From assembly GCA_024742285.1 (NCBI GenBank), contig JANSYR010000023.1:1-64000 (forward strand): DNA of 64,000 nucleotides, read 5' to 3'. The notes under the pieces were generated by a model that made no database searches, had not been told where the DNA came from, and worked only from the letters and a program-made list of their open reading frames with translations. This DNA is from a bacterium (GTDB lineage Bacteria; Myxococcota_A; UBA9160; UBA4427). Position numbers and translations under genes: made by a program. Positions 1 through 64,000 of this stretch are shown piece by piece (the first letter of the stretch is position 1; every line of letters begins with the position of its first letter).

Positions 1-1
1 C

Positions 2-133
2 CGGTCCTCAGCCATGCGTGCCGAAAGCTTGCGGCCCTGGGTCAAGCACTACAATCATGAGCGACCCCATCGCTCGCTCGGCAAGAAGACGCCTATGCAG
101 CGGCTCAGGGAATACCGTCAACAAGCTGCTTAG
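2..133 (+). pseudogene. IS3/IS481-type transposase (integrase core), C-terminal end only
   Basis: Frame 2 is open from the window edge to a TAG at 131-133 and reads as the last 43 residues of an rve-type integrase. The signature WVKHYNHERPHRSLG followed by KTP matches the W-x-x-x-YN-x-x-RPH-x-x-L-x-x-x-TP pattern near the C-terminus of IS3 and IS481 transposases. The DDE residues would lie to the left of the window, so it cannot be said whether the element is intact. Only 42 bases separate the stop from the convergent yjbQ stop, so any terminal inverted repeat must lie in that gap; none is obvious. Family assignment between IS3 and IS481 is uncertain. Confidence 0.7.
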
Positions 134-175
134 GTCCCACAGCTAGTCGCTCTCGTGCGCGGATGCAGCGCGCGC

Positions 176-586
176 TCAGTCGCCGGTCACGTGGACGACG
201 ACGGTGCGCGGGCCCGGCGCGTCGCGGTGCTCCCAGAGGTAGACCCCCTGCCAGGTGCCGAGGACGAGGCGCCCATCGGCCACGGGGATCGAGAGCGACG
301 TCGCCGTCAGCGCCGACTTCACGTGGGCAGGCATGTCGTCCGGCCCTTCGAGGGTGTGCGTGAAGAGCGCGTCCCCTTCCGGCACCAGGCGTGCGAGCCA
401 GCGCTCGAGGTCCCGCCGCGCCGACGGGTCCGCGTTCTCCTGGATCACGAGGCTCGCCGACGTGTGCTGAACGAAGAGCGTGCAGAGCCCGTCGACGATT
501 CCGGCCCGGTCCACGCGGTCGACGACCTGGTCGGTGAACTCGAAGAGTCCCTGCCCCTTCGGCTGAACCCGGATCCGATCGATCAC
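176..586 (-). CDS. yjbQ: YjbQ-family (UPF0047) protein
   Basis: A 136-residue protein, the normal length for the YjbQ/UPF0047 family, a small trimeric fold found in all domains of life; some members complement thiamine-phosphate synthase loss, but the cellular role is not settled. Family hallmarks seen: the FVQHTSASLVIQENADP stretch, HTLEGPDDMPAH, and the C-terminal GTWQGVYLWEHRD with its conserved Gly-Thr-Trp-Gln-Gly. The start is GTG at 586. The gene ends next to the IS integrase scrap and lies just downstream of the small KOW-like protein gene, with only 18 bases between, so the two may be co-transcribed. Confidence 0.88.
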   Translation of the reverse strand: MIDRIRVQPKGQGLFEFTDQVVDRVDRAGIVDGLCTLFVQHTSASLVIQENADPSARRDLERWLARLVPEGDALFTHTLEGPDDMPAHVKSALTATSLSIPVADGRLVLGTWQGVYLWEHRDAPGPRTVVVHVTGD

Positions 587-604
587 CGATGGCTCGATCC
601 CGAG

Positions 605-883
605 CTAGTCGGAGCGATCGGTCGAGCGTCGCACGTCCGACTGGCTCGACGGCGCGGCGCGGCGTCGTCCGCCGGCGCGAACGGCGCGCAGGGGCTCGAG
701 GTCCGCGACGAGGAACGGGCGGGTCACGCCATTCTCGCCGTCGATGGCGACCTGATGTCCGAGCACCGCCACGCCGTTCGCCTGGGAACTCGGGGCATCG
801 GAAACGGTTCCGCGGGCGCCGGTGTACTCGTGGTTCGGGTTGATCACGCGGACGCGGTCGCCGCGTCGGAACGGGGAGCTCAT
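605..883 (-). CDS. small basic protein with a KOW/SH3-like N-terminus
   Basis: A 92-residue protein when started at the ATG at 883, which has an AGAGG-type ribosome site about 8 bases upstream; a longer reading to 970 adds only low-complexity residues. The first 60 residues (FRRGDRVRVINPNHEYTGARG, then VSDAP and GHQVAIDGENG) look like a small beta-barrel of the KOW/SH3 kind, the fold used by nucleic-acid and ribosome-binding proteins. The tail is rich in Arg and Ser. I do not recognise a named family. It sits between helD and yjbQ in the same orientation. Confidence 0.5.
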   Translation of the reverse strand: MSSPFRRGDRVRVINPNHEYTGARGTVSDAPSSQANGVAVLGHQVAIDGENGVTRPFLVADLEPLRAVRAGGRRRAAPSSQSDVRRSTDRSD

Positions 884-974
884 CGGGGATCCTCTCGGCA
901 CCGAGCGGGGGGACGGACCCGGTGTGGGTCGGAGAGTGTTGCAGATCTCGGTGCGGATCGGGAGTCGCACCGAT

Positions 975-3065
975 TCAGCGGGCGTCGACCTCGCTGACGA
1001 GCGGCGACGGCGTGCCCACGCTCGTCATCCAGAGCTGATGGACGGCGCGGGTGGCCGCGACATGGAGCTGGCGGCGGGAGGCCGGCGTGTCGGGGTAGTT
1101 CTTCGCGTCGACGTCGAGCACGATCACGTAGTCGAACTCGAGGCCCTTCACCTGGGTGACCTCGGTGACCTCGATGCCGGCCTTGAAGGGGAATTCCCCG
1201 TCGCGGATCCGACGCAGGCGCGGAAGCTCCGCCCGGGCGAGCCCCTCGTAGTAGAGGTCGCTGGCGTTCGCGCTCGGCGTGAGCACGGCGACGCTCGCCA
1301 ACGGCTCCGCAGCCATCAGGTCCCGCAGCACGTCCGAAAGGAAGGCGACGCAGGCACCGCGATCGGTCATCCGGAAGAGCTCGACCGGCGGACCGTCGCG
1401 CGTCGTCACGACCTCTTCGTCCTCCTGCAGGTCGCCGAGGAGCGACGTCGCGAACTGCATCACTTGCGCCGAGGAGCGGTAGCTGACCTTGAGCGTCTCG
1501 ATCTCCGCGCCGCCGACGCCGAGCTCGGTGAAGAAGCCCGACCAGCTGGTGAAGCCCGAGTTCTCCATCAGGTGCTGCTGGGTGTCGCCGGAGAGCGTGA
1601 TGCTCGACTCGCGCTCCATGCACTCGAGCAGGACCCGGACCTCGATCGGCGCGAAGTCCTGGACCTCGTCGATCGCGATGTGGCGAAGTCGGAGCGGGCG
1701 CTTGCCGCGCTGGAGGGGGCCCACCCGCCGCTGCCACGCGCGCAGGAGCAGCGCGTCGTCCTCCGCATCGAGGCCTGCGTCGGCTTCCTCGTCGCCGGCC
1801 TGGAACTCCGAGATCGCCTCGAGGCGCCGACGGTTCCAGTCGACGAAGCGATCGAGCTCGCCGTCGCTGAAGGTATCCGGCGCGACCTCGGCGAACACGT
1901 CGCCGAGGAGCGCGCGTTGCGTGAGGACGCTCGCCCAATCGTCCGTCGCCTGCTCGGCGGTCCGCGGACCGGCAACCCGCGCCACCTGCCGTTCGAGCGC
2001 GACGTCGAGGCCCGAGTGGAGCTTGATCCGCTGGACGACCGCCGGCGTGTCGTCCCGTTGCGCCTTGGGAAGTCGTTGGAAGTGGCGCTTGCGTTCCTCG
2101 AGGATCCAGTCGCGATAGGTCGTGATCCGTACACCCTCGAGTCCCAGGGAAGGCAGGACGTGGGCGACGTAGCGAGCCAGCGCGCGCGAGAAGACCACCA
2201 CGAGGGTATCCGGACCGTCGATCCGCTCGTCGGCGTAGGCGAGGTAGGCGATGCGGTGCAGCGCGACCGTCGTCTTGCCCGAGCCGGCGCTTCCGCGGAT
2301 CACCAGGTAGCCGGCCGCCGGTCGTGTGATCAGATCGAACTGGGTCGGGTCGATCAGGCTCGTGATCTCGGGGAGATGTTTGTCGGCCCGGAGCGCCTCG
2401 CCGGTCCGGTCTTCGCCCATGCGTCGGGAGAGATCGAGGGAGTCTTCGTCGTAGCGAAGCGCCGCCGCTTCGCCCCCGGCGAGTCGAGGGGTCCCCATCT
2501 CGTCGCGGCGCCAGCCGGAGGGGGAATCGGGATCCAGGCTGTAGTCCCCTTCCGGCGCCTGGACCCGTTCGAGCACTCCGTCGCGGATGCGCACCATCCG
2601 TCGAGCCAGGACCTCGCCCGAGCGCTCCCGCCCGGAGATCTCCTCGTCGAAGTCCTCGCCCTGCCGGTAGCTGTAGAAGATCTTGCTGATCGGCGCGTCT
2701 CGCCAATCGACGATCCGCAGGCCCTTCTCGAGACAGGTCGTGTGCCCGAGGTAGAGGTCGCGTCTGCGGCCCTCTTCCTCGAGACGCAGGTGCGCGAAGT
2801 ACGGGGACGCTGCATCGACCTGGACGGCCTGCCCCGCACGACGCAGCTGGTTCAGAATCGCCGACTGGTTGTGGTACTGCTCGGTGAGGGCCGAGAGATC
2901 CTTGTTCTCGTCGCCCGAGAGCAGCCGTTCCCGGATCCGCTCGAGCTCCTTCACGATGGGCGCTTCACTCGCGGTCTTCGCGGGCGGGAGCTCGGCGAGC
3001 CGGCGCGAGACGTCCTCGAGCGCTTCGAGCTCCTCTCGAACGACCTGATCCGGCCGATCGTCCAT
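975..3065 (-). CDS. HelD-like UvrD/Rep-family ATPase
   Basis: A 696-residue superfamily 1 ATPase. The N-terminal 100 residues are a charged coiled coil, followed by the YFAHLRLEEEGRRRDLYLG and IVDWRDAPISKIFY motifs typical of HelD, the motor that releases and recycles stalled RNA polymerase; DNA-helicase-IV-like relatives share this layout. Walker A (GSAGSGKTTVALHR) is near residues 258-271, a DEVQDF Walker B follows, then SGDTQQH and VTQVKGLEFDYVI helicase motifs. The start at 3065 is preferred over 3092 because a GGGGGG ribosome site precedes it. A sigma70-like promoter about 110 bases upstream suggests independent expression from the channel cassette. Confidence 0.85.
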   Translation of the reverse strand: MDDRPDQVVREELEALEDVSRRLAELPPAKTASEAPIVKELERIRERLLSGDENKDLSALTEQYHNQSAILNQLRRAGQAVQVDAASPYFAHLRLEEEGRRRDLYLGHTTCLEKGLRIVDWRDAPISKIFYSYRQGEDFDEEISGRERSGEVLARRMVRIRDGVLERVQAPEGDYSLDPDSPSGWRRDEMGTPRLAGGEAAALRYDEDSLDLSRRMGEDRTGEALRADKHLPEITSLIDPTQFDLITRPAAGYLVIRGSAGSGKTTVALHRIAYLAYADERIDGPDTLVVVFSRALARYVAHVLPSLGLEGVRITTYRDWILEERKRHFQRLPKAQRDDTPAVVQRIKLHSGLDVALERQVARVAGPRTAEQATDDWASVLTQRALLGDVFAEVAPDTFSDGELDRFVDWNRRRLEAISEFQAGDEEADAGLDAEDDALLLRAWQRRVGPLQRGKRPLRLRHIAIDEVQDFAPIEVRVLLECMERESSITLSGDTQQHLMENSGFTSWSGFFTELGVGGAEIETLKVSYRSSAQVMQFATSLLGDLQEDEEVVTTRDGPPVELFRMTDRGACVAFLSDVLRDLMAAEPLASVAVLTPSANASDLYYEGLARAELPRLRRIRDGEFPFKAGIEVTEVTQVKGLEFDYVIVLDVDAKNYPDTPASRRQLHVAATRAVHQLWMTSVGTPSPLVSEVDAR

Positions 3066-3173
3066 CGCTGGCTGCCCCCCTGCCTCGCGCATCGCGCGCC
3101 ACCCCTGGCACGCGGGTCGCCCCGGGGAACGGCATCCGCGCTCCGCACGAGGCCGCCGCGAGGCGGTCTCTGT

Positions 3174-3202
3174 TTATACGCGCTTTTGCGGGGACTGCCT
3201 AG
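3174..3202 (-). promoter_or_regulatory. sigma70-like promoter for the helD-like gene
   Basis: On the minus strand a TAGGCA -35 box (4 of 6 matches) lies exactly 17 bases before a TATAAA -10 box (5 of 6 matches). The predicted start of transcription is about 100 bases before the ATG at 3065. It falls in the locally AT-rich stretch of the 186-base gap after the ExbD-like gene. Confidence 0.55.
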
Positions 3203-3251
3203 CCTGAAAGAGGTGGCGCTCAGTCGGCCGCAGCGGGGACACGGCGGCTCG

Positions 3252-4235
3252 TCAATCGACGAGGATGTCGCGCTGCTCCGGCGGCCGGACGCCGAACTTC
3301 AGGGGGGTCCGATACTCGGCATCGGCGGTGTAGCCGATCCATCCGCCGCCCAGTCCGGCGGCCTCGGTCGCCTGTCGCGCGGTTCCGTAGGCCTCGAAGC
3401 TGTCGTTCCAGACGTGGAACTTCACGAAGTCCCGCCCGGGAACGCGTCGGGCGAGCCATCGCCGCCAGGCTTCGCTCGTCGTCAGGCCGGTCGGATCGAT
3501 TCCGCGCTCCGCAGGCGGCCAGTCGAGCCGGACCCAGGAAGGCGTGCCCGGCTCCAGGAGCCAGCGGAATCCGTCGCTTCCGATCCGGCGCTTGCGCAGG
3601 TAGAGCGCTGCGGACTCGAACTCGTCGAGGCGGAAGCTCGCGCCGGATTCCTCGATCTTGAGCAGTCGACCCAGCGCGTTCTGCCCTGCCTCGAAGAGCG
3701 CCTTGCGATCGACGGGGAAGATCCGGCCGTGACGGACGAGCACCCAGGATTCGAGTCCGCGCTCGACCCGCGGATCCGGCAGGCGGGCCACCCGCTCCTT
3801 CGAAACGGACCGAAGGGCATCCTCCCGGACCCGCTGGTCGTCGAGGGCGCGCTGCGTCTCCGCGTTCTCGCGTCGGATCGACGAGAGCAGGCGGAAGCGG
3901 GCTTCGATCTCCTCTGGCGGGGCCCCGAGCTCCGGATCGAACTCGTCGAGCGCCTCCAGGATCTCCTCGGCGACGGCGAGCCCCTCGTCGTCGGACGGGA
4001 TTCCCCGGGCCTCGAGGGCGGCGCTCCGTGCGTCGAGCGCAGCGCGGCGCCCGGGGATCGTGGCCACGAACTCGCGCTCGGCCTCGAACTGCTCCGCGCG
4101 CCGCTGGAGCACCCGGTCGAGGGCACCGCCGAGCTCGATCTGCGTCAGCGCGAGCACGATCACCAGGATGCCGACCACGTTGGACAGGGTGTCGACCAGG
4201 GGCCCCAGGTTGTCCGCCACGGTACGACGTTTCAC
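3252..4235 (-). CDS. ExbD/TolR-like stator subunit, protonatable-Asp version
   Basis: A 327-residue protein with one N-terminal membrane segment (about residues 13-31) and a large periplasmic part. PLVDTLSNVVGILVIVLAL places Asp15 where ExbD, TolR and MotB carry the essential proton-binding Asp. Residues 35-130 look helical and coiled-coil-like; the C-terminal half has the WVLVRHGRIFPVD and FVKFHVWNDSFEAYG stretches, which resemble matching stretches in the gene upstream, so the two are paralogues. The family is usually about 140 residues, so the extra domain is large. The GTG start at 4235 overlaps the upstream stop by 4 bases. A Zn-ribbon ExbB-like protein is encoded two genes upstream. Substrate or force target is unknown. 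Confidence 0.7.
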   Translation of the reverse strand: MKRRTVADNLGPLVDTLSNVVGILVIVLALTQIELGGALDRVLQRRAEQFEAEREFVATIPGRRAALDARSAALEARGIPSDDEGLAVAEEILEALDEFDPELGAPPEEIEARFRLLSSIRRENAETQRALDDQRVREDALRSVSKERVARLPDPRVERGLESWVLVRHGRIFPVDRKALFEAGQNALGRLLKIEESGASFRLDEFESAALYLRKRRIGSDGFRWLLEPGTPSWVRLDWPPAERGIDPTGLTTSEAWRRWLARRVPGRDFVKFHVWNDSFEAYGTARQATEAAGLGGGWIGYTADAEYRTPLKFGVRPPEQRDILVD

Positions 4236-5005
4236 CGGCTGGCCTCCGCCCGGCGAAGCAGGCGCCAGTCGAGCTCGCCGTCGCCCGGCAGCGGGAGCCG
4301 GGCCACGCGGATGCCCGCCTTCGCAGCCACGCGATGCACCGTCCTCGACGAGGGGATCCCGTCCGGTCGCACGAGCAGCACGAGCAGCGCGGACGGCTCC
4401 GCGCGCACCCGCCGCAGGTAGCGCCCGAGGTCCCCCTCCATCGCGATCGCCTCGTTCGGCACGAAGTAGCGGAAGTCGTCGCTGACGCGGAGCGCGGTGA
4501 TGCCCGCCTCGTCGCACTCGATGAAGAAGGGCTGCCAGCGCGCGGAGAGGTCGGTCGGATCGATCAGGATCGGCAGGGTCTCGCGTCTCGATTCGAGGAC
4601 CGCCAGCGTCGTCGCGACGTCCCCCTGCTCGTCCGCCAGGTGCTCGGCCTCCGTTCGCGCTTCCACGAGCGCCTCTTCGATGGCGCGGGCGCGCCCGGCC
4701 GCTCGCAGCCGTGCGACGATCTCGTCGAGCTCCGCGTCCGCCGGGAGACCGAGGGCCGGGAGCGCGGCGTCGACCGCCGCCCACCGCTCGAGCGCACGTT
4801 CCGCCCGGGCGAGCTCGACTTCGAAGCGCGCCCGCTCGCGAGCGAGTTCGGAGCGCCGCTCGCCGTCCTCGACGTCCGCTGTCCGGGTCGTGTCGACCGC
4901 GGCCAGGGCCATCACCGCGAGCAGGACGATGAGCGCGCCGATCGTGCACGCGAGGACGCTCATGAACGGAAAGAGCGCCGACGGCAGTCCCTCCCGCCGC
5001 GCCAT
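4232..5005 (-). CDS. ExbD/TolR-like paralogue lacking the membrane Asp
   Basis: A 257-residue protein with one N-terminal membrane helix (about residues 12-34), then a charged coiled-coil-like region (45-130) and a folded C-terminal domain (PFFIECDEAGITAL, LLVLLVRPDG). Aligned with its neighbour at the shared Pro and Gly, the position of the catalytic Asp is Ser16 here (FPFMSVLACTIGALIVLL), so this copy should not carry protons. It is translationally coupled to the next gene (GTGA overlap) and follows the ExbB-like gene by 3 bases. This arrangement suggests a heterodimeric stator with a single active Asp; that is inference. Confidence 0.65.
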   Translation of the reverse strand: MARREGLPSALFPFMSVLACTIGALIVLLAVMALAAVDTTRTADVEDGERRSELARERARFEVELARAERALERWAAVDAALPALGLPADAELDEIVARLRAAGRARAIEEALVEARTEAEHLADEQGDVATTLAVLESRRETLPILIDPTDLSARWQPFFIECDEAGITALRVSDDFRYFVPNEAIAMEGDLGRYLRRVRAEPSALLVLLVRPDGIPSSRTVHRVAAKAGIRVARLPLPGDGELDWRLLRRAEASR

Positions 5006-5008
5006 CGG

Positions 5009-5995
5009 CTAGTCGCCCGCTCCGCGGCCGGCAGCACCGACGTGATCGAGGAGCTTCGTCGCGAGGGCCGCGATCGCCGCGTCGTCCGCCCCGTTCTCCC
5101 GAAGCCGCGGCACCAGCCACTCCGCGCAGTAGTCGTCGACGGCGCCGACGAGTCCCTCTTCCATGCGCTGGACGATGCTCGCCGGGAACATGATGACGAT
5201 GCTCAACACGAGGGCCAGCAGGGTCGTGTCGAAGGCGACGCCGAGCCCGCCGGTGACGGAGCCGATCGAGGTCTTGAGCCCGTCGAGACTCGCGGCGGCT
5301 TCGAGGCTCTCGGAGAAGCCCCCGACCGCCGCGCCGAGGCCGAGGACCGTGCCGATGAATCCGAGGGTCGGGACGGCCCACACGAAGACGCGGACGAGCG
5401 CGTAGCTCGCGTCGACCCGCCCTTCGTCCGCCGCGGACTCGGCGGACAGGAACTCGAGGACGGCCGAGACCCGCGGCCGGACCTCGAATTGCCGGAGCGC
5501 CCGGTCGAGGCGGGCGACGAGGAAGCCCTCGGCGGCCGCGCCGGCACGGGTGGTGAGCTCCCGCCGCAGGTCCCCTGCGCGGTCGGGCCGGATCCCGCGC
5601 TCGGACTCCGCTGCGAAGAGGTCGACGTCGAGGATCCTCGCCTCCGACTGCAGCCGGGCCCAGCGGGCGCCGATCAGGAGCAGCGCCCAGGCGGAGGCGC
5701 CGGTGATCAGGACCGGAACGAAGCCGCGCTCGAGGAAGAGTTCCCCGACCCGGCCCGTCGGGACGACCTGCAGCAGGCCGTAGAAGACCCCGGTGAAGAC
5801 GATCGCCCCGACCGCCGGCGGCCAGTCCGGTCCCTCACCGGGGGCGCGACGCGGGCGCAGACGGCTCGCGCCGGAGGCGCCCGCTTCGAGCTCCGACGCC
5901 AAACAGGATTGTCCGCAGTGCGTACAACGGAATACCCCGTGCTCGCCGGAAGACTCGAGCGCGGGTCGATCACAATGCGGACAGGGCCGGGACAT
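5009..5995 (-). CDS. MotA/TolQ/ExbB-family channel protein with N-terminal zinc ribbon
   Basis: A 328-residue inner-membrane protein. Residues 1-30 hold a zinc ribbon (Cys5-x2-Cys8 and Cys24-x2-Cys27). Four hydrophobic segments follow near residues 58-78, 90-110, 200-230 and 258-285. The last two form the MotA/TolQ/ExbB domain: GFIGTVLGLGAAVGGFSE, then GGLGVAFDTTLLALVLSIV with the conserved Thr pair in the fourth helix. Such proteins form pentamers that drive ExbD-like dimers with ion flow. The start at 5995 has a GGAGGCGAG ribosome site directly upstream. It is the first gene of a three-gene unit with two ExbD-like genes. The zinc ribbon is not a normal part of ExbB or TolQ. Confidence 0.75.
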   Translation of the reverse strand: MSRPCPHCDRPALESSGEHGVFRCTHCGQSCLASELEAGASGASRLRPRRAPGEGPDWPPAVGAIVFTGVFYGLLQVVPTGRVGELFLERGFVPVLITGASAWALLLIGARWARLQSEARILDVDLFAAESERGIRPDRAGDLRRELTTRAGAAAEGFLVARLDRALRQFEVRPRVSAVLEFLSAESAADEGRVDASYALVRVFVWAVPTLGFIGTVLGLGAAVGGFSESLEAAASLDGLKTSIGSVTGGLGVAFDTTLLALVLSIVIMFPASIVQRMEEGLVGAVDDYCAEWLVPRLRENGADDAAIAALATKLLDHVGAAGRGAGD

Positions 5996-6095
5996 CTCGC
6001 CTCCACCAACTCGCGGATAAGACTAGGCCCTCCCCGACGCGGCCGCCGCGATCGGGACCCCGACGCCGATCGGGCGTCGCGCTAGCCTGCGCCCG

Positions 6096-7379
6096 ATGCC
6101 CCGCTCCGACGTGCCCACCCGCGCCCAGCTCACGCGGATCCTGGACCTCCCCTCCAATGCGAGCGAAGCGTCGATCGGGGTCGCTCTCGATCGACTGCTG
6201 GCCGCCCTGCGCGCGCGACGCGAAGCGGACGAGACCGAGGGGCCCGAGCGACGGCGCCTCGACGAGGAGATCGCGCGGCTCGAGGCAGCGAGACCGATTG
6301 CCCGCGCCGTCGGAACGCCGGACCGCCTCCCCCTGATCGGTGCGCTGCTCGGAACGATCGCGGGCCTCGCCGCGCTCTTCTTCTACTCCGGCGGACCCGA
6401 CGACACTCGAGCGCCCCTACGCACTACGCTCGCGCTCTCGCAGAAGCCGAGGCTCGAGCTCGAAGGTCCGCTGCCGGCCGCGACCCTCCGGATCTACGAC
6501 GCGGACCGCACGCGCATCGTCGCCGAGATGCGCGCCGAGGGCGCCGTCCACGAGCTCGACCGCGGACGCTTCGCCCTCGAAGTGACGCGCCCGGACTGTC
6601 CCGACGCCTGGACGCGATCCGTCTACTTCGGACCCGGGACCGTCCACCGCTTCGCGCCGACGCTGTGTACCGGCGAAGGTCGACTGATCGTCCGGGCCAA
6701 CGTGCCCGATGCCGAGGTGAAGATCGACGGCGCCCCGTTCGGAGCGCCGGGCGACGTCGCACACACGCTCTCGGTCGGCGAGCACGAGGTCGTCGTCGAG
6801 CGGGACGGGTTCCGTCGCTGGGTCGAGCGAGTCCGTATCCGACCGGAGGCCCGCGTCGAACTGACGGCCCTCCTGTTGCCGGAGCGCGAACCGGCACTCC
6901 GTGCGCGAAGGCTCGATCTCGGCTTCGACGCGAAGGCGCTCGCGCCGCCGCCTCCTCGGGCCCCGACCCCGTTCGACATGGGGGATCTCGCGGAGTCGAT
7001 CGCGCCGGACACCCGACGTCCCGTGACCCGGCTGCTCGAACGCGAGGGGCTCGGCGGGCTGCCGGACGGAGGCTCCACTGCCTGGCACGACCGCGTCCGA
7101 CGGGAGTTCCTGAACCGCTTCGACAGCGACGCGTCGGGTCGGATCGATCGCTTCGAGGAGAGCGAGTCGATCTCCTGTACCTGGTGGCGGGAGACCGAGC
7201 AGAGCTTCGACGAGGGAGGCCTCGGCCTCTCGATGGCGCGCTACTACGGATTCGACGGCAGCGAATGGCATCCGGGCGCCCTCGGCTTCGAGCGCAGCGT
7301 CCGGGGCGTCGCCTACGAGCGGATGCGCGGCTGCGGACTCCAGGCGCAGGCGACGGGCATGGCGAAAGCCCGGATCTAG
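6096..7379 (+). CDS. membrane-anchored PEGA-domain protein with one EF-hand
   Basis: A 427-residue protein divergent from the channel cassette. Residues 1-75 are a charged helical cytoplasmic part, 78-98 a membrane helix, and the rest would be periplasmic. Residues 195-262 fit a PEGA surface domain (VPDAEVKIDGAPFGAPG, then GEHEVVVERDGFRRW). Near the C-terminus Asp343 to Glu354 (DSDASGRIDRFE) is a complete canonical EF-hand loop, so calcium binding is likely. Cys169, Cys191, Cys361 and Cys401 could form disulfides. The ATG at 6096 lies 100 bases from the divergent ExbB-like start, which hints at shared control. Function not recognised. Confidence 0.6.
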   Translation: MPRSDVPTRAQLTRILDLPSNASEASIGVALDRLLAALRARREADETEGPERRRLDEEIARLEAARPIARAVGTPDRLPLIGALLGTIAGLAALFFYSGGPDDTRAPLRTTLALSQKPRLELEGPLPAATLRIYDADRTRIVAEMRAEGAVHELDRGRFALEVTRPDCPDAWTRSVYFGPGTVHRFAPTLCTGEGRLIVRANVPDAEVKIDGAPFGAPGDVAHTLSVGEHEVVVERDGFRRWVERVRIRPEARVELTALLLPEREPALRARRLDLGFDAKALAPPPPRAPTPFDMGDLAESIAPDTRRPVTRLLEREGLGGLPDGGSTAWHDRVRREFLNRFDSDASGRIDRFEESESISCTWWRETEQSFDEGGLGLSMARYYGFDGSEWHPGALGFERSVRGVAYERMRGCGLQAQATGMAKARI

Positions 7380-7547
7380 GGGGAAACCCCGAAGGCTTCG
7401 TCATGAACCCCGTAAACCCTCGGCATTCCTACCGAAAATCTGCTCGTTTCCCCCGATACCGTGAAATCCCGGGATCCCTACCTTGAAACTCCCGATTCGA
7501 TGGTTTTCAAGAGATCCAGTGCGTAAGGATCGATCAAGGGGGGAATC

Positions 7548-8189
7548 ATGGTCAGTATCGTGGTGGCAGACGATCACAAGATCGTCCGAGAAGGACTCAT
7601 CCGTTTGCTGGAGGCGCGGGAAGACTTCACCGTGGTCGGTGAAGCCGCGAACGGCGAGGAAGCGGTCCAGCTCGTCATGGAGAAGCGACCCGACATCGTC
7701 CTGATGGACATCAACATGCCCAAGCTCTCGGGCATCGACGCGACGCGGCAGCTCGGAAAGGCCGGCTGCCAGTCGAAGATCCTCGTGCTCTCGATGCACG
7801 AGAGTCGTGCCTACGTCGAGGAAGTGCTCCGCGCGGGCGCTTCCGGCTACGTCGTCAAGAACTCCGCTTCGAAGGACGTGCACAACGCGATCGATGCGGT
7901 GCGCGCCGGGGCCTCGTACCTGTCGCCGGCGATCACCCAGCAGGTGGTCGACGCGATCGCGCGACCGGGGGATGCGGGACCGTCCGGGGTCTCGATGCTC
8001 ACCGAGCGCGAGCGCGAGGTCCTGAAGCTCATCGCCGAGGGGCTTTCCTCGAAGGAGATCGCTTCCGACCTGGGCGTGTCGCTCAAGACGATCGACTCGC
8101 ACCGCTCCAACCTCATGGAGAAGCTCGACATCCACAAGGTCTCCGGGCTGGTTCGCTTCGCGATCCGCGCGGGTCTCGTCGAGCCGTAG
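7548..8189 (+). CDS. orphan NarL/FixJ-type response regulator
   Basis: A 213-residue two-domain regulator. The receiver domain has the acidic pair in VVADDH, the phosphoacceptor Asp in IVLMDINMPKLSG, and the Thr/Ser-Lys end (SGYVVKNSAS). The output domain is a LuxR helix-turn-helix (TEREREVLKLIAEGLSSKEIA, then VSLKTIDSHRSNLMEKL). It should bind DNA as a dimer when phosphorylated. A strong AGGGGGGA ribosome site precedes the ATG. No histidine kinase is encoded nearby, so its partner is elsewhere. A hairpin terminator follows the gene. Confidence 0.9.
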   Translation: MVSIVVADDHKIVREGLIRLLEAREDFTVVGEAANGEEAVQLVMEKRPDIVLMDINMPKLSGIDATRQLGKAGCQSKILVLSMHESRAYVEEVLRAGASGYVVKNSASKDVHNAIDAVRAGASYLSPAITQQVVDAIARPGDAGPSGVSMLTEREREVLKLIAEGLSSKEIASDLGVSLKTIDSHRSNLMEKLDIHKVSGLVRFAIRAGLVEP

Positions 8190-8240
8190 GTCGAAGCAGA
8201 CCGTCTCTCGACGCGGTGTCGAATCACGCCGCGCGAGCGA

Positions 8241-8277
8241 GAAGCCCGTCCCCGGCCCCGGCCGAGGGCGGGCTTCC
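8241..8277 (+). terminator. hairpin terminator after the response regulator
   Basis: An 11-bp stem (GAAGCCCGTCC against GGGCGGGCTTC, one G-T style mismatch) with a C-rich loop, followed by CGTCGTTTCGG. It sits between the converging response-regulator and OmpA-like genes and may serve both strands. The T-run is weak. Confidence 0.5.
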
Positions 8278-8304
8278 GTCGTTTCGGGGTCCGGGGAGAT
8301 CGGC

Positions 8305-8961
8305 CTAGCGAAGCGGACGCAGGTCGACGCGTCGATTGTAGAGCTTGTCCTGCGCGTTCTCTTCGACTTCGCGCAGCGGCTCGGACGCACCGAAGCCGCG
8401 CGCGACGAGTCGGCTCTGGTCGAGGCCGTGCTCCTCGACCAGGTAGTCTCGGGCCATCTGCGCGCGGGCCTCCGAGAGCGGCTGGTTGACCGCGGCGTCG
8501 CCGTCCTGGTCCGTGTGTCCACCCAGCATGAAGCGCATGCTGTCGTAGTCACCGCCGCGGAGTGCTTCGGCGAGCTCGTCGAGGCTCGCGCGGGACTCGT
8601 CGGTCAGCCGGGCGCTGTTCTTCGGGAAGTGGATCTCGAAGTTGATGCGCGGCGTCCGCTGGACGGCGACCGTCGTCCCTTCTCCGGCTTCCAGGGATCG
8701 CATCGCGGACAGCGCCTCCGCGATCACGTCCGCGTCCATGTTCTCCTTGGAGAGATACATCTGGCCCGAGACGGTCTCGATTCGCCCCGAGCCGCTCGGC
8801 GGCGCGAGCGCCTCGTAGAGACGCGCGTTGATCGCGTCCGCGTCGGCGCCGCCCTCCGCCCCGGCGGAGCCTGCCGCGAGCGACAGCGCGAGGCCGATCG
8901 CGCAGGCGATCCGCCTTCGCACGATCGTCCGACGGGAGCGCTGAAAGAGTCCGTTTCGCAT
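8305..8961 (-). CDS. OmpA-like peptidoglycan-binding protein
   Basis: A 218-residue exported protein. An Arg-rich N-terminus and hydrophobic segment (IACAIGLALSLAAGSAGA) form a signal peptide. Residues about 110-218 are an OmpA C-terminal domain: INFEIHFPKNSARLTDESR, GHTDQDGDAAVNQPLSEARA, and the final NRRVDLRPL, with the conserved Asp and Arg that grip diaminopimelate in peptidoglycan. No membrane barrel is present, so it is a periplasmic tether or sensor. The start at 8961 has a GGGGAACCGGG ribosome site; the reading to 9039 is not needed. Confidence 0.82.
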   Translation of the reverse strand: MRNGLFQRSRRTIVRRRIACAIGLALSLAAGSAGAEGGADADAINARLYEALAPPSGSGRIETVSGQMYLSKENMDADVIAEALSAMRSLEAGEGTTVAVQRTPRINFEIHFPKNSARLTDESRASLDELAEALRGGDYDSMRFMLGGHTDQDGDAAVNQPLSEARAQMARDYLVEEHGLDQSRLVARGFGASEPLREVEENAQDKLYNRRVDLRPLR

Positions 8962-9090
8962 GATCCCGGTTCCCCTGATGCGCCCAGACCATGCCCCAGA
9001 CGGCTCCGAGCGGCGAGCGCGCGAGCCGAACGAAGCCACGGCCGGGCGTCCCTCGAACGGAGGTGCCGAAGCGTTCGCTGTCGGTTCCGC

Positions 9091-9123
9091 GAGGGGTGCC
9101 TCCCGGCGGGGGCATCCCCCCTC
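9091..9123 (-). terminator. possible hairpin terminator after the M41-like gene
   Basis: Imperfect G/C-rich hairpin (GAGGGGTGCC against GGCATCCCCCCTC) 17 bases past the stop at 9140. No T-run follows, so it is a weak call. Confidence 0.3.
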
Positions 9124-9139
9124 GTCGAACGGACGCCCC

Positions 9140-9721
9140 TCAGATCGGCGGTGCGGGTCGCTCGAGGACTTCCTCGCCGTGCACCAGCCGATCGACGTGG
9201 TGGCCCTTGAGCTCTCGCTTCTCGAGGAGTGCTTCGGCGAGCTCCTCGACGGTGCTCCAGACGGGCACGAGCAGGCGTTCGGCCTCCTCGCAGTACTCGG
9301 TGTAGAACTGCTCCGCCGGGCGCTCCAGCCCGATCAGCTTCGCCATCCGCGCGAGCTCTTCCCGACCGCGGCGGGCGGCGCCCAGCCAGCGGGTCCAGAG
9401 CAGCTCGGACTCGAGATCGACGGGGTCGAAGCGACCGTCACGGAGCGCGATCCGCTCCGCGGCGATCCCGGCGTAGGCGAAGACGCCGTGGGAATCGATC
9501 AGCTTGTCGGGGACGACGCCCACCTGCTCGCCGCGGCGCCGACCCGCCGGCGGACGGCAGTCGATCGGAAGCGGCATGCCCGAGAACGTGACGACCTCTC
9601 CCTCCCCGGCTTCGGCGTCGATGACGGCATGCTTCAGAACGTTCGGCCCGTACAGGACCTCACAAACCGTTGCGCGGCCGGCTTCCCGGTAGGCCACGCG
9701 CGCCAGAGCATTCGTCGACAT
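9140..9721 (-). CDS. FtsH-peptidase (M41)-like protein with degenerate zinc site
   Basis: A 193-residue protein. The start (ALARVAYREAGRATV) lines up with the M41 peptidase helix of FtsH, whose motif AxHEAGH carries two zinc-binding His and the catalytic Glu. Here residues 12-16 read REAGR: Glu13 is kept but both His are Arg. Further similarities are VFAYAGIAAERIALRDGRFDPVDLESE, which matches the later 'aGraAE ... D' region including the third-ligand Asp, and ALLEKRELKGHHVDRLV, which matches the FtsH C-terminal helix. No AAA domain is present. ATG at 9721 has an AGGGGG ribosome site. Likely a non-catalytic scaffold; family assignment is by motif only. Confidence 0.55.
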   Translation of the reverse strand: MSTNALARVAYREAGRATVCEVLYGPNVLKHAVIDAEAGEGEVVTFSGMPLPIDCRPPAGRRRGEQVGVVPDKLIDSHGVFAYAGIAAERIALRDGRFDPVDLESELLWTRWLGAARRGREELARMAKLIGLERPAEQFYTEYCEEAERLLVPVWSTVEELAEALLEKRELKGHHVDRLVHGEEVLERPAPPI

Positions 9722-9891
9722 CCATCCCCCTCGATTCACTGGAGCCACATTCCCCATCGGACAAACACCGCCCTGGCTTGAACGACAAAGCGCTGGAATT
9801 CCGGGGAGTCCGGGCCTTGCCTGCGCGAAACCGGCGCCCGCTCGAGGCGTGTGCGACTCTGCGCGGGACCGACGAGGGAGGCGACCTGCAG

Positions 9892-10827
9892 ATGCGCGAC
9901 GAGGCACGACTGGAGGATCTGGGAGGTGGGATCTTCGCCTGGCTGCAGCCCGACGGGTCGTGGGGCCTCGCGAACGCGGGCCTCGTTTCGGACGGCGGGA
10001 GCAGCCTGCTGGTCGACACGCTCTACGACCTTCCGCTGACCCGGCGGATGCTCGAGGCGATGGCGGACGCCACGCCCGCGGCGCGCAAGATCGACACCCT
10101 GGTCAACACCCACGCGAACGGGGACCACTGCTTCGGCAACCAGCTGGTCGGCGACGCCCGGATCATCACGTCGACGGCGACCGCAGGCGAGTGGGACGAG
10201 GTCCCGCCCGAGATGATGACGCGCATGCTCGCCGCGGCCGACCAGATGGGCCCGGTCGGCGAGTTCGTGAAGAAGGCCTTCGGCGCGTACGAATTCGAGG
10301 GACTGAAGCCCACGCCGCCGACCGAGACCTTCGACGGGCGGCTCGACCTCGCGATCGGCGATCGGGAGGTCGAGCTGATCGAGGTCGGCCCGGCCCACAC
10401 CGCCGGCGACGTGATCATCCACGTCCCGTCGACGCGCACGATCTTCACCGGCGACATCCTCTTCATCGAGGGCACGCCCATCATGTGGGAAGGCCCCGTG
10501 GCCAACTGGATCGCCGCCTGCGAGAAGATCGCCGAGCTCGACCCCGAAGTGATCGTCCCGGGGCATGGCCCGCTGACCGACACCCGCGGCGCGCTCGCCG
10601 TTCGCGACTACCTGGTCTACGTGCGCGACGAGACCCGCAAGCGCTTCGATGCGGGCCTGTCGATCCGCGACGCGGCCCACGACATCGCCCTCGGCGACTA
10701 CTCGGCGTGGCTCGACTCGGAACGGATCGCGGTCAACGTCTCGACCCTCTACAAGGAGTTCGGGTACGACGGCCCCGCGCCCGACACGATGGAGATCTTC
10801 GGCCTGATGGCGGAGCTCGTGCGTTAG
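9892..10827 (+). CDS. metallo-beta-lactamase-fold hydrolase, HxNxDH variant
   Basis: A 311-residue MBL-fold protein. The metal motif near residue 74 is HANGDH, where most family members have HxHxDH; Asn76 replaces the second His. The other ligands look intact: the His of VGPAHTAGD, the Asp of IFTGDILF and the His of IVPGHGPL. The VNTHANGDHCFGN form is a recognisable subgroup of COG0491-like hydrolases; substrate unknown. The ATG at 9892 has a GAGGGAGG ribosome site nine bases upstream; longer readings to 9670 run antisense through the M41-like gene. The next gene starts 4 bases after the stop. Confidence 0.82.
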   Translation: MRDEARLEDLGGGIFAWLQPDGSWGLANAGLVSDGGSSLLVDTLYDLPLTRRMLEAMADATPAARKIDTLVNTHANGDHCFGNQLVGDARIITSTATAGEWDEVPPEMMTRMLAAADQMGPVGEFVKKAFGAYEFEGLKPTPPTETFDGRLDLAIGDREVELIEVGPAHTAGDVIIHVPSTRTIFTGDILFIEGTPIMWEGPVANWIAACEKIAELDPEVIVPGHGPLTDTRGALAVRDYLVYVRDETRKRFDAGLSIRDAAHDIALGDYSAWLDSERIAVNVSTLYKEFGYDGPAPDTMEIFGLMAELVR

Positions 10828-10831
10828 GCGA

Positions 10832-11050
10832 ATGGCGGCACGAACCCCCAGCGAGAGCGAGCGCCCGGACTGCCTCCACTGCGTCCACTACTTCGTGACG
10901 TGGGAGTCCGATCGGCCCCGCGGTTGCCGCGCCTACGAGTTCAAGTCGGCGGACCTGCCTTCGGACGTGGTCTTCTCGTCGTCGGGCGAGCCCTGCCAGT
11001 GCTTCGAGCGCAAGCCCGGCGCGAGGCCGAAGGCGCGTCTGCTCCGCTGA
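10832..11050 (+). CDS. small cysteine-rich conserved protein
   Basis: A 72-residue protein with CLHCVHYFVTWESDRPRGC, YEFKSADLPSDVV and SSGEPCQCF. The cysteines (C14, C17, C32, C54, C56) suggest one small zinc site. Similar short proteins (C-x2-C-x4-5-F/Y-T-W/Y-x-P-x-GC, then FKS) occur in many bacteria as proteins of unknown function, often next to unrelated enzymes. It lies 4 bases after the MBL-fold gene and is probably co-transcribed. Confidence 0.7.
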   Translation: MAARTPSESERPDCLHCVHYFVTWESDRPRGCRAYEFKSADLPSDVVFSSSGEPCQCFERKPGARPKARLLR

Positions 11051-11092
11051 GCTTGCCGCGAAGGCAGAGTCGGTCGAGCCCAGGGGCCCTGC

Positions 11093-12466
11093 TCAGTCCG
11101 TCTCCTCCCCCAGCACCCGGTCCACGAGGGCGGCCTCGTCCTGGAGCCCCGTCTCGTCCTGGAGCTCCCGGGCTCGCGCGAGCAGTCGACCGAGGGCGGG
11201 GCCGGCCTCGACCCCCCTTTGCATGAGCGTCGCCGCCCGGACCACGTCCGGCCGCGGGCCGCGCTCCACGAAGGCATTCCGGGCTGCGGCGAGGAAGACC
11301 TCGCCCTCGTGGAACCGGTCGGCCAGGGCGTCCGGCGTGGTCCGACCGAGATGATCCGCACGCGCGAGGCGTTCGAGATCGACGGGCGTGACGCCCCCGG
11401 CCTCGAGCTTGCGGGCGAGGCGGCGATAGCCGCGCGCCTTCGCGCCGTTCTTCACGTAGAGCGCCGGCGCGAGGTGATGGCGAACCAGCACCGCGACGGC
11501 GTCGACGCGTCGGCCGCCGAGGCGTAGCGCCGTCAGCCAGACGCGCGTGAGGGTCGCGCTCTCTTCGTCGTGTGCGTAGGAGCGGATCCGGCCGTCGTCC
11601 CCGGTCCCGGTCGTGGCCGGCTTGCCCAGGTCGTGGCACAGCGCGCTCCAGAGAAGGACGGCCCGCGGCTCTCCGTCGAGTGCCTCCTCCCGCGCGATCC
11701 GGGCCGCTCGGTCGACGACCATCCCCGTGTGCACGTAGACATCGCCTTCGGGGTGCCACTCCGGATCCTGCGGCACGCCCTTGAGCGCGGCCAGGGGCGG
11801 GAAGACCGGGAGCTGGTCCATTCGATCCAGCCACTCGATCGCGCGCCACGGGCGCGGCAGCTCGAGCAGGATCCGGTCGAGCTCGGCGGCCAGGCGTTCG
11901 ACCGGGATCGCGCTCGGATCGAGTCCACGGCAGACCTCGACGAGCTCGGCGTCGGGCTCCATCTCGAAGGCCGACGCCAGACGCGCGACGCGCAGGACCC
12001 GGAGCGGGTCCTCTCCGAAGGTCCGCGGATCCGCGCACCGCATCGTGCCCGTCGCCAGGTCCTCGCGTCCACCGAGGGGATCCAGAACGGTCCCCTCCAG
12101 CGGGTCGAAGGCCATCGCGTTGATCCGCAGGTCGCGACCCATCGCCGCACGCGCGAACGCGACCGTCGGATCGGCCCGGCCGTCGCCCTCGACGCGCGGT
12201 CGGGCGACATCGATGCCCTCGGCCGTGTGCCGCCAGACGGCGAAGTGGCGGCCGACCGGCGGCGTGAATCCCTGGGGCGCGAGGATCGCTTCGATCCGCT
12301 CCGCCGGGAGTCCGTAGACCTCGAGGTCGAGATCCTTGGCCTGGCGACCGTGGACCGCGTCGCGCACCCATCCGCCGATCACGAAGAGCCTTCCGCCCTC
12401 GGCCTCGAAGGCGCGCGCGAGCGCCACGACGCGCGGCGGGAGCCCGGAAGGATCCAGGTCCGTCAC
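11093..12466 (-). CDS. CCA-type tRNA nucleotidyltransferase with HD domain
   Basis: A 457-residue class II nucleotidyltransferase. The head has GGWVRDAVHGRQAKDLDLEV (metal-binding DxD), then GRDLRINAM, the FGEDPLRVLRVARL neck motif and VERLAAELDRIL. An HD phosphohydrolase domain follows (HTGMVVDRAARIA, LLWSALCHDLGKPATT), as in E. coli-type CCA enzymes. It should add C and/or A to tRNA 3' ends. A second nucleotidyltransferase of the same class is encoded at 23189-24607, so the CC- and A-adding steps may be split. It is the last gene of a coupled set that begins with the M3 peptidase. Confidence 0.85.
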   Translation of the reverse strand: MTDLDPSGLPPRVVALARAFEAEGGRLFVIGGWVRDAVHGRQAKDLDLEVYGLPAERIEAILAPQGFTPPVGRHFAVWRHTAEGIDVARPRVEGDGRADPTVAFARAAMGRDLRINAMAFDPLEGTVLDPLGGREDLATGTMRCADPRTFGEDPLRVLRVARLASAFEMEPDAELVEVCRGLDPSAIPVERLAAELDRILLELPRPWRAIEWLDRMDQLPVFPPLAALKGVPQDPEWHPEGDVYVHTGMVVDRAARIAREEALDGEPRAVLLWSALCHDLGKPATTGTGDDGRIRSYAHDEESATLTRVWLTALRLGGRRVDAVAVLVRHHLAPALYVKNGAKARGYRRLARKLEAGGVTPVDLERLARADHLGRTTPDALADRFHEGEVFLAAARNAFVERGPRPDVVRAATLMQRGVEAGPALGRLLARARELQDETGLQDEAALVDRVLGEETD

Positions 12467-12479
12467 GCTGGACCGGACC

Positions 12480-12725
12480 TCAAACGATCTCGTCCTCGTC
12501 GAGTTCCTTCACGCAGATCGGATGGGGCGAGAACTCGGGGCCCCCTTCCCATCCGGGAATCCGTGCCGCCTGGGCGAGCCAGGACTGCGCGAGGGATTCG
12601 TCGAGGGCGACGTCGTTGTTGTCGAAGGCCTCGGTGATCGACTCCCACAGGTCGCGCCCCCCGTTCTCCCACCACTCGGGGGCCGGGTTTTCGAAGTCGA
12701 TCGCCAGCTTGACCATCCTGTTCAT
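12480..12725 (-). CDS. small acidic conserved protein
   Basis: An 81-residue protein (FENPAPEWWENGGRDLWESI ... GWEGGPEFSPHPICVKEL) with a strongly acidic end. I do not recognise a family. Its ATG at 12725 overlaps the stop of the alkyltransferase-like gene by 4 bases, and the CCA gene starts 13 bases beyond its stop, so it belongs to that transcription unit. Trp-rich and acidic, probably a soluble cytoplasmic protein. Confidence 0.65.
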   Translation of the reverse strand: MNRMVKLAIDFENPAPEWWENGGRDLWESITEAFDNNDVALDESLAQSWLAQAARIPGWEGGPEFSPHPICVKELDEDEIV

Positions 12726-13054
12726 GCGTCCCCCTGCTTTCGTCGCACGCGCGGCTTCCACCCGTACGTTTCGAGGTCGATGCGCCCGCGCCGGTCGAAG
12801 TCGACGCCCTCGGATTCGAGGAGTGCGCGTTGGAGGTCGGCGAAGGCCCGCTCCCCCCGCGCGCTGATCTCCCCCTTCGCGTTGATCACGCGGTGCCAGG
12901 GAACGTCCTCGTCCCCGGTGAGCGCGTTCAACGCATACCCCACCTGACGCGCCGCCCGCGGCATTCCGGCGAGCGCGGCGACCTGTCCGTAGGTCGACAC
13001 GCGCCCTTCCGGAATCCGCCGCACGACGCGGTAGACCGGAGACCAGCCGCTCAT
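12722..13054 (-). CDS. alkyltransferase-like protein (ATL), Trp in place of catalytic Cys
   Basis: A 110-residue protein consisting of the DNA-binding C-terminal domain of O6-alkylguanine transferases: VVRRIPEGRVSTYGQVA, ARQVGYALNAL, then VPWHRVI. Repair enzymes have PCHRV here; Trp53 replaces the acceptor Cys, which is the defining feature of ATL proteins. ATLs flip and cap alkylated guanines and hand them to nucleotide excision repair. It overlaps the M3 peptidase stop and the next start by 4 bases each. Confidence 0.9.
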   Translation of the reverse strand: MSGWSPVYRVVRRIPEGRVSTYGQVAALAGMPRAARQVGYALNALTGDEDVPWHRVINAKGEISARGERAFADLQRALLESEGVDFDRRGRIDLETYGWKPRVRRKQGDA

Positions 13055-15144
13055 GCCGCGAGCCCGGAGTGGCGCAGCAGGGCCTCGGGCGTGGGCGCCC
13101 GACCGCGGAAGGCTTCGAAGACCTCCATGGGGGGCGCGCCGCCACCGAGGGCGAGCACGGTTTCCCGGAACCGCCGGCCGGTCTCGACCACGGCCGCCTC
13201 GTCCTCGAGTCCCGCGTCCTCGAACGCGGAGAAGGCGTCCGCCGACAGCACCTCGGCCCACTTGTAGCTGTAGTAGCCGGCCGCGTAGCCCCCGGCGAAG
13301 ATGTGCCCGAAGCTGCAGAGGAAGCGGTCCTCCGGCAGCGGGGGCAGCACGGTCGTCTTCTCCGCCACGTCCCGCTGGACGTCGAAGATCCTCTGCCCCG
13401 AGGCCGCGAGATCTTCACGATGGAGTTTCATGTCCATCGTCGCGAAGTAGAGCTGTCGGAGCATGGCGCTGCCCGCCCGGAAGGTGCGCGCCGCCTCGAT
13501 CTTCTCGAAGAGTGCGTCCGGGAGGGGCTCACCCGTTTCGAAGTGGCCCGAGAGGCCGATCAGGGTGGCGCGGTGGTAGCACCAGTTCTCCATGAACTGG
13601 CTCGGCAACTCGACGGCGTCCCATTCGATGTTGCGGATGCCCGATGCGAGGCCGTAGTCGACGCGGGTCAACATGTGCTGCAGGCCGTGGCCGAATTCGT
13701 GGAAGAGCGTGAGCACCTCGTCGAAGGACATGAGTGAGGGCCGGTCCCCGACCGGGGGCGTCTGGTTGCAGACGAGGTAGGCCACGGGCTCGCGCGCCGC
13801 GTCTCGCCCGAGCCGCGTCCGTCCGAGGCACTCGTCCATCCATGCGCCGCCTCGCTTGTCGCCCGGACGGCTGTAGGGATCGAGGTAGAACGCCGCGATC
13901 GGCGCGCCCGCTTCGTCCTTCACCCGGAAGAAACGCACGTCGGGATGCCAGGTGGGCGCCTCGCCGTCCGCCGCCTCGATCGAGACGCCGAAGAGACGCC
14001 CGGCCAGGGCGAAGAGGCCCTCGAGCACCCGAGGCATCGGGAAGTAGGGCCGGAGCTCCTCCTCCGAGTAGTCGAAGCGTTCCTCGCGAAGACGTTCGGC
14101 GTAGTAGCCCACGTCCCAGAGCGCGAGTCCGCCTTCGAGCCCGCGCTCCGTCGCGAACGACTGCAACGACGCGAGATCGTCCTTCGCCGCGTCGATCGAG
14201 GCCGTTCGCAGGTCCTCGAGCAGTCGGTCCACCTCCGTGACGGAGGGGGCCATCTTCGCGTCGACCGACAGGGCGGCGTAGCTCTCGAAACCGAGGAGTG
14301 CCGCCATCTCCTGGCGCAACTCGAGGATCCGCCCGATCAGCGGCGTGTTGTCGAGCTCGCCGCTCCCCGCCTTGGTCACGTGGGCGCGGTAGAGCTGCTC
14401 GCGCAGATCGCGCCTTTCCCCGTGCTCGAGAAAAGGAAGGAGAACCGGCGCATCGAGCGTGATCCGCCACGGGCCGGCCTCGGCCGTCGCGCTGGCCTCG
14501 CCCTCTTCCGCGGCGCTCTGGGCCGCCAGCGCCCGCAGGCTGTCCGGCGTGCCGGCCATCTCCGCCTCGTCGCGGAGCACGAGGGCGAAGGCCTTCGTCG
14601 CGTCGAGCACGTGGTTGCTGAATTTCGTCCCGAGCTCGGCGAGCTCCGCCTGGATCGCGTTGAAGCGCTCGCGCTCCGCATCGCCCAGGCCGACCCCGGC
14701 GTGACGCGCCTCGCGCAGGAGGCTCTCGACGATCCGCTGCTGCGCGTGCTCGAGGGTCGTGAACCGGTCGCTCGCGCGGAGGGCTTCGAGGCCGTCGTAG
14801 AGGGGCCGGCTCTGGGCCAGGCGCAGACCGAAGCCGATCACCTCGCCCTGGACCTCCGCGTGGGCCTCCCGGAGCGCATCGCTGTTCTTCACGCCCATCA
14901 GGTGGCCGACGAGCCCCCAGCCGTAGCCGAGTCGATCGGACATCGCCTCGAGTCGCTCGACGAGTCCGGTCCAGGTCGGCTCGAGATCGGCTTCCAGCGC
15001 CGTGAGCTCGTCCTCGAGCTCCGCGATCAGCGCACGGATCCCCGGCACGACGTGGCTCGCTTCGATCTCGTCGAATCGCGGCAATGCGCCTGCCGCATGG
15101 AGCGGGTTCGCTCCGTTCCCCTCTCGAGCTGCCGATCCGGCCAC
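13051..15144 (-). CDS. M3-family oligopeptidase (oligopeptidase A-like)
   Basis: A 697-residue thimet/OpdA-type zinc endopeptidase that cleaves short peptides in the cytoplasm. The zinc motif HEFGH lies in FDEVLTLFHEFGHGLQHML, with the third-ligand Glu in GIRNIEWDAVELPSQFMEN. FAGGYAAGYYSYKWAEVL is the usual substrate-binding Tyr/Gly loop. Length matches the family (about 680). The GTG at 15144 with a GGGGGGATC ribosome site is preferred over the more distal 15222. First gene of a tightly coupled unit with the ATL, the small acidic protein and the CCA enzyme. Confidence 0.92.
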   Translation of the reverse strand: MAGSAAREGNGANPLHAAGALPRFDEIEASHVVPGIRALIAELEDELTALEADLEPTWTGLVERLEAMSDRLGYGWGLVGHLMGVKNSDALREAHAEVQGEVIGFGLRLAQSRPLYDGLEALRASDRFTTLEHAQQRIVESLLREARHAGVGLGDAERERFNAIQAELAELGTKFSNHVLDATKAFALVLRDEAEMAGTPDSLRALAAQSAAEEGEASATAEAGPWRITLDAPVLLPFLEHGERRDLREQLYRAHVTKAGSGELDNTPLIGRILELRQEMAALLGFESYAALSVDAKMAPSVTEVDRLLEDLRTASIDAAKDDLASLQSFATERGLEGGLALWDVGYYAERLREERFDYSEEELRPYFPMPRVLEGLFALAGRLFGVSIEAADGEAPTWHPDVRFFRVKDEAGAPIAAFYLDPYSRPGDKRGGAWMDECLGRTRLGRDAAREPVAYLVCNQTPPVGDRPSLMSFDEVLTLFHEFGHGLQHMLTRVDYGLASGIRNIEWDAVELPSQFMENWCYHRATLIGLSGHFETGEPLPDALFEKIEAARTFRAGSAMLRQLYFATMDMKLHREDLAASGQRIFDVQRDVAEKTTVLPPLPEDRFLCSFGHIFAGGYAAGYYSYKWAEVLSADAFSAFEDAGLEDEAAVVETGRRFRETVLALGGGAPPMEVFEAFRGRAPTPEALLRHSGLAA

Positions 15145-15270
15145 CGATCCCCCCCTCTTGGATGTCCGTCGACTGGACGATTCGTGCGTCGATCGGCCAC
15201 ATCCGAGGGGAAAATTAGCCACCCGAGCGCAACCAGCCCAGCATCGAGCCGGAATCCGGGTCCGATGGAA

Positions 15271-15471
15271 TCAGGCCTGCCCGAGATCCTCGACGTCGAT
15301 CGGGCACCCGCGCTCGTCCCAGGCCGCGAAGCGACGGCGGCGGGGGCGCGGGGGGCGTTCTTCGGAGGCAGGTCCCTCGGCCGCGAGCACGGGACGTCCG
15401 ACGCGCGCGACGAGACGGGAAATCTCGTACGCGGTCCAGGCGACACAAAGCATGCCCAGCAGGGGGATCAT
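15271..15471 (-). CDS. short single-span membrane protein
   Basis: A 66-residue open frame: one hydrophobic helix (IPLLGMLCVAWTAYEISRLV), then a basic Pro/Arg-rich linker and the end RRFAAWDERGCPIDVEDL. GGAG lies about 8 bases before the ATG. It follows the symporter gene by 143 bases on the same strand. No family recognised; the end of a longer in-frame reading makes the start uncertain. Confidence 0.4.
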   Translation of the reverse strand: MIPLLGMLCVAWTAYEISRLVARVGRPVLAAEGPASEERPPRPRRRRFAAWDERGCPIDVEDLGQA

Positions 15472-15614
15472 CACGACTCCGGGGCGAAGAGCGGAGAGCC
15501 CGACATCGGGTTCCGTCCCTTCGTGGGGATCCGCGCCCGGTTCTCGCAGGAATCTTGAACGGATCCCGTCCCAGCGGAGGGAGTTGCCGCTCCGCTGCCC
15601 CCCGAAGAAGCGGA

Positions 15615-17081
15615 TCAGCCGCGCGATTGCGTCTCCTCCGCCGATCGCGGCCCACCGCGGACGAAGAGCGAGAGCGCGACGGCGACCGCGACGTTCACAC
15701 CGCAGCCCACCACGCCGACGTGGACGCCGGCCAGACGCGTGACGTCGCTGAAGGTCAGCGTGATCGAGAAGAGCGTGCCGGCGACGATCCCCGCCAGCAC
15801 GGGCCCCGTCTGGAGCCTCGACCAGTGGAGCGCGATCAGGAACGCCGGGACGCACTGGATCAGGAGCTCCATCTTCAGCTCGATCAATCGCCAGAGCGTG
15901 AGCTCCCGGGCCAGCGCGAACGGAATCGTCGCGAGGAGCACCGCCGCCGCGAGCCGTTTCCCGAACCGGGTCGCCGCCGCGTCGCTCCCCTCCGCGCCGA
16001 GCAGATCTCGTGAGAGCAGCGACCCGAGCGAGAGCAGGCACGAGTCCGCCGTCGACATGATCGCCGAGAGCGCGCCCAGGAAGACGATCAGGGCCGCCGC
16101 GGTCGCGAAGCCCCCCGCGCTCCCCCACTCCGCCAGCAGCATCGGCACGACCCCATCGGTATCGACGGCGCTCTCGATGTCGAAGCGCGCGATCGCCGCG
16201 ACGCCGATCAGCGTCACGACCAGCGTCGTCGCGAGGGGCATGAAGGTCATGCCGGCGAAGGAACGCCGCAGCGCCTGCCCGCTCTCCGCGGCGAAGACGC
16301 GCTGAATCGCCTGCGGATAGAGCACGCTCGCGAGCCCCATGAGCGCGATCGAGCTGAACCAGTTCGCGTTCATCCGAGCCGTCGGCGTCGCGACCTTCTC
16401 CGGAGCCTTCTCGGCCACCGCCCGCGTGATGGCCTCGAGCCCCCCGGATTCGCCGAGCAGCCAGACGAGGAGCGCCGAAAGACCGACGAGCATCGCGATT
16501 CCCTGCGCGGCGTCGGTCCAGGCGACCGCCCGCATGCCGCCCAGGGTCTCGTAGAAGAGGATCACGAAGGCCAACCCGACCACCCCTGCCTCATAGGGCA
16601 CGATGCCACCCGTCACGACGCTCGCGACGTCGCCCATGGCCTTCAGCTGGGCGAGCAGGAAGTTGGCGAGCGCGAGGGTCATCAGGACCGCGACCGCCAG
16701 GCGGAGCGCTTTCGCCCACGGACCGCCGAAGCGGAGCCGCAGATAGTCCCCCGGCGTCACGAAGTGATGCCGGACCGCGAGGGGGCGCAGCTTCGGGACG
16801 AGCGCGTGGAAGGCGACGATGATCCCCATCATGAAGCCCGTCGCCATCACGAAGCTGTAGCCGTCGCGATAGGCCCGTCCCGGATAGCCGAGGAGGGAGT
16901 TGCCCGAGTAGGCCGTCGCGTAGAGCGTCAGGAACAGGACGAAGGCGCCGAGGGAGCGCCCGGCCAGGAAGTGGTCGGCGGGGGAATGGTCCTGCTTGGC
17001 CCGCCGCGCGATCTCCGCCACGGCGACCAGCGCCAGCAGATAGACCACGAGGGCGATGACGCCGACGATGCCGAAGTTCAT
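15615..17081 (-). CDS. solute:sodium symporter (SSS family)
   Basis: A 488-residue polytopic membrane protein with about 13 hydrophobic helices. FLAGRSLGAFVLFLTLYATAYSG and GYPGRAYRDGYSF match the first helices of SSS permeases such as PanF and PutP; VTPGDYLRLRFGG and FVILFYETLGGMRAVAWTDAAQG are further SSS signatures, and ALSAIMSTADSCLLSLGSLLSRDL holds the Na2-site Ser/Thr region. Substrate cannot be set from sequence. It overlaps the small upstream membrane gene by 4 bases (ATGA), as in SSS pairs with a DUF3311-like partner. Confidence 0.9.
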   Translation of the reverse strand: MNFGIVGVIALVVYLLALVAVAEIARRAKQDHSPADHFLAGRSLGAFVLFLTLYATAYSGNSLLGYPGRAYRDGYSFVMATGFMMGIIVAFHALVPKLRPLAVRHHFVTPGDYLRLRFGGPWAKALRLAVAVLMTLALANFLLAQLKAMGDVASVVTGGIVPYEAGVVGLAFVILFYETLGGMRAVAWTDAAQGIAMLVGLSALLVWLLGESGGLEAITRAVAEKAPEKVATPTARMNANWFSSIALMGLASVLYPQAIQRVFAAESGQALRRSFAGMTFMPLATTLVVTLIGVAAIARFDIESAVDTDGVVPMLLAEWGSAGGFATAAALIVFLGALSAIMSTADSCLLSLGSLLSRDLLGAEGSDAAATRFGKRLAAAVLLATIPFALARELTLWRLIELKMELLIQCVPAFLIALHWSRLQTGPVLAGIVAGTLFSITLTFSDVTRLAGVHVGVVGCGVNVAVAVALSLFVRGGPRSAEETQSRG

Positions 17082-17326
17082 CGCTCGCCCTCCGCCGGGC
17101 CCGCGAAGCCCTCGTTCTCGGGCAGGTCGTCGGGCACGTCGGTCGCTCCCCAGGCGAAGGCGTTGAGCACCGCGACGGCGACGTAACAGAGAACGGACAC
17201 CGCGACCCAGTCAGGCAGCCCGAGCCAGATCGCCGGCGCCTCGCCGCTCTCGCGGTACCACGGGACCGACACGACGTAGAGCACCCCGATCAGGACCAGG
17301 CAGATCCTACGAACCATTGCGTTCAC
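17078..17326 (-). CDS. small two-helix membrane protein paired with the symporter
   Basis: An 82-residue protein with two hydrophobic segments (ICLVLIGVLYVVSVPWY and WVAVSVLCYVAVAVLNAFAW) and an acidic tail. Size, topology and position just before an SSS permease fit the DUF3311-type small partner seen with PanF-like symporters; this is inferred from context. Its stop overlaps the symporter ATG. Confidence 0.65.
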   Translation of the reverse strand: MNAMVRRICLVLIGVLYVVSVPWYRESGEAPAIWLGLPDWVAVSVLCYVAVAVLNAFAWGATDVPDDLPENEGFAGPAEGER

Positions 17327-17354
17327 CCGGGGCCTCCGTCGTCCGACATCGAGC

Positions 17355-18113
17355 TCAGAATTCCTCGTCGTCCACGCCAGGGTCGAGCTCGAAGAGAGCG
17401 CCCTGCTCGGCCTTCTCCTCGTCCTCGAGGCAGCGCGGGCCTTCGTGGCGCGGATCGTTCACGTAGCGCGAGACCGGACGCCGATCGAGCGTACCCGGGA
17501 TCGCCGGTCGCAGCAGCGCGAGGAGCGCCGCCTTCTCGCTCGTCGGATCGATCCAGCGCGCGTAGTCGGACGGATCGAGGACGACGGGCATCCGGTGATG
17601 GACGTCGGTGAGGTCGGCGTTCGCGTCGGTCGTGATCACCGTCGCCGACTCGATCACCTCGCCGCCCTCGCCGCTCCACGACTCGTAGAGGCCGGCGAAC
17701 CCGAGCAGGGCCGTGCGGCCCGGGGTGAAGTGGAAAGGACGATGGTCGCGGTTCTTCGGAGTCCACTCGTAGAAGCCGTCGGCCGCGACCAGACAGCGCC
17801 GTCGTCGGAAGGCCGCTCGGAAGGAGGGCTTCTCCGCGACCGTCTCCGCCCGCGCGTTGAAGGTCCGATTCCCGATCGAGGGGTCCTTCGCCCAGCTCGG
17901 CACCAATCCCCAGCGCTTCCACGCGAAGGCGACCCCGCCGTCCGCCGGGACGAGGGTCAGGACGTCCCGCATGGGCGAGACGTTGAAGCGCGGACGGAGC
18001 GGCGCGCCGTCCAGCTCCCGAGCCCCGTCGCTCGCCACGAGCATCGCCATGGCCTCCGCAAAGTAGGCCGCGATCTCGTCGCCGGATCGCGTGAGGGTCA
18101 ACCGCCCGCACAC
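17355..18113 (-). CDS. yedK: SRAP domain protein (HMCES/YedK-like)
   Basis: A 252-residue SRAP protein, which covalently caps abasic sites in single-stranded DNA through its N-terminal Cys2. The in-frame start is GTG at 18113, giving M-C-G-R-L with Cys2 after Met removal. Other key residues: Asn and Arg of TFNARAET, Glu of DGFYEW, and His of DVHHRMPVVL. A GAGGAGT ribosome site lies 6 bases upstream. The start region is tandemly repeated upstream (see the repeat at 18100-18183), so three look-alike starts exist and only this one reads into the gene. Confidence 0.9.
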   Translation of the reverse strand: MCGRLTLTRSGDEIAAYFAEAMAMLVASDGARELDGAPLRPRFNVSPMRDVLTLVPADGGVAFAWKRWGLVPSWAKDPSIGNRTFNARAETVAEKPSFRAAFRRRRCLVAADGFYEWTPKNRDHRPFHFTPGRTALLGFAGLYESWSGEGGEVIESATVITTDANADLTDVHHRMPVVLDPSDYARWIDPTSEKAALLALLRPAIPGTLDRRPVSRYVNDPRHEGPRCLEDEEKAEQGALFELDPGVDDEEF

Positions 18114-18183
18114 GGCCGACTCCTCGCAGCGCTCAACGGCCCGCACATGGCCGACTCCTCGCAGCGCTCAGCCGCCCGCACAT
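18100..18183 (-). repeat. 35-bp tandem repeat carrying copies of the SRAP gene start
   Basis: Read on the minus strand, units begin at 18183, 18148 and 18113. Each begins ATG or GTG followed by TGCGGGC, and the two full units end with GCTGCGAGGAGTCGGCC. Units 1 and 2 differ at only 2 of 35 positions; unit 3 runs into the gene. Because 35 is not a multiple of 3, the first two ATGs open 16-codon frames (MCGRLSAAR... and MCGPLSAAR...) that hit stops, and only unit 3 continues into the SRAP protein. Looks like recent slippage duplication. Confidence 0.85.
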
Positions 18184-18273
18184 GTCCCACTCCGAGCCGT
18201 TCGCATCCGGCCGCCCATGCGTCGCTCGTCCCCCTGCGCGTCCATCCATGGACCTTGCTAGATTAGCCGAGTC

Positions 18274-19416
18274 GTGGGGGACGATGTGAGAGAAGCGCAG
18301 GACGGCGCCGAGCCGGAGGTGTCGGAGGTGTCGGAGGTGAACTCGTCTGAACCGATGCCCTCCCTCGCACGCTTCCTGCTGCGCGGCGTGCTCGGCGGCG
18401 TGCTGATGGGCCTCGCGAACCTCGTGCCGGGGATCAGCGGGGGGACGATGCTCCTTGCGGCGGGCGTCTACCCGACCTTCATCGAGGCCATCGCCGACGT
18501 CACCCGCGGTCGCCTCACCCGCTGGCCGCTCTTCGTCCTCGGCACGATCGGCGGGTCGGCCGTCCTCGCGATCGGTCTGCTCGCGGGCCCGACCCGCGAT
18601 CTCGTCCTCGACCATCGCAGCCTGATGTACGCGTTCTTCATCGGGCTCACCCTCGGTGGGCTGCCGCTCGTCTGGCGCCTCGCCCGTCCTGCGACGCCCG
18701 GCGTCTGGGGCGGCGCCGCGGCGGCGTTCGCGCTCATGGTCGCGATGGCCTTCGGCGCCGAGGGGAACGGCGGCTCGGGCGCGAGCCCGTTCCTGCTCGT
18801 GCTCTCCGGTCTCGCCGGCGCATCCGCCATGATCCTTCCGGGCATCTCCGGGGGCTACCTGCTCCTCCTGCTCGGTCAGTACGTGCCGATCCTGGGCGCG
18901 ATCGACGACGCCAAAGAAGGACTGATCGGAGAAGCGGGCTTCGACCCCGGTCTCGTCCTCGGTGCGATGGAGGTCGTGATTCCGGTCGGGATCGGCGTGG
19001 TCCTCGGAATCGTCGGCGTGAGCAACGGGCTCCGCTGGCTGCTCGACCGCTACGAGAAGCCGACCCTGGGCGCCCTGCTCGGCCTGCTCCTCGGCGCGGT
19101 CATCGGCCTCTATCCCTTCCAGGAAGCCGTGCCCCCGCAGCCGGGTTTCACCCATCGCGGCGTCGAGATCCCGGTCGAGGAGCTCGACGACGTCCCGCGC
19201 GAGGACTGGCCCCTCGAGCGCTACTCGCCCAGCGGCACCGATCTCGCCGGCGCGGGCGGGGCCTTCGTGGCTGGCCTCGGGCTCACGCTGTTGATCGCCC
19301 GCGTCGGGCGCGACCCCGACGAAGACGAGTCCCGGGTCTCGAGGGCCTCGCCGGGCCCCACGGATGTGCCGATGAGGAAGCCCGCTTCCACTCCGGAGGA
19401 AAACGACTTCCGCTGA
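18274..19416 (+). CDS. DUF368 membrane protein (polyprenyl-phosphate transporter PopT-like)
   Basis: A 380-residue polytopic protein. Two copies of the DUF368 signature are visible: GLANLVPGISGGTMLLAAGVYPTF and MILPGISGGYLLLLLGQY. DUF368 proteins are reported to return undecaprenyl phosphate across the inner membrane for wall and envelope polymer synthesis. About eight helices precede a hydrophilic insert (residues 285-320) and a last helix, then a disordered acidic tail. The start is uncertain: GTG at 18274, GTG at 18286 (with GGGGGA upstream) or ATG at 18355 are possible. A short GGAGGTGTC microrepeat encodes part of the N-terminal tail. Confidence 0.85.
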   Translation: MGDDVREAQDGAEPEVSEVSEVNSSEPMPSLARFLLRGVLGGVLMGLANLVPGISGGTMLLAAGVYPTFIEAIADVTRGRLTRWPLFVLGTIGGSAVLAIGLLAGPTRDLVLDHRSLMYAFFIGLTLGGLPLVWRLARPATPGVWGGAAAAFALMVAMAFGAEGNGGSGASPFLLVLSGLAGASAMILPGISGGYLLLLLGQYVPILGAIDDAKEGLIGEAGFDPGLVLGAMEVVIPVGIGVVLGIVGVSNGLRWLLDRYEKPTLGALLGLLLGAVIGLYPFQEAVPPQPGFTHRGVEIPVEELDDVPREDWPLERYSPSGTDLAGAGGAFVAGLGLTLLIARVGRDPDEDESRVSRASPGPTDVPMRKPASTPEENDFR

Positions 19417-19577
19417 CCGTCGCCTGCGCATACGCAGATCGGCGGCATTCGGAGCGGCAAGCGCGCGGCCCCGAAACGTTCGCGTCCCGCGACCGCTCGC
19501 GAGCACGGATCTTGCTCTCTCTGCGTACGGAGGCCCGCAATCAGGCGGGGTCGTCGGAATCGGGGAGAGTGCGAGCG

Positions 19578-19670
19578 ATGCCGTCGAGCACGATGGGGCT
19601 GCTCTGTTTCGTGATGGGGCTGCTCTTCGCCTTCGTCGTCCTGACGCCGTTTCTCGAGCAGGCCCTCTAG
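19578..19670 (+). CDS. 30-residue putative membrane peptide
   Basis: A short frame with ATG at 19578 (GGGGAGAG about 9 bases upstream) and TAG at 19668-19670. It encodes an almost purely hydrophobic helix (MGLLCFVMGLLFAFVVL) followed by TPFLEQAL, a typical small single-span protein. Codons are GC-rich like the rest of the genome. Its stop overlaps the converging rlu gene's stop by 4 bases. No family known to me; could be chance. Confidence 0.4.
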   Translation: MPSSTMGLLCFVMGLLFAFVVLTPFLEQAL

Positions 19671-21199
19671 CGCCGACCGCGGGGACCCGGGCGACCCCTG
19701 GGCTTCGTGCCGGGTCGCTTGCGCGCAGCGCCCTTGGACGGACGGCGCGTGGCCCCCGCCTTCTTCCGGGCGGCCTTCTTGCGGGCCGCCTTCTTGGGCG
19801 CTCGCCGCGCACTCGGGCGTGCCGCCGCGCTCTTCTTCCGGGCGGCCTTCTTGCGCGGCCCGGCCGGACCGGCGCGTTCGCCCCGTGCCGCCTGGGCTCG
19901 GGGACCCGACGGCGGCGATCTTCTCGCCGCGGAGGTCATCGCCTTCGGTGACGACGGCGGAGATCTTCGCACCGACGAGGACGTCGCCTTCGGTCCCGAC
20001 GGCGGAGATCTTCGCGTCGGGGAGGACGTCGCCTTCGGTCCGGACGGCGGGGACCGTCGACCGTCCGACTTCGCTGCCCGCGGACCGGAGGGCGGCGACC
20101 TTCGGGCGCCCGCCTTCTTCTTCGCCGGCCGGCGCGCTCCGCTCTTGCGGGGCGGTGCCGCGAGGTCGTCACGCCCGGAGCCCGAGCGTGCGGCCGCGGC
20201 GACCGGCTCTCCTGCGCGAAGTCGTCGCACGTGCTCGAGCAGGGCCCGACGCTCTTCGGGCCGCAGGGCCCGCGACTCGCCGACGGGCAGTCGACCGATG
20301 CGGAGCGGTCCCATCCGTACGCGCACGAGCCGGCGGACCGGGAATCCGAGCACGAGGAGGCTCCGGCGGATCTGGCGCTTCTTGCCCTCCACGAGCGTGA
20401 GGGAGAGCGACGTCGTGTGCGAATCGGGGTCGTAGCGGACGTCCTCGACCTGCGCGCGCGCGGTCTTGCCCTCGTCGAGGCTGACACCCCGCTCGAGTCG
20501 ACCGATCGCCTTCGCGTCGAGCTCCCCCTTCACGTTCACGCGGTACTCCCGTTCGTTTCCGAGGGAGGGATGGAGGAGCGCGTGGGCCACGTCACCGTCG
20601 TTCGTCATGAGCAGGAGCCCCGACGTCTCGAGGTCGAGGCGGCCGACCGGGAAGAGCCGCCCCACCTTGGGCGGGAGCAGGTTCATCACCGTCCGCCGCC
20701 CCTCGTTGTCGCGCACGGTCGTGATCACGCCGCGAGGCTTGTTCACGATCCAGTAGGCGGGCTTGTCGCGGGCGAGGCGTTCTCCGTCGACGCGAATCTC
20801 GTCGACCAGGGGGTCCGCCTTGTCCCCCAGACTGGCGACGCGCCCGTTGACGGTCACCCGCTCTTCGACCAGGAACTGCTCGACGTCGCGACGGGAACCG
20901 AAGCCGGCCGCCGCCAGGAGCTTCTGGAGACGCTGAGCGCCGGCGTCCGAGGGCTTCGCGCTTCGACCGCCGGAAGCGCTCGACTTGCGGCCTCGTGCGG
21001 CGCTGGGCTTCGGGGCCGGCGTGGCACTGGCCTTCCGGCTCGGCTTGTCGGACGCCCGCTCGGGCATCGTCTTCGAGTACCGGCCGCGCGGGGGCCGGCC
21101 GTCCGGCGTGTCGTCGCGCGAGGCGGCGGAACGAGCGGGCTTCTTCGCGCGCGCCTTCTTCGGCTTCCGCGCGTGACGGGGAGAGGATCCGTGAGACAT
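19667..21199 (-). CDS. 23S rRNA pseudouridine synthase (RluB/RsuA family) with long basic tails
   Basis: A 510-residue protein; the enzyme core is residues about 88-330. An S4 RNA-binding domain (LQKLLAAAGFGSRRDVEQFL) is followed by the catalytic GRLDLETSGLLLMTNDGD motif with its essential Asp, NKPRGVITT and EGKKRQIRR. Family members are about 250-300 residues. The N-terminal 85 residues and C-terminal 180 residues are Lys/Arg/Pro/Ala-rich; the C-tail has five near repeats of RRSPPSGPKATSS then KKAARKK runs resembling histone-H1-like proteins. It starts 7 bases after the scpB stop. Confidence 0.88.
   Translation of the reverse strand: MSHGSSPRHARKPKKARAKKPARSAASRDDTPDGRPPRGRYSKTMPERASDKPSRKASATPAPKPSAARGRKSSASGGRSAKPSDAGAQRLQKLLAAAGFGSRRDVEQFLVEERVTVNGRVASLGDKADPLVDEIRVDGERLARDKPAYWIVNKPRGVITTVRDNEGRRTVMNLLPPKVGRLFPVGRLDLETSGLLLMTNDGDVAHALLHPSLGNEREYRVNVKGELDAKAIGRLERGVSLDEGKTARAQVEDVRYDPDSHTTSLSLTLVEGKKRQIRRSLLVLGFPVRRLVRVRMGPLRIGRLPVGESRALRPEERRALLEHVRRLRAGEPVAAAARSGSGRDDLAAPPRKSGARRPAKKKAGARRSPPSGPRAAKSDGRRSPPSGPKATSSPTRRSPPSGPKATSSSVRRSPPSSPKAMTSAARRSPPSGPRAQAARGERAGPAGPRKKAARKKSAAARPSARRAPKKAARKKAARKKAGATRRPSKGAARKRPGTKPRGRPGPRGRR
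19905..20105 (-). repeat. 39-bp imperfect tandem repeats in the rlu C-terminal tail
   Basis: About five in-frame units of 39 bases, each coding for a 13-residue RRSPPSGPKATSS-like block. Units differ mainly in the last three to four codons. The number of copies is likely to vary between strains because the frame is kept whatever the copy number. Confidence 0.7.
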
Positions 21200-21205
21200 G
21201 CTGGG

Positions 21206-22027
21206 CTAGACGCGCGGGGCGTCATCCTCCTCGTCGGCGGGCTCGGCCGCGCCGTCCGCTTGCTCGGACGTCGAGGGGGCCGCCTCGGCGGCAGGCTCCG
21301 ATTCGGTCGTGGTCGATGCGGCCTCGGCCGGGCCGCCGTCGTCACCCGTCTGCGACGCCGCGACCGCGCCGTCCTCGTCGGTCGCCTGCTCGGCGTCGGT
21401 CGTCGCGTTCTCGCCCTCGGCCTCGCCTTCGCCTGCGCCTTCAGCAGTGGTCGGCAAGGCATCCTCCGCCGTCTTCTCGAGGAGCCCCTGCTCCCGCGCC
21501 AGCTCGTCGAGCTCGCGCAGGGTGGGCAGGTCCTTGAGACGCTCGAGGCCGAAGACCTCGAGGAAGCGTCGGGTGGTTCCGTAGAGCATCGGTCGCCCGG
21601 GAACCTCGCGCTGTCCCGCGATCCGAATCAGATGACGGTCGAGCAGGCTCTTCACGGTCGCGCCCGCGTCGACGCCGCGCACGTCCTCGATCTCGGCGCG
21701 GGTGACCGGCTGGCGGTAGGCGATGATCGCCAGAGTCTCGAGGGCCGCCTGCGAGAGACGAAGTGCCCGCTCCTTCTGGAGCTTCTGGAGATAGCCCGAG
21801 AACTCGGCTCGGGTCCGGATCTGGTAGCCGCCGGCGACTTCCCAGATCTCGAAGGAGCGGTCCTGCTCGACGTACTCGGTGTTCAGCTCGTTGACGAGGT
21901 CCTTGGCCTGACCCGCGTTGCAGTACGGAATGATCTCCGCGATCCGCGCCGCCGATAGCGGCTCCGGCGACGACAGGATCAGCGCCTCGACGATACGTCG
22001 CTTCTCGCTGGCTTCCATTCGGCTCAT
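21206..22027 (-). CDS. scpB: segregation and condensation protein B
   Basis: A 273-residue ScpB, the winged-helix kleisin partner that works with ScpA and SMC in chromosome segregation. EALILSSPEPLSAARIAEIIP, EVAGGYQIRTR, ALETLAIIAYRQPVTRAEIEDVRG and GRPMLYGTT are the family signatures (residues 10-180). The remaining 90 residues are an acidic Ala/Glu/Thr-rich tail not found in short family members. It lies 93 bases after scpA in the same direction. Confidence 0.95.
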   Translation of the reverse strand: MSRMEASEKRRIVEALILSSPEPLSAARIAEIIPYCNAGQAKDLVNELNTEYVEQDRSFEIWEVAGGYQIRTRAEFSGYLQKLQKERALRLSQAALETLAIIAYRQPVTRAEIEDVRGVDAGATVKSLLDRHLIRIAGQREVPGRPMLYGTTRRFLEVFGLERLKDLPTLRELDELAREQGLLEKTAEDALPTTAEGAGEGEAEGENATTDAEQATDEDGAVAASQTGDDGGPAEAASTTTESEPAAEAAPSTSEQADGAAEPADEEDDAPRV

Positions 22028-22120
22028 GTGGATGGGGCTCCTGGCTGGCTCTCGGTGTGCGTCGTGGCGTCGACACGACCGACGAATCTCGAAGGGCGGG
22101 AGGATGGGGCTCGGCGGCCG

Positions 22121-23017
22121 CTACATCGTCTCCGTGATGCGTTCACGCCATTCCGGCGAGTCACTCTCGATCTGGGCTCGGCGTACGCGGATGGCACCTT
22201 CGGGCGTTCCCCTCTCGGAGATTCCCTGGTAGATCCGAAGGGCCGAGAGGCGGGCGAGCTCGAGGATCGCGAGGAAGGTCGCGACCAGGACGGGACGGGA
22301 CGGGACTCCGCCGGCCTCGCCGGGCGACTCGAAGATCCGCATGAACTCGACCGTCTCGTTCTCTTCGAGCAGGTCCATCACGACCAGCATCCGGTCGCGC
22401 ACGGTCACGCTCTCGGTCTCGACCTCGTGCTTGAGGCTCGCGCCCTTCGCGTTGTCGAGCACCTCCTTGAAGGCCGCGACCAGCTCGTAGAGCCCGACCT
22501 CGATCTCGCGCTCGCTCTCGGGGGTCTTCTCCGGACCGGGCCCCACGACGCTCCAGACGTCGCGCCCCAGGAGACGTCGCTTCGACAGCGTCTCCGCGGC
22601 TTCCTTGAAGCGCTGGTACTCGAGGAGGCGCTGGACGAGCTCGGCCCTCGGATCGACGGCCTCCTCTTCGTCCTCGGCCTCGTTCGGCAGGAGCATCCGG
22701 CTCTTGATCAGCGCGAGCGTCGCCGCCATCACGAGGTACTCCGCCGCGATGTCGAGGTTCAGCTCCTGCATCAGCTCGATCGTCTCGAGGTACTGCTCGG
22801 CGATACGCTGGATCGGGATGTCGGTGATGTCGACTTCGTTCTGCCGGATCAGGTGGAGCAGCAGATCGAGGGGCCCCTCGAAGACGGCCAGCTTGACCGC
22901 ATAGCCGTCGAGGCCATCGGTGCGCTCGTCCGGGTCGGCACCCAGGGATTCGAGCACGCTGCCCTCGACATCGAGGGGAGCAGGGCCTTCTCCGACTTCC
23001 ACGTCGCTTGCGCTCAT
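22121..23017 (-). CDS. scpA: segregation and condensation protein A (kleisin)
   Basis: A 298-residue ScpA. FEGPLDLLLHLIRQNEVDI and IPIQRIAEQYLETIE form the N-terminal SMC-neck-binding part; LVMAATLALIKSRMLLP is the typical linker; the C-terminal winged helix (VATFLAILELARLSALRIYQ) binds the SMC head. It bridges SMC dimers. The gene starts 171 bases after the upstream nucleotidyltransferase stop; a trpS gene, often found here in relatives, is absent. Confidence 0.95.
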   Translation of the reverse strand: MSASDVEVGEGPAPLDVEGSVLESLGADPDERTDGLDGYAVKLAVFEGPLDLLLHLIRQNEVDITDIPIQRIAEQYLETIELMQELNLDIAAEYLVMAATLALIKSRMLLPNEAEDEEEAVDPRAELVQRLLEYQRFKEAAETLSKRRLLGRDVWSVVGPGPEKTPESEREIEVGLYELVAAFKEVLDNAKGASLKHEVETESVTVRDRMLVVMDLLEENETVEFMRIFESPGEAGGVPSRPVLVATFLAILELARLSALRIYQGISERGTPEGAIRVRRAQIESDSPEWRERITETM

Positions 23018-23188
23018 CGATCGAAACCGTCCTGCATGGCTGCCTGGGGGGTGGCCGGGATCGGGGGCGCCTCCGCGGCACCGGGCGCGTGCCCTCGGCC
23101 TGCGGTCGCGAGGCGGATCCGACGCGCGTCGGGCCCCGTCCCTCTCTTCCGCAGCCGTCCGCCGAGCCGGCTCCGTGCGAGCAGTGGC

Positions 23189-24607
23189 TCAGTCCGTGGC
23201 GCGCGCCGACCCCCCGTCGACGTCCCCGGAAGTATCCGCAATCGGCTTCCGGGACGCCACTTTTCGACGTGATTTCCGGCGCTTGGGCGCATTTCCACGA
23301 CGCGCCGAGCGGCGCGCGAGCTCCTGGGCGAGCGCCAGCGCCTCCTCGCGGTTGGCGATCTCGCCATCGAGGAATCCCGCCCGGATTCGCGCCAGGGCCT
23401 TGCCGACCAGCGCCCCCTCGAGCCCCGCCTCGACCAGGTCGCCACCGCTCACCGGCGGACGCCGACGGCGGTCCTCGGCTGCCCAACGAAGGATCCGCTT
23501 CCGGACCGGGAGGTCCGCGATCGCATAGAGCGCCTGGAGGGTCTCCTCGGGCAGCCCGCTCACCGTCGCATCGACGGCCCCCCGTCCCCGCGCCTTCGCG
23601 AGGGCGCGGAGGGTCCGCTCGCTGCTGCGTCCGAATTCGACGATCCGCTTGGCGGCCTCACCCCGAACGGCGAAGCGTTCGAGGGCTCGCCGTCGGAGCG
23701 CCGCGGGATGCGGCGCGAGCCAGATCGAGAGTCCCGCGTGAAAGCTCCGCCAGCGCGGGGCCGGCCAATCGGGTTCGGCGATGGTCTTCGACAGCCGTCG
23801 CAGCGGCACGAGACGATCTGCACCGAGACCGAGTCCCGGCTCGAGGGCACCGAGCACGTGCCAATCGTCGAGCAGGCGAAGGATCTTCCCGACGTGCGCC
23901 CCGTGCCGCGCCTCCGCGAACGAGAACTCGAGCTCCCGGCGGAAGCGCTCTCCGCTCACCGCGCCGAAGGCCCCGTCCCGAAGCGCATTCCGGAGGGCGC
24001 TGCGGGAGCCGCGGTCCAGCCGGAAGCCGAGCCGCGTGGCGAAGCGGGCCGCGCGCCAGGCCCGGGTCGGGTCGTCGTGGAAACTCCTGGGGTGGAGGAT
24101 CCGCAGTCGCTTCGCCGCCAGATCCTCGAGCCCGCCTTCGAGGTCCACGATCGGAAGCGCCCTGCCGCGCGCCCGCGCGTCGAGGGGAACGTGCAGCGCG
24201 TTGACCGCGAAGTCCCGACGTCGCGCGTCCTGCTCGAGCGAGCCCGGGACGACGTCGGGCAAGGCGCCCGGTGCGGCGTAGGTCTCGTGGCGAAGGGTCG
24301 CGAGGTCGAGACTGGCTTCCTGGGAGAGGATCCGGACCGTGCCGAAACGATCGTGGGCCACCGCCTCGAGCCCGGCCCCTCCCCGCCCCGCACAGACCGC
24401 CTCGGCGAGTCCCTGCGCGTCGTGCTCGACCCGGAGATCGACGTCGTCGAGCGCACGGCCGAGCAGGAGGTCGCGGACCGGCCCGCCGACCAGATGGATC
24501 TCGACGCCGCGATCCTGCGCCGTCGCCACGACGCGCTCCAGCAGCGCGGCCATCGCCGCCGGGATCGCGCCGGCGACGTCGTCGAAGGAGACCGACGGAC
24601 GGGTCAC
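23189..24607 (-). CDS. class II nucleotidyltransferase (PcnB or CC/A-adding type)
   Basis: A 472-residue enzyme. The head has VGGPVRDLLLGRALDDVDLRV with the DxD metal pair, DARRRDFAVNAL, FHDDPTRAWRAARFATRLGF and SGERFRRELEFSF. No HD domain is visible; the end is Arg/Lys-rich (RRSARRGNAPKRRKSRRKV), as in poly(A) polymerase I. It could be PcnB or one half of a split CC- and A-adding pair, since another family member lies at 11093-12466. GTG start at 24607 overlaps the xerD stop by 4 bases. Confidence 0.8.
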   Translation of the reverse strand: MTRPSVSFDDVAGAIPAAMAALLERVVATAQDRGVEIHLVGGPVRDLLLGRALDDVDLRVEHDAQGLAEAVCAGRGGAGLEAVAHDRFGTVRILSQEASLDLATLRHETYAAPGALPDVVPGSLEQDARRRDFAVNALHVPLDARARGRALPIVDLEGGLEDLAAKRLRILHPRSFHDDPTRAWRAARFATRLGFRLDRGSRSALRNALRDGAFGAVSGERFRRELEFSFAEARHGAHVGKILRLLDDWHVLGALEPGLGLGADRLVPLRRLSKTIAEPDWPAPRWRSFHAGLSIWLAPHPAALRRRALERFAVRGEAAKRIVEFGRSSERTLRALAKARGRGAVDATVSGLPEETLQALYAIADLPVRKRILRWAAEDRRRRPPVSGGDLVEAGLEGALVGKALARIRAGFLDGEIANREEALALAQELARRSARRGNAPKRRKSRRKVASRKPIADTSGDVDGGSARATD

Positions 24608-25539
24608 CGCTTGCCACCCGCACCGCGCGGATGTCGCGACTCGACGGTCTCCCGCAGTCGCGCTCGACTGACGTGGGTGTAGATCTCCGTCGTCGACAGA
24701 TCCGCGTGTCCGAGCATCGACTGGATCGCCCGCAGGTCGGCGCCCCCTTCGAGCAGGTCGGTGGCGAAGCCGTGACGGAGCACGTGGGGCGAGACGCGGT
24801 CCGCGGCGAGGCCCGCCGCCTTCGCGTGGCCACGCAGCCGCGAGAAGAAGTTCTGCCGGGTCATCGCCGTCCCGCGCCGGGTGAGGAACGTCGCATGGCT
24901 CCGATCGGGCCGCTCGCCGAGGAGCGTCGGCCGCCCGCGCTCGAGGTAGTCGTCGATGGCCTCGGCGGCGACGTCCCCCATCGGAACGATCCGCTCCTTC
25001 CGCCCCTTGCCCACGACCCGAAGGAGCTGACCCCGTCGATCGATCGCATCGAGGGGCAGCGTGACCAGCTCCGTCACCCGCAGTCCCGCGCCGTAGAGGA
25101 CCTCGAGCATCGCGACGTCCCGGAGCGAGAGGGCGTCGTCGCCTCGAGCCGCTTCGATCAACGCCGCCGTCTCCTCTGCCTTCAAGATCCGCGGCAGCTT
25201 CCGCGTCTGCTTCGGCGCCTGGAGCGCCTCGATCGGATCCGCGCCGATGAGTCCTTTCTCCTCGGCGAAGCGCATCAAGCGCCGCACGGAAACGAAGACC
25301 CGCGCCCGGGTGCTCGCCGCCATGGATCGCTCGTCGAGAAAGCCCGCCAGAGTCGACAGATCGTGGCGGGTCACGCGCTCGATCCGGTCGATGCCGCGAT
25401 CGGCGAGGTGGGCGCGCAGGTGGCGCAGATCGTTCGCGTAGGCCTCGACGGTCCGAGGCGACAGGCCCTCTTCGACCGCGAGCCGCGTGAGGAACGCGTC
25501 GCAGAGCGCCTCGAGCTCGGAAGCGCCCGCCCTAGCCAC
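24604..25539 (-). CDS. xerD: tyrosine recombinase XerD
   Basis: A 311-residue Xer recombinase that resolves chromosome dimers at dif with XerC and FtsK. Catalytic residues are visible: Arg in GAGLRVTELVTL, Lys in VGKGRKERIVPM, His-x-x-Arg in SPHVLRHGFAT, His in LGHADLSTTEIYTHV and the Tyr nucleophile in IYTHV. The N-terminal SAM-like domain (FLTRLAVEEGLSPRTVEAYANDL) is normal. It sits in the glnD-xerD-pcnB/cca string rather than beside a phage or integron, so it is the housekeeping copy. Overlaps glnD by 8 bases. Confidence 0.93.
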   Translation of the reverse strand: MARAGASELEALCDAFLTRLAVEEGLSPRTVEAYANDLRHLRAHLADRGIDRIERVTRHDLSTLAGFLDERSMAASTRARVFVSVRRLMRFAEEKGLIGADPIEALQAPKQTRKLPRILKAEETAALIEAARGDDALSLRDVAMLEVLYGAGLRVTELVTLPLDAIDRRGQLLRVVGKGRKERIVPMGDVAAEAIDDYLERGRPTLLGERPDRSHATFLTRRGTAMTRQNFFSRLRGHAKAAGLAADRVSPHVLRHGFATDLLEGGADLRAIQSMLGHADLSTTEIYTHVSRARLRETVESRHPRGAGGKR

Positions 25540-28348
25540 GCCCCGCCCCCTCGAGTCCGCCGGACACGGCCTCCAGCAACGCCTCGCGAAGTCGATCCAA
25601 CGCTTCGGAATCCTTGATCTTCTTCGCGTTTCCGTCCTTCAGGTAGAAGGCGTCCGTGACCTGATCCTTGATGGTGGCGGCCTTGGAGATGTAGATCTCG
25701 AACCCCTGCTCGCCGATCGTCCGGGTGACGTCGTAGAGCAGCCCCAGCCGGTCGTCCGCGATCACGTCCACGAGGGTGTAGAACTCGCTCTCGGTGTTCG
25801 AGATGAGCACGCGGGGCTCCTTCCTCGAAGGAGGACGCGTGAATCCGACCGGGCGACGCCGACGCCGCACGAGCTCGCCAACCTCGACGGATCCCGCCAA
25901 CACGTTCTCGAGCTGCTCCTCGACCTCGCCCCAGAGCATGTCGCGCTCGTCGGGCCCGCCCCGCGGCGTGTGGGTCCGGTAGATCTCGAGCGCCAGCCCA
26001 CCCCGCGTCGTATAGACGTGGGAGCCCAGGATGTTGAGGCCACACGCGGTCATCACACCGGCGACCTTGCTGTAGAGGCCGTGTACGTCCTGGGTGCAGA
26101 CGATGAACTCGGTGAATCCGCCCTTCATCTCGCGGTGCGCCGTGACGACGCGTCTGCCGTCGCCGAAGCGCAGAACGAGCTGAGCATGCCGCGCGATCTG
26201 CCGAGGCGTGTGCGAGAGGAAGTAGCGGCGAGGCAGCTGATCGAAGAGCGACTCGATCTTGCTCTCGCCGACGCCCAGACGAAGGAGCTCTTCCCGGGCC
26301 CCGTCGCGTCGTCGCTCGACCCGGGCCTCGAGGAGGGCCACCGCCTGGTCGGGTCGCTCGGCGCCGGTCTCGAGCATCTCGGCAGTCCGCTCGAAGAGCT
26401 CGCGCAGGAGCTGCCCCTTCCAGTCCGTCCAACCCTCGACCGAGGAGGCGCGAATGTCCGCGAAGGTCGCCAGATAGAGATTCCGCAGGTTGGTCCGGTC
26501 GCCGCAGACCTGCGCGAGCTCGAGAATCAGCTGGGGATCGGAGAGATCGCGGCTCTGGGCGAGATGGGACATGAGCAGGTGGTGTTGGACGATGAAGAGG
26601 ACGCGGTCGCCGCGCTCCTTCGACAGGCCCAACCGCTCGATCGCGGGGATCGCCCGGATCACGCCCTTGTTCGAATGATCGCCGCCGAAGCCCTTGCCGA
26701 TGTCGTGGAGCAGGCAGCCGAGGAAGAGCACCGCACGATCGTCGACCTCCTGCATCAGCTCGGTCAGCTCCGGCATCGCGCGGGCGTACTTCCCGCGCCA
26801 GAGCCTGCGGAGCTCCTCCACGAGGAAGATCGAGTGCACGTCGACCGTGTAGGTGTGGTAGATGACGTGCTGCCAGCGGCAGACGATGTGCTCCCATTCC
26901 GGAATCACCTGGGCGAGCACCCCCACGTCGTTCATCGCCATGAGCGTGCGCATCACGCGGGTCTCGGAGTCGAGGATCCGCATGAACATGTCCGAAACCT
27001 CGGGCGTCCCTCGGAGCGTGTCGTCGAGCAGGGCCAGGTTCTCACGAATCAGGCGCTGCGCCATTCGCGAGAGTCGGACCTGGTGGCGCTGGGCGATCTC
27101 GAACACGCGCAGGATCCGGATCGGATCCTCTCGCAGGTGCCCGGCGTGCGGGATCGCGAGCTGGCCGTCGATCAGGCTGAATCCGTCCTCGACGGGCCTC
27201 TCTTCCGCGCGGGAACCGTCGGCGCCGCTCACGCGCCGAACGCACTGGTCGATCACGAGCTCCGAGTGCGACTTGATCGTGCGTGCGTGGCGGTAGTAGT
27301 CGCGCATGAAGCGCTCGACGGGCAGATCCGGGTCGTCGGGCTGGAAGCGCAGGTCCGCGAGGGTCGCGTCGTCCGGCGCCGGTTTCGCCGCGGCCTCGGT
27401 CATCGCTTCGAGCATCGACCCGTAGCCGATCCCCTCGGCCACCTCTTCCTGGGCCTCGAAGCTCATCTGGTCGTTCGACCGCTTCGCCCGTAGATGGAGC
27501 TCGTTCCGGGTCCGCCAGAGGAACTCGAGGGCCTCGCGATACTCGTCCATCTCGGTCTCGGTCAGCAGGCCGAAGTGCAGGAAGTCGTCGACGTTCCGGA
27601 CCGACGGCTGCGTCCCGCGTGCCACCCAGTAGGCGGCGTGGTAGTCGCGCAGGGTCCCCGCCCCCTCCTTCACGTTCGGCTGGAGGAGATAGAGCGTGTC
27701 GCCGTACTCGAGTTGCCGCTCGCGCATCAGCTCGACCTGTTCCATCACGAAGGCCGCCGGATCCGGCAGGAGCTCGTCGCGGATCCGATCGGCGAAGGCG
27801 TGGAAGAACTCGCCGTCGCCGCAGAGGAAGCGCGCGGTGAGTACCGCCGTCCGCACGGTCACGTCCTCGCGTCCGAGCTCCACGGTCTCCTCGATCGTGC
27901 GGGTCGCCATGCCGATCGTGAGTCCCGCGTCCCAGAGCCAGTACTGAAGCCGCTCGGCCATGAACTCGACGAAGGGCGTGAGCTCGTCCCGATAGAGCAG
28001 CAGGAGGTCGACGTCCGAGTGGATCGACATCTCCCGTCGGGCGTAGCCTCCGACGGCGATGATCGAGACGCCTTCGTGGACTTCGCCGCCGCGCACGAGG
28101 TGAAGGTCCTCGGCGAGCTCGAAGAGGCGCCGGATCATGCGGTCCATCAGGTCCGAGTTCGCTTCGTTCACCCGCCGACCGGAGCCGTACTCCCGATGCA
28201 TCCTCTCGAGGTGGGCACGAACGTCCACGAGGAAATTCTTCACCGCGGGTGTGACCGCGTTCTGTCGCGCGTCGGGATCGGCGGGCAGGTCGGCGAGCTG
28301 TGTCTCGATGGAGGGCGGTCCCCCGGCTCCGGGCTGCGGCGCGGCCAT
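25532..28348 (-). CDS. glnD: bifunctional [protein-PII] uridylyltransferase/uridylyl-removing enzyme
   Basis: A 938-residue GlnD, the primary nitrogen sensor. In order: a nucleotidyltransferase domain (VGGYARREMSIHSDVDLLLLY, with the DxD pair; the usual GYGRGE is GYARRE), a central helical part, an HD domain (VDVHSIFLVEELRR, FLGCLLHDIGKG) that removes UMP, and two C-terminal ACT domains (about residues 730-800 and 850-920) that bind glutamine. Start ATG at 28348 shares one base with the amidase stop. No glnB or glnA is in the window. Confidence 0.95.
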   Translation of the reverse strand: MAAPQPGAGGPPSIETQLADLPADPDARQNAVTPAVKNFLVDVRAHLERMHREYGSGRRVNEANSDLMDRMIRRLFELAEDLHLVRGGEVHEGVSIIAVGGYARREMSIHSDVDLLLLYRDELTPFVEFMAERLQYWLWDAGLTIGMATRTIEETVELGREDVTVRTAVLTARFLCGDGEFFHAFADRIRDELLPDPAAFVMEQVELMRERQLEYGDTLYLLQPNVKEGAGTLRDYHAAYWVARGTQPSVRNVDDFLHFGLLTETEMDEYREALEFLWRTRNELHLRAKRSNDQMSFEAQEEVAEGIGYGSMLEAMTEAAAKPAPDDATLADLRFQPDDPDLPVERFMRDYYRHARTIKSHSELVIDQCVRRVSGADGSRAEERPVEDGFSLIDGQLAIPHAGHLREDPIRILRVFEIAQRHQVRLSRMAQRLIRENLALLDDTLRGTPEVSDMFMRILDSETRVMRTLMAMNDVGVLAQVIPEWEHIVCRWQHVIYHTYTVDVHSIFLVEELRRLWRGKYARAMPELTELMQEVDDRAVLFLGCLLHDIGKGFGGDHSNKGVIRAIPAIERLGLSKERGDRVLFIVQHHLLMSHLAQSRDLSDPQLILELAQVCGDRTNLRNLYLATFADIRASSVEGWTDWKGQLLRELFERTAEMLETGAERPDQAVALLEARVERRRDGAREELLRLGVGESKIESLFDQLPRRYFLSHTPRQIARHAQLVLRFGDGRRVVTAHREMKGGFTEFIVCTQDVHGLYSKVAGVMTACGLNILGSHVYTTRGGLALEIYRTHTPRGGPDERDMLWGEVEEQLENVLAGSVEVGELVRRRRRPVGFTRPPSRKEPRVLISNTESEFYTLVDVIADDRLGLLYDVTRTIGEQGFEIYISKAATIKDQVTDAFYLKDGNAKKIKDSEALDRLREALLEAVSGGLEGAGRG

Positions 28349-29529
28349 CAGGGAAGCCCTCGGGCGGCCAGACCGGTCTCGATCTCGGTGCGGTACCGAT
28401 CGATCCCCATCGCGATCCGTTCGGCCAGCAGGGCCTGGTAGCGCTCGCTCCCGAGCAGCCGGGCGTCCCGTCGGTTCGTCACGAACCCGGTCTCGACCAG
28501 GACCGCGGACATGCTCGACATGAAGAGCACGTAGAAGGGGCCTTTCTTGACGCCCAGATCCGGAAGCGAGGCGTCTCGCGAGCGGGCCCCCTGGATCACC
28601 TGGTCGTGCACGTGGGTGGCGAGCCGCGCCGAATGGTCTCCCACGTCGTCGACGCGGATGCGTGCGAGCGCCCGTTGCAGCGCGTCGAGCCTGGCCGCCG
28701 GCACGTTGTTCTCCCGCGCGGCGACGTCGAGGCTGTGACGCTCGTGGTTCGCATCGAGGGTGTAGACCTCGATGCCCCGAGCGCCCTTCCGGCGCGCGGC
28801 GTTCGCATGGATCGACACGAAGACGTCGCCGCCGGCGGATTCGGCGATCGCGCTCCGGTCTTCGAGTGAGAGCGCCCGATCGTCGTCGCGCGTCAGCACG
28901 ACGTCGAACCCGCGAGCGCGGAGCTCGGTCGCGAGCGCGCGGGCGATCCCGAGGTTCACGTCCTTCTCCCGAAGCCCACCGACCCCGAGTGCGCCGGGAT
29001 CGCTCCCCCCGTGTCCGGGGTCCACGACGACGGTCTGCACGCGCCGGAGGCCGGCCGGGAGCCGGCCCGCCGGGTCGGCGCCCTGCCCTCGTTCCCCGTA
29101 CACGTCGACGACGATGCGCGGCGGCGCGGGCAGCGTGAAGACCCGGTGGTGGTCGTAGCGCGCGAGATCGAGGACCAGCCGCGTCGTCGACAGCGTGTTC
29201 TGTCCCAGGCGAACGCCTTCGAGGAGTCCGTCGCCCACCTCGACCCCTTCCTCGAAGCGGCGTCCGACCCAGACGTCCGGGACGTCGAGATAGAGTCGCT
29301 CGGGTCGATGCGCCGCCGAGTTCGGCGGTAGCCGAACGAGCGCCGGGGGCCCGAGGTCTCGCGCGCCCTCGAGCTCGAGCACCACCCGGGTGTATTCGGG
29401 GTAGGACCAGGTCCGGACGTCCGCGACGTCCGAGAGGCCCGGCGGGCGCTCGATCGCCACCAGTGCCGGCACCAGGACCCCGATCGCGAGCAGCCAGCCC
29501 CCCCTTGCGCGCCGCCCGAGCCGCCTCAT
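28348..29529 (-). CDS. N-acetylmuramoyl-L-alanine amidase (AMIN + Amidase_3)
   Basis: A 393-residue AmiC-type cell-wall hydrolase. Arg-rich start and hydrophobic segment (LLAIGVLVPALVAIE) for export; residues 35-140 are an AMIN domain that targets septal peptidoglycan (VRTWSYPEYTRVVLELEG); residues 160-380 are Amidase_3, with zinc ligands in VVVDPGHGGSDPGALG, IHANAA and the catalytic Glu in LVETGFVTN. It splits daughter cells by cutting stem peptides. Its ATG overlaps the mutS stop by 4 bases. Confidence 0.93.
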   Translation of the reverse strand: MRRLGRRARGGWLLAIGVLVPALVAIERPPGLSDVADVRTWSYPEYTRVVLELEGARDLGPPALVRLPPNSAAHRPERLYLDVPDVWVGRRFEEGVEVGDGLLEGVRLGQNTLSTTRLVLDLARYDHHRVFTLPAPPRIVVDVYGERGQGADPAGRLPAGLRRVQTVVVDPGHGGSDPGALGVGGLREKDVNLGIARALATELRARGFDVVLTRDDDRALSLEDRSAIAESAGGDVFVSIHANAARRKGARGIEVYTLDANHERHSLDVAARENNVPAARLDALQRALARIRVDDVGDHSARLATHVHDQVIQGARSRDASLPDLGVKKGPFYVLFMSSMSAVLVETGFVTNRRDARLLGSERYQALLAERIAMGIDRYRTEIETGLAARGLP

Positions 29530-32279
29530 GTCGCGCCTCCGGAACGCTCCTCGTCCTCGGCGGCCAGGAGCGTCGCACGGCTCTTCGCGAGCCAGGTGAG
29601 GGCATCGAGGGGCGTCATCGTGTTCGGGTCGAGTTCCCGGAGCGCGACCGCAAGCGCCCCCGCTGCGTCGTTGCGCGGGGGACGCGCCGGAGCGAGCTGC
29701 AGACTGAGCTGTCCGTCCCCCGCCGCGGCCGACTGCTTGGGCCGACCGCCCGGGAGCGCCCCGCCCTCGAGGTCGTGGAGGATCTGCCGCGCCCGCTCTA
29801 CGACGGCGGAGGGCAGCCCGGCGAGGCGGGCGACCTGGATGCCGTAGGACCGGTTCGCGCCGCCTTCGACGAGTCTCCGCAGGAAGATCACTTCGTCGTT
29901 CCACTCGCGGACCTCGAAGTGCGCGTTGTGGATCCGCGGCTTCGACTCCGAGAGCGCCACCAGTTCGTGATAGTGGGTCGCGAAGAGCGTCCGGGCCTCG
30001 ACCCCGCGCGTGTCGTGCAGGTACTCGGCGACGGCCCAGGCGATCGAGAGTCCATCGAAGGTCGAGGTTCCGCGCCCGATCTCGTCGAGGATGACGAGGC
30101 TCCGGCGCGAGGCCTGTCGCAGGATGTCCGACGTCTCCCGCATCTCGACCATGAAGGTCGACTCGCCCTTGGCGAGGCGATCCGACGCACCGACGCGCGT
30201 GAACACCCGATCGACGACGCCGACCCGCGCGGACTCTGCCGGGACGAAGCTCCCCATCTGGGCCAGCAGGACGATGAGCGCGACCTGTCGGAGATAGGTG
30301 CTCTTACCGGACATGTTCGGACCGGTCAGCAGCAGGATCTGTTGACCCGCCGGGTCGAGTCGCGTGTCGTTCGGCACGAATCCATCAGAGCCCTGACGAC
30401 CGAGGACGGTCTCGACGACCGGATGACGTCCGCCGACGATCTCGAGGGCTTCCCCCTCGTCGACGACGGGGCGAACCCAGCGCTTGGTTCGGGCGACCTC
30501 GGCCAGGGAGGCCAACGCATCGAGGGTCGCGACCTTGTCCGCCGCCTCTCGGATCGCTTCCGAAGCGGCGCAGACCTCGAGGCGCACCGCCTCGAAGATC
30601 TCCCGCTCGAGCTTCGCGGCGCGCTCGTTCGCGCCCATGACCTTGGACTCGACTTCGCGCAGCGATTCGGTCGTGAAACGTTCGACACTCGCGAGGGTCT
30701 GCTTTCGGTCGTAGTCCTCCGGAACCTTGGCCAGGTGCGCCTTGCCGACCTCGAGCGAGTAGCCGTGGACCGGATGGAAGCGCACCTTGAGCGTCGGGAT
30801 CCCCGACCGCTCGCGCTCCTCGGCCTCGAGCCCGGCGATCCACTCGCGTCCCTTGGTCGCGCTCTCGCGCAGCGCATCGAGGTCGCTGCGGTAGCCCTCC
30901 CGGATGTAGCCCGTCTCGTTGGCGCCTCTGGATCCCTTGGCGATCGTCGGCGGGTCGTCGATCAGGGCCTGTTCGAGGAGCCGCGTGAGGCTCGGAAGCG
31001 GCGCCGGGCCGTCGAGGGGAACGACCGTCCCAGCGTCGCCCGCCGCCCCGCTCCCGAGGAGCGCGTCCTCGCCCTCCGTTTCGACCGCGAGGGCCGCGAC
31101 GACATCGGGGAGCGCCTGGAGGGAGCCCCGCAGCTGACCCAGATCCCGCGGCACGGCGCCGGGCCGCGTCGCCTTGGACAGCATGCGCTCGAGGTCGCGG
31201 ACGCGTCCCATCGCCTCGCGAAGCGTGCCTCGAACGCGATCCCGCTCGACGAGCCACTCGACGGCGTCCTGGCGTCGCTCGATCTCACGGGTCGACAGCA
31301 GCGGATAGCTGAGCCAGTGGGCCAGGCGCCGGGCACCGAGTGCGCAGGCCGACTGGTCGAGCTCGGCCACGAGCGTCCCGGTCCGTCCACGATCCTCGCT
31401 GTTCTCGTGCAGCTCGAGGTGCCGTCGCGTCGACGCATCGAGAACGACGGTCTCGGCGATCTCATAGCGGCGCAGACGCGGCGGATTCTCGGCCGCGAAG
31501 GGCTGGTTCTCGGTCAGGTAGTTGGCGATCGCCACTGCCGCCCGGGAGGCGGGGTCGGGCGCGCCCATGAAGTCCCCGGGCCATTCGGCGCGCTCCGGAA
31601 CGACGTCGTAGCCCTTCTCCTCGAGGGGGGTGAGCGCGACCTCGTCGAGGCGATCACGAAGCTCTGCCTGCCAATCGTCGAGTCGTGCGCCCGGCACGAG
31701 GAGCTCGCGAGGCGCGATCCGGGAGAGCTCCTGGACGAGCGTGTCCGGCAGACCAGCGCCCTTGCCGTCAAGCGGGAACGACGAGGGGACGCCGGCGACC
31801 TCGGTCGCACGGAAGTCCGCAGTCGACGCATCGAGCACCGCGAGACCGAAGGCATCGCTCCCAGGGTCGGCGGCGATCGCGGCGACGGCGACGACTTGAC
31901 GGGCATCGAGCCCCTCCGGATCTCCGACGAGTCCCGGGGTGACCACCTCGACCACCTCACGCCGAACGAGCCGCTTGCCGCCCGCTTCCTTCGGATCCTC
32001 GACCTGCTCGCAGATCGCGATTCGGTGCCCGAGCTCGGCGAGGCGTTTGATGTGCGCATCCGCCGCGTGGACCGGCACGCCGCACATCGGCACGGCGTCC
32101 TTCTTTCCCTTGTCGCGGGACGTGAGGGCGATGTCGAGGATCGGAGCGACGAGCTCCGCGTCGTCGAGAAACATCTCGTAGAAGTCGCCCATCCGGTAGA
32201 AGACCACCGCATCCGGATATTGCGCCTTCACCTTGATGAACTGGCGCATCATCGGCGTGTCGAGCGCCGAGCCACTCAC
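29526..32279 (-). CDS. mutS: DNA mismatch repair protein MutS
   Basis: A 917-residue MutS. The N-terminal mismatch-reading motif Phe-x-Glu is in YRMGDFYEMF; connector, lever and clamp follow; the C-terminal ATPase has Walker A LTGPNMSGKSTYLRQVA, the signature FMVEMRETSDILR and Walker B VILDEIGRGTSTFDG. The tail carries the helix-turn-helix dimerisation region (VVERARQIL). The GTG start at 32279 overlaps the lapB-like stop by 4 bases (GTGA). No mutL is encoded in this window. Confidence 0.96.
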   Translation of the reverse strand: MSGSALDTPMMRQFIKVKAQYPDAVVFYRMGDFYEMFLDDAELVAPILDIALTSRDKGKKDAVPMCGVPVHAADAHIKRLAELGHRIAICEQVEDPKEAGGKRLVRREVVEVVTPGLVGDPEGLDARQVVAVAAIAADPGSDAFGLAVLDASTADFRATEVAGVPSSFPLDGKGAGLPDTLVQELSRIAPRELLVPGARLDDWQAELRDRLDEVALTPLEEKGYDVVPERAEWPGDFMGAPDPASRAAVAIANYLTENQPFAAENPPRLRRYEIAETVVLDASTRRHLELHENSEDRGRTGTLVAELDQSACALGARRLAHWLSYPLLSTREIERRQDAVEWLVERDRVRGTLREAMGRVRDLERMLSKATRPGAVPRDLGQLRGSLQALPDVVAALAVETEGEDALLGSGAAGDAGTVVPLDGPAPLPSLTRLLEQALIDDPPTIAKGSRGANETGYIREGYRSDLDALRESATKGREWIAGLEAEERERSGIPTLKVRFHPVHGYSLEVGKAHLAKVPEDYDRKQTLASVERFTTESLREVESKVMGANERAAKLEREIFEAVRLEVCAASEAIREAADKVATLDALASLAEVARTKRWVRPVVDEGEALEIVGGRHPVVETVLGRQGSDGFVPNDTRLDPAGQQILLLTGPNMSGKSTYLRQVALIVLLAQMGSFVPAESARVGVVDRVFTRVGASDRLAKGESTFMVEMRETSDILRQASRRSLVILDEIGRGTSTFDGLSIAWAVAEYLHDTRGVEARTLFATHYHELVALSESKPRIHNAHFEVREWNDEVIFLRRLVEGGANRSYGIQVARLAGLPSAVVERARQILHDLEGGALPGGRPKQSAAAGDGQLSLQLAPARPPRNDAAGALAVALRELDPNTMTPLDALTWLAKSRATLLAAEDEERSGGAT

Positions 32280-33322
32280 GCGCTCGTCTCCTCGTCGCCG
32301 GCGCGGGCGGGGCGCTGCCACGCGTCGCGCTCGACCACGTCGAGGAGCGCGGCGAAGGCCTTGAGCGCCTCGGCATCCTGCCCTCCGTCGAGCAGCATCC
32401 GGCCGAGCTCGACGCGAAGGGAGGGAGCGCTCGGTGCGATCTCGATGGCCCGCGAGAGCGACTCGATCGCCGCGGCCGCGTCGCCCCGGCTGGCGAGCGT
32501 GCGCGCGAGGGCCACCTGCGCGGCTGCATCCGTCGGCTGCGATTCGAGGAGCGCGCGAACCAGCTTCTCGTAGTCCTGCGGCTTCTTGCGCGCGGCGAAG
32601 CCCGCCTCGATCCTGGGCAGCAGGATGGTGCCCAGGGTCCGGTCGGCCTCGACCGCTCTCCGCCAGGCGCCGATCGCCTTCGCGTCGCGACCCTTCTCCG
32701 CCTCGAGGTCGCCGAGCATCGACCACGCCGGGGCGCACGCCTTGTCCTTGCGCAGCAGCCGTTTCAGGGTCGAGCGAGCCGCGTCCGCGTCGCCCTCTTC
32801 CGTCTGCCCCTGCGCCTGCGCGAGGAGCAGTCGGTGCTCCTCGGTCTCGGCGGCCTCCCGGTCGAGCCTTCGCCAACGCTTCACCAGGGCGAGCGCCCGC
32901 GGATACTCGCGCATCTCGCCGAGCAGCTTCACGAGACGCGCGAGGGCCTCACGCTCCCTCGGGCTCGTATCGAGCACCTCCTCGTAGCCCGCGACCGCGC
33001 GCTCGACGAAGCCCCCCGCATCGAAGTCCCGGGCGAGCTCGAGCAATGCCTCGTTCTTCTCTTCTTTCGAGATCCCCGGGCGCAGCAGCAGGTTCTGATG
33101 CATTCGGATTGCCCGCCCGATCGCGCCCTGCTCCCGATAGAGGCGCGCGAGGGCGTGATACGCGTCGAGATCGGTGCTGTCCGCCTCGACGATCCGCTCG
33201 AGCCAGGTCTCGGCCGCCGGCCAGTCCCCGCCGACGGCCGCGCGCAGCGCCCGGCGAAGGGCGGCCTCGACCGACCCCGCCTTGCGCGGATCGACGACCG
33301 GCCGTTTCCTCCCGATCGCCAC
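32276..33322 (-). CDS. TPR protein in the LapB position, without membrane anchor or rubredoxin
   Basis: A 348-residue tetratricopeptide-repeat protein of about eight repeats (for example AYHALARLYREQGAIGRAI, AWSMLGDLEAEKGRDAKAIG, LRVELGRMLLDGGQDAEAL). Position directly after lapA matches lapB (yciM), which controls LPS synthesis through LpxC turnover. E. coli LapB, however, has an N-terminal membrane helix and a C-terminal four-Cys rubredoxin domain; here the N-terminus is polar (MAIGRKRPVVDPRKAG) and no Cys cluster is seen. So it is LapB-like by order and fold only. Coupled to mutS. Confidence 0.7.
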   Translation of the reverse strand: MAIGRKRPVVDPRKAGSVEAALRRALRAAVGGDWPAAETWLERIVEADSTDLDAYHALARLYREQGAIGRAIRMHQNLLLRPGISKEEKNEALLELARDFDAGGFVERAVAGYEEVLDTSPREREALARLVKLLGEMREYPRALALVKRWRRLDREAAETEEHRLLLAQAQGQTEEGDADAARSTLKRLLRKDKACAPAWSMLGDLEAEKGRDAKAIGAWRRAVEADRTLGTILLPRIEAGFAARKKPQDYEKLVRALLESQPTDAAAQVALARTLASRGDAAAAIESLSRAIEIAPSAPSLRVELGRMLLDGGQDAEALKAFAALLDVVERDAWQRPARAGDEETSA

Positions 33323-33326
33323 GTCG

Positions 33327-33704
33327 CTAGCCCTGCCCGCCTGCGGCGGCCTTCGGGCCGTCGCCCCCGGCCGCCGTCTCCGCCGCGACCGGAGGTTCCC
33401 GATCCGTCGAGAGCGGCAGGCTGCGGAGCTGGTGCAGCTCGCCCTCGAGGCGGCGAATCGTCTTCCGGTATCGGCGCCGCAGCTCGCCCCCGCGCAGGCC
33501 GAAGAAGCCCGCCATCAGGAGCACGACCACGGCACCGAGCGCGAAGCAGGACAGTGTGAGCTTCCACACGGTCACTTCGATCACGCCGAGGCCGAGCAGG
33601 TCGACCGTCACGACCGCGGTGTTCGCGGCGTAGAACATCCACAAGACGGCGTTCACGCACACGAAGATCACGATCAGCGCGACGATGGTCAGATTCCGCT
33701 TCAA
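33327..33704 (-). CDS. lapA: LapA-family inner-membrane protein
   Basis: A 125-residue protein with two membrane helices (NLTIVALIVIFVCVNAVLWMFYA and LTLSCFALGAVVVLLMAGFFGL) joined by TVDLLGLGVIEVTVWKL, followed by RGGELRRRYRKTIRRLEGEL, a basic coiled coil. This is the LapA (YciS, DUF1049) layout. LapA acts with LapB in LPS regulation. It lies between ihfB (30 bases upstream) and the TPR gene (4 bases downstream). Confidence 0.85.
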   Translation of the reverse strand: MKRNLTIVALIVIFVCVNAVLWMFYAANTAVVTVDLLGLGVIEVTVWKLTLSCFALGAVVVLLMAGFFGLRGGELRRRYRKTIRRLEGELHQLRSLPLSTDREPPVAAETAAGGDGPKAAAGGQG

Positions 33705-33733
33705 ACCGCTTCCCCCCCGATCTCGTCAGCCGA

Positions 33734-34084
33734 TCAGCTGGCGGTCGAATCGCCCGGACCGATCGGGTCGGACTCGGCCGCGGCGGAAGCGTCTCCCTGC
33801 GCGGGCGACGAATCCACCATCTCCTTCAGCTCCTTGCCCACCTTGAAGAAGGGGGTGCGCTTCGCGGAGATGTGCACGGGCTCGCCGGTCTTGGGATTCC
33901 GGCCGTCCCGCGCCTCGCGGATCTTCACCTGGAAGGAACCGAACCCCCGGATCTCGATCCGGTCGCCGGCACGCAACGACTCGATCATCGCGTCGAAGAT
34001 CGTGTTGACCACGACCTCCGTGTCCTTCTTCGAGATGTGCGGGGTGCGCTTCGCCACCTCTTCGATCAAACCGCTCTTCGTCAT
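33734..34084 (-). CDS. ihfB: integration host factor beta subunit / HU-family protein
   Basis: A 116-residue HU/IHF-fold protein. MTKSGLIEEVAKRTPHISKKDTE is the dimer helix start; RIEIRGFGSFQVKIREARDGRNPKTGE holds the DNA-intercalating Pro in RNPKTGE; ISAKRTPFFKVGKELKEMV ends the fold. An acidic 25-residue tail is extra. Position after rpsA is that of ihfB. It bends DNA for transcription, replication and recombination. Confidence 0.92.
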   Translation of the reverse strand: MTKSGLIEEVAKRTPHISKKDTEVVVNTIFDAMIESLRAGDRIEIRGFGSFQVKIREARDGRNPKTGEPVHISAKRTPFFKVGKELKEMVDSSPAQGDASAAAESDPIGPGDSTAS

Positions 34085-34131
34085 TCTGTCTCCCCAGACA
34101 TGGCATCCCTGGCGTACAGGGACCGAGGCAA

Positions 34132-34169
34132 GGGGCGCGGCGCCGTGTGGTTGCAGGGCGCCGCGCCCC
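34132..34169 (-). terminator. 13-bp perfect hairpin between rpsA and ihfB
   Basis: GGGGCGCGGCGCC at 34132-34144 pairs perfectly with 34157-34169 around a 12-base loop, 21 bases past the rpsA stop. On the minus strand it is followed by CTTGCC, so the T-run is weak. Probably a terminator or attenuator that lowers expression of ihfB and genes beyond it relative to rpsA; a shorter CCCTG/CAGGG stem follows at 34107-34121. Confidence 0.55.
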
Positions 34170-34189
34170 GACCTCTTCTCGCGGGTGGG

Positions 34190-35908
34190 CTAGTCGCCCT
34201 GTCCCTTGAGCTTCTCGGCCAGCAGATCACCGAGCGTGGTGGTCTGGCTCGCCGACTGCTGTTCCGCGAGCTCCTTGAGAGCCGCACGTTCAGCCTTGTC
34301 GTTCACCGCACGAATCGACAGGGAAATCTTCTGCTCGTGGGCGTCGACCTTGACGACCAGCGCAGTGACTTCCTGCCCTTCGCTGAAGTGCTCCGACGGG
34401 GTCTCGATCCGCTCAGGCGCGAGCTCCGAGCTGTAGACGAGACCATCGATCCCGTCCTCGAGCTGAACGAACACACCGAAGTCGGTCACGCTCTTGACCG
34501 GACCGGTGATCTCGCTGCCCACGGTGTACTTCTTGAGAATGTCTTCCCACGGGTTGGGCTCGAGCTGCTTGATCCCCAGGGAGAACTTCTCGTTCTCCTT
34601 GTCGATCTTGAGCACGACCGCCTTCACCTCGTCGCCCTTCTCGAAGCGCTCGGAGGGATGCTTGACCTGCTCCGTCCAGGAGATGTCCGAGACGTGGACC
34701 AGGCCGTCGATGCCCTCTTCGAGGCCGACGAAGATGCCGAAGTTGGTGATGTTGCGGACCTGGCCCGACACTTCCGTGCCGACCGGGTAGCGCTCCTCGA
34801 TCACCGTCCACGGGTTCTCCTCGATCTGCTTCATGCCGAGGGAGATCTTGCGATCCCGCTCATCCACGTCGAGGACGACCGCTTCGACTTCGTCGCCGAT
34901 CGTGACGACCTTGGACGGGTGCTTGACGCGCTTCGTCCAGGACATCTCGGAGACGTGCACGAGGCCCTCGATGCCGGGCTCGAGCTCGATGAACGCGCCG
35001 TAGTCCGTGAGGGACACGACCTTGCCCTGGATGCGCATGCCGAGCGGGTACCGCATGCCGGCGTCGATCCACGGGTCGGGCTGGATCTGCTTGAGACCCA
35101 GCGACACGCGCTCGTTCTCCTGGTCGAACTTGAGGACCTTGACCTTGATCTCGTCGCCCACCTGGAACAGCTCGCTCGGGTGGTTGATGCGACCCCACGA
35201 CATGTCCGTGATGTGGAGCAGGCCGTCGATGCCGCCGAGATCGATGAAGGCGCCGTAGTCGGTCAGGTTCTTGATCACGCCGTCGAGGATCTGGCCCTCC
35301 TGGAGCGTGGTCAGCGTCGCCTCGCGCATCTTCTTGCGCTCGGTCTCGAGCAGCGCGCGGCGGGAGAGAACGATGTTCCCTCGTCGCTTGTTGAACTTGA
35401 TGATCTTGAAGTTGGCCTTCTCGCCGAGCAGCGCCTCGAGGTTCCGGACCGGGCGCAGGTCGACCTGCGAGCCGGGGAGGAACGCCTTGACGCCGATGTC
35501 GACGCTGAGGCCGCCCTTCACGCGGGCGACGATCGTGCCCTCGACCGGGTTCTCGTTGTCGTAGGCGTCGCTGATCTCGTCCCAGACCTTGAGGCGCTCC
35601 GCCTTCTCCTTCGAGAGCACGAGCTGACCGTCTTCGTTCTCGACTTCCTCGACGAGGACCTCGACGTCGTCACCGACGTTGACGGTGATCTCGCCTTCCT
35701 CGGTCATGAACTCCCAGGCGGCGATCATTCCCTCGGACTTGAAGCCGATGTCGATCTGGATGTAATCGTTGTCGATCGAGAGGACCTTGCCGACGGCGAT
35801 CTCGCCCTCTTTGATGGCCTTCTCGGCTTGACCGAAGAGCTCCGCGAAACTCGCGGCGCCTGTGGAAGCGCCTGCGGCTCCCTGCGATTGTTCAGTGGAT
35901 TCGGACAT
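34190..35908 (-). CDS. rpsA: 30S ribosomal protein S1
   Basis: A 572-residue S1 with six S1 (OB-fold) repeats, for example GTIVARVKGGLSVDIGVKAFLPGSQ, GVIKNLTDYGAFIDLGGIDG and GQVRNITNFGIFVGLEEGIDG. The first two bind the ribosome, the rest mRNA. Length matches Gram-negative S1 (about 557). ATG at 35908 with MSESTEQSQG; GGAGAACC lies upstream. A cmk gene, its usual upstream neighbour, is absent: tyrA ends 89 bases before it. Confidence 0.96.
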   Translation of the reverse strand: MSESTEQSQGAAGASTGAASFAELFGQAEKAIKEGEIAVGKVLSIDNDYIQIDIGFKSEGMIAAWEFMTEEGEITVNVGDDVEVLVEEVENEDGQLVLSKEKAERLKVWDEISDAYDNENPVEGTIVARVKGGLSVDIGVKAFLPGSQVDLRPVRNLEALLGEKANFKIIKFNKRRGNIVLSRRALLETERKKMREATLTTLQEGQILDGVIKNLTDYGAFIDLGGIDGLLHITDMSWGRINHPSELFQVGDEIKVKVLKFDQENERVSLGLKQIQPDPWIDAGMRYPLGMRIQGKVVSLTDYGAFIELEPGIEGLVHVSEMSWTKRVKHPSKVVTIGDEVEAVVLDVDERDRKISLGMKQIEENPWTVIEERYPVGTEVSGQVRNITNFGIFVGLEEGIDGLVHVSDISWTEQVKHPSERFEKGDEVKAVVLKIDKENEKFSLGIKQLEPNPWEDILKKYTVGSEITGPVKSVTDFGVFVQLEDGIDGLVYSSELAPERIETPSEHFSEGQEVTALVVKVDAHEQKISLSIRAVNDKAERAALKELAEQQSASQTTTLGDLLAEKLKGQGD

Positions 35909-35997
35909 TGTTGGATGGTTCTCCTGAGAGTCGCCATGAACCCCGTGTCCATGGCTCCCTCTGTGTTGGTGCCAGCGTTTCAGGCGCGAGGAACTGC

Positions 35998-36888
35998 TCA
36001 GTCCTCGCCCCTCCCCTCGGCCGACGCCTTCGCGGCGACCTCGGCGAGACGCTCCCGCGCCTGAGATAGCGTTCGTTCGAGCGACGCAGCGTCGCCCTCC
36101 TCGAGCGCCCGGGCGAGCTTCGCCAGGGACGCGGAGAAATGTTCGAGCGGGCCCGAGAGCGCCTTGCCGTTCAGGCGCAGGATCTCGCCCCACATCTCGG
36201 CATCGCTCTGGGCAATGCGCGTGAAGTCGCGGAAGCCGCCGCCCGCCAGCGTCCCGACCTGATCGGGCGCCTCCTTGAGCGCGTCGGCGAAGGCGAAGGC
36301 CACGAGATGCGGCAGGTGGCTCACCCACGCGACGTCCTCGTCGTGGGTGTCGGCCGAGCGACGCTCCACACGCGCGCCGAGCGCCTCCCAGAACGCCGCG
36401 ATCCGCTCCACGGGTCGCTCGTCCTGGCCCGGGCGCGGGGTGACGACGCAGGTCGCGCCCTCGAAGAGATCGGCACGGGCATGGTCGGGGCCGCGGAGAT
36501 GACTCCCCGCCATCGGGTGCGACCCGACGAATTCGACGCCTTCGGGCAGCAGCCCGGGGAGCGCATCGAGGACGGCCCCCTTCACGCTGCCGACGTCCGT
36601 CACGAGGGCGCCGGGCGCAAGGCCCTCGCGCACGTCGGCGAGGACCGCAGTCATGTTGCCCACCGGCGTGCCGAGTACGACGAAGTCCGCGCCGACGACC
36701 GCTTCCGCGGGCTTCGCCACGACGTCGACGATCCCCGCTGCCAGCGCCCGCTCGAGCGGAGCCGGCCGCCGCGCGGCGCCGACCACTTCCCGGGCGAGTC
36801 CACGCTCCTTCGCCGCTGCGGCGACGGAGCCGCCGAGCAGTCCGAGGCCGAGCACGGCCAGTCGATCGAAGGGCGGATGACCGCTCAA
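35998..36888 (-). CDS. tyrA: prephenate dehydrogenase
   Basis: A 296-residue TyrA. The NAD site is LAVLGLGLLGGSVA; VVLGTPVGNM, VTDVGSVK and the catalytic-His loop EFVGSHPMAGSHLRGPDHA follow, with HLPHLVAFAF further on. It makes 4-hydroxyphenylpyruvate for tyrosine. The only plausible start is TTG at 36888, which overlaps the hisC stop (TTGA) and has GGGGAGG seven bases upstream. No ACT domain, so feedback would need another route. Confidence 0.92.
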   Translation of the reverse strand: MSGHPPFDRLAVLGLGLLGGSVAAAAKERGLAREVVGAARRPAPLERALAAGIVDVVAKPAEAVVGADFVVLGTPVGNMTAVLADVREGLAPGALVTDVGSVKGAVLDALPGLLPEGVEFVGSHPMAGSHLRGPDHARADLFEGATCVVTPRPGQDERPVERIAAFWEALGARVERRSADTHDEDVAWVSHLPHLVAFAFADALKEAPDQVGTLAGGGFRDFTRIAQSDAEMWGEILRLNGKALSGPLEHFSASLAKLARALEEGDAASLERTLSQARERLAEVAAKASAEGRGED

Positions 36889-38000
36889 GCGCCGTCCTCC
36901 CCGGAAGATTCGGCGGCTCGGAGCTCGGCGATCGTCTTGATCAGTCGCTCGTTCTCCTCGGGCAGGCCGATCGAGATCCGTACGCAATCGTCGAGGCCGA
37001 AGCCGCCCATCGGACGGATGATCACGCCCTGCTGCAGGAGCGCGTCGTAGACGCCAGCCCCCGCGCGGGCGAGCACGAAGTTCGAATCCGTGGGCCAGGT
37101 CTCGATCCCGAGCTTCCCGAGCTCCGACCGCAGGTAGTCCCCGCCCGAGGCGTTCAACGAGAGGGTGGCGTTCAGGTGCTCGTCGTCGTCGAGCGCGGCC
37201 ACCGCCGCGGCTTCGGCGAGCAGATTGACGTTGAAGGGATGGCGCGCGCGCTCGAGGAAGCTCGCGACCTCCGGGCTCGTGATGCCGTAGCCGATGCGGA
37301 CGCCGGCGATCCCGTAGATCTTCGAGAAGGTGCGCAGGACGATCGTCGCCGGCCGCTCCGCGAGGAGTGCCGTCGCATTCGGGAAGTCGTCCCTTCGCAC
37401 GAATTCGAAGTACGCCTCGTCGATCGCCAGGAGAACGTCGTCGGGGAGACGCGCGACGAAGCGCTCGAACGCGTCGGCCCCGAAGCTCACGCCGGTCGGG
37501 TTGTTCGGATTGCAGACCATCACGACGCGGGTCCGGTCGGTGATCGCATCCGCCATGGCGTCGAGGTCGTGATCGAGGTCCGCCTTGAGCGGAACCGGCA
37601 CGCTCGTGCCCCCCATCCCCGTCACGACGATCGGATACATCGCGAACGAGGGCCACGGGAAGACGACCTCGTCGCCCGGGCCGATGAATGTCTTCGCGAT
37701 CAGCTCGATCACTTCGTCGCAACCCGTGCCGAAGACGAGCTGGTCCTCGCCCACGCCGAGGCGGGCGGCGAGCTTGGACCGGAGCTTGAAGCTCGCGCCG
37801 TCGGGATAGCGGTGGATCTGGGAGGCCGCTTCGCGGATTGCGGCCACGGCCTTCGGGCTCGGGCCGAGGGGATTCTCGTTCGAGGCGAGCTTGATGGAAT
37901 CGGTGATCCCGAGCTCGCGTTCGAGCTCCTCCATCGGCTTGCCCGGCTTGTAGGGCGACAGCTCGCGGATGTGCGGCTTGACGAGATCGCGAACGCTCAC
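36885..38000 (-). CDS. hisC: histidinol-phosphate/aromatic aminotransferase
   Basis: A 371-residue fold-type I PLP aminotransferase of the HisC branch. IKLASNENPLGPSPKA is the substrate loop, MVCNPNNPTG and AIDEAYFEF bind PLP, and the Lys is in TFSKIYGIAGVRIGYG. Lying between pheA and tyrA, it probably transaminates phenylpyruvate and hydroxyphenylpyruvate as well as or instead of histidinol phosphate. GTG start at 38000 overlaps the pheA stop by 4 bases. Confidence 0.9.
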   Translation of the reverse strand: MSVRDLVKPHIRELSPYKPGKPMEELERELGITDSIKLASNENPLGPSPKAVAAIREAASQIHRYPDGASFKLRSKLAARLGVGEDQLVFGTGCDEVIELIAKTFIGPGDEVVFPWPSFAMYPIVVTGMGGTSVPVPLKADLDHDLDAMADAITDRTRVVMVCNPNNPTGVSFGADAFERFVARLPDDVLLAIDEAYFEFVRRDDFPNATALLAERPATIVLRTFSKIYGIAGVRIGYGITSPEVASFLERARHPFNVNLLAEAAAVAALDDDEHLNATLSLNASGGDYLRSELGKLGIETWPTDSNFVLARAGAGVYDALLQQGVIIRPMGGFGLDDCVRISIGLPEENERLIKTIAELRAAESSGEDGA

Positions 38001-39184
38001 GAATGGGACTCCTGGGCCACGGCGGCGGAGCGACCGACACCGGAACTCACTTCGAGGGCGCGCGGAAACGAACCGAGGACCTTGTGGGAGGCGGCGACAC
38101 TGCCCGCTTCGGCCAGGGCCCGGGCCACTGCGTCGTCGTCCTGGTGACCCTCCATGTCCACGATGAAGATGTACTCCCACGGCTTTCCCTTCATCGGCCG
38201 GGACTGGACCGCCGTGAGGTTCACGCCGTTCTTGGCGAAGGGGCCGAGCAGGTTGTGGAGCGCCCCTGACTGATCGCGCCGGACCGTGAAGACCGCGCTC
38301 GTGAGGTCCTGGCCCGAGGGCGCCGGCGTCTCCCGCCCGATGACGAGGAAGCGGGTGGTGTTGCCACGCTGGTCCTCGATCCGGGACGCGACCATCAGCA
38401 GGTCGTAGACCTCGGCCGACACCTCGGATCCGATCGAGGCCACCTTCTCGTCCGCGTGTGCGAGCTGGGCGGCGGCGGCGGTGCTGGTCGTCTCGACGAC
38501 GTCGATTCCGGGAAGGTTCTGCTCGAGCCAGCGGCGGCACTGTGCGAGGGGCTGCGGGTGGGACACCACCTTCTGGACGTCCTCGAGTCGGCCGGTTCGC
38601 GACATCAGGTGCTGGGCGATCTCGAGCTTGATCTCGCTGCAGATCGTGACCTCCGTCTCGATCAGGGCGTCATAGGTCACCGTCACCGGCCCCTCGATCG
38701 TATTCTCGACGGGGACGACCCCGAAGTGCGTATCGCCCCGCTCGGTCAGGGTGAACACGTCGCGCATGTTCTCGACCGGCACGAGGTCGACCTGCGCCCC
38801 GAACTGCCGGCTCGCAGCCTGGTGGCTGAACGTGCCATCGGGTCCGAGGAAGGCGACCTTCACGCGCTCCTCGAGGGAACGCGTCGCGGAGATGATCTCC
38901 CGGAAGACGTGCGGGATCCCCGCACTCGGGAACGGGCCCTCATTCGCCTCGATCAGCGCGCTCACGAGGTCGCGCTCGCGCGCCGCCACGTAGATGGGGC
39001 CCTTGCGACCGCCTTCCTTGATCTCGCCGACCCGCTGGACCGCGCGCGCCCGGGCGTTCAGCCGGGCGAGGATGTCGGCGTCGATCGCATCGATCTCCGC
39101 GCGAAGCTCCGTGAGCTCCTGCTCGATCCCGGAGGCGTCGCTCGTCGCGCCCGCCCCCTTGGCGCTGCGGTCTTCGTTCGACAT
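37997..39184 (-). CDS. pheA: bifunctional chorismate mutase/prephenate dehydratase
   Basis: A 395-residue P-protein. Residues 20-100 are an AroQ chorismate mutase (LRAEIDAIDADILARLNARA, EIKEGGRKGPIYVAARE); residues 108-290 are prephenate dehydratase (VAFLGPDGTFSHQAA, VVPVENTIEGPV, GNTTRFLVIG); residues 305-380 are an ACT domain (SGALHNLLGPFAKNGVNLT). The usual ESRP regulatory motif reads QSRP, so phenylalanine feedback may differ. ATG at 39184. First gene of the aromatic unit. Confidence 0.95.
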   Translation of the reverse strand: MSNEDRSAKGAGATSDASGIEQELTELRAEIDAIDADILARLNARARAVQRVGEIKEGGRKGPIYVAARERDLVSALIEANEGPFPSAGIPHVFREIISATRSLEERVKVAFLGPDGTFSHQAASRQFGAQVDLVPVENMRDVFTLTERGDTHFGVVPVENTIEGPVTVTYDALIETEVTICSEIKLEIAQHLMSRTGRLEDVQKVVSHPQPLAQCRRWLEQNLPGIDVVETTSTAAAAQLAHADEKVASIGSEVSAEVYDLLMVASRIEDQRGNTTRFLVIGRETPAPSGQDLTSAVFTVRRDQSGALHNLLGPFAKNGVNLTAVQSRPMKGKPWEYIFIVDMEGHQDDDAVARALAEAGSVAASHKVLGSFPRALEVSSGVGRSAAVAQESHS

Positions 39185-39713
39185 CGACAACGAACTCCAG
39201 GCGACCCGGCTTCCTCGGCGTCTCGGAGGCGCGACGACGGCGCCTCGGACGGCGACCGACCACCGACGGCACGGCGATGGGTCGGAATGCTTCTCGGGTC
39301 GGGGGATGGGGTCCGTTCGAACGGCGGCCCCGGCTCTCGGGACACGATCGATTGCCCGCGAAGGAACGCCGTCGGGCGGCTTCGCGTGGACGCGTTGCGG
39401 ATGGGTGGTCGGGTCACGGCACGAGGCAGGAGGCGGCCGCGAACCCGCGATGTAGGACGGTCTCCAGACGGAGCGGGGACGAGACACCCGGGGAAACGGG
39501 CCGAGGTCCTCTAACCCCCTGAAATTGCTGGCGCATCATATCGGAGGCGCTCCCGCCCTGCAAACCTCGAAATCGGCTTTTCTCTTCTAAAAGCAAGGGT
39601 TTACCGGAATCCCCCGCCGGTGGGCCCGATCGCTCGCGTCCGGCACGGGCCGAACGAGCGTAAGCCGTTGAATTCACGCGACTTTCCACGGACGTGATTC
39701 AAGATGGGACTCG
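39185..39713. other. 529-base intergenic region between divergent pheA and the diguanylate cyclase gene
   Basis: Holds no credible gene: frames here are short and lack ribosome sites. It contains the predicted pheA promoter at 39535-39563 and a locally AT-rich stretch (39560-39612), unusual for this genome. The roughly 340 bases between the predicted transcript start and pheA are GC-rich with several possible hairpins. No tRNA fold was found. No strong promoter for the plus-strand gene was seen. Confidence 0.6.
39535..39563 (-). promoter_or_regulatory. sigma70-like promoter for the pheA unit
   Basis: On the minus strand TTGCAG (3 of 6) lies 17 bases before TATGAT (5 of 6). The transcript would begin near 39527, leaving a leader of about 340 bases before pheA. 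The -35 is weak, so the call rests on the -10 and spacing. Confidence 0.45.
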
Positions 39714-41417
39714 ATGACGCCGATACGACGGGCGAGTCCACCCGTCCGAGGCCCGATGAACCCGCGAGAGCCCGAGATCGCCGCCGGCAGCCCTGCCGAG
39801 CCGACGCGTCGACGTGCGCCGCTGAACAGCGTCTCGACACGGATCATTCTGTGCGTCTTCTTCTCGACGCTCCTGACCGCGCTGATCGTGAGTTGGCTCT
39901 CGGTCGGCGCGATCCACCAGGACGTGAGGACCCGGATCGCGGCTCGGGCGGCGGTCGTCCTCGACCGGCAGGCCGCCGAGATCGAGTCCAGCCATGCCAG
40001 CGCCTTCGCTCGGCTGTCCGCGGCCTCCGCAATCGGCAGCGACTGGCACGCGGCCCTGGTCGCCGCACTCGACGCCCGCCCCGACACCCGCAGCTGGGAC
40101 TGGCAGAGCACGCCGATCGCCGAGGACTCACGCGTCCGTTCGCTCCCGACGCCGCCCCCGGACGTCGCGGCCCGCTTCGACCGCCTGACGCTCCGCCGTG
40201 ACGGTCCCGGCCCCGAAGTTCGCGACGCCTGCCTGCCGACGGGCATCGACCTGATCCGTTCCGACTCGAGCGTCGCCGGGCATCTCGAGGGGTGCGTGGG
40301 CAACGAGAGTCTCTACGACGCGCTCCAGCCGGCGTCGGCCGATGTGCGGGGCTGGCGACTGCTCGTGGCGACCGCGGACGGCCGGATCGCCGTCGCCGGT
40401 GGCATCCGCGCCAGTGCGCGCATCGGCCAGCGACTCCCGATGGCCGACCTCTTCCACCCGGCCGACGGCGCCCTCGCCCGCTACGAGGACGACCAGGGCA
40501 CCGACCTCGTCGGACGCCTGCTTCCCCTCGGCCGATCGGGCTGGTACCTCGTCGCCGAGACCGAGCACGCGCGCGCCTTCGCGCCGGCGATCGCGATCAC
40601 GAACCAGATCTTCATCGTCGACATCTGCATCATCCTGCTCTTCAGCGTCCTCGCGTACAAGATCACCCTCGCGATCATGCAGCCGATCGAGGCACTCTCG
40701 CGCGGTGCCCAGCGGATCGCCGAGGGCCACGTCGACTACGAGATCCCCATGCCCGCGAACGACGACGAGCTGGGTCTGCTGACCGGGACCTTCAACGGCA
40801 TGATGCGCAAGCTGCGCAGCAGCCAGCTCGAGATCGAGAACGATCGCATCCGTCTCCACGAGAAGAACGAAGAGCTCCAGCGCGCCAACGAGATCCTCGC
40901 GCAGCTCTCGATCACCGACGGCCTCACGAAGCTCCACAACCATCGCTACTTCCAGGACCACCTGACCCGCGAGATCAAGCGCGTCAGCCGGACCCACGCG
41001 CCGCTCTCGTTGATCCTGCTCGACATCGACGACTTCAAGCTGCTGAACGACACCCACGGCCATGCGGCCGGCGACGAGGTGCTCGTGGCGCTCGCGGCGA
41101 TCATGAACGACTCGGCCCGGGAATCCGACCTGATCGCCCGCTACGGCGGCGAGGAATTCGTGATCCTGATGCCCAACACGGATCTCGCCGGCGCGGTCCA
41201 CCTCGCGGAGAAGATCCGCATGACCGTGGAATCGACGAGGCTCATCATCGGCGACAACATGAAGCCGATCAACATCACGATCTCCCTCGGCGTCGCACTG
41301 TTCAACGGCGACCGACGCGAGTTCTTCGTCGAGGCCGACAAGGCCCTCTACACCGCCAAGGAAAACGGCAAGAACTGCGTGATCATCGCGGGCAACGAGG
41401 GCGCGGAGATCCCGTAG
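39714..41417 (+). CDS. membrane diguanylate cyclase with periplasmic sensor, HAMP and GGDEF
   Basis: A 567-residue protein making cyclic di-GMP. Two membrane helices (about residues 42-66 and 295-320) frame a periplasmic sensor region of about 230 residues. A HAMP domain (MQPIEALSRGAQRIAEGHVDYEI), a coiled coil (residues 375-400) and a GGDEF domain follow. The active motif is YGGEEF (near residue 478) and an RESD allosteric I-site lies 5 residues before it, so product inhibition is expected. ATG at 39756 with GAGG upstream is an equally good start. Confidence 0.92.
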   Translation: MTPIRRASPPVRGPMNPREPEIAAGSPAEPTRRRAPLNSVSTRIILCVFFSTLLTALIVSWLSVGAIHQDVRTRIAARAAVVLDRQAAEIESSHASAFARLSAASAIGSDWHAALVAALDARPDTRSWDWQSTPIAEDSRVRSLPTPPPDVAARFDRLTLRRDGPGPEVRDACLPTGIDLIRSDSSVAGHLEGCVGNESLYDALQPASADVRGWRLLVATADGRIAVAGGIRASARIGQRLPMADLFHPADGALARYEDDQGTDLVGRLLPLGRSGWYLVAETEHARAFAPAIAITNQIFIVDICIILLFSVLAYKITLAIMQPIEALSRGAQRIAEGHVDYEIPMPANDDELGLLTGTFNGMMRKLRSSQLEIENDRIRLHEKNEELQRANEILAQLSITDGLTKLHNHRYFQDHLTREIKRVSRTHAPLSLILLDIDDFKLLNDTHGHAAGDEVLVALAAIMNDSARESDLIARYGGEEFVILMPNTDLAGAVHLAEKIRMTVESTRLIIGDNMKPINITISLGVALFNGDRREFFVEADKALYTAKENGKNCVIIAGNEGAEIP

Positions 41418-41462
41418 CGAACGCCTAGCGGCGGCGTCCTTGTCGCGCGAGACTCCCGCTCC

Positions 41463-42089
41463 ATGACCGCCTTCATCGGACTCTCTGGCGGGATCGGCTC
41501 GGGCAAGAGCACGGTCTCGAAGCTCCTCGCCGAACTCGGTGCGACCGTCGTCGACGCCGATGCGCTCGTGCACGAGATGCAGGCCGCGGGCCAGCCGATG
41601 CTCGACGAGATTCGAGCTGCCTTCGGTGACGACGTGATCCGCGAGGACGGCTCCCTCGATCGCCCCGCCCTCGGCGGGATCGTGTTTCGCGACCCGGCCC
41701 AGCGAAAGGTGCTCGAGAAGATCGTCCAGCCGCCGGTCGTAGCCGAGATGGCCCGGCGCGCAGCGGTGGCGATCGACGCCGGGGAGCCGATGGTCGTGAT
41801 GGACATCCCGCTGCTCTTCGAGGGCTACCGCGCCGGCACCGGGAGCGCTGCCGCGAACGAGTACGACAGCACGGTCTGCGTCTGGGTCCCCGTCGAGGTC
41901 CAGGTCGAGCGCACCATGGAACGGGACGGCTGCGACCGCGCCGAGGCAGAGCGGCGTGTGGCCGCGCAGATGCCGATCGACGAGAAGCGCGAGATGGCCG
42001 ACCACGTGATCGACAACTCCGGCACGTACGAGGAGACCCGCGTGCAGGTCGAAGCCTTCTACCTGGAGAAGACCTCGGGCCCCGCCTAG
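41463..42089 (+). CDS. coaE: dephospho-CoA kinase
   Basis: A 208-residue CoaE, the last step of coenzyme A synthesis. Walker A is GLSGGIGSGKSTVSKLL; VVDADALVHEM binds dephospho-CoA; VVMDIPLLFEG is the conserved core; DRAEAERRVAAQMPIDEK is the lid, and ADHVIDNSGT ends the fold. The insertion GTGSAAANEYD after the core strand is slightly unusual. Stop lies 33 bases from the converging trpA stop. Confidence 0.95.
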   Translation: MTAFIGLSGGIGSGKSTVSKLLAELGATVVDADALVHEMQAAGQPMLDEIRAAFGDDVIREDGSLDRPALGGIVFRDPAQRKVLEKIVQPPVVAEMARRAAVAIDAGEPMVVMDIPLLFEGYRAGTGSAAANEYDSTVCVWVPVEVQVERTMERDGCDRAEAERRVAAQMPIDEKREMADHVIDNSGTYEETRVQVEAFYLEKTSGPA

Positions 42090-42122
42090 CCTGGGGCCGT
42101 GCGAGGCCAGGGTCAGTCGGGG

Positions 42123-42926
42123 TCAGTCGAGGGCGGCCCGGATCTCGGCGATGTAGCGCCCCACGGCGTCGACGGCGGCGGTCCGGCCCTCCGCCTGCTC
42201 GATCAGGTCGACGATCGCGCTTCCGATCACCACGCCGTCGGCGTACGCCCCGATCGCCTTCGCCTGTTCGGGCGTGCTGATTCCGAAGCCGACGCAGACC
42301 GGCGTGTCGCCGAGCGCCTGGGCGGCGCGCACCTTCTCCTCGATCCCCTTCGCGAGGTCCGCCCGCGCACCGGTCACGCCCTGGAGCGAGACGTAGTAGA
42401 GGAAGCCGCGGGTCTCGCGAACGAGCATTTCGAGCCGATCGGGACGGGTCGTCGGTGCCGCCAGCAGGATCGGGTGGACGTTCCGCTCTCGACACGGGTC
42501 GAGATAGGGCTTGCCATCCTCCGGCGTCAGGTCGGGGAAGATGATCCCGTCGACGCCGACGTCCTCGCAGGACTTCGCGAAGGCCTCGGCGCCCATCGCG
42601 TGGACCGGATTGGCGTAGCCCATCAGCACGAGGGGCTGCTCGATCCGGGATCGCAGTCGATCGACCATCATCAGGATCGCGCGCAGGCTCGTTCCGCTCG
42701 CGAGCGCTCGACTACTCGAGCGCTGGATCGTCGGCCCCTCGGCGGTCGGATCCGAAAACGGCACGCCGATCTCGATCACGTCCGCTCCCGCGTCGGCCAT
42801 CTCGAGGATCAGGCGTTCGCTCGTCTCGAGGTCCGGATCGCCGGCGGTCAGGAAGGGAACGAGCGCCGTGCGGCCCTCTTCCCGGAGCTTCGCGAAGCGG
42901 ACGTCGATGCGGTTCGCGTCGCTCAA
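42123..42926 (-). CDS. trpA: tryptophan synthase alpha chain
   Basis: A 267-residue TIM-barrel TrpA, which cleaves indole-3-glycerol phosphate and channels indole to TrpB. Catalytic Glu52 is in [11 protein letters not shown]. The second catalytic position, Asp60 of E. coli in ADGPTIQ, is Glu63 here ([10 protein letters not shown]). Phosphate loops [17 protein letters not shown] and [10 protein letters not shown] are intact. Last gene of the trp operon; ATG overlaps the trpB stop by 4 bases. Confidence 0.95.
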
Positions 42927-44125
42927 GCGGACTCTCCCGCACGCTCGGCCAGGATCCGTCGGACCTCGTCGACGTCCTTGTCGCCCCGCCCGGAGAGGTT
43001 GATCAGCACGATCTGATCCGGGTTCATCGTCTTCGCGACCTTGATCGCGTGGGCCACGGCGTGGGAACTCTCGAGGGCGGGGATGATCCCCTCCGTGCGC
43101 GAGAGGAGCTGGAACGCCTCGAGTGCCTCGTCGTCGTTGATGACCGCGTAGGACGCCCGACCGATCTGCTTGAGGTGGGCGTGCTCGGGGCCCACGCCGG
43201 GATAGTCGAGGCCGGCGGAGATCGAGTGCGCCTCCATGATCTGGCCGTCGTCGTCGGAGAGGACGAGGGTGCGCTTGCCGTGGAAGATCCCCGGGACGCC
43301 GGCATTGATCGTGGCGCCGTGCTTGCCCTGGAGCCCCTCGCCACCGGGCTCGACGCCGACCAAAGCGACTTCGTCGTCCTCCACGAAGGGGTGGAAGAGC
43401 CCGATCGCGTTCGAGCCGCCACCGACGCAGGCGATCGCCACGTCGGGCAGACGGCCTTCGACGCAGAGCATCTGCTCGCGCGCTTCGAGACCAATCACCC
43501 GCTGGAAGTCACGGACCATCCGGGGGTACGGGTGCGGCCCCATCACCGAACCGATCAGGTAGTAGGTGTCCTCGACGTTCGTGACCCAGTCGCGCATCGC
43601 CTCGTTGATCGCGTCCTTGAGGGTTCGGGATCCGCTCTCGACGGGAATGCACTTCGCGCCGAGGAGCTCCATCCGGAAGACGTTCAGCGCCTGGCGCCGG
43701 ACGTCCTCGGCGCCCATGTAGACCTCGCACTCGAGGCCGAGGAGCGCGGCCGCCGTCGCGGACGCGACGCCGTGCTGGCCGGCGCCGGTTTCGGCGATCA
43801 CGCGGGTCTTGCCCATGTACTTCGCGAGGAGCGCCTGGCCGAGTACGTTGTTGATCTTGTGCGCGCCGGTGTGCGCGAGGTCCTCGCGCTTCAGGTAGAT
43901 CTTCGCGCCGCCGGTCTGTTCGGTCAGCCGCTTCGCGAAGGTCAGCGGCGTGGGCCGGCCGGCGTAGTCGCGCAGCAGGTCGTCGAGCTCCTTTCGATAC
44001 CCCGGGTCCGCGAGGATCTTCTCCGACTCCTCGACGAGCTCGTCGAGGGCGCTGATCAACATCTCGGGAACGAAGCGGCCACCAAAGGGCCCGAACATGC
44101 CTCGCTCGTCGGGTTCGCTCTTCAA
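42923..44125 (-). CDS. trpB: tryptophan synthase beta chain
   Basis: A 400-residue TrpB joining indole and serine. The PLP Lys is in [43 protein letters not shown] and [12 protein letters not shown] are present. The TTG at 44125 ([20 protein letters not shown]) is preferred over the ATG at 44098 because the PDxRGxFGPFGG start is typical and GGGAGA lies upstream. It follows trpF after 31 bases, the largest gap in the operon. Confidence 0.96.
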
Positions 44126-44156
44126 GGGGTCTCCCTGGCGGTCGTCCTCGCAGGAA

Positions 44157-44813
44157 CTACTCGCCCGATTCCTTCGCGGCTTCCACCGCCTCTTCTCGCT
44201 CGCGCACGGCCTCGACGAAGGCGCGCATCTTGGCCGGGTCCTTGCGTCGGTTCTCGTCCTCGACGCCCGTGGCGACATCGACCCCCCACGGCGGGATGTC
44301 TCCGACGTCCGCGAGGGCCTCTGCAACATTATCCGGCGTGAGCCCGCCGGCAACGATCACGTCGTAGCCATGGGCGATCAGGTCCTCGGCCTCGCTCCAG
44401 TCCCAGGTCTGCCCCTGTCCGCCCCCCTGATGGGGATGATCGAGCAGGAGGATCGAACTCGGATAGGTCTCCGCCGCGTCGTGATCGGCGCCGCGAATTG
44501 CCTTGATCGTGGGAAGATCGACGGCCTCGACCTCCTCCTCGCTCTCGTCACCATGGAACTGGACGCGCTCGAAGGGCACGCGTTGGAGGATCGGGTCGAT
44601 CACGTCCCAGCGCGCGTTCCGGAACAGGGCCACGCGCTCGACGTCGTGCGCCTCGAGCGCCTCGCAGATCTCCAGGGCCCGGTGGACGTCGACCTGTCGC
44701 GGCGAGCCGTCGACGAAGTTGATCCCGATGAGATCCGCCCCTGCCTCCACGGCAGCCAGCGCATCTTCGACGTCCTGCACGCCACAGATCTTGATCCGAA
44801 CGCTTCCCGTCAC
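44157..44813 (-). CDS. trpF: phosphoribosylanthranilate isomerase
   Basis: A 218-residue TrpF with the catalytic Cys10 in RIKICGV and the Asp in [20 protein letters not shown] and [10 protein letters not shown] are other signatures, and [19 protein letters not shown] binds phosphate. The C-terminus has an extra charged helix ([15 protein letters not shown]). GTG start overlaps the trpC stop by 4 bases. Confidence 0.95.
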
Positions 44814-45622
44814 GACGATGCCCCTCCCGCGCTCACCTCGCCGCGTCGCAAGGCTTCGAGCGCCTGCCCCGGATGGGGCTGTCTCATCAACGATTCACCC
44901 ACGAGGAATCCCGCGGCCCCGGCGCGTTCGAGTCGCGCGACGTCCGCTGCCGAGCCGATCCCGCTCTCGGCCACGAGCACGACGTCGCGATCGTCGAGGC
45001 GGGCCGCCAGCCGCTCCGTCGTCGCGAGATCCGTCTCGAAGGTCTTGAGGTTGCGGTTGTTGACCCCGATCAGATCCGCTCCGAGCGCACGCGCCCGTTC
45101 GAGTTCGTCCTCGTCGTGAACCTCGACCAGGACGTCGAGCCCGAGCGCCCGCGCCCGCGCGTCGAGCGTCTCCATCGTCCCGTCGTCGAGGGCGGAGACG
45201 ATCAACAGGATCGCATCGGCGCCGGCGACCCGGGCCTCGTCGACCTGGTACGGATCGATCATGAAGTCCTTGCGCAGCAGCGGCCGCTCGACGACTGCGC
45301 GGACGGCCTCGAGCACCTCGAGGCTGCCGCCGAAGAACTTCTCGTCGGTCAGGACGGAGATGCAAGCCGCGCCGGCCTCCGCATAACACTTCGCGATCCA
45401 GACGGGATCGAAGTCCTCCCGGATCAGCCCCTTGCTCGGCGACCGTCGTTTCACCTCGGCGATCACCGACGCCCCCGGCGTCGAACGGAGCGCCTCCCGG
45501 AAACCCGCAGGCTTCCGCTCACAGCTCTCCGCGGCGCGCGCCAGCGCTTCCGGCGGCCGCGCCCGCTTGGCCGCCTCCACCTCGGTCGCCTTGTGGGTCA
45601 GGATGTCGTCGAGGATCGTCAC
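44810..45622 (-). CDS. trpC: indole-3-glycerol phosphate synthase
   Basis: A 270-residue single-function TrpC. SVIAEVKRRSPSKGLI holds the catalytic Lys and Glu; ISVLTDEKFFGG, LLRKDFMIDPYQ, VGVNNRNLKTFE-type (here GVNNRNLKTFE) and VAESGIGSAADV are all present. GTG start overlaps the trpD stop. Confidence 0.96.
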   Translation of the reverse strand: MTILDDILTHKATEVEAAKRARPPEALARAAESCERKPAGFREALRSTPGASVIAEVKRRSPSKGLIREDFDPVWIAKCYAEAGAACISVLTDEKFFGGSLEVLEAVRAVVERPLLRKDFMIDPYQVDEARVAGADAILLIVSALDDGTMETLDARARALGLDVLVEVHDEDELERARALGADLIGVNNRNLKTFETDLATTERLAARLDDRDVVLVAESGIGSAADVARLERAGAAGFLVGESLMRQPHPGQALEALRRGEVSAGGASS

Positions 45623-46656
45623 GACGAAGCCGCCTCCCCGGCCGCACGGGTGGCTTCCGCCAGGGCGTCGAGTCGCGCCCGCGCAGCGCCGGAATCGATG
45701 CTCGCCGCAGCGAGATTGATTCCGTCCTCGAGGTTCGGCGCTCGTTCCACGACGAGCAGCGCTGCGGCCGCGTTCAGCAGCACGATGTCGCGCTTGGGAC
45801 CGGTGGCCCCGTCCAGGATCGCCAGGGTCGTCGCCGCGTTCTCTTCCGGCGTTCCGCCCGCCAGGTCCTCGAGGCGCGCCGTTTCGAGACCCAGCGCCCC
45901 GGGCTCGACCCCCATCGGGCCGACCTTGCCGTTCGCGAGGAGCGCCGCGTGGCTGGGCCCCGTGGTGGTGAGCTCATCCATGCCGTCCGAGCCGTGCACG
46001 ACCAACGCGCGCTCCGCTCCGAGGCGACCGAGCGCTTCCGCCAGCGGCTCGACCAGCTCGCGCGAATAGACGCCGACGACCTGATACCGCGCGCCGACCG
46101 GGGACAGCAGGGGGCCGAGACAGTTGAGCAGCGTTCGCACGCCGAGTTCGGCACGGACGGGCGCCACGTGCTTGAACGCGGGATGGGCCGTGCGCGCGAA
46201 GAACGGGGCGATCCCGACGTCGGCGAGGATCCGGCCGCAGGTCTCGATCGGCAGGTCGATCCGGATGCCGAGCGCTTCGAGGACGTCGAAGCTGCCGGAC
46301 CGGCTGGTCGCGGCCCGGTTGCCGTGCTTCGCGACCGACACGCCGGCCCCCGCGACCACGAAGGCCGAGGTCGTCGAGATGTTGAAGGTGTCGAGGCCCG
46401 AGCCCCCGGTTCCACAGGTGTCGATCGTCCGCGGGTCCGCCGGCGCCGCCTTCGTCGCCCGGGCCCGCAGCGCCTCGGCGACGGCGACGATCTCGTCCAC
46501 GGTCTCGCCCTTCATGCGGAGACCGACCAGCAGACCCGCCGCCGCGGCGGGGGAAGCCTCGCCGTCCATGATCTCGCCGAAGGCCCGTCCGAGGAGCGCC
46601 GGCGGGGCGGCGCCGTCGGAGACGAGCGCCTGGATCGCGTCGCGGATCGCCGTCAT
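45619..46656 (-). CDS. trpD: anthranilate phosphoribosyltransferase
   Basis: A 345-residue TrpD. TIDTCGTGGSGLDTFNIST binds PRPP; VSVAKHGNRAATSRSGS and VFARTAHPAFKHVAPVR-type loops (FFARTAHPAFKHVAPVR) bind anthranilate; LLNCLGPLLSP is conserved. The ATG at 46656, which overlaps the trpG stop (ATGA), is preferred over 46683. Confidence 0.96.
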   Translation of the reverse strand: MTAIRDAIQALVSDGAAPPALLGRAFGEIMDGEASPAAAAGLLVGLRMKGETVDEIVAVAEALRARATKAAPADPRTIDTCGTGGSGLDTFNISTTSAFVVAGAGVSVAKHGNRAATSRSGSFDVLEALGIRIDLPIETCGRILADVGIAPFFARTAHPAFKHVAPVRAELGVRTLLNCLGPLLSPVGARYQVVGVYSRELVEPLAEALGRLGAERALVVHGSDGMDELTTTGPSHAALLANGKVGPMGVEPGALGLETARLEDLAGGTPEENAATTLAILDGATGPKRDIVLLNAAAALLVVERAPNLEDGINLAAASIDSGAARARLDALAEATRAAGEAASS

Positions 46657-47249
46657 CCCGCAGATCCCGCTACCGCGCGACATCGCGCGAGGAAGTTGCC
46701 GAGCAGTCGCTTGCCTTCGCCCGTCATGATCGACTCGGGGTGGAACTGGACCCCCTCGATCGGGAGCGTTCGATGGCGCACGCCCATGATCTCGCCGTCC
46801 CGGGTGTGCGCGGTGATCTCGAGCGAATCCGGGATCGTCGACTCCTCGATCACCAGCGAGTGATAACGCGTGGCCTCGAAATCCTGGGGCAGTCCCTCGA
46901 AGACGCCTTTCCCGTCGTGTGCGACGGTCGAGACCTTGCCGTGCATGATCGACCGCGCGCGGATCACCTTGCCGCCGTAGACCTGCCCGATCGACTGGTG
47001 CCCGAGGCAGACCCCGAAGACGGGGATCCCGGCCGAAGCGAAGGCCTCGATCGCGGCCATCGACACACCGGCGTCGTCCGGCGTGCCCGGCCCCGGCGAG
47101 ATCACCAGGCCATCCGCCTGTCGCCCGAGGAGCGTCTCGACGTCGGCCTCGTCGTTGCGCACGACCTCGACCTCGGCACCGAGCTCGCCCAGATACTGGA
47201 CCAGGTTGTACGTGAAGGAGTCGTAGTTGTCGATCATCAGCAGGCGCAT
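46653..47249 (-). CDS. trpG: anthranilate synthase glutamine amidotransferase subunit
   Basis: A 198-residue class I amidotransferase. The nucleophile Cys is in VFGVCLGHQSIGQ, the oxyanion loop in SPGPGTPDDAG, and the His-x-Glu pair in VQFHPESIMT. It supplies ammonia to TrpE and may also serve PabB. Starts one base after the trpE stop. Confidence 0.95.
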   Translation of the reverse strand: MRLLMIDNYDSFTYNLVQYLGELGAEVEVVRNDEADVETLLGRQADGLVISPGPGTPDDAGVSMAAIEAFASAGIPVFGVCLGHQSIGQVYGGKVIRARSIMHGKVSTVAHDGKGVFEGLPQDFEATRYHSLVIEESTIPDSLEITAHTRDGEIMGVRHRTLPIEGVQFHPESIMTGEGKRLLGNFLARCRAVAGSAG

Positions 47250-47250
47250 C

Positions 47251-48735
47251 TCAGTCGACGCCTTCCCGCGCGAGATCGATCGCCGTCAGTACGGCCCGCG
47301 ACTTGTTCATCGTCTCCTCGAACTCGTACTCGGGCTCGCTGTCCGCGACGACGCCCGCCCCCGCTTCGAGAGTGACCTTGTCGTCCTTCGCGACCATCGT
47401 GCGAATGGTGATCGCCATGTCCATGTTGCCGGAATAGTCGAGGTAGCCGGCGCAGCCTCCGAAGAAGCCGCGACGGACCGTCTCGAGCTCGTCGATGATC
47501 TCCATGGCGCGGACCTTCGGTGCGCCCGAGAGCGTGCCCGCCGGGAAGGTCGCGCGCAGCACGTCGAGCCAGTCGAGCCCCTTGCGCAGCTTCCCGTGCA
47601 CGTTCGACACGATGTGCATGACGTGCGAGTACCGCTCGACGAAGGCGTAGTCGTCGACCTCGACGGAGCCGATCTCCGAGACCCGACCGGCGTCGTTCCG
47701 CCCGAGGTCGACGAGCATGAGATGCTCGGAGCGCTCCTTCGGATCGGCGAGCAGGTCGGCTTCGAGCGCCCTGTCCTCCTCTGGCGTCTCCCCCCGCCAG
47801 CGGGTACCGGCGATCGGTCGCACGTCCAGGCGATCTCCTTCGACCCGCGCGAGGATCTCCGGCGAGGCCCCGACCATGACCGCGTCCTCCATCCGGATGA
47901 AGAACATGTAGGGGCTGGGGTTGATCACGCGCAGGTGTCGGTAGATCGAGAACGGGTCGACCTGGAGCGGCAGCTGGAATTGCTGGGCGAGGACGACCTG
48001 GAAGATGTCACCCGCCTCGATGTACTCCTTGGCCCGCTTCACGATCTCGTGGAACTGGGACTCGGTCATGCTCCGCTCGACTTCCATCGGCGCACGGACC
48101 GGTGTCCGACGGGGCTCCGCCGCGAGGGGCTGGCGGATCTGCTCCACCATCTTCTCGATCCGCGCGGAGGCCGCGTCATAGGCCGCCCGCGCGCCGGCTG
48201 TCCCGATCTCGGCGTGCACGACGATCAGGGCCGTGTGCCGGACGTTGTCGTAGACGACGACGAATTCGGGGAGCACGAAGAAGGCGTCGGGCAGGCCGAC
48301 CTTGTCCGGATTCGCGTCCGGGATCTTCTCGACGAAGCGCACCCAGTCGTAGCCGATCATGCCGACGGCGCCGCCGATGAAGCGCGGGAGGGCGAAATCG
48401 GTCGGCTGGACGGCCTGGTACGCGCGCAGACGGTCGCGCAGGACCTCGAGCGGATCTCCGCCCGTGTCGATCACCTCGGTCGAATCACCCTCGGTCCACT
48501 CGACCCGGCTCCCCGTCGCGGAGAACTTCGCGCGTGCGCCGACACCCAGGAAGCTGTACCGGGCCCACTTCTCCCCGCCCTCGACCGACTCGAGGAGGAA
48601 GGCCGTCCGGCCGTCGTCGATCTTGCGGAACAGGGAGAGCGGCGTCTCGAGGTCGGCCATGACCTCGCGTACGACCGGGACGTGATTCCCCTGCTGGGCG
48701 AGCGTTTCGAACTGCTCGGGGGATGTGCGAAGCAC
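47251..48735 (-). CDS. trpE: anthranilate synthase component I
   Basis: A 494-residue TrpE. The tryptophan feedback motif LLESVEGGEKWARYSF (LLES-x10-S) is intact near residues 47-62, so allosteric inhibition is expected. The chorismate-binding part has IAGTRWRGETPEEDRAL, DLGRNDAGRVSEIGSV, TFPAGTLSGAPKVRAM and ITIRT. The GTG at 48735 gives the expected N-terminus (SPEQFETLAQQGNHVPV); its ribosome site is poor. First gene of trpEGDCFBA. Confidence 0.96.
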   Translation of the reverse strand: MLRTSPEQFETLAQQGNHVPVVREVMADLETPLSLFRKIDDGRTAFLLESVEGGEKWARYSFLGVGARAKFSATGSRVEWTEGDSTEVIDTGGDPLEVLRDRLRAYQAVQPTDFALPRFIGGAVGMIGYDWVRFVEKIPDANPDKVGLPDAFFVLPEFVVVYDNVRHTALIVVHAEIGTAGARAAYDAASARIEKMVEQIRQPLAAEPRRTPVRAPMEVERSMTESQFHEIVKRAKEYIEAGDIFQVVLAQQFQLPLQVDPFSIYRHLRVINPSPYMFFIRMEDAVMVGASPEILARVEGDRLDVRPIAGTRWRGETPEEDRALEADLLADPKERSEHLMLVDLGRNDAGRVSEIGSVEVDDYAFVERYSHVMHIVSNVHGKLRKGLDWLDVLRATFPAGTLSGAPKVRAMEIIDELETVRRGFFGGCAGYLDYSGNMDMAITIRTMVAKDDKVTLEAGAGVVADSEPEYEFEETMNKSRAVLTAIDLAREGVD

Positions 48736-48807
48736 GAGGTGATCTCGGGGACGGGACCGGCGGGACCGGTGCGTCGGGAGTGGGTAGGGGGAGCAGAAAA
48801 CCCTGTG

Positions 48808-48836
48808 ATTCTAAGACCTTGTGGTGAGTCCAGCAA
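48808..48836 (-). promoter_or_regulatory. sigma70-like promoter of the trp operon
   Basis: TTGCTG, a 17-base spacer, then TAGAAT (5 of 6) on the minus strand. Predicted transcript start near 48801 leaves a leader of about 65 bases with no Trp-codon-rich peptide and no clear antiterminator pair. Confidence 0.6.
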
Positions 48837-48877
48837 GCGATGGGCAGCGCGTACGGGCCACGGGGCGCTGTGCCGCC

Positions 48878-51361
48878 TCAGAAGCTGACGCCGGTCCCGA
48901 AGCCGGAGTCGAAGAGCTGGTCCTCGCGCCCTTCCCCCAGCCCGATGAAGCGGAACATCAGCCCGCCGCGGAGGTTGTCCCGCCGATCGACGGCGACGGT
49001 CGCGCCCACCGACCAGCACCGGCACTTCGAGACGTACTCGAACGTCCCCGAATTCCGGATGAACTCGTCGCGTTCCGCCAGCTTGTAGACGGTCGCGTAC
49101 CGCAGGCGTATCCGCGACGTGAGCTCCACGATCGCCTGCCCTCGGATCTGGTTGATCGCATCGATCTCACCGATCCGGACGACGCCCCGGTCGCTCTCGA
49201 GGACCGGCGGAATCCGGCGTCGGTAGCGATAGCCGCCGACGAGGGTGAAGCGACGCAGCAGCCAGAGGTCGACTTTCTTCCCGAACCGGAGATCCAGGCC
49301 GCCCTCGTCGAGGGCGAGCGCCTCCGGGTCGAAGGCCGCGACCGCGCGCGCGGAGAAGCCGCGAAGGGGCATCATGCGGCCGTCGAGGAAGACGTTGCCG
49401 AGCCCGCCTTCCGCGAAGTCGTAGTCGATGCCGGTCAGGACCTCGCCGAGGAACTGGAGCGACGCTCGGGCGCGGCGCTTCTGGTAGAAGCGCTGGCCGA
49501 CGGCGGCCACGACGCGGTTGGCGGTCTCGATCCGATCGGCGGGGTCGCGCGTGATGGCTTCGAGCGAGAGCGAGCGCAGGCGAGACTGCTCCACGAGCCC
49601 CCGCGGCGTGAACAGAGGATTGCGGTCCTGCTGTCGCTGAGAGACGAGGGCCCATCCCAGTCGCGGCTCGACGACGTGCCGAAGCAGGCCGCCCCGACCG
49701 CGCTCGAACTCACGCGCGAGCGGATTGCGCCACTCGAGCCGCGCCGTCAGCAGCCCGCGCTCCCCGAACTGTTGCTGATCCGTGCGGTAGAGGCTCTGGC
49801 GCCAACCCACCTCGGGCGTCACGGCTCCGAAGCGACCGAGGTGGAAGCGTCGGGCGACGCGCGGATGGATCACCGCCCGCACCCCGCGCTCGCGGATCGG
49901 CTCGCCCGGCTCGAAGAGGCCGTTGCCGCCGCCGAAGTCGAAGGGACGACCCGAGACGGTGGCCGGCACCAGCCCGTCGGCACCGAGATCGTAGAAATGG
50001 CCGTCCGCGACCGAGGGATTCGCGCCGGGCCGCGGGTCGTACACGCTCTCGTGATCCCGGATCGACCGGAAGTGGACGACGTCCGCGTCGAGCAGGAACT
50101 CGATGCCGCCGGGGGCCACCGCTGTCCCCGGCTGGACGTCGACGGCCGCTTCCCCGAACCGCTGCAGCGTCACGTCGTCGGCGTCGAGCAGCTGGACTTC
50201 CCCGGGCGGGACCGTGTCCCGCCTACGGATGCCCTGGACGTCGTCGGCGAAGCGGGCGCCGACCATCGCGCCGAGCCCCCCCGCGTCGCCGAACGAGCGA
50301 TGGACGTTCGTCGTCGACTCGAGGAATCGGAACTCACGGAAGGGGCGGAACTCGGCGAAGTCTTCGGGGTAGAAATTGTCGGAGACGTACTTGAGGTCCG
50401 TATTCCAGCGCCACTCTCCGGGCAGCATCTGGTCGTGGAGCCAGCGAACGCCGAAGCGTCGCGAATCCGTGCTCGCGACGTCGTCGTCGCGCTGGTCGTA
50501 GAGCCCCGAGACGAAGAGATCGCCCCCGGATCGCTCGCCGAAGACGTACTCGATCTGGCCGTCGCCCTTGAAGCCCCGCTCCGAGAAGTAGTTGGGCGTG
50601 AACGTGACGTTGACCTGATCGTGCGCGGCCCAGAAGAGCGGCAGTCCACCGCCGAAGCCGCTCCGTCCGCCGAGCACGAGCTGCGGGAGCAACACGCCGG
50701 ACTCCCGATCGCTCTTCACGGGGAAGAAGGCCCAGGGGAACCACAGCACCGGAACCCCCAGCACGTCGAAGGTGGCGTTCCTGACCGTGCCGTAGTCGCC
50801 GACTTCGACGTCGGCGTCCGCGGTCCGAATCTTCCAGGGCAGCGGCTCGCCCGGCTCGCAGCGACACGTCGTGAAGACCGCGTCGCGCATCTCGAACGTG
50901 TTCTCCCCGGTTCGGATCATCTCCTTCGCGCGGATCCGGAACCCCTGACTGCCGGCGTCGAAGCCACCGTCGAAGAACATCCCGCGCAGGGTCTCGACGT
51001 CGAAGACCATGAACTCCGCGCGCAGGACGTCGCTCTCGTCGACCAGCTCGACGTCGCCCTCGGCCACGCCGGTCTGCGTCTGGGTGCTGAAGGCCACCCA
51101 GTCCGCGCGCAGGGTCCGCGTCGTCTGGATCACGTGGACGTTGCCGGTGGCGACGTAGAGATCACGCTCGCCGTCGTAGTCGATCCGGTCCGCGGTGATC
51201 TCGAGGGGATCCTCGAGCCGCGCGCGGTCGACCTGCTGTGCAGCGACGGGTCCCGTGATCAGACAGGCCACGGCGATCGCCAGGCGAATACACGCGGGCA
51301 GACCGCGGCCCCTTCTGCTCTGGCAGGTGGCCCCTCGCGCCACGCTTCCCCCCGTCGCCAC
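48878..51361 (-). CDS. lptD: LPS-assembly protein LptD
   Basis: An 827-residue outer-membrane protein. After a signal peptide (IRLAIAVACLITGPVAA) residues 50-170 are the periplasmic OstA-type jellyroll (LEITADRIDYDGERDLYVATG); the rest is a large beta barrel ending in Ser-Phe, the usual outer-membrane C-terminus. Cys pairs TTCRCEP in the N-domain and SKCRCWS near the end could form the disulfides LptD needs; a TlpA-like and a CcdA/DsbD-like gene lie just upstream. Start is either GTG 51361 or GTG 51343; the latter has GGGGGGAA upstream. Confidence 0.9.
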   Translation of the reverse strand: MATGGSVARGATCQSRRGRGLPACIRLAIAVACLITGPVAAQQVDRARLEDPLEITADRIDYDGERDLYVATGNVHVIQTTRTLRADWVAFSTQTQTGVAEGDVELVDESDVLRAEFMVFDVETLRGMFFDGGFDAGSQGFRIRAKEMIRTGENTFEMRDAVFTTCRCEPGEPLPWKIRTADADVEVGDYGTVRNATFDVLGVPVLWFPWAFFPVKSDRESGVLLPQLVLGGRSGFGGGLPLFWAAHDQVNVTFTPNYFSERGFKGDGQIEYVFGERSGGDLFVSGLYDQRDDDVASTDSRRFGVRWLHDQMLPGEWRWNTDLKYVSDNFYPEDFAEFRPFREFRFLESTTNVHRSFGDAGGLGAMVGARFADDVQGIRRRDTVPPGEVQLLDADDVTLQRFGEAAVDVQPGTAVAPGGIEFLLDADVVHFRSIRDHESVYDPRPGANPSVADGHFYDLGADGLVPATVSGRPFDFGGGNGLFEPGEPIRERGVRAVIHPRVARRFHLGRFGAVTPEVGWRQSLYRTDQQQFGERGLLTARLEWRNPLAREFERGRGGLLRHVVEPRLGWALVSQRQQDRNPLFTPRGLVEQSRLRSLSLEAITRDPADRIETANRVVAAVGQRFYQKRRARASLQFLGEVLTGIDYDFAEGGLGNVFLDGRMMPLRGFSARAVAAFDPEALALDEGGLDLRFGKKVDLWLLRRFTLVGGYRYRRRIPPVLESDRGVVRIGEIDAINQIRGQAIVELTSRIRLRYATVYKLAERDEFIRNSGTFEYVSKCRCWSVGATVAVDRRDNLRGGLMFRFIGLGEGREDQLFDSGFGTGVSF

Positions 51362-51437
51362 GGAACGCGCGCTGCGCGCACTCCTGTGCGGACAGGGGGA
51401 CGCTACCTGAGTGCCGGCGGCCCGGCCAAACCGGCGG

Positions 51438-52136
51438 CTAGCTCGCCTGGGCGAACCGGGTGAGCGCCGTCGTGAGCGCCGCGCGATCCGGCGCGACCAG
51501 CTCGTCTTCGACGAGCCGGAGGAGCTTCTGGTCCATCAGCTGATGCAGTGCTTGATGGGTCTCCTCCATCGACAGATCGCACCCCGCCGACAGCTCCCGG
51601 AGGCTCGTGCGGAGCCGCAGCTCGTCCTCGTTCTCGCCGACGGGACGGGTGGCCAGGAAGCGGACCAGCGGACCGACCAGCTCGTCGAGACCGAGTGCGG
51701 CCAGGCGACGCTCGGCGCCGATCAGGCGCGTGGCCAGGCGCTGGATCATGCGCACGCCGATCTCCGGGCGTTCCATGCACATGAGCTCGAAGGTCTCGCC
51801 ATCGATCTCGAGGATCTCGGTCGGGCCCGCCGCGACGGCGCGGGCAGTCCGAGCCTCACCGAGGACGACGCTCATCTCGCCGAAGAAGTCCCCCGGGCCG
51901 AGGCGCGCGATGACCCGCGGCCCCGAGCTCCCGGAGCGGCTGATCTCGACCCGACCGGACTGGATCACGTAGAGGTCGATCCCTTCGTCGCCCTCGTCGA
52001 AGACGACCTCGCCGTCTTCGAAGTGGCGCTGGAAGGCCTTCCGGACCTGGATCTGTGTCGTTTCTCCCGCAGACAGCCGACCGTCCCCCTCGGCGCTCCG
52101 CCCGGCTGGGCGGGGCCTCCGGGTTCTTTCGTCCAC
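51438..52136 (-). CDS. Crp/Fnr-family cNMP-binding regulator
   Basis: A 232-residue protein. Residues 32-145 are a cNMP-binding domain (VVFDEGDEGIDLYVIQSGRVEI, GDFFGEMSVVLGEARTARAVA, where the Glu and Arg-Thr/Ala pair grip the nucleotide). The C-terminal 80 residues are predicted helical with a winged-helix-like end (LSMEETHQALHQLMDQKLLRLVED) but a weak helix-turn-helix. GTG at 52136 is the chosen start; its ribosome site is poor. It follows the thioredoxin-like gene. Confidence 0.72.
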   Translation of the reverse strand: MDERTRRPRPAGRSAEGDGRLSAGETTQIQVRKAFQRHFEDGEVVFDEGDEGIDLYVIQSGRVEISRSGSSGPRVIARLGPGDFFGEMSVVLGEARTARAVAAGPTEILEIDGETFELMCMERPEIGVRMIQRLATRLIGAERRLAALGLDELVGPLVRFLATRPVGENEDELRLRTSLRELSAGCDLSMEETHQALHQLMDQKLLRLVEDELVAPDRAALTTALTRFAQAS

Positions 52137-52192
52137 GCGCAAGGACCACTTGAGACGGGCCGGTCTGCGTCGCGGTCCGCGCCCCACCGCCC

Positions 52193-52717
52193 TCAGGAGG
52201 CCGGCGGAGTCTCGCGCTGCAGCTGATCGATCAGATCGTCGAGCTCCGGACGACTCAAGACGCCTTGATGGGAACGAGCGATCCGGCCCGACGGATCCAC
52301 GACGATGAGGGTCGGGAAGGACCAGACTCCGTATTCGACCGCGAGCTCCTGATCGGCGATCGCGATCGGGTACGTCAGGCCGCGCTCGGCGAGCCAGCGA
52401 CTCACCTTCTGCGGCGGATCCGTGTCCATCGACACACCCACGATCGTGAGCGGCTCGTCCCGGCGTCGCTCCCAGATCTCCTGCAGGATCGGCATCTGCA
52501 CCTCGCACGGGGCACACCAGGTCGCCCAGAAATCGAGGATCAGGACGCGGCCGCGCTGTTCTTCCAGGCGGACCGGGAGACCGTCGAGACGCACGAGCTC
52601 GAAGGACGCGGCCTCGGGTCGCTCGATCGACTCCTCGACGAAGCAGCCGTCGAGGTAGCCGCTCGCGACGACGGTCACGACGAGCACGACCAGCCAGATC
52701 CCGATCGCCGCCTTCAT
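52193..52717 (-). CDS. TlpA/ResA-like membrane-anchored thioredoxin
   Basis: A 174-residue periplasmic redox protein held by one N-terminal helix (AIGIWLVVLVVTVVASGYL). The thioredoxin motif is DFWATWCAPCEVQMP, with the family cis-Pro in VWSFPTLIVVDP. It would reduce or shuffle thiols, fed by the CcdA/DsbD-like protein whose gene is 39 bases upstream. Likely clients are cytochrome c apoproteins or other periplasmic disulfides. Confidence 0.9.
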   Translation of the reverse strand: MKAAIGIWLVVLVVTVVASGYLDGCFVEESIERPEAASFELVRLDGLPVRLEEQRGRVLILDFWATWCAPCEVQMPILQEIWERRRDEPLTIVGVSMDTDPPQKVSRWLAERGLTYPIAIADQELAVEYGVWSFPTLIVVDPSGRIARSHQGVLSRPELDDLIDQLQRETPPAS

Positions 52718-52756
52718 CGCGGGCCGCTCACCGGGGGACCCCGCCGCCCAGCGCCC

Positions 52757-53530
52757 TCATTGGAGCGCCTCCTCGGCGGCGTAGACCAGGTCGTTCAGGA
52801 ACCCGAAGTAGGTATTGAAGATCGCCAGCTGATTGGAGATCAGCAGGAGGCCGACGCCGGCGAGCAGGATCCCCGAGACGAACTCGAGCGTCCGGAAGTG
52901 GCGCTTCATCCTGGCGAAGGCACTGAAGAAGTAGTCGATGCTCCAGCCCGCCGCGAGAAACGGAATCGCCAGCCCCGCCGAGTAGACGGCGAGCAGCGTG
53001 ATCCCTTCGTAGACGGTGTCGCGGCTTCCGGCGAGGGTCAGGACCGCGCCGAGGATCGGCCCGATGCACGGCGACCAGCCGAAGCCGAACCCGGCGCCGA
53101 CGGTGAAGGAGCCCATGAAGCCGGGCGCCCCCAGGTCGAGGTGGAGACGCGTGTCCCGCATCAGCCACGACAGGCGGAAGGCCCCCATCATGTGAAGGCC
53201 GAAGATCAGGATCACGACCCCTGCGATCTGGGCGATCCCGAGCTCCGCGAAGCCGAGGTCGAGGCGGAAGGTCCGCAGCACGCGGCCCAGCGCGAAGGCG
53301 CTCGCGCCGAGCACGATGAAGACGGTGGAGAAGCCGCAGACGAAGCCGAGGCAGGCTTCCATCACGCGGGCTCGTTGCTCACCGGTCGACGCGCCCTCCC
53401 CGAGATCCTGGACCGAGACGCCCGAGACGAGCGACAGATAGGCGGGCATCAGGGGCATCACGCACGGCGACAGGACGGAGATCAGCCCCGAGGCGAACAC
53501 GATCGGGATCTGCGTGACGAAGTCGGACAT
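52757..53530 (-). CDS. CcdA/DsbD-like thiol-electron transporter
   Basis: A 257-residue six-helix membrane protein. The two conserved Cys lie in VLSPCVMPLMPAYLS (helix 1) and GWSPCIGPILGAVLTLA (helix 4), the hallmark of CcdA/DsbD that passes electrons from thioredoxin across the membrane. The ATG at 53530 (MSDFVTQIPIVFASG) removes a 15-residue artefact. It forms a unit with the TlpA-like gene. Confidence 0.92.
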   Translation of the reverse strand: MSDFVTQIPIVFASGLISVLSPCVMPLMPAYLSLVSGVSVQDLGEGASTGEQRARVMEACLGFVCGFSTVFIVLGASAFALGRVLRTFRLDLGFAELGIAQIAGVVILIFGLHMMGAFRLSWLMRDTRLHLDLGAPGFMGSFTVGAGFGFGWSPCIGPILGAVLTLAGSRDTVYEGITLLAVYSAGLAIPFLAAGWSIDYFFSAFARMKRHFRTLEFVSGILLAGVGLLLISNQLAIFNTYFGFLNDLVYAAEEALQ

Positions 53531-53729
53531 GGGTTGCGCGGGAAGGTGACGCGCACGTCCCGCCGATGCCAGCACTCATCGTTCGAACGCCGGCAGGGCC
53601 ACGATCCGTTGCGGTCGGCCCGCGCCGCTGGGTGTCGATCGGCTCGCTGCGTCCCGGCCAACCCTTCCGGCACCGCGCGCGACGCCCGGTCGGAGCCGGA
53701 CGCGCGCGCGAGGCCGGACGGGACGAGGG

Positions 53730-54233
53730 CTACCAGCCCATCTCGTCGTAGCCGCTCGTGTCGATCGGCTCGGCCGAGGCCGACGCCGAGGCCGTCGTCG
53801 CCGAAGCGACGGCTTCCGGCCGACGGCCGGGCTCGTCGACGTCGCGTCCGATGAACACGATCTCCTGCTCGCCGGTCAGGTGGTCCGGCGTGAGCACGTA
53901 GGTGCCGCGCAGGGAGCGCGTGAAGACCTTCTCGGCGACCTGCGAGTCACCGGCGGTGAACGCCCAGGCGAAGCCACCGACGATCAGGCCCCCCGTGGCG
54001 TAGAGCAGCTTCACCGGCCCGTAGATCAGGCTCGAAAGGGCTGCCGCGGCGCCGAGGCCCCCTTCGCGGCCCGTCTCCTGGGCCGCGCTCTCGGCGAAGC
54101 CCGCGCTCGGGGCGCCGAGCATCGCAACGACCACCAGGGCCGTCATCAAGCGCCGCTTGACGTCGTGGCCGCGCTTCGGGCGCACGGATTCCATGCTCGG
54201 GCGCTCGCCCGAGCGATCGATCTCGAATGTCAT
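53730..54233 (-). CDS. exported or membrane protein of unknown function
   Basis: A 167-residue protein. RRLMTALVVVAMLGAPSAGFAESA is a signal peptide, so ATG at 54192 or a later GTG may be the true start rather than 54233. A second hydrophobic stretch (LLYATGGLIVGGFAWAFTAG) and LRGTYVLTPDHLTGEQEIVFIG follow; the end is a Ser/Ala repeat and SGYDEMGW. The GTYVLTP-type motif is reminiscent of small deltaproteobacterial envelope proteins but I cannot name the family. Confidence 0.6.
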   Translation of the reverse strand: MTFEIDRSGERPSMESVRPKRGHDVKRRLMTALVVVAMLGAPSAGFAESAAQETGREGGLGAAAALSSLIYGPVKLLYATGGLIVGGFAWAFTAGDSQVAEKVFTRSLRGTYVLTPDHLTGEQEIVFIGRDVDEPGRRPEAVASATTASASASAEPIDTSGYDEMGW

Positions 54234-54365
54234 GATTCGTCCAACCTCTCAATGCGAGGTTCGGACGACACGATCGCGCCGTCCTGCCCTCGACCTCTCA
54301 CATTCCCCGTGAGGGAGTGTGCCCGATCTTCCGAGGTCGTCCAACTCGCGCGGGTTCCGGCGGAC

Positions 54366-54815
54366 TCAGAACGCGCGGTCGGTATCCAACAGGATCGTGA
54401 CCGGCCCCTCGTTCACGAGGGAAACCTGCATCATCGCGCGGAACCTTCCGGTGACGACGGGCACGCCGATCGATCTCGCTTCGGCGACCACGCGTTCGAA
54501 GAGCGGCTCCGCCGACTCCGGAGGCGCCGCCGCCCCGAACGACGGCCGCCTTCCCTTGCGTGCGTCGGCAAGGAGCGTGAACTGCGAGACGAGTCCGAGG
54601 GTTCCCCCCATCTCTTCGAGGGAAAGGTTCATCTTGCCCCCGTCGTCCTCGAAGATCCGCAGACCACAGATCTTCTTCGCGAGCTCCGCTGCGGCGCGCT
54701 CGTCGTCGCCCTCGGCGACCCCGACGAGCGCGAGGAGCCCGGCCCCCATCTCGGCGACGCGATCGTCGCCGACGTCGACGGACGCCGACGACACGCGCTG
54801 GACGACGGCGCGCAC
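54366..54815 (-). CDS. dtd: D-aminoacyl-tRNA deacylase
   Basis: A 149-residue Dtd that removes D-amino acids from tRNA. MRAVVQRVSSASV starts the fold; the active-site motifs SQFTLLADARKGRRPSF and NEGPVTILLDT (cross-subunit Gly-cis-Pro) are intact. Only 2 bases separate it from the upstream dcd stop. Confidence 0.95.
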   Translation of the reverse strand: MRAVVQRVSSASVDVGDDRVAEMGAGLLALVGVAEGDDERAAAELAKKICGLRIFEDDGGKMNLSLEEMGGTLGLVSQFTLLADARKGRRPSFGAAAPPESAEPLFERVVAEARSIGVPVVTGRFRAMMQVSLVNEGPVTILLDTDRAF

Positions 54816-54817
54816 GA

Positions 54818-55330
54818 CTAGATCTCCCGCTGGTTCTGGAAGCGTCCGCGGTAGACCGCTTCGCCCTCGGTGCGCATCAGCACGAGCTGGCAGACCCGCA
54901 CGCCGGCCACGATCTCGAGGGCCCGGCTCGAGACGTTGCTCATCTCGAGGACCTGGCGATTCGAGACGCCGGGCTGAACGAAGGCGCTCGTCACGTGGAT
55001 CATCAGACCGAGGCGCGCGAAGCGGCTGCGCCCTTCCAGGAAGCCGCAGAGATCCGGCGGCAGCGTCACGTGCTCGAGGGTGATGCCGTGGATCGTCGAC
55101 CCGGGTTCGAGGCGATAGGGCTCGTCGAGGTCGAGGACCCGCGTGTGGTCCCGGTAGTCGGTCGCGTCCTCGACCGGAATCGGGGCCTCGTTGCCCACGA
55201 TCTCCCGGATCTCGCGTCCGAGGGTCAGATCGATCGAAGCCACGCCCACCTGGGACGTCTCGAGCGGGTCGATGTTCACGCGCCCCGAATCGAGTTCGCG
55301 CAGGATCACGTCACGGGTCAGGACCGACAT
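54818..55330 (-). CDS. dcd: dCTP deaminase
   Basis: A 170-residue Dcd. GVASIDLTLG, EGRSRFARLGLMIHVTSAFVQ, the catalytic Glu in QVLEMSN and the C-terminal YRGRFQNQ match the family; the usual HxTAxxIDPGFxG reads HVTSAFVQPGVSN, a divergent form also seen in other dCTP deaminase subgroups. It makes dUTP for thymidylate synthesis. Its ATG lies 10 bases from the left end of the palindromic element. Confidence 0.88.
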   Translation of the reverse strand: MSVLTRDVILRELDSGRVNIDPLETSQVGVASIDLTLGREIREIVGNEAPIPVEDATDYRDHTRVLDLDEPYRLEPGSTIHGITLEHVTLPPDLCGFLEGRSRFARLGLMIHVTSAFVQPGVSNRQVLEMSNVSSRALEIVAGVRVCQLVLMRTEGEAVYRGRFQNQREI

Positions 55331-55340
55331 CGGGCGCAGA

Positions 55341-55531
55341 GGCTATCTCATAAATCCCGACCGAGTGAGGGACGCGCCTCTCATGGATGAAAACAGGGGC
55401 CCGAGATCAAGGCGCGAAATCGCAGGCGTAGCTACTCGGAGCCTGTCGGCTCCTCCCGACTTCAAGATTTCGCAACGCCGAGATCGGGCCGAAGGCGCGT
55501 TCATCGCGACCGAGGGGTTCATGAGATGGCC
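55341..55531. mobile_element. 191-bp palindromic MITE-like element
   Basis: Terminal inverted repeats of 18 bases: 55341-55358 against the complement of 55514-55531 match at 15 of 18 positions (core ATCTCAT). Inner arms also match, with GGCCCGA and GCGAAATC conserved on both sides (55398-55422 and the complement of 55465-55492), around a perfect small stem GGAGCC/GGCTCC at 55438-55453. The left arm has about 14 extra bases. No gene inside. No target-site duplication was identified with confidence. Confidence 0.55.
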
Positions 55532-55550
55532 TCTGAACTACCGTAGAGAC

Positions 55551-56339
55551 ATGGCGCACGAATACTTCAACGTGGATCGACCGGTCGTGATCGGTCATCG
55601 AGGGGCCGCGGGCACGCACCCGGAGAACACGCTGGCGAGCTTCGCCGCCGCGCTCGAGCAGGGTGCCCAGATTCTCGAGAGCGACATCCACGTGAGTCGA
55701 GACGGCGTACCGATCCTGCTTCACGATCCCGACGTCGGACGCGTGAGCGAGGGCGAAGGTCTGGCGGCGGATCTCGACTTCGCCGCCCTCTCCGCCCTCG
55801 ACGCCGGCCACTACCAGCCCACCTTCCAGGGAGCGGGACATCGCATCCCCTCCCTCGAAGCCGCCTTCGATGCCTTCCCGGACGCGCGCTTCAATCTCGA
55901 AGTGAAGTGCGCCGACGCGGCGGCGATCCGCGCGACCCTCGATCTCGTCGCGCGCTTCGATCGCGCGGATCGGACGCTCCTCGCCGCCGGTGAAGACGAC
56001 GTGATGACACTCCTGCGCGCGGCCCTGCGCGAACACGCCGTCGCCCCGGCGATCGGCGCGAGCCTCGGCGAGATCGTCCAGGCGGTCGGGAGCGCGCTCG
56101 GCCAGGGGAAGATGCCCGAGGGCGTCGACGCGCTCCAGATCCCGGCCGAGTTCGCGGGGCAGCCCCTCGCGACCCCGGCGCTCGTCGAGCACGCCCATGC
56201 CCATGGCGTCGAGGTCCACGTCTGGACGATCAACGACCTCGAGGAGATCGCCGAGCTCCTCGCGCGGGGCGTCGACGGAATCGTGACGGACCTGCCCGGG
56301 CAGATGCACGATTGGTTGGTGGCCGATGGACGACGCTAG
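55551..56339 (+). CDS. glycerophosphodiester phosphodiesterase
   Basis: A 262-residue GDPD TIM barrel. The catalytic motif VIGHRGAAGTHPENTLASF holds the His and Arg; Glu and Asp are in ILESDIHVSRDG, and the acid-base His is in ILLHDPDVGRVSEG; RFNLEVKCAD and HVWTINDLEEI finish the site. It hydrolyses glycerophosphodiesters to glycerol-3-phosphate. ATG at 55551 is preferred: the alternative at 55521 lies inside the right repeat of the palindromic element. No signal peptide, so cytoplasmic. Confidence 0.92.
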   Translation: MAHEYFNVDRPVVIGHRGAAGTHPENTLASFAAALEQGAQILESDIHVSRDGVPILLHDPDVGRVSEGEGLAADLDFAALSALDAGHYQPTFQGAGHRIPSLEAAFDAFPDARFNLEVKCADAAAIRATLDLVARFDRADRTLLAAGEDDVMTLLRAALREHAVAPAIGASLGEIVQAVGSALGQGKMPEGVDALQIPAEFAGQPLATPALVEHAHAHGVEVHVWTINDLEEIAELLARGVDGIVTDLPGQMHDWLVADGRR

Positions 56340-56880
56340 GCGCGAGATCGGAGCCCCCTCGCCCTTCTTCGTGGCCTGCCAGGACGCGCTGCGCGGCTCC
56401 GCCGAGCTCGGCCCGACCCTCGATCTCGCCTGCGGACGCGGCCGCCATGCCCTCGCGGCGGCCGACCTCGGCCTCGCGGTCCTCGCCGTCGATCGCAACG
56501 GCGATCCCCTGGCGGCGCTCCGGCAGGCCGCCGCGCCAGGGCACCGGATCGAGACGCGCGTGGTCGACCTCGAGACCGGTGCGCCCCCTGACCTGGGCAC
56601 GGCCCCCTTCGGTTCCGTCCTCGTCTTCCGCTACCTCCATCGCCCCCTCGCGCCCTGGATCGAGTCGCTCCTCGCGCCCGGCGGAATCCTGCTCTACGAG
56701 ACGTTCACGACCGCGCAGCGCGAACGCGGCTGGGGCCCCTCGCGCGATGCGTTCCTCCTCGCGCCCGGCGAGCTGCCGACGCTCTTCCCGAGTCTCGAGC
56801 CCCTTCGCTTCGAGGAGGGCCCGACCGACGAGCCGAAGCCCGCGGACACGGCCCGGCTGCTCGCCCGCCGCCCTCGCTAG
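56326..56880 (+). CDS. class I SAM-dependent methyltransferase
   Basis: A 184-residue methyltransferase. LGPTLDLACGRGRHALAAADLG is the SAM-binding motif I, followed by VLAVDRNGDPLAAL (motif II), SVLVFRYLHRP and LLAPGGILLYETF. The RYLHRPL loop resembles TehB-like enzymes. Substrate unknown. Its ATG overlaps the end of the phosphodiesterase gene by 14 bases, so the two are coupled. Confidence 0.85.
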   Translation: MDDARREIGAPSPFFVACQDALRGSAELGPTLDLACGRGRHALAAADLGLAVLAVDRNGDPLAALRQAAAPGHRIETRVVDLETGAPPDLGTAPFGSVLVFRYLHRPLAPWIESLLAPGGILLYETFTTAQRERGWGPSRDAFLLAPGELPTLFPSLEPLRFEEGPTDEPKPADTARLLARRPR

Positions 56881-56901
56881 AGCGTCCCCCCGACCGACCC
56901 G

Positions 56902-57978
56902 CTAGGCGGAGGTCAGCCGGTCGAGCGCCCAGCGGGCATGCTCGGCCAAGACGGGATCGGGGCTCTCCGCGTGGCGCTCGACCGCCGGACGCAGCGAACC
57001 GTCCCGGCTGTTGCCGGCCGCGACCAGGGCATTGCGAAGCAGGCCCGTGTGACCCGTTCGCTTGATGGCCGTCTTGTGCGCGTGTTCGCGGAAGCCGACC
57101 TCGTCGAGCTCCAGGAGCCAGCGCAGCGTCGGCGACTGCCAGGCCGAGCGCGGCGTGAGTCGCGCGCGCAGTCCCAGCGGATCCTCCGGCGCTTCCCGCG
57201 GCCGACTCTGGTTCCAGGGACAGACCGTCTGGCAGACGTCGCAGCCGAAGACGTGCTCTCCCTGCGCCTCGCGCAGGTGCGCCGGAATCGCGCCCCGCAG
57301 CTCGATCGTCGTGTACGAGAGGCAGCGCGTCGCATCGAGTACCCAGGGCTCGGGGAACGCGTCGGTCGGACACGCATCGAGACAGGCCCGGCACGTTCCG
57401 CAGTGATCGGGCTCCGGCGCATCGGGCGCGAGGGCGAGGTCCGTCAGGATCACGCCGAGCATCAGGTGGGACCCGCGCTCCGGATCGATCAGGCAGGTGT
57501 TCTTCCCGATCCAGCCGAGGCCGGCCTGGGCCGCCGCTGCGCGCTCGAGGATCGGTCCCGTGTCGACGTAGCTCCGGGAGACGACCCGGCGCTCGGCGAG
57601 CGACGGGAGCGCCGCCTCGAGGGCACGGAGCCGCTCGAGGAGGACGTCGTGGTAGTCGTCTCCGCCGGCGTAGCGGGCGATCGATCCGCGCGGACCCGGA
57701 TCATCGGCCTCGACCGCTTCCTCGCTCGGCAGCGCCAGCGCGGCGACGATCAACGACTCCGCCTCCGGAAGGACGCGCCGCGGATCGACGCGCTCGTCGA
57801 GCCGGCGCCCGATGTAGTCGAGCTCGCCGCCGTAGCCCTGCGCCCACCACTCCCGGACGAACCCGTTGTGCGGACCGGGCGCGGCGGCGGCGAAGCCGAC
57901 CGAATCCAGCCCGAGTACGAGCCCCACGCGCCGCACCGATTCCGCGAGCGAGCCTCCCTCCGACGGCCGTGCACTCAC
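56902..57978 (-). CDS. queG: epoxyqueuosine reductase
   Basis: A 358-residue QueG, the cobalamin-dependent last step of queuosine synthesis. SYVDTGPILERAAAAQAGLGWIGKN is the cobalamin/tRNA signature; two 4Fe-4S clusters are in CGTCRACLDACPTDAF and CDVCQTVCPWNQ. A C-terminal HEAT-like part (residues 285-355) binds tRNA. GTG start at 57978 overlaps the exosortase stop by 4 bases, an unusual neighbour. Confidence 0.95.
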   Translation of the reverse strand: MSARPSEGGSLAESVRRVGLVLGLDSVGFAAAAPGPHNGFVREWWAQGYGGELDYIGRRLDERVDPRRVLPEAESLIVAALALPSEEAVEADDPGPRGSIARYAGGDDYHDVLLERLRALEAALPSLAERRVVSRSYVDTGPILERAAAAQAGLGWIGKNTCLIDPERGSHLMLGVILTDLALAPDAPEPDHCGTCRACLDACPTDAFPEPWVLDATRCLSYTTIELRGAIPAHLREAQGEHVFGCDVCQTVCPWNQSRPREAPEDPLGLRARLTPRSAWQSPTLRWLLELDEVGFREHAHKTAIKRTGHTGLLRNALVAAGNSRDGSLRPAVERHAESPDPVLAEHARWALDRLTSA

Positions 57979-58817
57979 GACGCGACCGCGCCACGCGAGG
58001 GGGCGGCGGAGAGTCTGCGCAGCCCCTCGCCGACCGCCAGCAGGCAGACGCAGCCGAGCACGTAGGTCGCGACGCCCGCCCACTCGTGGAGCGGCCCTCG
58101 GGTCGCGAACGCCACGTCGACCTCGATCGCGAGGACCACGGTCAGGATCACGCGCAGCAGGTTGCCGGCGAGCGCGATCGGCACGACCGCGACGACGAGC
58201 GCGACCCGACGCCAGGCGACGGAGTCGGTGAAGTAGGCGATGAAGACGCCGATCGGGATCAGCGTCACGAGACTCGTGATCCCGCTGCAGGCATCCGCCA
58301 CGAAGAGGGTCTGATCGCCGGGCAGCGTCAGCACGTTGCCCTCGCGGAAGATCGCCACCCCGTTCATCTGGAGCAGCCGGACGGCGGCCGTCGAGACGAG
58401 GATCTGCAGCTCGACGATCAGCGGGTTCACCCAGGCGATCGGCAGCGGCACCATGAAGAGCAGATACGAGAGCGGGAAGCGCAGGGTCCGGACCCACTCG
58501 ACGCCGCGCAGCGCGAGCACCGCCACGACGACGGTCGCCACGAAGAGCAGCCCGAGCAGGCTCGCGTCGCCGAACCCGATCAAGCCGACGTAGAGAACGG
58601 CCAGGGCTCCCAGCGCGAGCAGTCCGCCGGGGACGGGCGCCGCCGGAAGCGCGGCCAGGCGAACCCGGTGGGCGGTGGCGGCCCACAGGGCGACGAAGGG
58701 CACGAGGTAGCCGTGGGAGGCGTACTCGACGCTGCTCCAGACCTCCGAGAGCGCCAGCAGGCCCGGCCCCCAGCCGACGAGCAGCAAGGCGACGATCGCC
58801 CACTCGCCGCGCGTCAT
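57975..58817 (-). CDS. stand-alone exosortase
   Basis: A 280-residue membrane protease/transpeptidase of the exosortase (Xrt/EpsH) family with about eight helices. The catalytic triad is seen: Cys in LFVADACSGITSLVTL, Arg in AGNLLRVILTVVLAIEV and His in GPLHEWAGVATYVLG. Such enzymes cut PEP-CTERM-type sorting signals on exported proteins, usually in cells making exopolysaccharide. No polysaccharide cluster or PEP-CTERM target is in the window. ATG at 58817 has GAGGTGGAC upstream. Confidence 0.88.
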   Translation of the reverse strand: MTRGEWAIVALLLVGWGPGLLALSEVWSSVEYASHGYLVPFVALWAATAHRVRLAALPAAPVPGGLLALGALAVLYVGLIGFGDASLLGLLFVATVVVAVLALRGVEWVRTLRFPLSYLLFMVPLPIAWVNPLIVELQILVSTAAVRLLQMNGVAIFREGNVLTLPGDQTLFVADACSGITSLVTLIPIGVFIAYFTDSVAWRRVALVVAVVPIALAGNLLRVILTVVLAIEVDVAFATRGPLHEWAGVATYVLGCVCLLAVGEGLRRLSAAPSRGAVAS

Positions 58818-59097
58818 GTCCACCTCGCGCGGGCCCGTCGCGAGCGCCGGCCCGGACCGCATCGTTGCCGCCGCACTGCCTGCCTCCCTCCCGGATTCAC
58901 CGGAGGCCACCCCGGGAACACGCCGGACGCGCGCCTCTCGAGTCGGTGCCCGTCCTGGGACATCGGGGGCCGCGCCCTTTGGATTGAGTCCGCTCGCAGC
59001 GGTCAAGTCCCATGTCAGCGCAACCGAAACGCAAACGAGCGAAGCCTGTGTGCTGCGCTCGACCGCGCCTCGCGCGCCTCCCGCTTTCGGAAGCCTC

Positions 59098-59946
59098 ATG
59101 AACCAGCCCGACGATCAAGCTCCCTCCGAAGATTCCGCGGCCGCTTCCCGCCCGGCAGCGCCGGTCGACCCGCTCGAGGTTCGCAGCAACCCGCGCGTCG
59201 GCACCGACCTCGCGGTCGAACTCTACGCCACCGACTTCAGTGGCGCGCTCGTGGGCCGGACCCGCGACCTCTCGATCGGCGGCGCCTGCATCGCCACCCC
59301 CTCCCCGTTCTCCGTGAAGGGCGTGCAGCGGATCGTCCTCGACCTGCCCACCCAGCGCGTCATGCTCGACGCGATCGGATGCTGGCAGCGCGAGGATCCC
59401 GCCGAAGGGGTGATCCTCACCGGTGTCCAGTTCGAGAATCCCCATCCGGATCACCTCGAGCTCGTCTGGGACCAGGTCCTCGACGCCGGGAAGAAGCTCG
59501 CCCGCTTTCTCTACGAGCGAACGGCGCTCCACGAGCTCGGCCTCGAGGAGGCGATGGGCCTCGCGCAGGTCACCCGCTTCCGTTCCCTGAGCCCCGGCGA
59601 CATGATCTACCGCCAGGGCCAGACCGGCGACGGCGGTGACTCGATCTTCCTGATCATCGAGGGCTCGGTCACGCTCCAGGTCCGCGTCCGCGACGCCTTC
59701 GAGCGCCCGCTCACCCAGCTCCAGGTGGGCGATCTCTTCGGCGGTCTGCCGCTCCTCGCGGATCTGCCCCACGCCGAGAGCGCCGTCGCGAACGACCACG
59801 TCAAGCTCCTCGAGCTCGACGCGGGCGCGTTCCGACACCTTCGGAGCATGAAGCCCTGGCTCGGGCATCGCCTCGGCGTCGCCCTCCTCCGCGTCCACGC
59901 GCAGCGCATGGGCAAGATCATCGGCCTCGTCAGCGATCCATCCTGA
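59098..59946 (+). CDS. PilZ - cyclic-nucleotide-binding domain fusion
   Basis: A 282-residue cytoplasmic protein. Residues 25-130 are a PilZ domain with both c-di-GMP motifs, Arg29-x3-Arg33 (RSNPR) and Asp57-x-Ser59-x2-Gly62 (DLSIGG). Residues 150-280 are a cNMP-binding fold (MIYRQGQTGDGGDSIFLIIEGSV, GDLFGGLPLLADLPHAESAVA); the usual Phe-Gly-Glu reads FGGLP so nucleotide binding is uncertain. No DNA-binding or enzyme domain. ATG at 59098 with GGAAG upstream. Confidence 0.82.
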   Translation: MNQPDDQAPSEDSAAASRPAAPVDPLEVRSNPRVGTDLAVELYATDFSGALVGRTRDLSIGGACIATPSPFSVKGVQRIVLDLPTQRVMLDAIGCWQREDPAEGVILTGVQFENPHPDHLELVWDQVLDAGKKLARFLYERTALHELGLEEAMGLAQVTRFRSLSPGDMIYRQGQTGDGGDSIFLIIEGSVTLQVRVRDAFERPLTQLQVGDLFGGLPLLADLPHAESAVANDHVKLLELDAGAFRHLRSMKPWLGHRLGVALLRVHAQRMGKIIGLVSDPS

Positions 59947-60039
59947 CTCCGGTATCCTGCTGATCCCACGGACCGGCGCAGCTCCTGCCCCCGAAGCGTG
60001 CGCGAGCACCTTCGAGTGATTCGTGAAGGATTGGAGGCC

Positions 60040-61059
60040 ATGCAGGACCGGCTCGTCTTCCTGATCGGTTCGCCGCGTTCGGGCTCGACGCTGCTCTCGC
60101 GCGTGCTCGGGGCCCACTCGGCGATCTTCGCCCCCGAAGAGCCGCACCTGATCACGCCTCTGGCCCACCTCGGCTACTACGACGCGGTCGAGGAAGCGCC
60201 CTACGACCCCGTGATCACGCGGACCGCGGCACGCGCGCTGGTCGCCGCGCTGCCGAACGGGGAGGCCGATTATCTCGAGGCATTGCGGTCCTATACGGAC
60301 AAGATCTACGGCGGCCTCTTCGAGAGCGCGGGGGACGCCTCGCTCCTCCTCGACAAGACCCCGGCCTACGCACTCTCCCTGGATTTCCTGGCACGGCTCT
60401 ACCCCCTGGCGAAGTTCATCGTCCTGACCCGCCACCCCGTCGCGGTCTGGTCCTCGTACGTCGACTCCTTCTTCGACGGCGACGATGCCGTGGCCCACGC
60501 GCACAACCCGCTGCTCGAGCGCTACGTCCCCGCGATCGCTCGTTTCCTCCGCGAGCAGCGCGTGCCCTACCACCGCGTCCAATACGAGAATCTGGTTCAG
60601 GAACCCGAGGAAAATGCCCGCCAGATCTGCGATTTCCTGGGAATCGAATTCGAGGCCGGCATGGTCGACTACGGCGCCGCCCCGAACGCCCGCGGCGAAT
60701 CGACCCGCGGCCTCGGGGACCCCACGAACGTCGCCCAGCAGAGCCGGCCGACGACCGACAGCCTCTCCAAGTGGGCGAAGGCCGCGACCGGCCAGCCCGA
60801 ACGGGTGGGCCTCTATCAGGAGATCGTGGCTCGCCTCGCCGACGAGGACCTCGAGACCTGGGGCCATCCCCGGGCCGACATCGTCCGCGAGCTCGAGGCC
60901 ATCGACCTGGCAGGCAAGCCCGCTCCCCGCCCCAGGCTCACCCGCTACGCCCTCGAGCGCCGGGTGCTCGTGGGGGTGCGCCGCCGGATCCGGCCGGAGA
61001 ATGGCCTCGGCCGGCTGGTGAAGAAGGTGCGCGAAGTCTGCGACGTCCTGCTGCGCTGA
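60040..61059 (+). CDS. PAPS-dependent sulfotransferase family protein
   Basis: A 339-residue sulfotransferase. The PAPS 5'-phosphosulfate loop is FLIGSPRSGSTLLSRVL at the N-terminus and the 3'-phosphate site is KFIVLTRHPVAVWSSYV; RVQYENLVQEPEENARQICDFLG is the typical later helix. The substrate could be a small molecule, lipid or peptide. ATG at 60040 preceded by GGAGG; a GTG at 59998 is an alternative. The gene for a PqqA-like peptide begins 148 bases after its stop in the same direction. Confidence 0.85.
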   Translation: MQDRLVFLIGSPRSGSTLLSRVLGAHSAIFAPEEPHLITPLAHLGYYDAVEEAPYDPVITRTAARALVAALPNGEADYLEALRSYTDKIYGGLFESAGDASLLLDKTPAYALSLDFLARLYPLAKFIVLTRHPVAVWSSYVDSFFDGDDAVAHAHNPLLERYVPAIARFLREQRVPYHRVQYENLVQEPEENARQICDFLGIEFEAGMVDYGAAPNARGESTRGLGDPTNVAQQSRPTTDSLSKWAKAATGQPERVGLYQEIVARLADEDLETWGHPRADIVRELEAIDLAGKPAPRPRLTRYALERRVLVGVRRRIRPENGLGRLVKKVREVCDVLLR

Positions 61060-61207
61060 GCGGGCGGCGGGCGGCATCGCGCCGGCAGCCTGACCGAATC
61101 CGCTCACGCGCCCCGCGCCCCCGGCCGATCAGGGGAGCGCCCACCGCGCACCGCCGTGGAAGACTCCACCTGCGGGGCGTGCGGGACCGACCGGGAGACT
61201 GCTATAC

Positions 61208-61372
61208 ATGGCGCCCATGGAAGAACGCATCATCCGACCCGCGACGAGCTTCGGCGCTGCCGAGCAGAACGACCAGCCCAAGCGCTTCGAGCGCCCCGCC
61301 GCCCAGGAGATCTCCCTGTGCTGCGAGATCTCGGCGTACGCGCCGGACGGCGACGACACCCCTCTTTTTTGA
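61208..61372 (+). CDS. PqqA-like ribosomal precursor peptide
   Basis: A 54-residue frame (ATG at 61208, with GGGAG about 9 bases upstream; ATG at 61217 also in frame; TGA at 61370). The C-terminal QEISLCCEISAYAPDGDD matches the core pattern of PqqA precursors (E-I-x-L-x-x-E-I-x-x-Y-A), with Glu40 and Tyr44 spaced as the Glu and Tyr that PqqE crosslinks. Most PqqA peptides are 22-30 residues; here a 30-residue polar N-terminal leader precedes. No pqqB, pqqC, pqqD or pqqE lies in the window, so it may be an orphan precursor served in trans or by another radical SAM system. Confidence 0.65.
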   Translation: MAPMEERIIRPATSFGAAEQNDQPKRFERPAAQEISLCCEISAYAPDGDDTPLF

Positions 61373-61513
61373 GGTGGGGATCCATTGTGCAGAGTTCGCC
61401 GCGAGGGTGAGCTCTGCGACGTTGTGGCGTCCTGGTTCGGGGCTGGGGTGCTAGGCACGAACGCGGTTGCTGGCGGTGTCCGGTGATCCGTTTCTTGCCA
61501 CCATGAAGACATC

Positions 61514-61553
61514 GAGGCGAGTTCCCTTTGAGGGGCTCGCCTCGTTTCGTTTG
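61514..61553 (+). terminator. intrinsic terminator after the PqqA-like gene
   Basis: Perfect 8-bp stem GAGGCGAG (61514-61521) with CTCGCCTC (61536-61543), 14-base loop, then GTTTCGTTT on the plus strand. It lies 142 bases after the peptide gene and 16 bases before the converging cvpA stop. Confidence 0.65.
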
Positions 61554-61568
61554 GCGCAGCGTCTCGGA

Positions 61569-62528
61569 TCAGAGCTCCTGGGAAACGCGGTCGACGATTC
61601 GCTTCATGCGGGGGTGGGCGATCAGCGCGAGCGTGTCGCCGGAGGCGACGAGCTGCTGGATCTCCGGGTCCTGGGCGAGCGCCTGGATCTCGGGGTCTCG
61701 GTGGAGGCGGGCGATCTTCGGGGCGACGTCGCCGAGAACGCCCGACAAGGTTTCGCGGAAGGCCTGGGGATCCTCCCGGGCGTCGTCGCCCACGAGGCCG
61801 AGGTCCGCGAAGCGGCCACGCACTTCCGGGTCGAGGACCATCGAGCGCATCGCGTTGCGGTTCATGGCGTAGTCGATCGAGCCGTTCTGGATCAGCGTCC
61901 AGAAGAGCTTGTCCGAGAAGAGCTGGTCGAGGCGCTCGTCCTCGAGAATCGACTGCACGCTCCCGAGGGTCCGGCCCGGGCGCGCGGCGATCCGAGCCGC
62001 GATCTCTCCGGCGGCACCGGCATCGGAGAGCGCGGACGAGACGACGGACTCGACCAGGTCGCCGGTCGCCGCCGTCACCGTCGACGATTCCGTCTCCGGG
62101 AGCGCGGCCAGACCGTCGACGGCACCGAGGTCCCGGGCCGCGTCGAGCCAGCTCACGAGCACCGCGAGCAGGACCACGATCAGGCTGCCCCGGGCGACGC
62201 CGAAGACGCCGCCGAGCCCGCGATCGAAGGGACCCCGCGGCACGCCATCGACGCGCTCGGCGTCCCAGGCGACCAGGAGGTCCCCCGCGCTGCTCACGAC
62301 CAGCCAGGCCAGCACGAAGCCGATCGTGCCGGCGATCGCGGGGGCGACCAGCGACGAGACGACCAGGGTCCGCTCGACCCAGCCGGCGAGATGGACCGCG
62401 CCGAGCAGGCCGCCGCCGTAGCCACAAGCGAGGCCCGCGAGGCCGGTGCCCGAGACGACGGCGCCACGCCAGGCGCCGAGCGCGGCCATCGCGAGCAGGA
62501 CGAGTCCGAACAGGAAGTCGAAGAGCAT
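61569..62528 (-). CDS. cvpA: CvpA-family membrane protein
   Basis: A 319-residue protein. The first 165 residues carry four membrane helices in the CvpA pattern (MLFDFLFGLVLLAMAALGAWRG, then LVAPAIAGTIGFVLAWLVV and GGVFGVARGSLIVVLLAVL). The rest is a soluble helical domain with repeated DPEIQALAQDPEIQQL, not found in E. coli CvpA (162 residues). CvpA is linked to envelope homeostasis and colicin V release. ATG at 62528 with GGAGAGGAC upstream. Confidence 0.8.
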   Translation of the reverse strand: MLFDFLFGLVLLAMAALGAWRGAVVSGTGLAGLACGYGGGLLGAVHLAGWVERTLVVSSLVAPAIAGTIGFVLAWLVVSSAGDLLVAWDAERVDGVPRGPFDRGLGGVFGVARGSLIVVLLAVLVSWLDAARDLGAVDGLAALPETESSTVTAATGDLVESVVSSALSDAGAAGEIAARIAARPGRTLGSVQSILEDERLDQLFSDKLFWTLIQNGSIDYAMNRNAMRSMVLDPEVRGRFADLGLVGDDAREDPQAFRETLSGVLGDVAPKIARLHRDPEIQALAQDPEIQQLVASGDTLALIAHPRMKRIVDRVSQEL

Positions 62529-62617
62529 GTCCTCTCCATCGACCCGACGCGAATCGGGCTGAAACCCGGGCCGCGGGGCCCGCCCGGGAGCACGTTGATC
62601 GGAGCCTGAGCGCCCTC

Positions 62618-64000
62618 TCAGGGCCCTGGACAGACCCCCGTCGTCCCCAGGCAGGCGTCCAGCCAGGCCTCCGCGACCGCCGCCGGCGCCCGGCCCTCGA
62701 GGTCGACCCGCGCGTTCATCCGTCGCATCGCCGGTGCATCGATCCGCCCCTCGAGCGCCCGCAGGGCCAGGGCGATCCGCGGCGCCCGCTCGACGAACGC
62801 GGCGCTGGCGAGCACGACGGCGTCGTAGGGCGGAATCACGCGGCGATCGTCTTCGAGGACCGCGAGCCCATCGGCTTCGATCCGCCCGTCGGTCGAGTAG
62901 GCGCTGATCACATCGCCGCTCTCCGACCGGAGTGCCTCGTACATCAGGCTCGCGTCCATGGCGCGTTCCTCCGCGAAGCGCAGCGAATAGCGTTCCTCGA
63001 TCGCGCGCCACTCCGGGCGCTCGAAGAACTCGAAATCACCGAGGATCTCGAGTCCGCCGGCGATCGGCGCGAGGTCGCTGATCCGCCTGACCCGGCGCGC
63101 GCGCGCATCGTCCCCGCGCATCGCCAGGCAGTAGGTGTTCTCGAAGCCGAGGGCGGCGAGGAGGACGACGCCGTGCTCCGCCGCCAGCCGTGCGCGCACC
63201 TCCTCGAGCACGGCCGCGCGATCTGCCCCGGCCTGCGTCCGACGCAGGATCGTCGCCCAGATCGTGCCCGTGTAGTCGACGTAGAGATCGAGGTCCCCGG
63301 CCGCCAGCGCGTCGAAGGCCACCGTCGACCCGAGCGAGGGCACCTCGGTGGTCTCGCGCGCGCCGGCCTCCTCCGCGACGCCGGCCAGGATCCGCGCCAG
63401 GACGTACTGCTCCGTGAAGCTCTTCGCGCCGATCCGGACGGCGGGGCCGCTCGCGTTCGCGGTCTCCGTGTCCGTCCGCGTGCCGTATCCGAGCGCGCCG
63501 AGCGCGATCGTCGAGACGAGCAGCGCCGCAGCCCCGATTCGTGCGCGGGAACGCCGCTCGAAGCCGGTCTCCGCGAGGCGCACCACCCCGTCGAGCACGA
63601 TCGCCAGCACCGCCGCCGCCGCGCTCCCGAGCAGCACCGCCGATAAGTTCCGCGTCTGTAAACCCGCGAAGATCGGGTTGCCGAGACTCGTCCCGCCGAC
63701 CGGCGTCGCGAGGGTCGCCATCCCGACGACCCAGACCGTCGCCGTCCGCAGGCCCGCCACGATCGTGGGAAGCGCGAGTGGGAGCTCCACCTGCCAGAGC
63801 ACCTCCCGCGGATCCATCCCCACGCCCCGGGCCGCCTCGACCAGATCCGCGTCGACGCCGACCAACCCGGTCACGGTGTTGCGCAGCATCGGCAGCACGC
63901 TGTAGAGCGCGAGCGCGAGCACGGCGGGCAGGAAGCCGATACTCGGCACCGGGCCGAGGCCCAGGCCGTCGGTGATCGTCGCGAGCCCGGCGAGCGCCGG
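62618..64000 (-). CDS. osmoprotectant ABC transporter permease/substrate-binding fusion (5' end outside window)
   Basis: The frame is open to the right edge; 460 residues are visible. The first part is a BPD-type permease (RGVGMDPREVLWQVELPLALPTIVAGLRTATVW is the EAA loop region), the second (from about residue 185) an OpuAC/ProX-like binding domain (VRIGAKSFTEQYVLARIL, LYVDYTGTIWATIL). Such fused OpuC/ProWX-type proteins import glycine betaine, choline or carnitine. The ATP-binding partner would lie further right. Ends with two Cys in DACLGTTGVC. Confidence 0.88.
   Translation of the reverse strand, partial: PALAGLATITDGLGLGPVPSIGFLPAVLALALYSVLPMLRNTVTGLVGVDADLVEAARGVGMDPREVLWQVELPLALPTIVAGLRTATVWVVGMATLATPVGGTSLGNPIFAGLQTRNLSAVLLGSAAAAVLAIVLDGVVRLAETGFERRSRARIGAAALLVSTIALGALGYGTRTDTETANASGPAVRIGAKSFTEQYVLARILAGVAEEAGARETTEVPSLGSTVAFDALAAGDLDLYVDYTGTIWATILRRTQAGADRAAVLEEVRARLAAEHGVVLLAALGFENTYCLAMRGDDARARRVRRISDLAPIAGGLEILGDFEFFERPEWRAIEERYSLRFAEERAMDASLMYEALRSESGDVISAYSTDGRIEADGLAVLEDDRRVIPPYDAVVLASAAFVERAPRIALALRALEGRIDAPAMRRMNARVDLEGRAPAAVAEAWLDACLGTTGVCPGP

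Follow-up and report, generated by a model that had tools for sequence, protein, structure and literature searches.

A PqqA-like peptide encoded apart from pqqBCDE as the probable PQQ precursor in an uncultured order of Myxococcota

In the known pathway to PQQ the precursor peptide PqqA is presented by PqqD to PqqE, a Glu and a Tyr of the peptide are joined, a peptidase frees the joined pair and PqqC finishes the product (PMC2294125; PMC10906245; PMC12997753). The Glu and Tyr of the Glu-x3-Tyr motif form PQQ (PMC2294125), and the PqqA leader is placed on PqqD, while the C-terminal part, which contains Glu16 and Tyr20, is put at the barrel of PqqE (PMC10906245). PqqA of Pseudomonas fluorescens is 39 residues long (PMC2294125). 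In Methylosinus trichosporium OB3b pqqA is unlinked from pqqBCDE, was missed by gene prediction and gives a small independent transcript, reportedly highly expressed (PMC3615186), while members of the Methylophilaceae carry 3-12 copies of the gene (PMC4109929). Our literature search found no paper joining UBA9160 with pyrroloquinoline.

The peptide gene described here lies in a window of 64,000 nucleotides (assembly GCA_024742285.1, contig JANSYR010000023.1, positions 1 to 64,000), and its features are collected in Table 1. We consider it very probable that the peptide is PqqA, the PQQ precursor, supplied in trans by a gene that lies apart from pqqBCDE. Because of the precedent in M. trichosporium OB3b an unlinked PqqA is only modestly new; the earlier case concerned a single strain, whereas here the gene occupies a syntenic site across an order and has a probably leaderless promoter.

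Table 1. Positions of the PqqA-like peptide gene, its parts and adjacent features in the window
Feature	Position	Strand	Remarks
Sulfotransfer_3 family protein	59998..61059	+	Pfam; syntenic neighbour, outside the pathway
Extended -10 promoter-like element, TGCTATACA	61200..61208	+	Would put the transcript start at or near ATG 61217 (leaderless)
Alternative in-frame ATG	61208	+	Would give 54 aa
pqqA-like CDS	61217..61372	+	51 aa + stop, MEERIIRPATSFGAAEQNDQPKRFERPAAQEISLCCEISAYAPDGDDTPLF; translation, start kept in relatives, family alignment
N-terminal extension, residues 1-23	61217..61285	+	Variable across the order, 11-29 aa
PqqA-like segment, residues 24-51, FERPAAQEISLCCEISAYAPDGDDTPLF	61286..61369	+	Aromatic-x-x-Pro, Leu-x-Cys-Glu-x3-Tyr, acidic-PLF tail
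Predicted PqqE cross-link pair, Glu37 (61325-61327) to Tyr41 (61337-61339)	61325..61339	+	27/27
Terminator-like hairpin	61513-61544	+	13 pairs, T-rich tail; ~140 nt downstream of the stop

An initial annotation, made from the letters of the window, had described a 54-residue frame at 61208-61372 (+) with a Glu-x3-Tyr pair and the motif LCCE, and the translated frame, MAPMEERIIRPATSFGAAEQNDQPKRFERPAAQEISLCCEISAYAPDGDDTPLF, is exactly that. The open reading frame stands but its start does not: the relatives begin at the ATG corresponding to 61217, and the one at 61208 overlaps the promoter-like element (TGCTATA). Glu-x3-Tyr within a short peptide, the hallmark of PqqA, is kept in all 27 family members. 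In the alignment of these 27 sequences the invariant columns of the PqqA-like segment are P27, L34, C36, E37 and Y41 (Pro 4, Leu 11, Cys 13, Glu 14 and Tyr 18 in core numbering), with P49 and L50 also listed as invariant; 25 members have W, Y or F as the first residue of the core, and the acidic tail of most members closes with PLF. The 28-residue core evolves under purifying selection, with a within-genus pN/pS of 0.18. What had been called a long leader is better read as an extension, because it is poorly conserved, varies in length and has a pN/pS of 0.57 over its first 12 residues.

The sequence TGCTA was found 15-21 nt (nearly always 15-18) 5' of the ATG in 22 of 34 relatives, as against a mean of 0.33 and a maximum of 3 in shuffles, and a Shine-Dalgarno-like motif was found upstream in only two of the 34. 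The position of TGCTA and the rarity of the Shine-Dalgarno motif suggest an extended -10 promoter and a leaderless mRNA for the peptide gene. The good terminator reported immediately after the gene could not be upheld, as the T run at the stop codon sits in the loop of a hairpin and does not make a canonical terminator; the hairpin further downstream (Table 1) is the better candidate.

Profile searches with the curated models gave no match of either PF08042 or TIGR02107 to the window peptide, the outcome that the initial annotation had named as a refutation. TIGR02107 matched seven of 27 relatives, weakly (best E 0.014). For PqqA of this phylum, however, the cut-off seems a poor yardstick, because the pqqA gene linked to pqqDE in genome G013 falls short of it (18.2; cut-off 20) and locus L178, where pqqA adjoins pqqB, gives no match at all; the operon-linked genes of L086 and L178 are both below the cut-off. 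The miss at L178 indicates that annotation models may under-call pqqA in the phylum. When an HMM was built from seven PqqA sequences, the window peptide scored 14.6 bits while the best of 8,100 shuffles reached 10.3, and 17 of the 27 family members scored above this best shuffle. Conversely, an 18-column HMM made from the family scored the plasmid-borne PqqA sequences no higher than shuffles.

The PqqA-like segment aligns without gaps and in the same register as annotated PqqA, sharing with the proteins of TIGR02107 and PF08042 an aromatic-x-x-Pro followed by Glu-x3-Tyr, and its acidic tail is like that of PqqA from S. meliloti and Thioclava. The doubled Cys and the acidic end had been singled out as extras. 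Since the annotated S. meliloti PqqA reads MAWHKPKFIEVSCAMEITRYAPADGDEPILF, a Cys near the Glu and an acidic tail are ordinary PqqA features, nothing exotic. What separates the orphan from the PqqA of the two models, which miss it, is mild: a site unlinked throughout the order, an N-terminal extension of variable length (11-29 aa) and an invariant Cys before the Glu. When the orphan profile was run against the whole phylum it gave five marginal matches outside the order, and four of them (L178, L179, L180 and L182) are short frames in the same register beside pqqB in other Myxococcota, where Ala rather than Cys precedes the Glu (AEIGAY); L180, which belongs to a different order of the class, is over the TIGR02107 cut-off. 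The operonic candidates of AEIGAY type adjoin pqqB at about 5330 (L178), 5743 (L179) and 5410 (L182). The fifth match, in G227, was rejected as it has no pqq genes nearby and TGA codons in frame.

The absence of pqqBCDE near the peptide, as initially annotated, holds locally but not for the genome. The peptide is on contig C23, outside any pqq operon, and PqqB, PqqC, PqqD and PqqE are all encoded in the source genome on two other contigs, with PqqE (480 bits) and PqqD (44 bits) on C9 and PqqB (401 bits) and PqqC (343 bits) on C16, each over its cut-off. The whole-genome search for pqqBCDE that the initial annotation had proposed thus found the full pathway, and no second PqqA was found. Four PQQ-dependent alcohol dehydrogenases (TIGR03075) were also over cut-off. 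About eight more quinoprotein-like proteins fall below the TIGR03075 cut-off, all matches together spanning C1, C2, C10, C12, C15 and C25, and PQQ-dependent or related enzymes may be numerous in the source genome.

Two PqqB-like proteins are encoded in this genome (L038, 12072-12965, -; L058, 554-2217, +). The full PqqB is beside PqqC, and on the other contig, beside pqqDE, is a divergent one which scores 194 bits, under the cut-off of 245, and has no counterpart of the Cys-rich NCNCPNC of the full protein. Three further genomes of the genus (G003, G004 and G005) have the divergent PqqB next to pqqE, with no pqqC at that site. A methyltransferase-like protein (L031, 298-1653, +) 33 kb from pqqDE carries a PqqD-like domain at its C terminus; this second PqqD-like domain (C9:75041) was considered in connection with a different RiPP system and rejected, as it does not look like a partner.

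The frame is conserved in relatives. Homologues were found in 28 of 61 relatives by single-sequence search and in about 40 of 80 genomes of the order (Myxococcota MAGs) by profile search, in some 28 genera and normally with one copy per genome. The Methylophilaceae have more copies, but there as here pqqA copy number is uncoupled from that of the enzyme genes. The two copies seen in G075 are identical and both at contig ends, and look like one gene assembled twice. A weak match in G054 (E 0.0085) was taken as chance, being partial and on a different contig from the sulfotransferase.

Presence of the peptide followed that of the PQQ enzymes. Among the 80 genomes 37 had both peptide and PqqE, three the peptide only, six PqqE only and 34 neither (Fisher p 9e-13), and counting by genus gave 26, 2, 2 and 14 in the same order (p 1e-7), although with related genomes, which are not independent samples, both p values make the association look stronger than it is. 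For PqqC the corresponding counts were 36, 4, 7 and 33. Within the order no linked pqqA was present in the 29 pqqE and 29 pqqC loci examined, scanned with about 1.5 kb of flanking sequence where the contig allowed and in longer regions, the one exception being G013. The operon does include pqqA in G188 and L180, which come from another order of the class.

G013 has a different pqq cluster, with its own pqqA beside pqqDE and a PqqE that resembles the S. meliloti enzyme (53%) more than that of the source genome (45%); the usual site of the orphan is syntenic in this genome and the orphan is absent from it. In G068, which is without PqqE and PqqC, the peptide copy has decayed to MNDNSSSVAGSGACASAAPGLGMIPPDCEITAHAPDGNDPLF (...PPDCEITAHAPDGNDPLF), in which His replaces the cross-link Tyr, a change seen in this genome only. 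The remaining exceptions are of several kinds. Four of the six genomes with PqqE and no orphan (G003, G004, G067 and G076) also have no neighbouring CvpA gene, so the peptide locus is probably missing from these assemblies. In G014 pqqBC is at a contig end. Two genomes count against the association, namely G075, where the peptide is intact and yet neither PqqE nor PqqC was found, and G078, where PqqE is present and the orphan was not found. G038 has two PqqC genes, on contigs C256 and C129 (L195, L196), one in the usual pqqB-C-E locus and the other encoding a protein about 70% identical to the PqqC of the source genome, suggesting that a segment with pqqC was transferred horizontally.

The adjacent sulfotransferase had been put forward as a possible tailoring enzyme, and in many relatives the gene is indeed directly upstream of the peptide and on the same strand, which speaks for a peptide sulfated, for example, at Tyr. 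The order-wide counts do not bear this out: 29 genomes had both genes, 11 the peptide only, 22 the sulfotransferase only and 18 neither (p 0.16), and pqqE and the sulfotransferase were not associated either (p 1). G013 has lost the orphan but keeps the sulfotransferase, the loci L236, L239 and L240 have the peptide without it, and the wider block is equally syntenic, comprising dCTP deaminase, GDPD, methyltransferase, QueG, exosortase, PilZ/cNMP, sulfotransferase, peptide, CvpA and ABC transporter genes. We conclude that the sulfotransferase is a syntenic neighbour and no partner of the peptide, and regard sulfation as highly improbable. The exosortase gene (EpsH family) of this block is at 57975-58976 (-) in the window, between QueG and the PilZ/cNMP-binding protein.

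A different RiPP on the PqqA scaffold, cross-linked by PqqE or another radical SAM enzyme to a product other than PQQ and further modified, for example at Cys, would agree with the Cys before the Glu being invariant in 27 of 27 members, with the nearly invariant PLF tail, and with a precursor that is N-terminally extended and unlinked from pqqBCDE. We give it little credence, a shade more than sulfation, since the full PQQ pathway including PqqC is present and no other pqqA was found, so that without the peptide the pathway would lack a substrate. The linked pqqA of G013 likewise has a Cys before the Glu (CGCEINCY), and the annotated PqqA of S. meliloti has a YAPxDGDEPxLF tail. No better chance is given to the idea that the invariant Cys beside the cross-linked Glu and the PLF tail point to a modified PQQ-like cofactor, or to maturation regulated through the Cys, rather than to standard PQQ. 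That the frame is a relic of pqqA and no longer used would fit the failure of the curated models to find it, but it is the least likely explanation of all given the purifying selection on the core, the conserved promoter-like element and the fact that decay is visible only where the pathway is missing (G068). Supply of PqqA in trans, which the initial annotation had also proposed, is the reading favoured by the co-occurrence with PqqE and PqqC, the absence of any other pqqA and the natural cases of loss (G068) and replacement (G013).

As PqqA, the 51-residue peptide would be translated from a leaderless mRNA transcribed from the TGCTATA element. By analogy with the described system PqqD would bind the segment before Glu37, around residues 24-36, and PqqE would form a carbon-carbon bond between Glu37 and Tyr41. 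Once a peptidase had released the Glu-Tyr unit, PqqB and PqqC would complete PQQ, presumably for use by the quinoprotein dehydrogenases of the cell. During the evolution of the order pqqA would have left a pqqABCDE operon and settled beside a housekeeping block, and from the linkage data one relocation within the order is the simplest account.

The orphan would thus fill the PQQ pathway in a large uncultured order of Myxococcota which otherwise seems to be without a gene for the substrate, and it shows that whole clades escape the curated PqqA models. The orphan further offers a clean evolutionary case in which pqqA left its operon and kept one site across most of an order, with the orphan dropped when a new cluster carrying its own pqqA arrived and the reactive Tyr lost where the pathway was gone.
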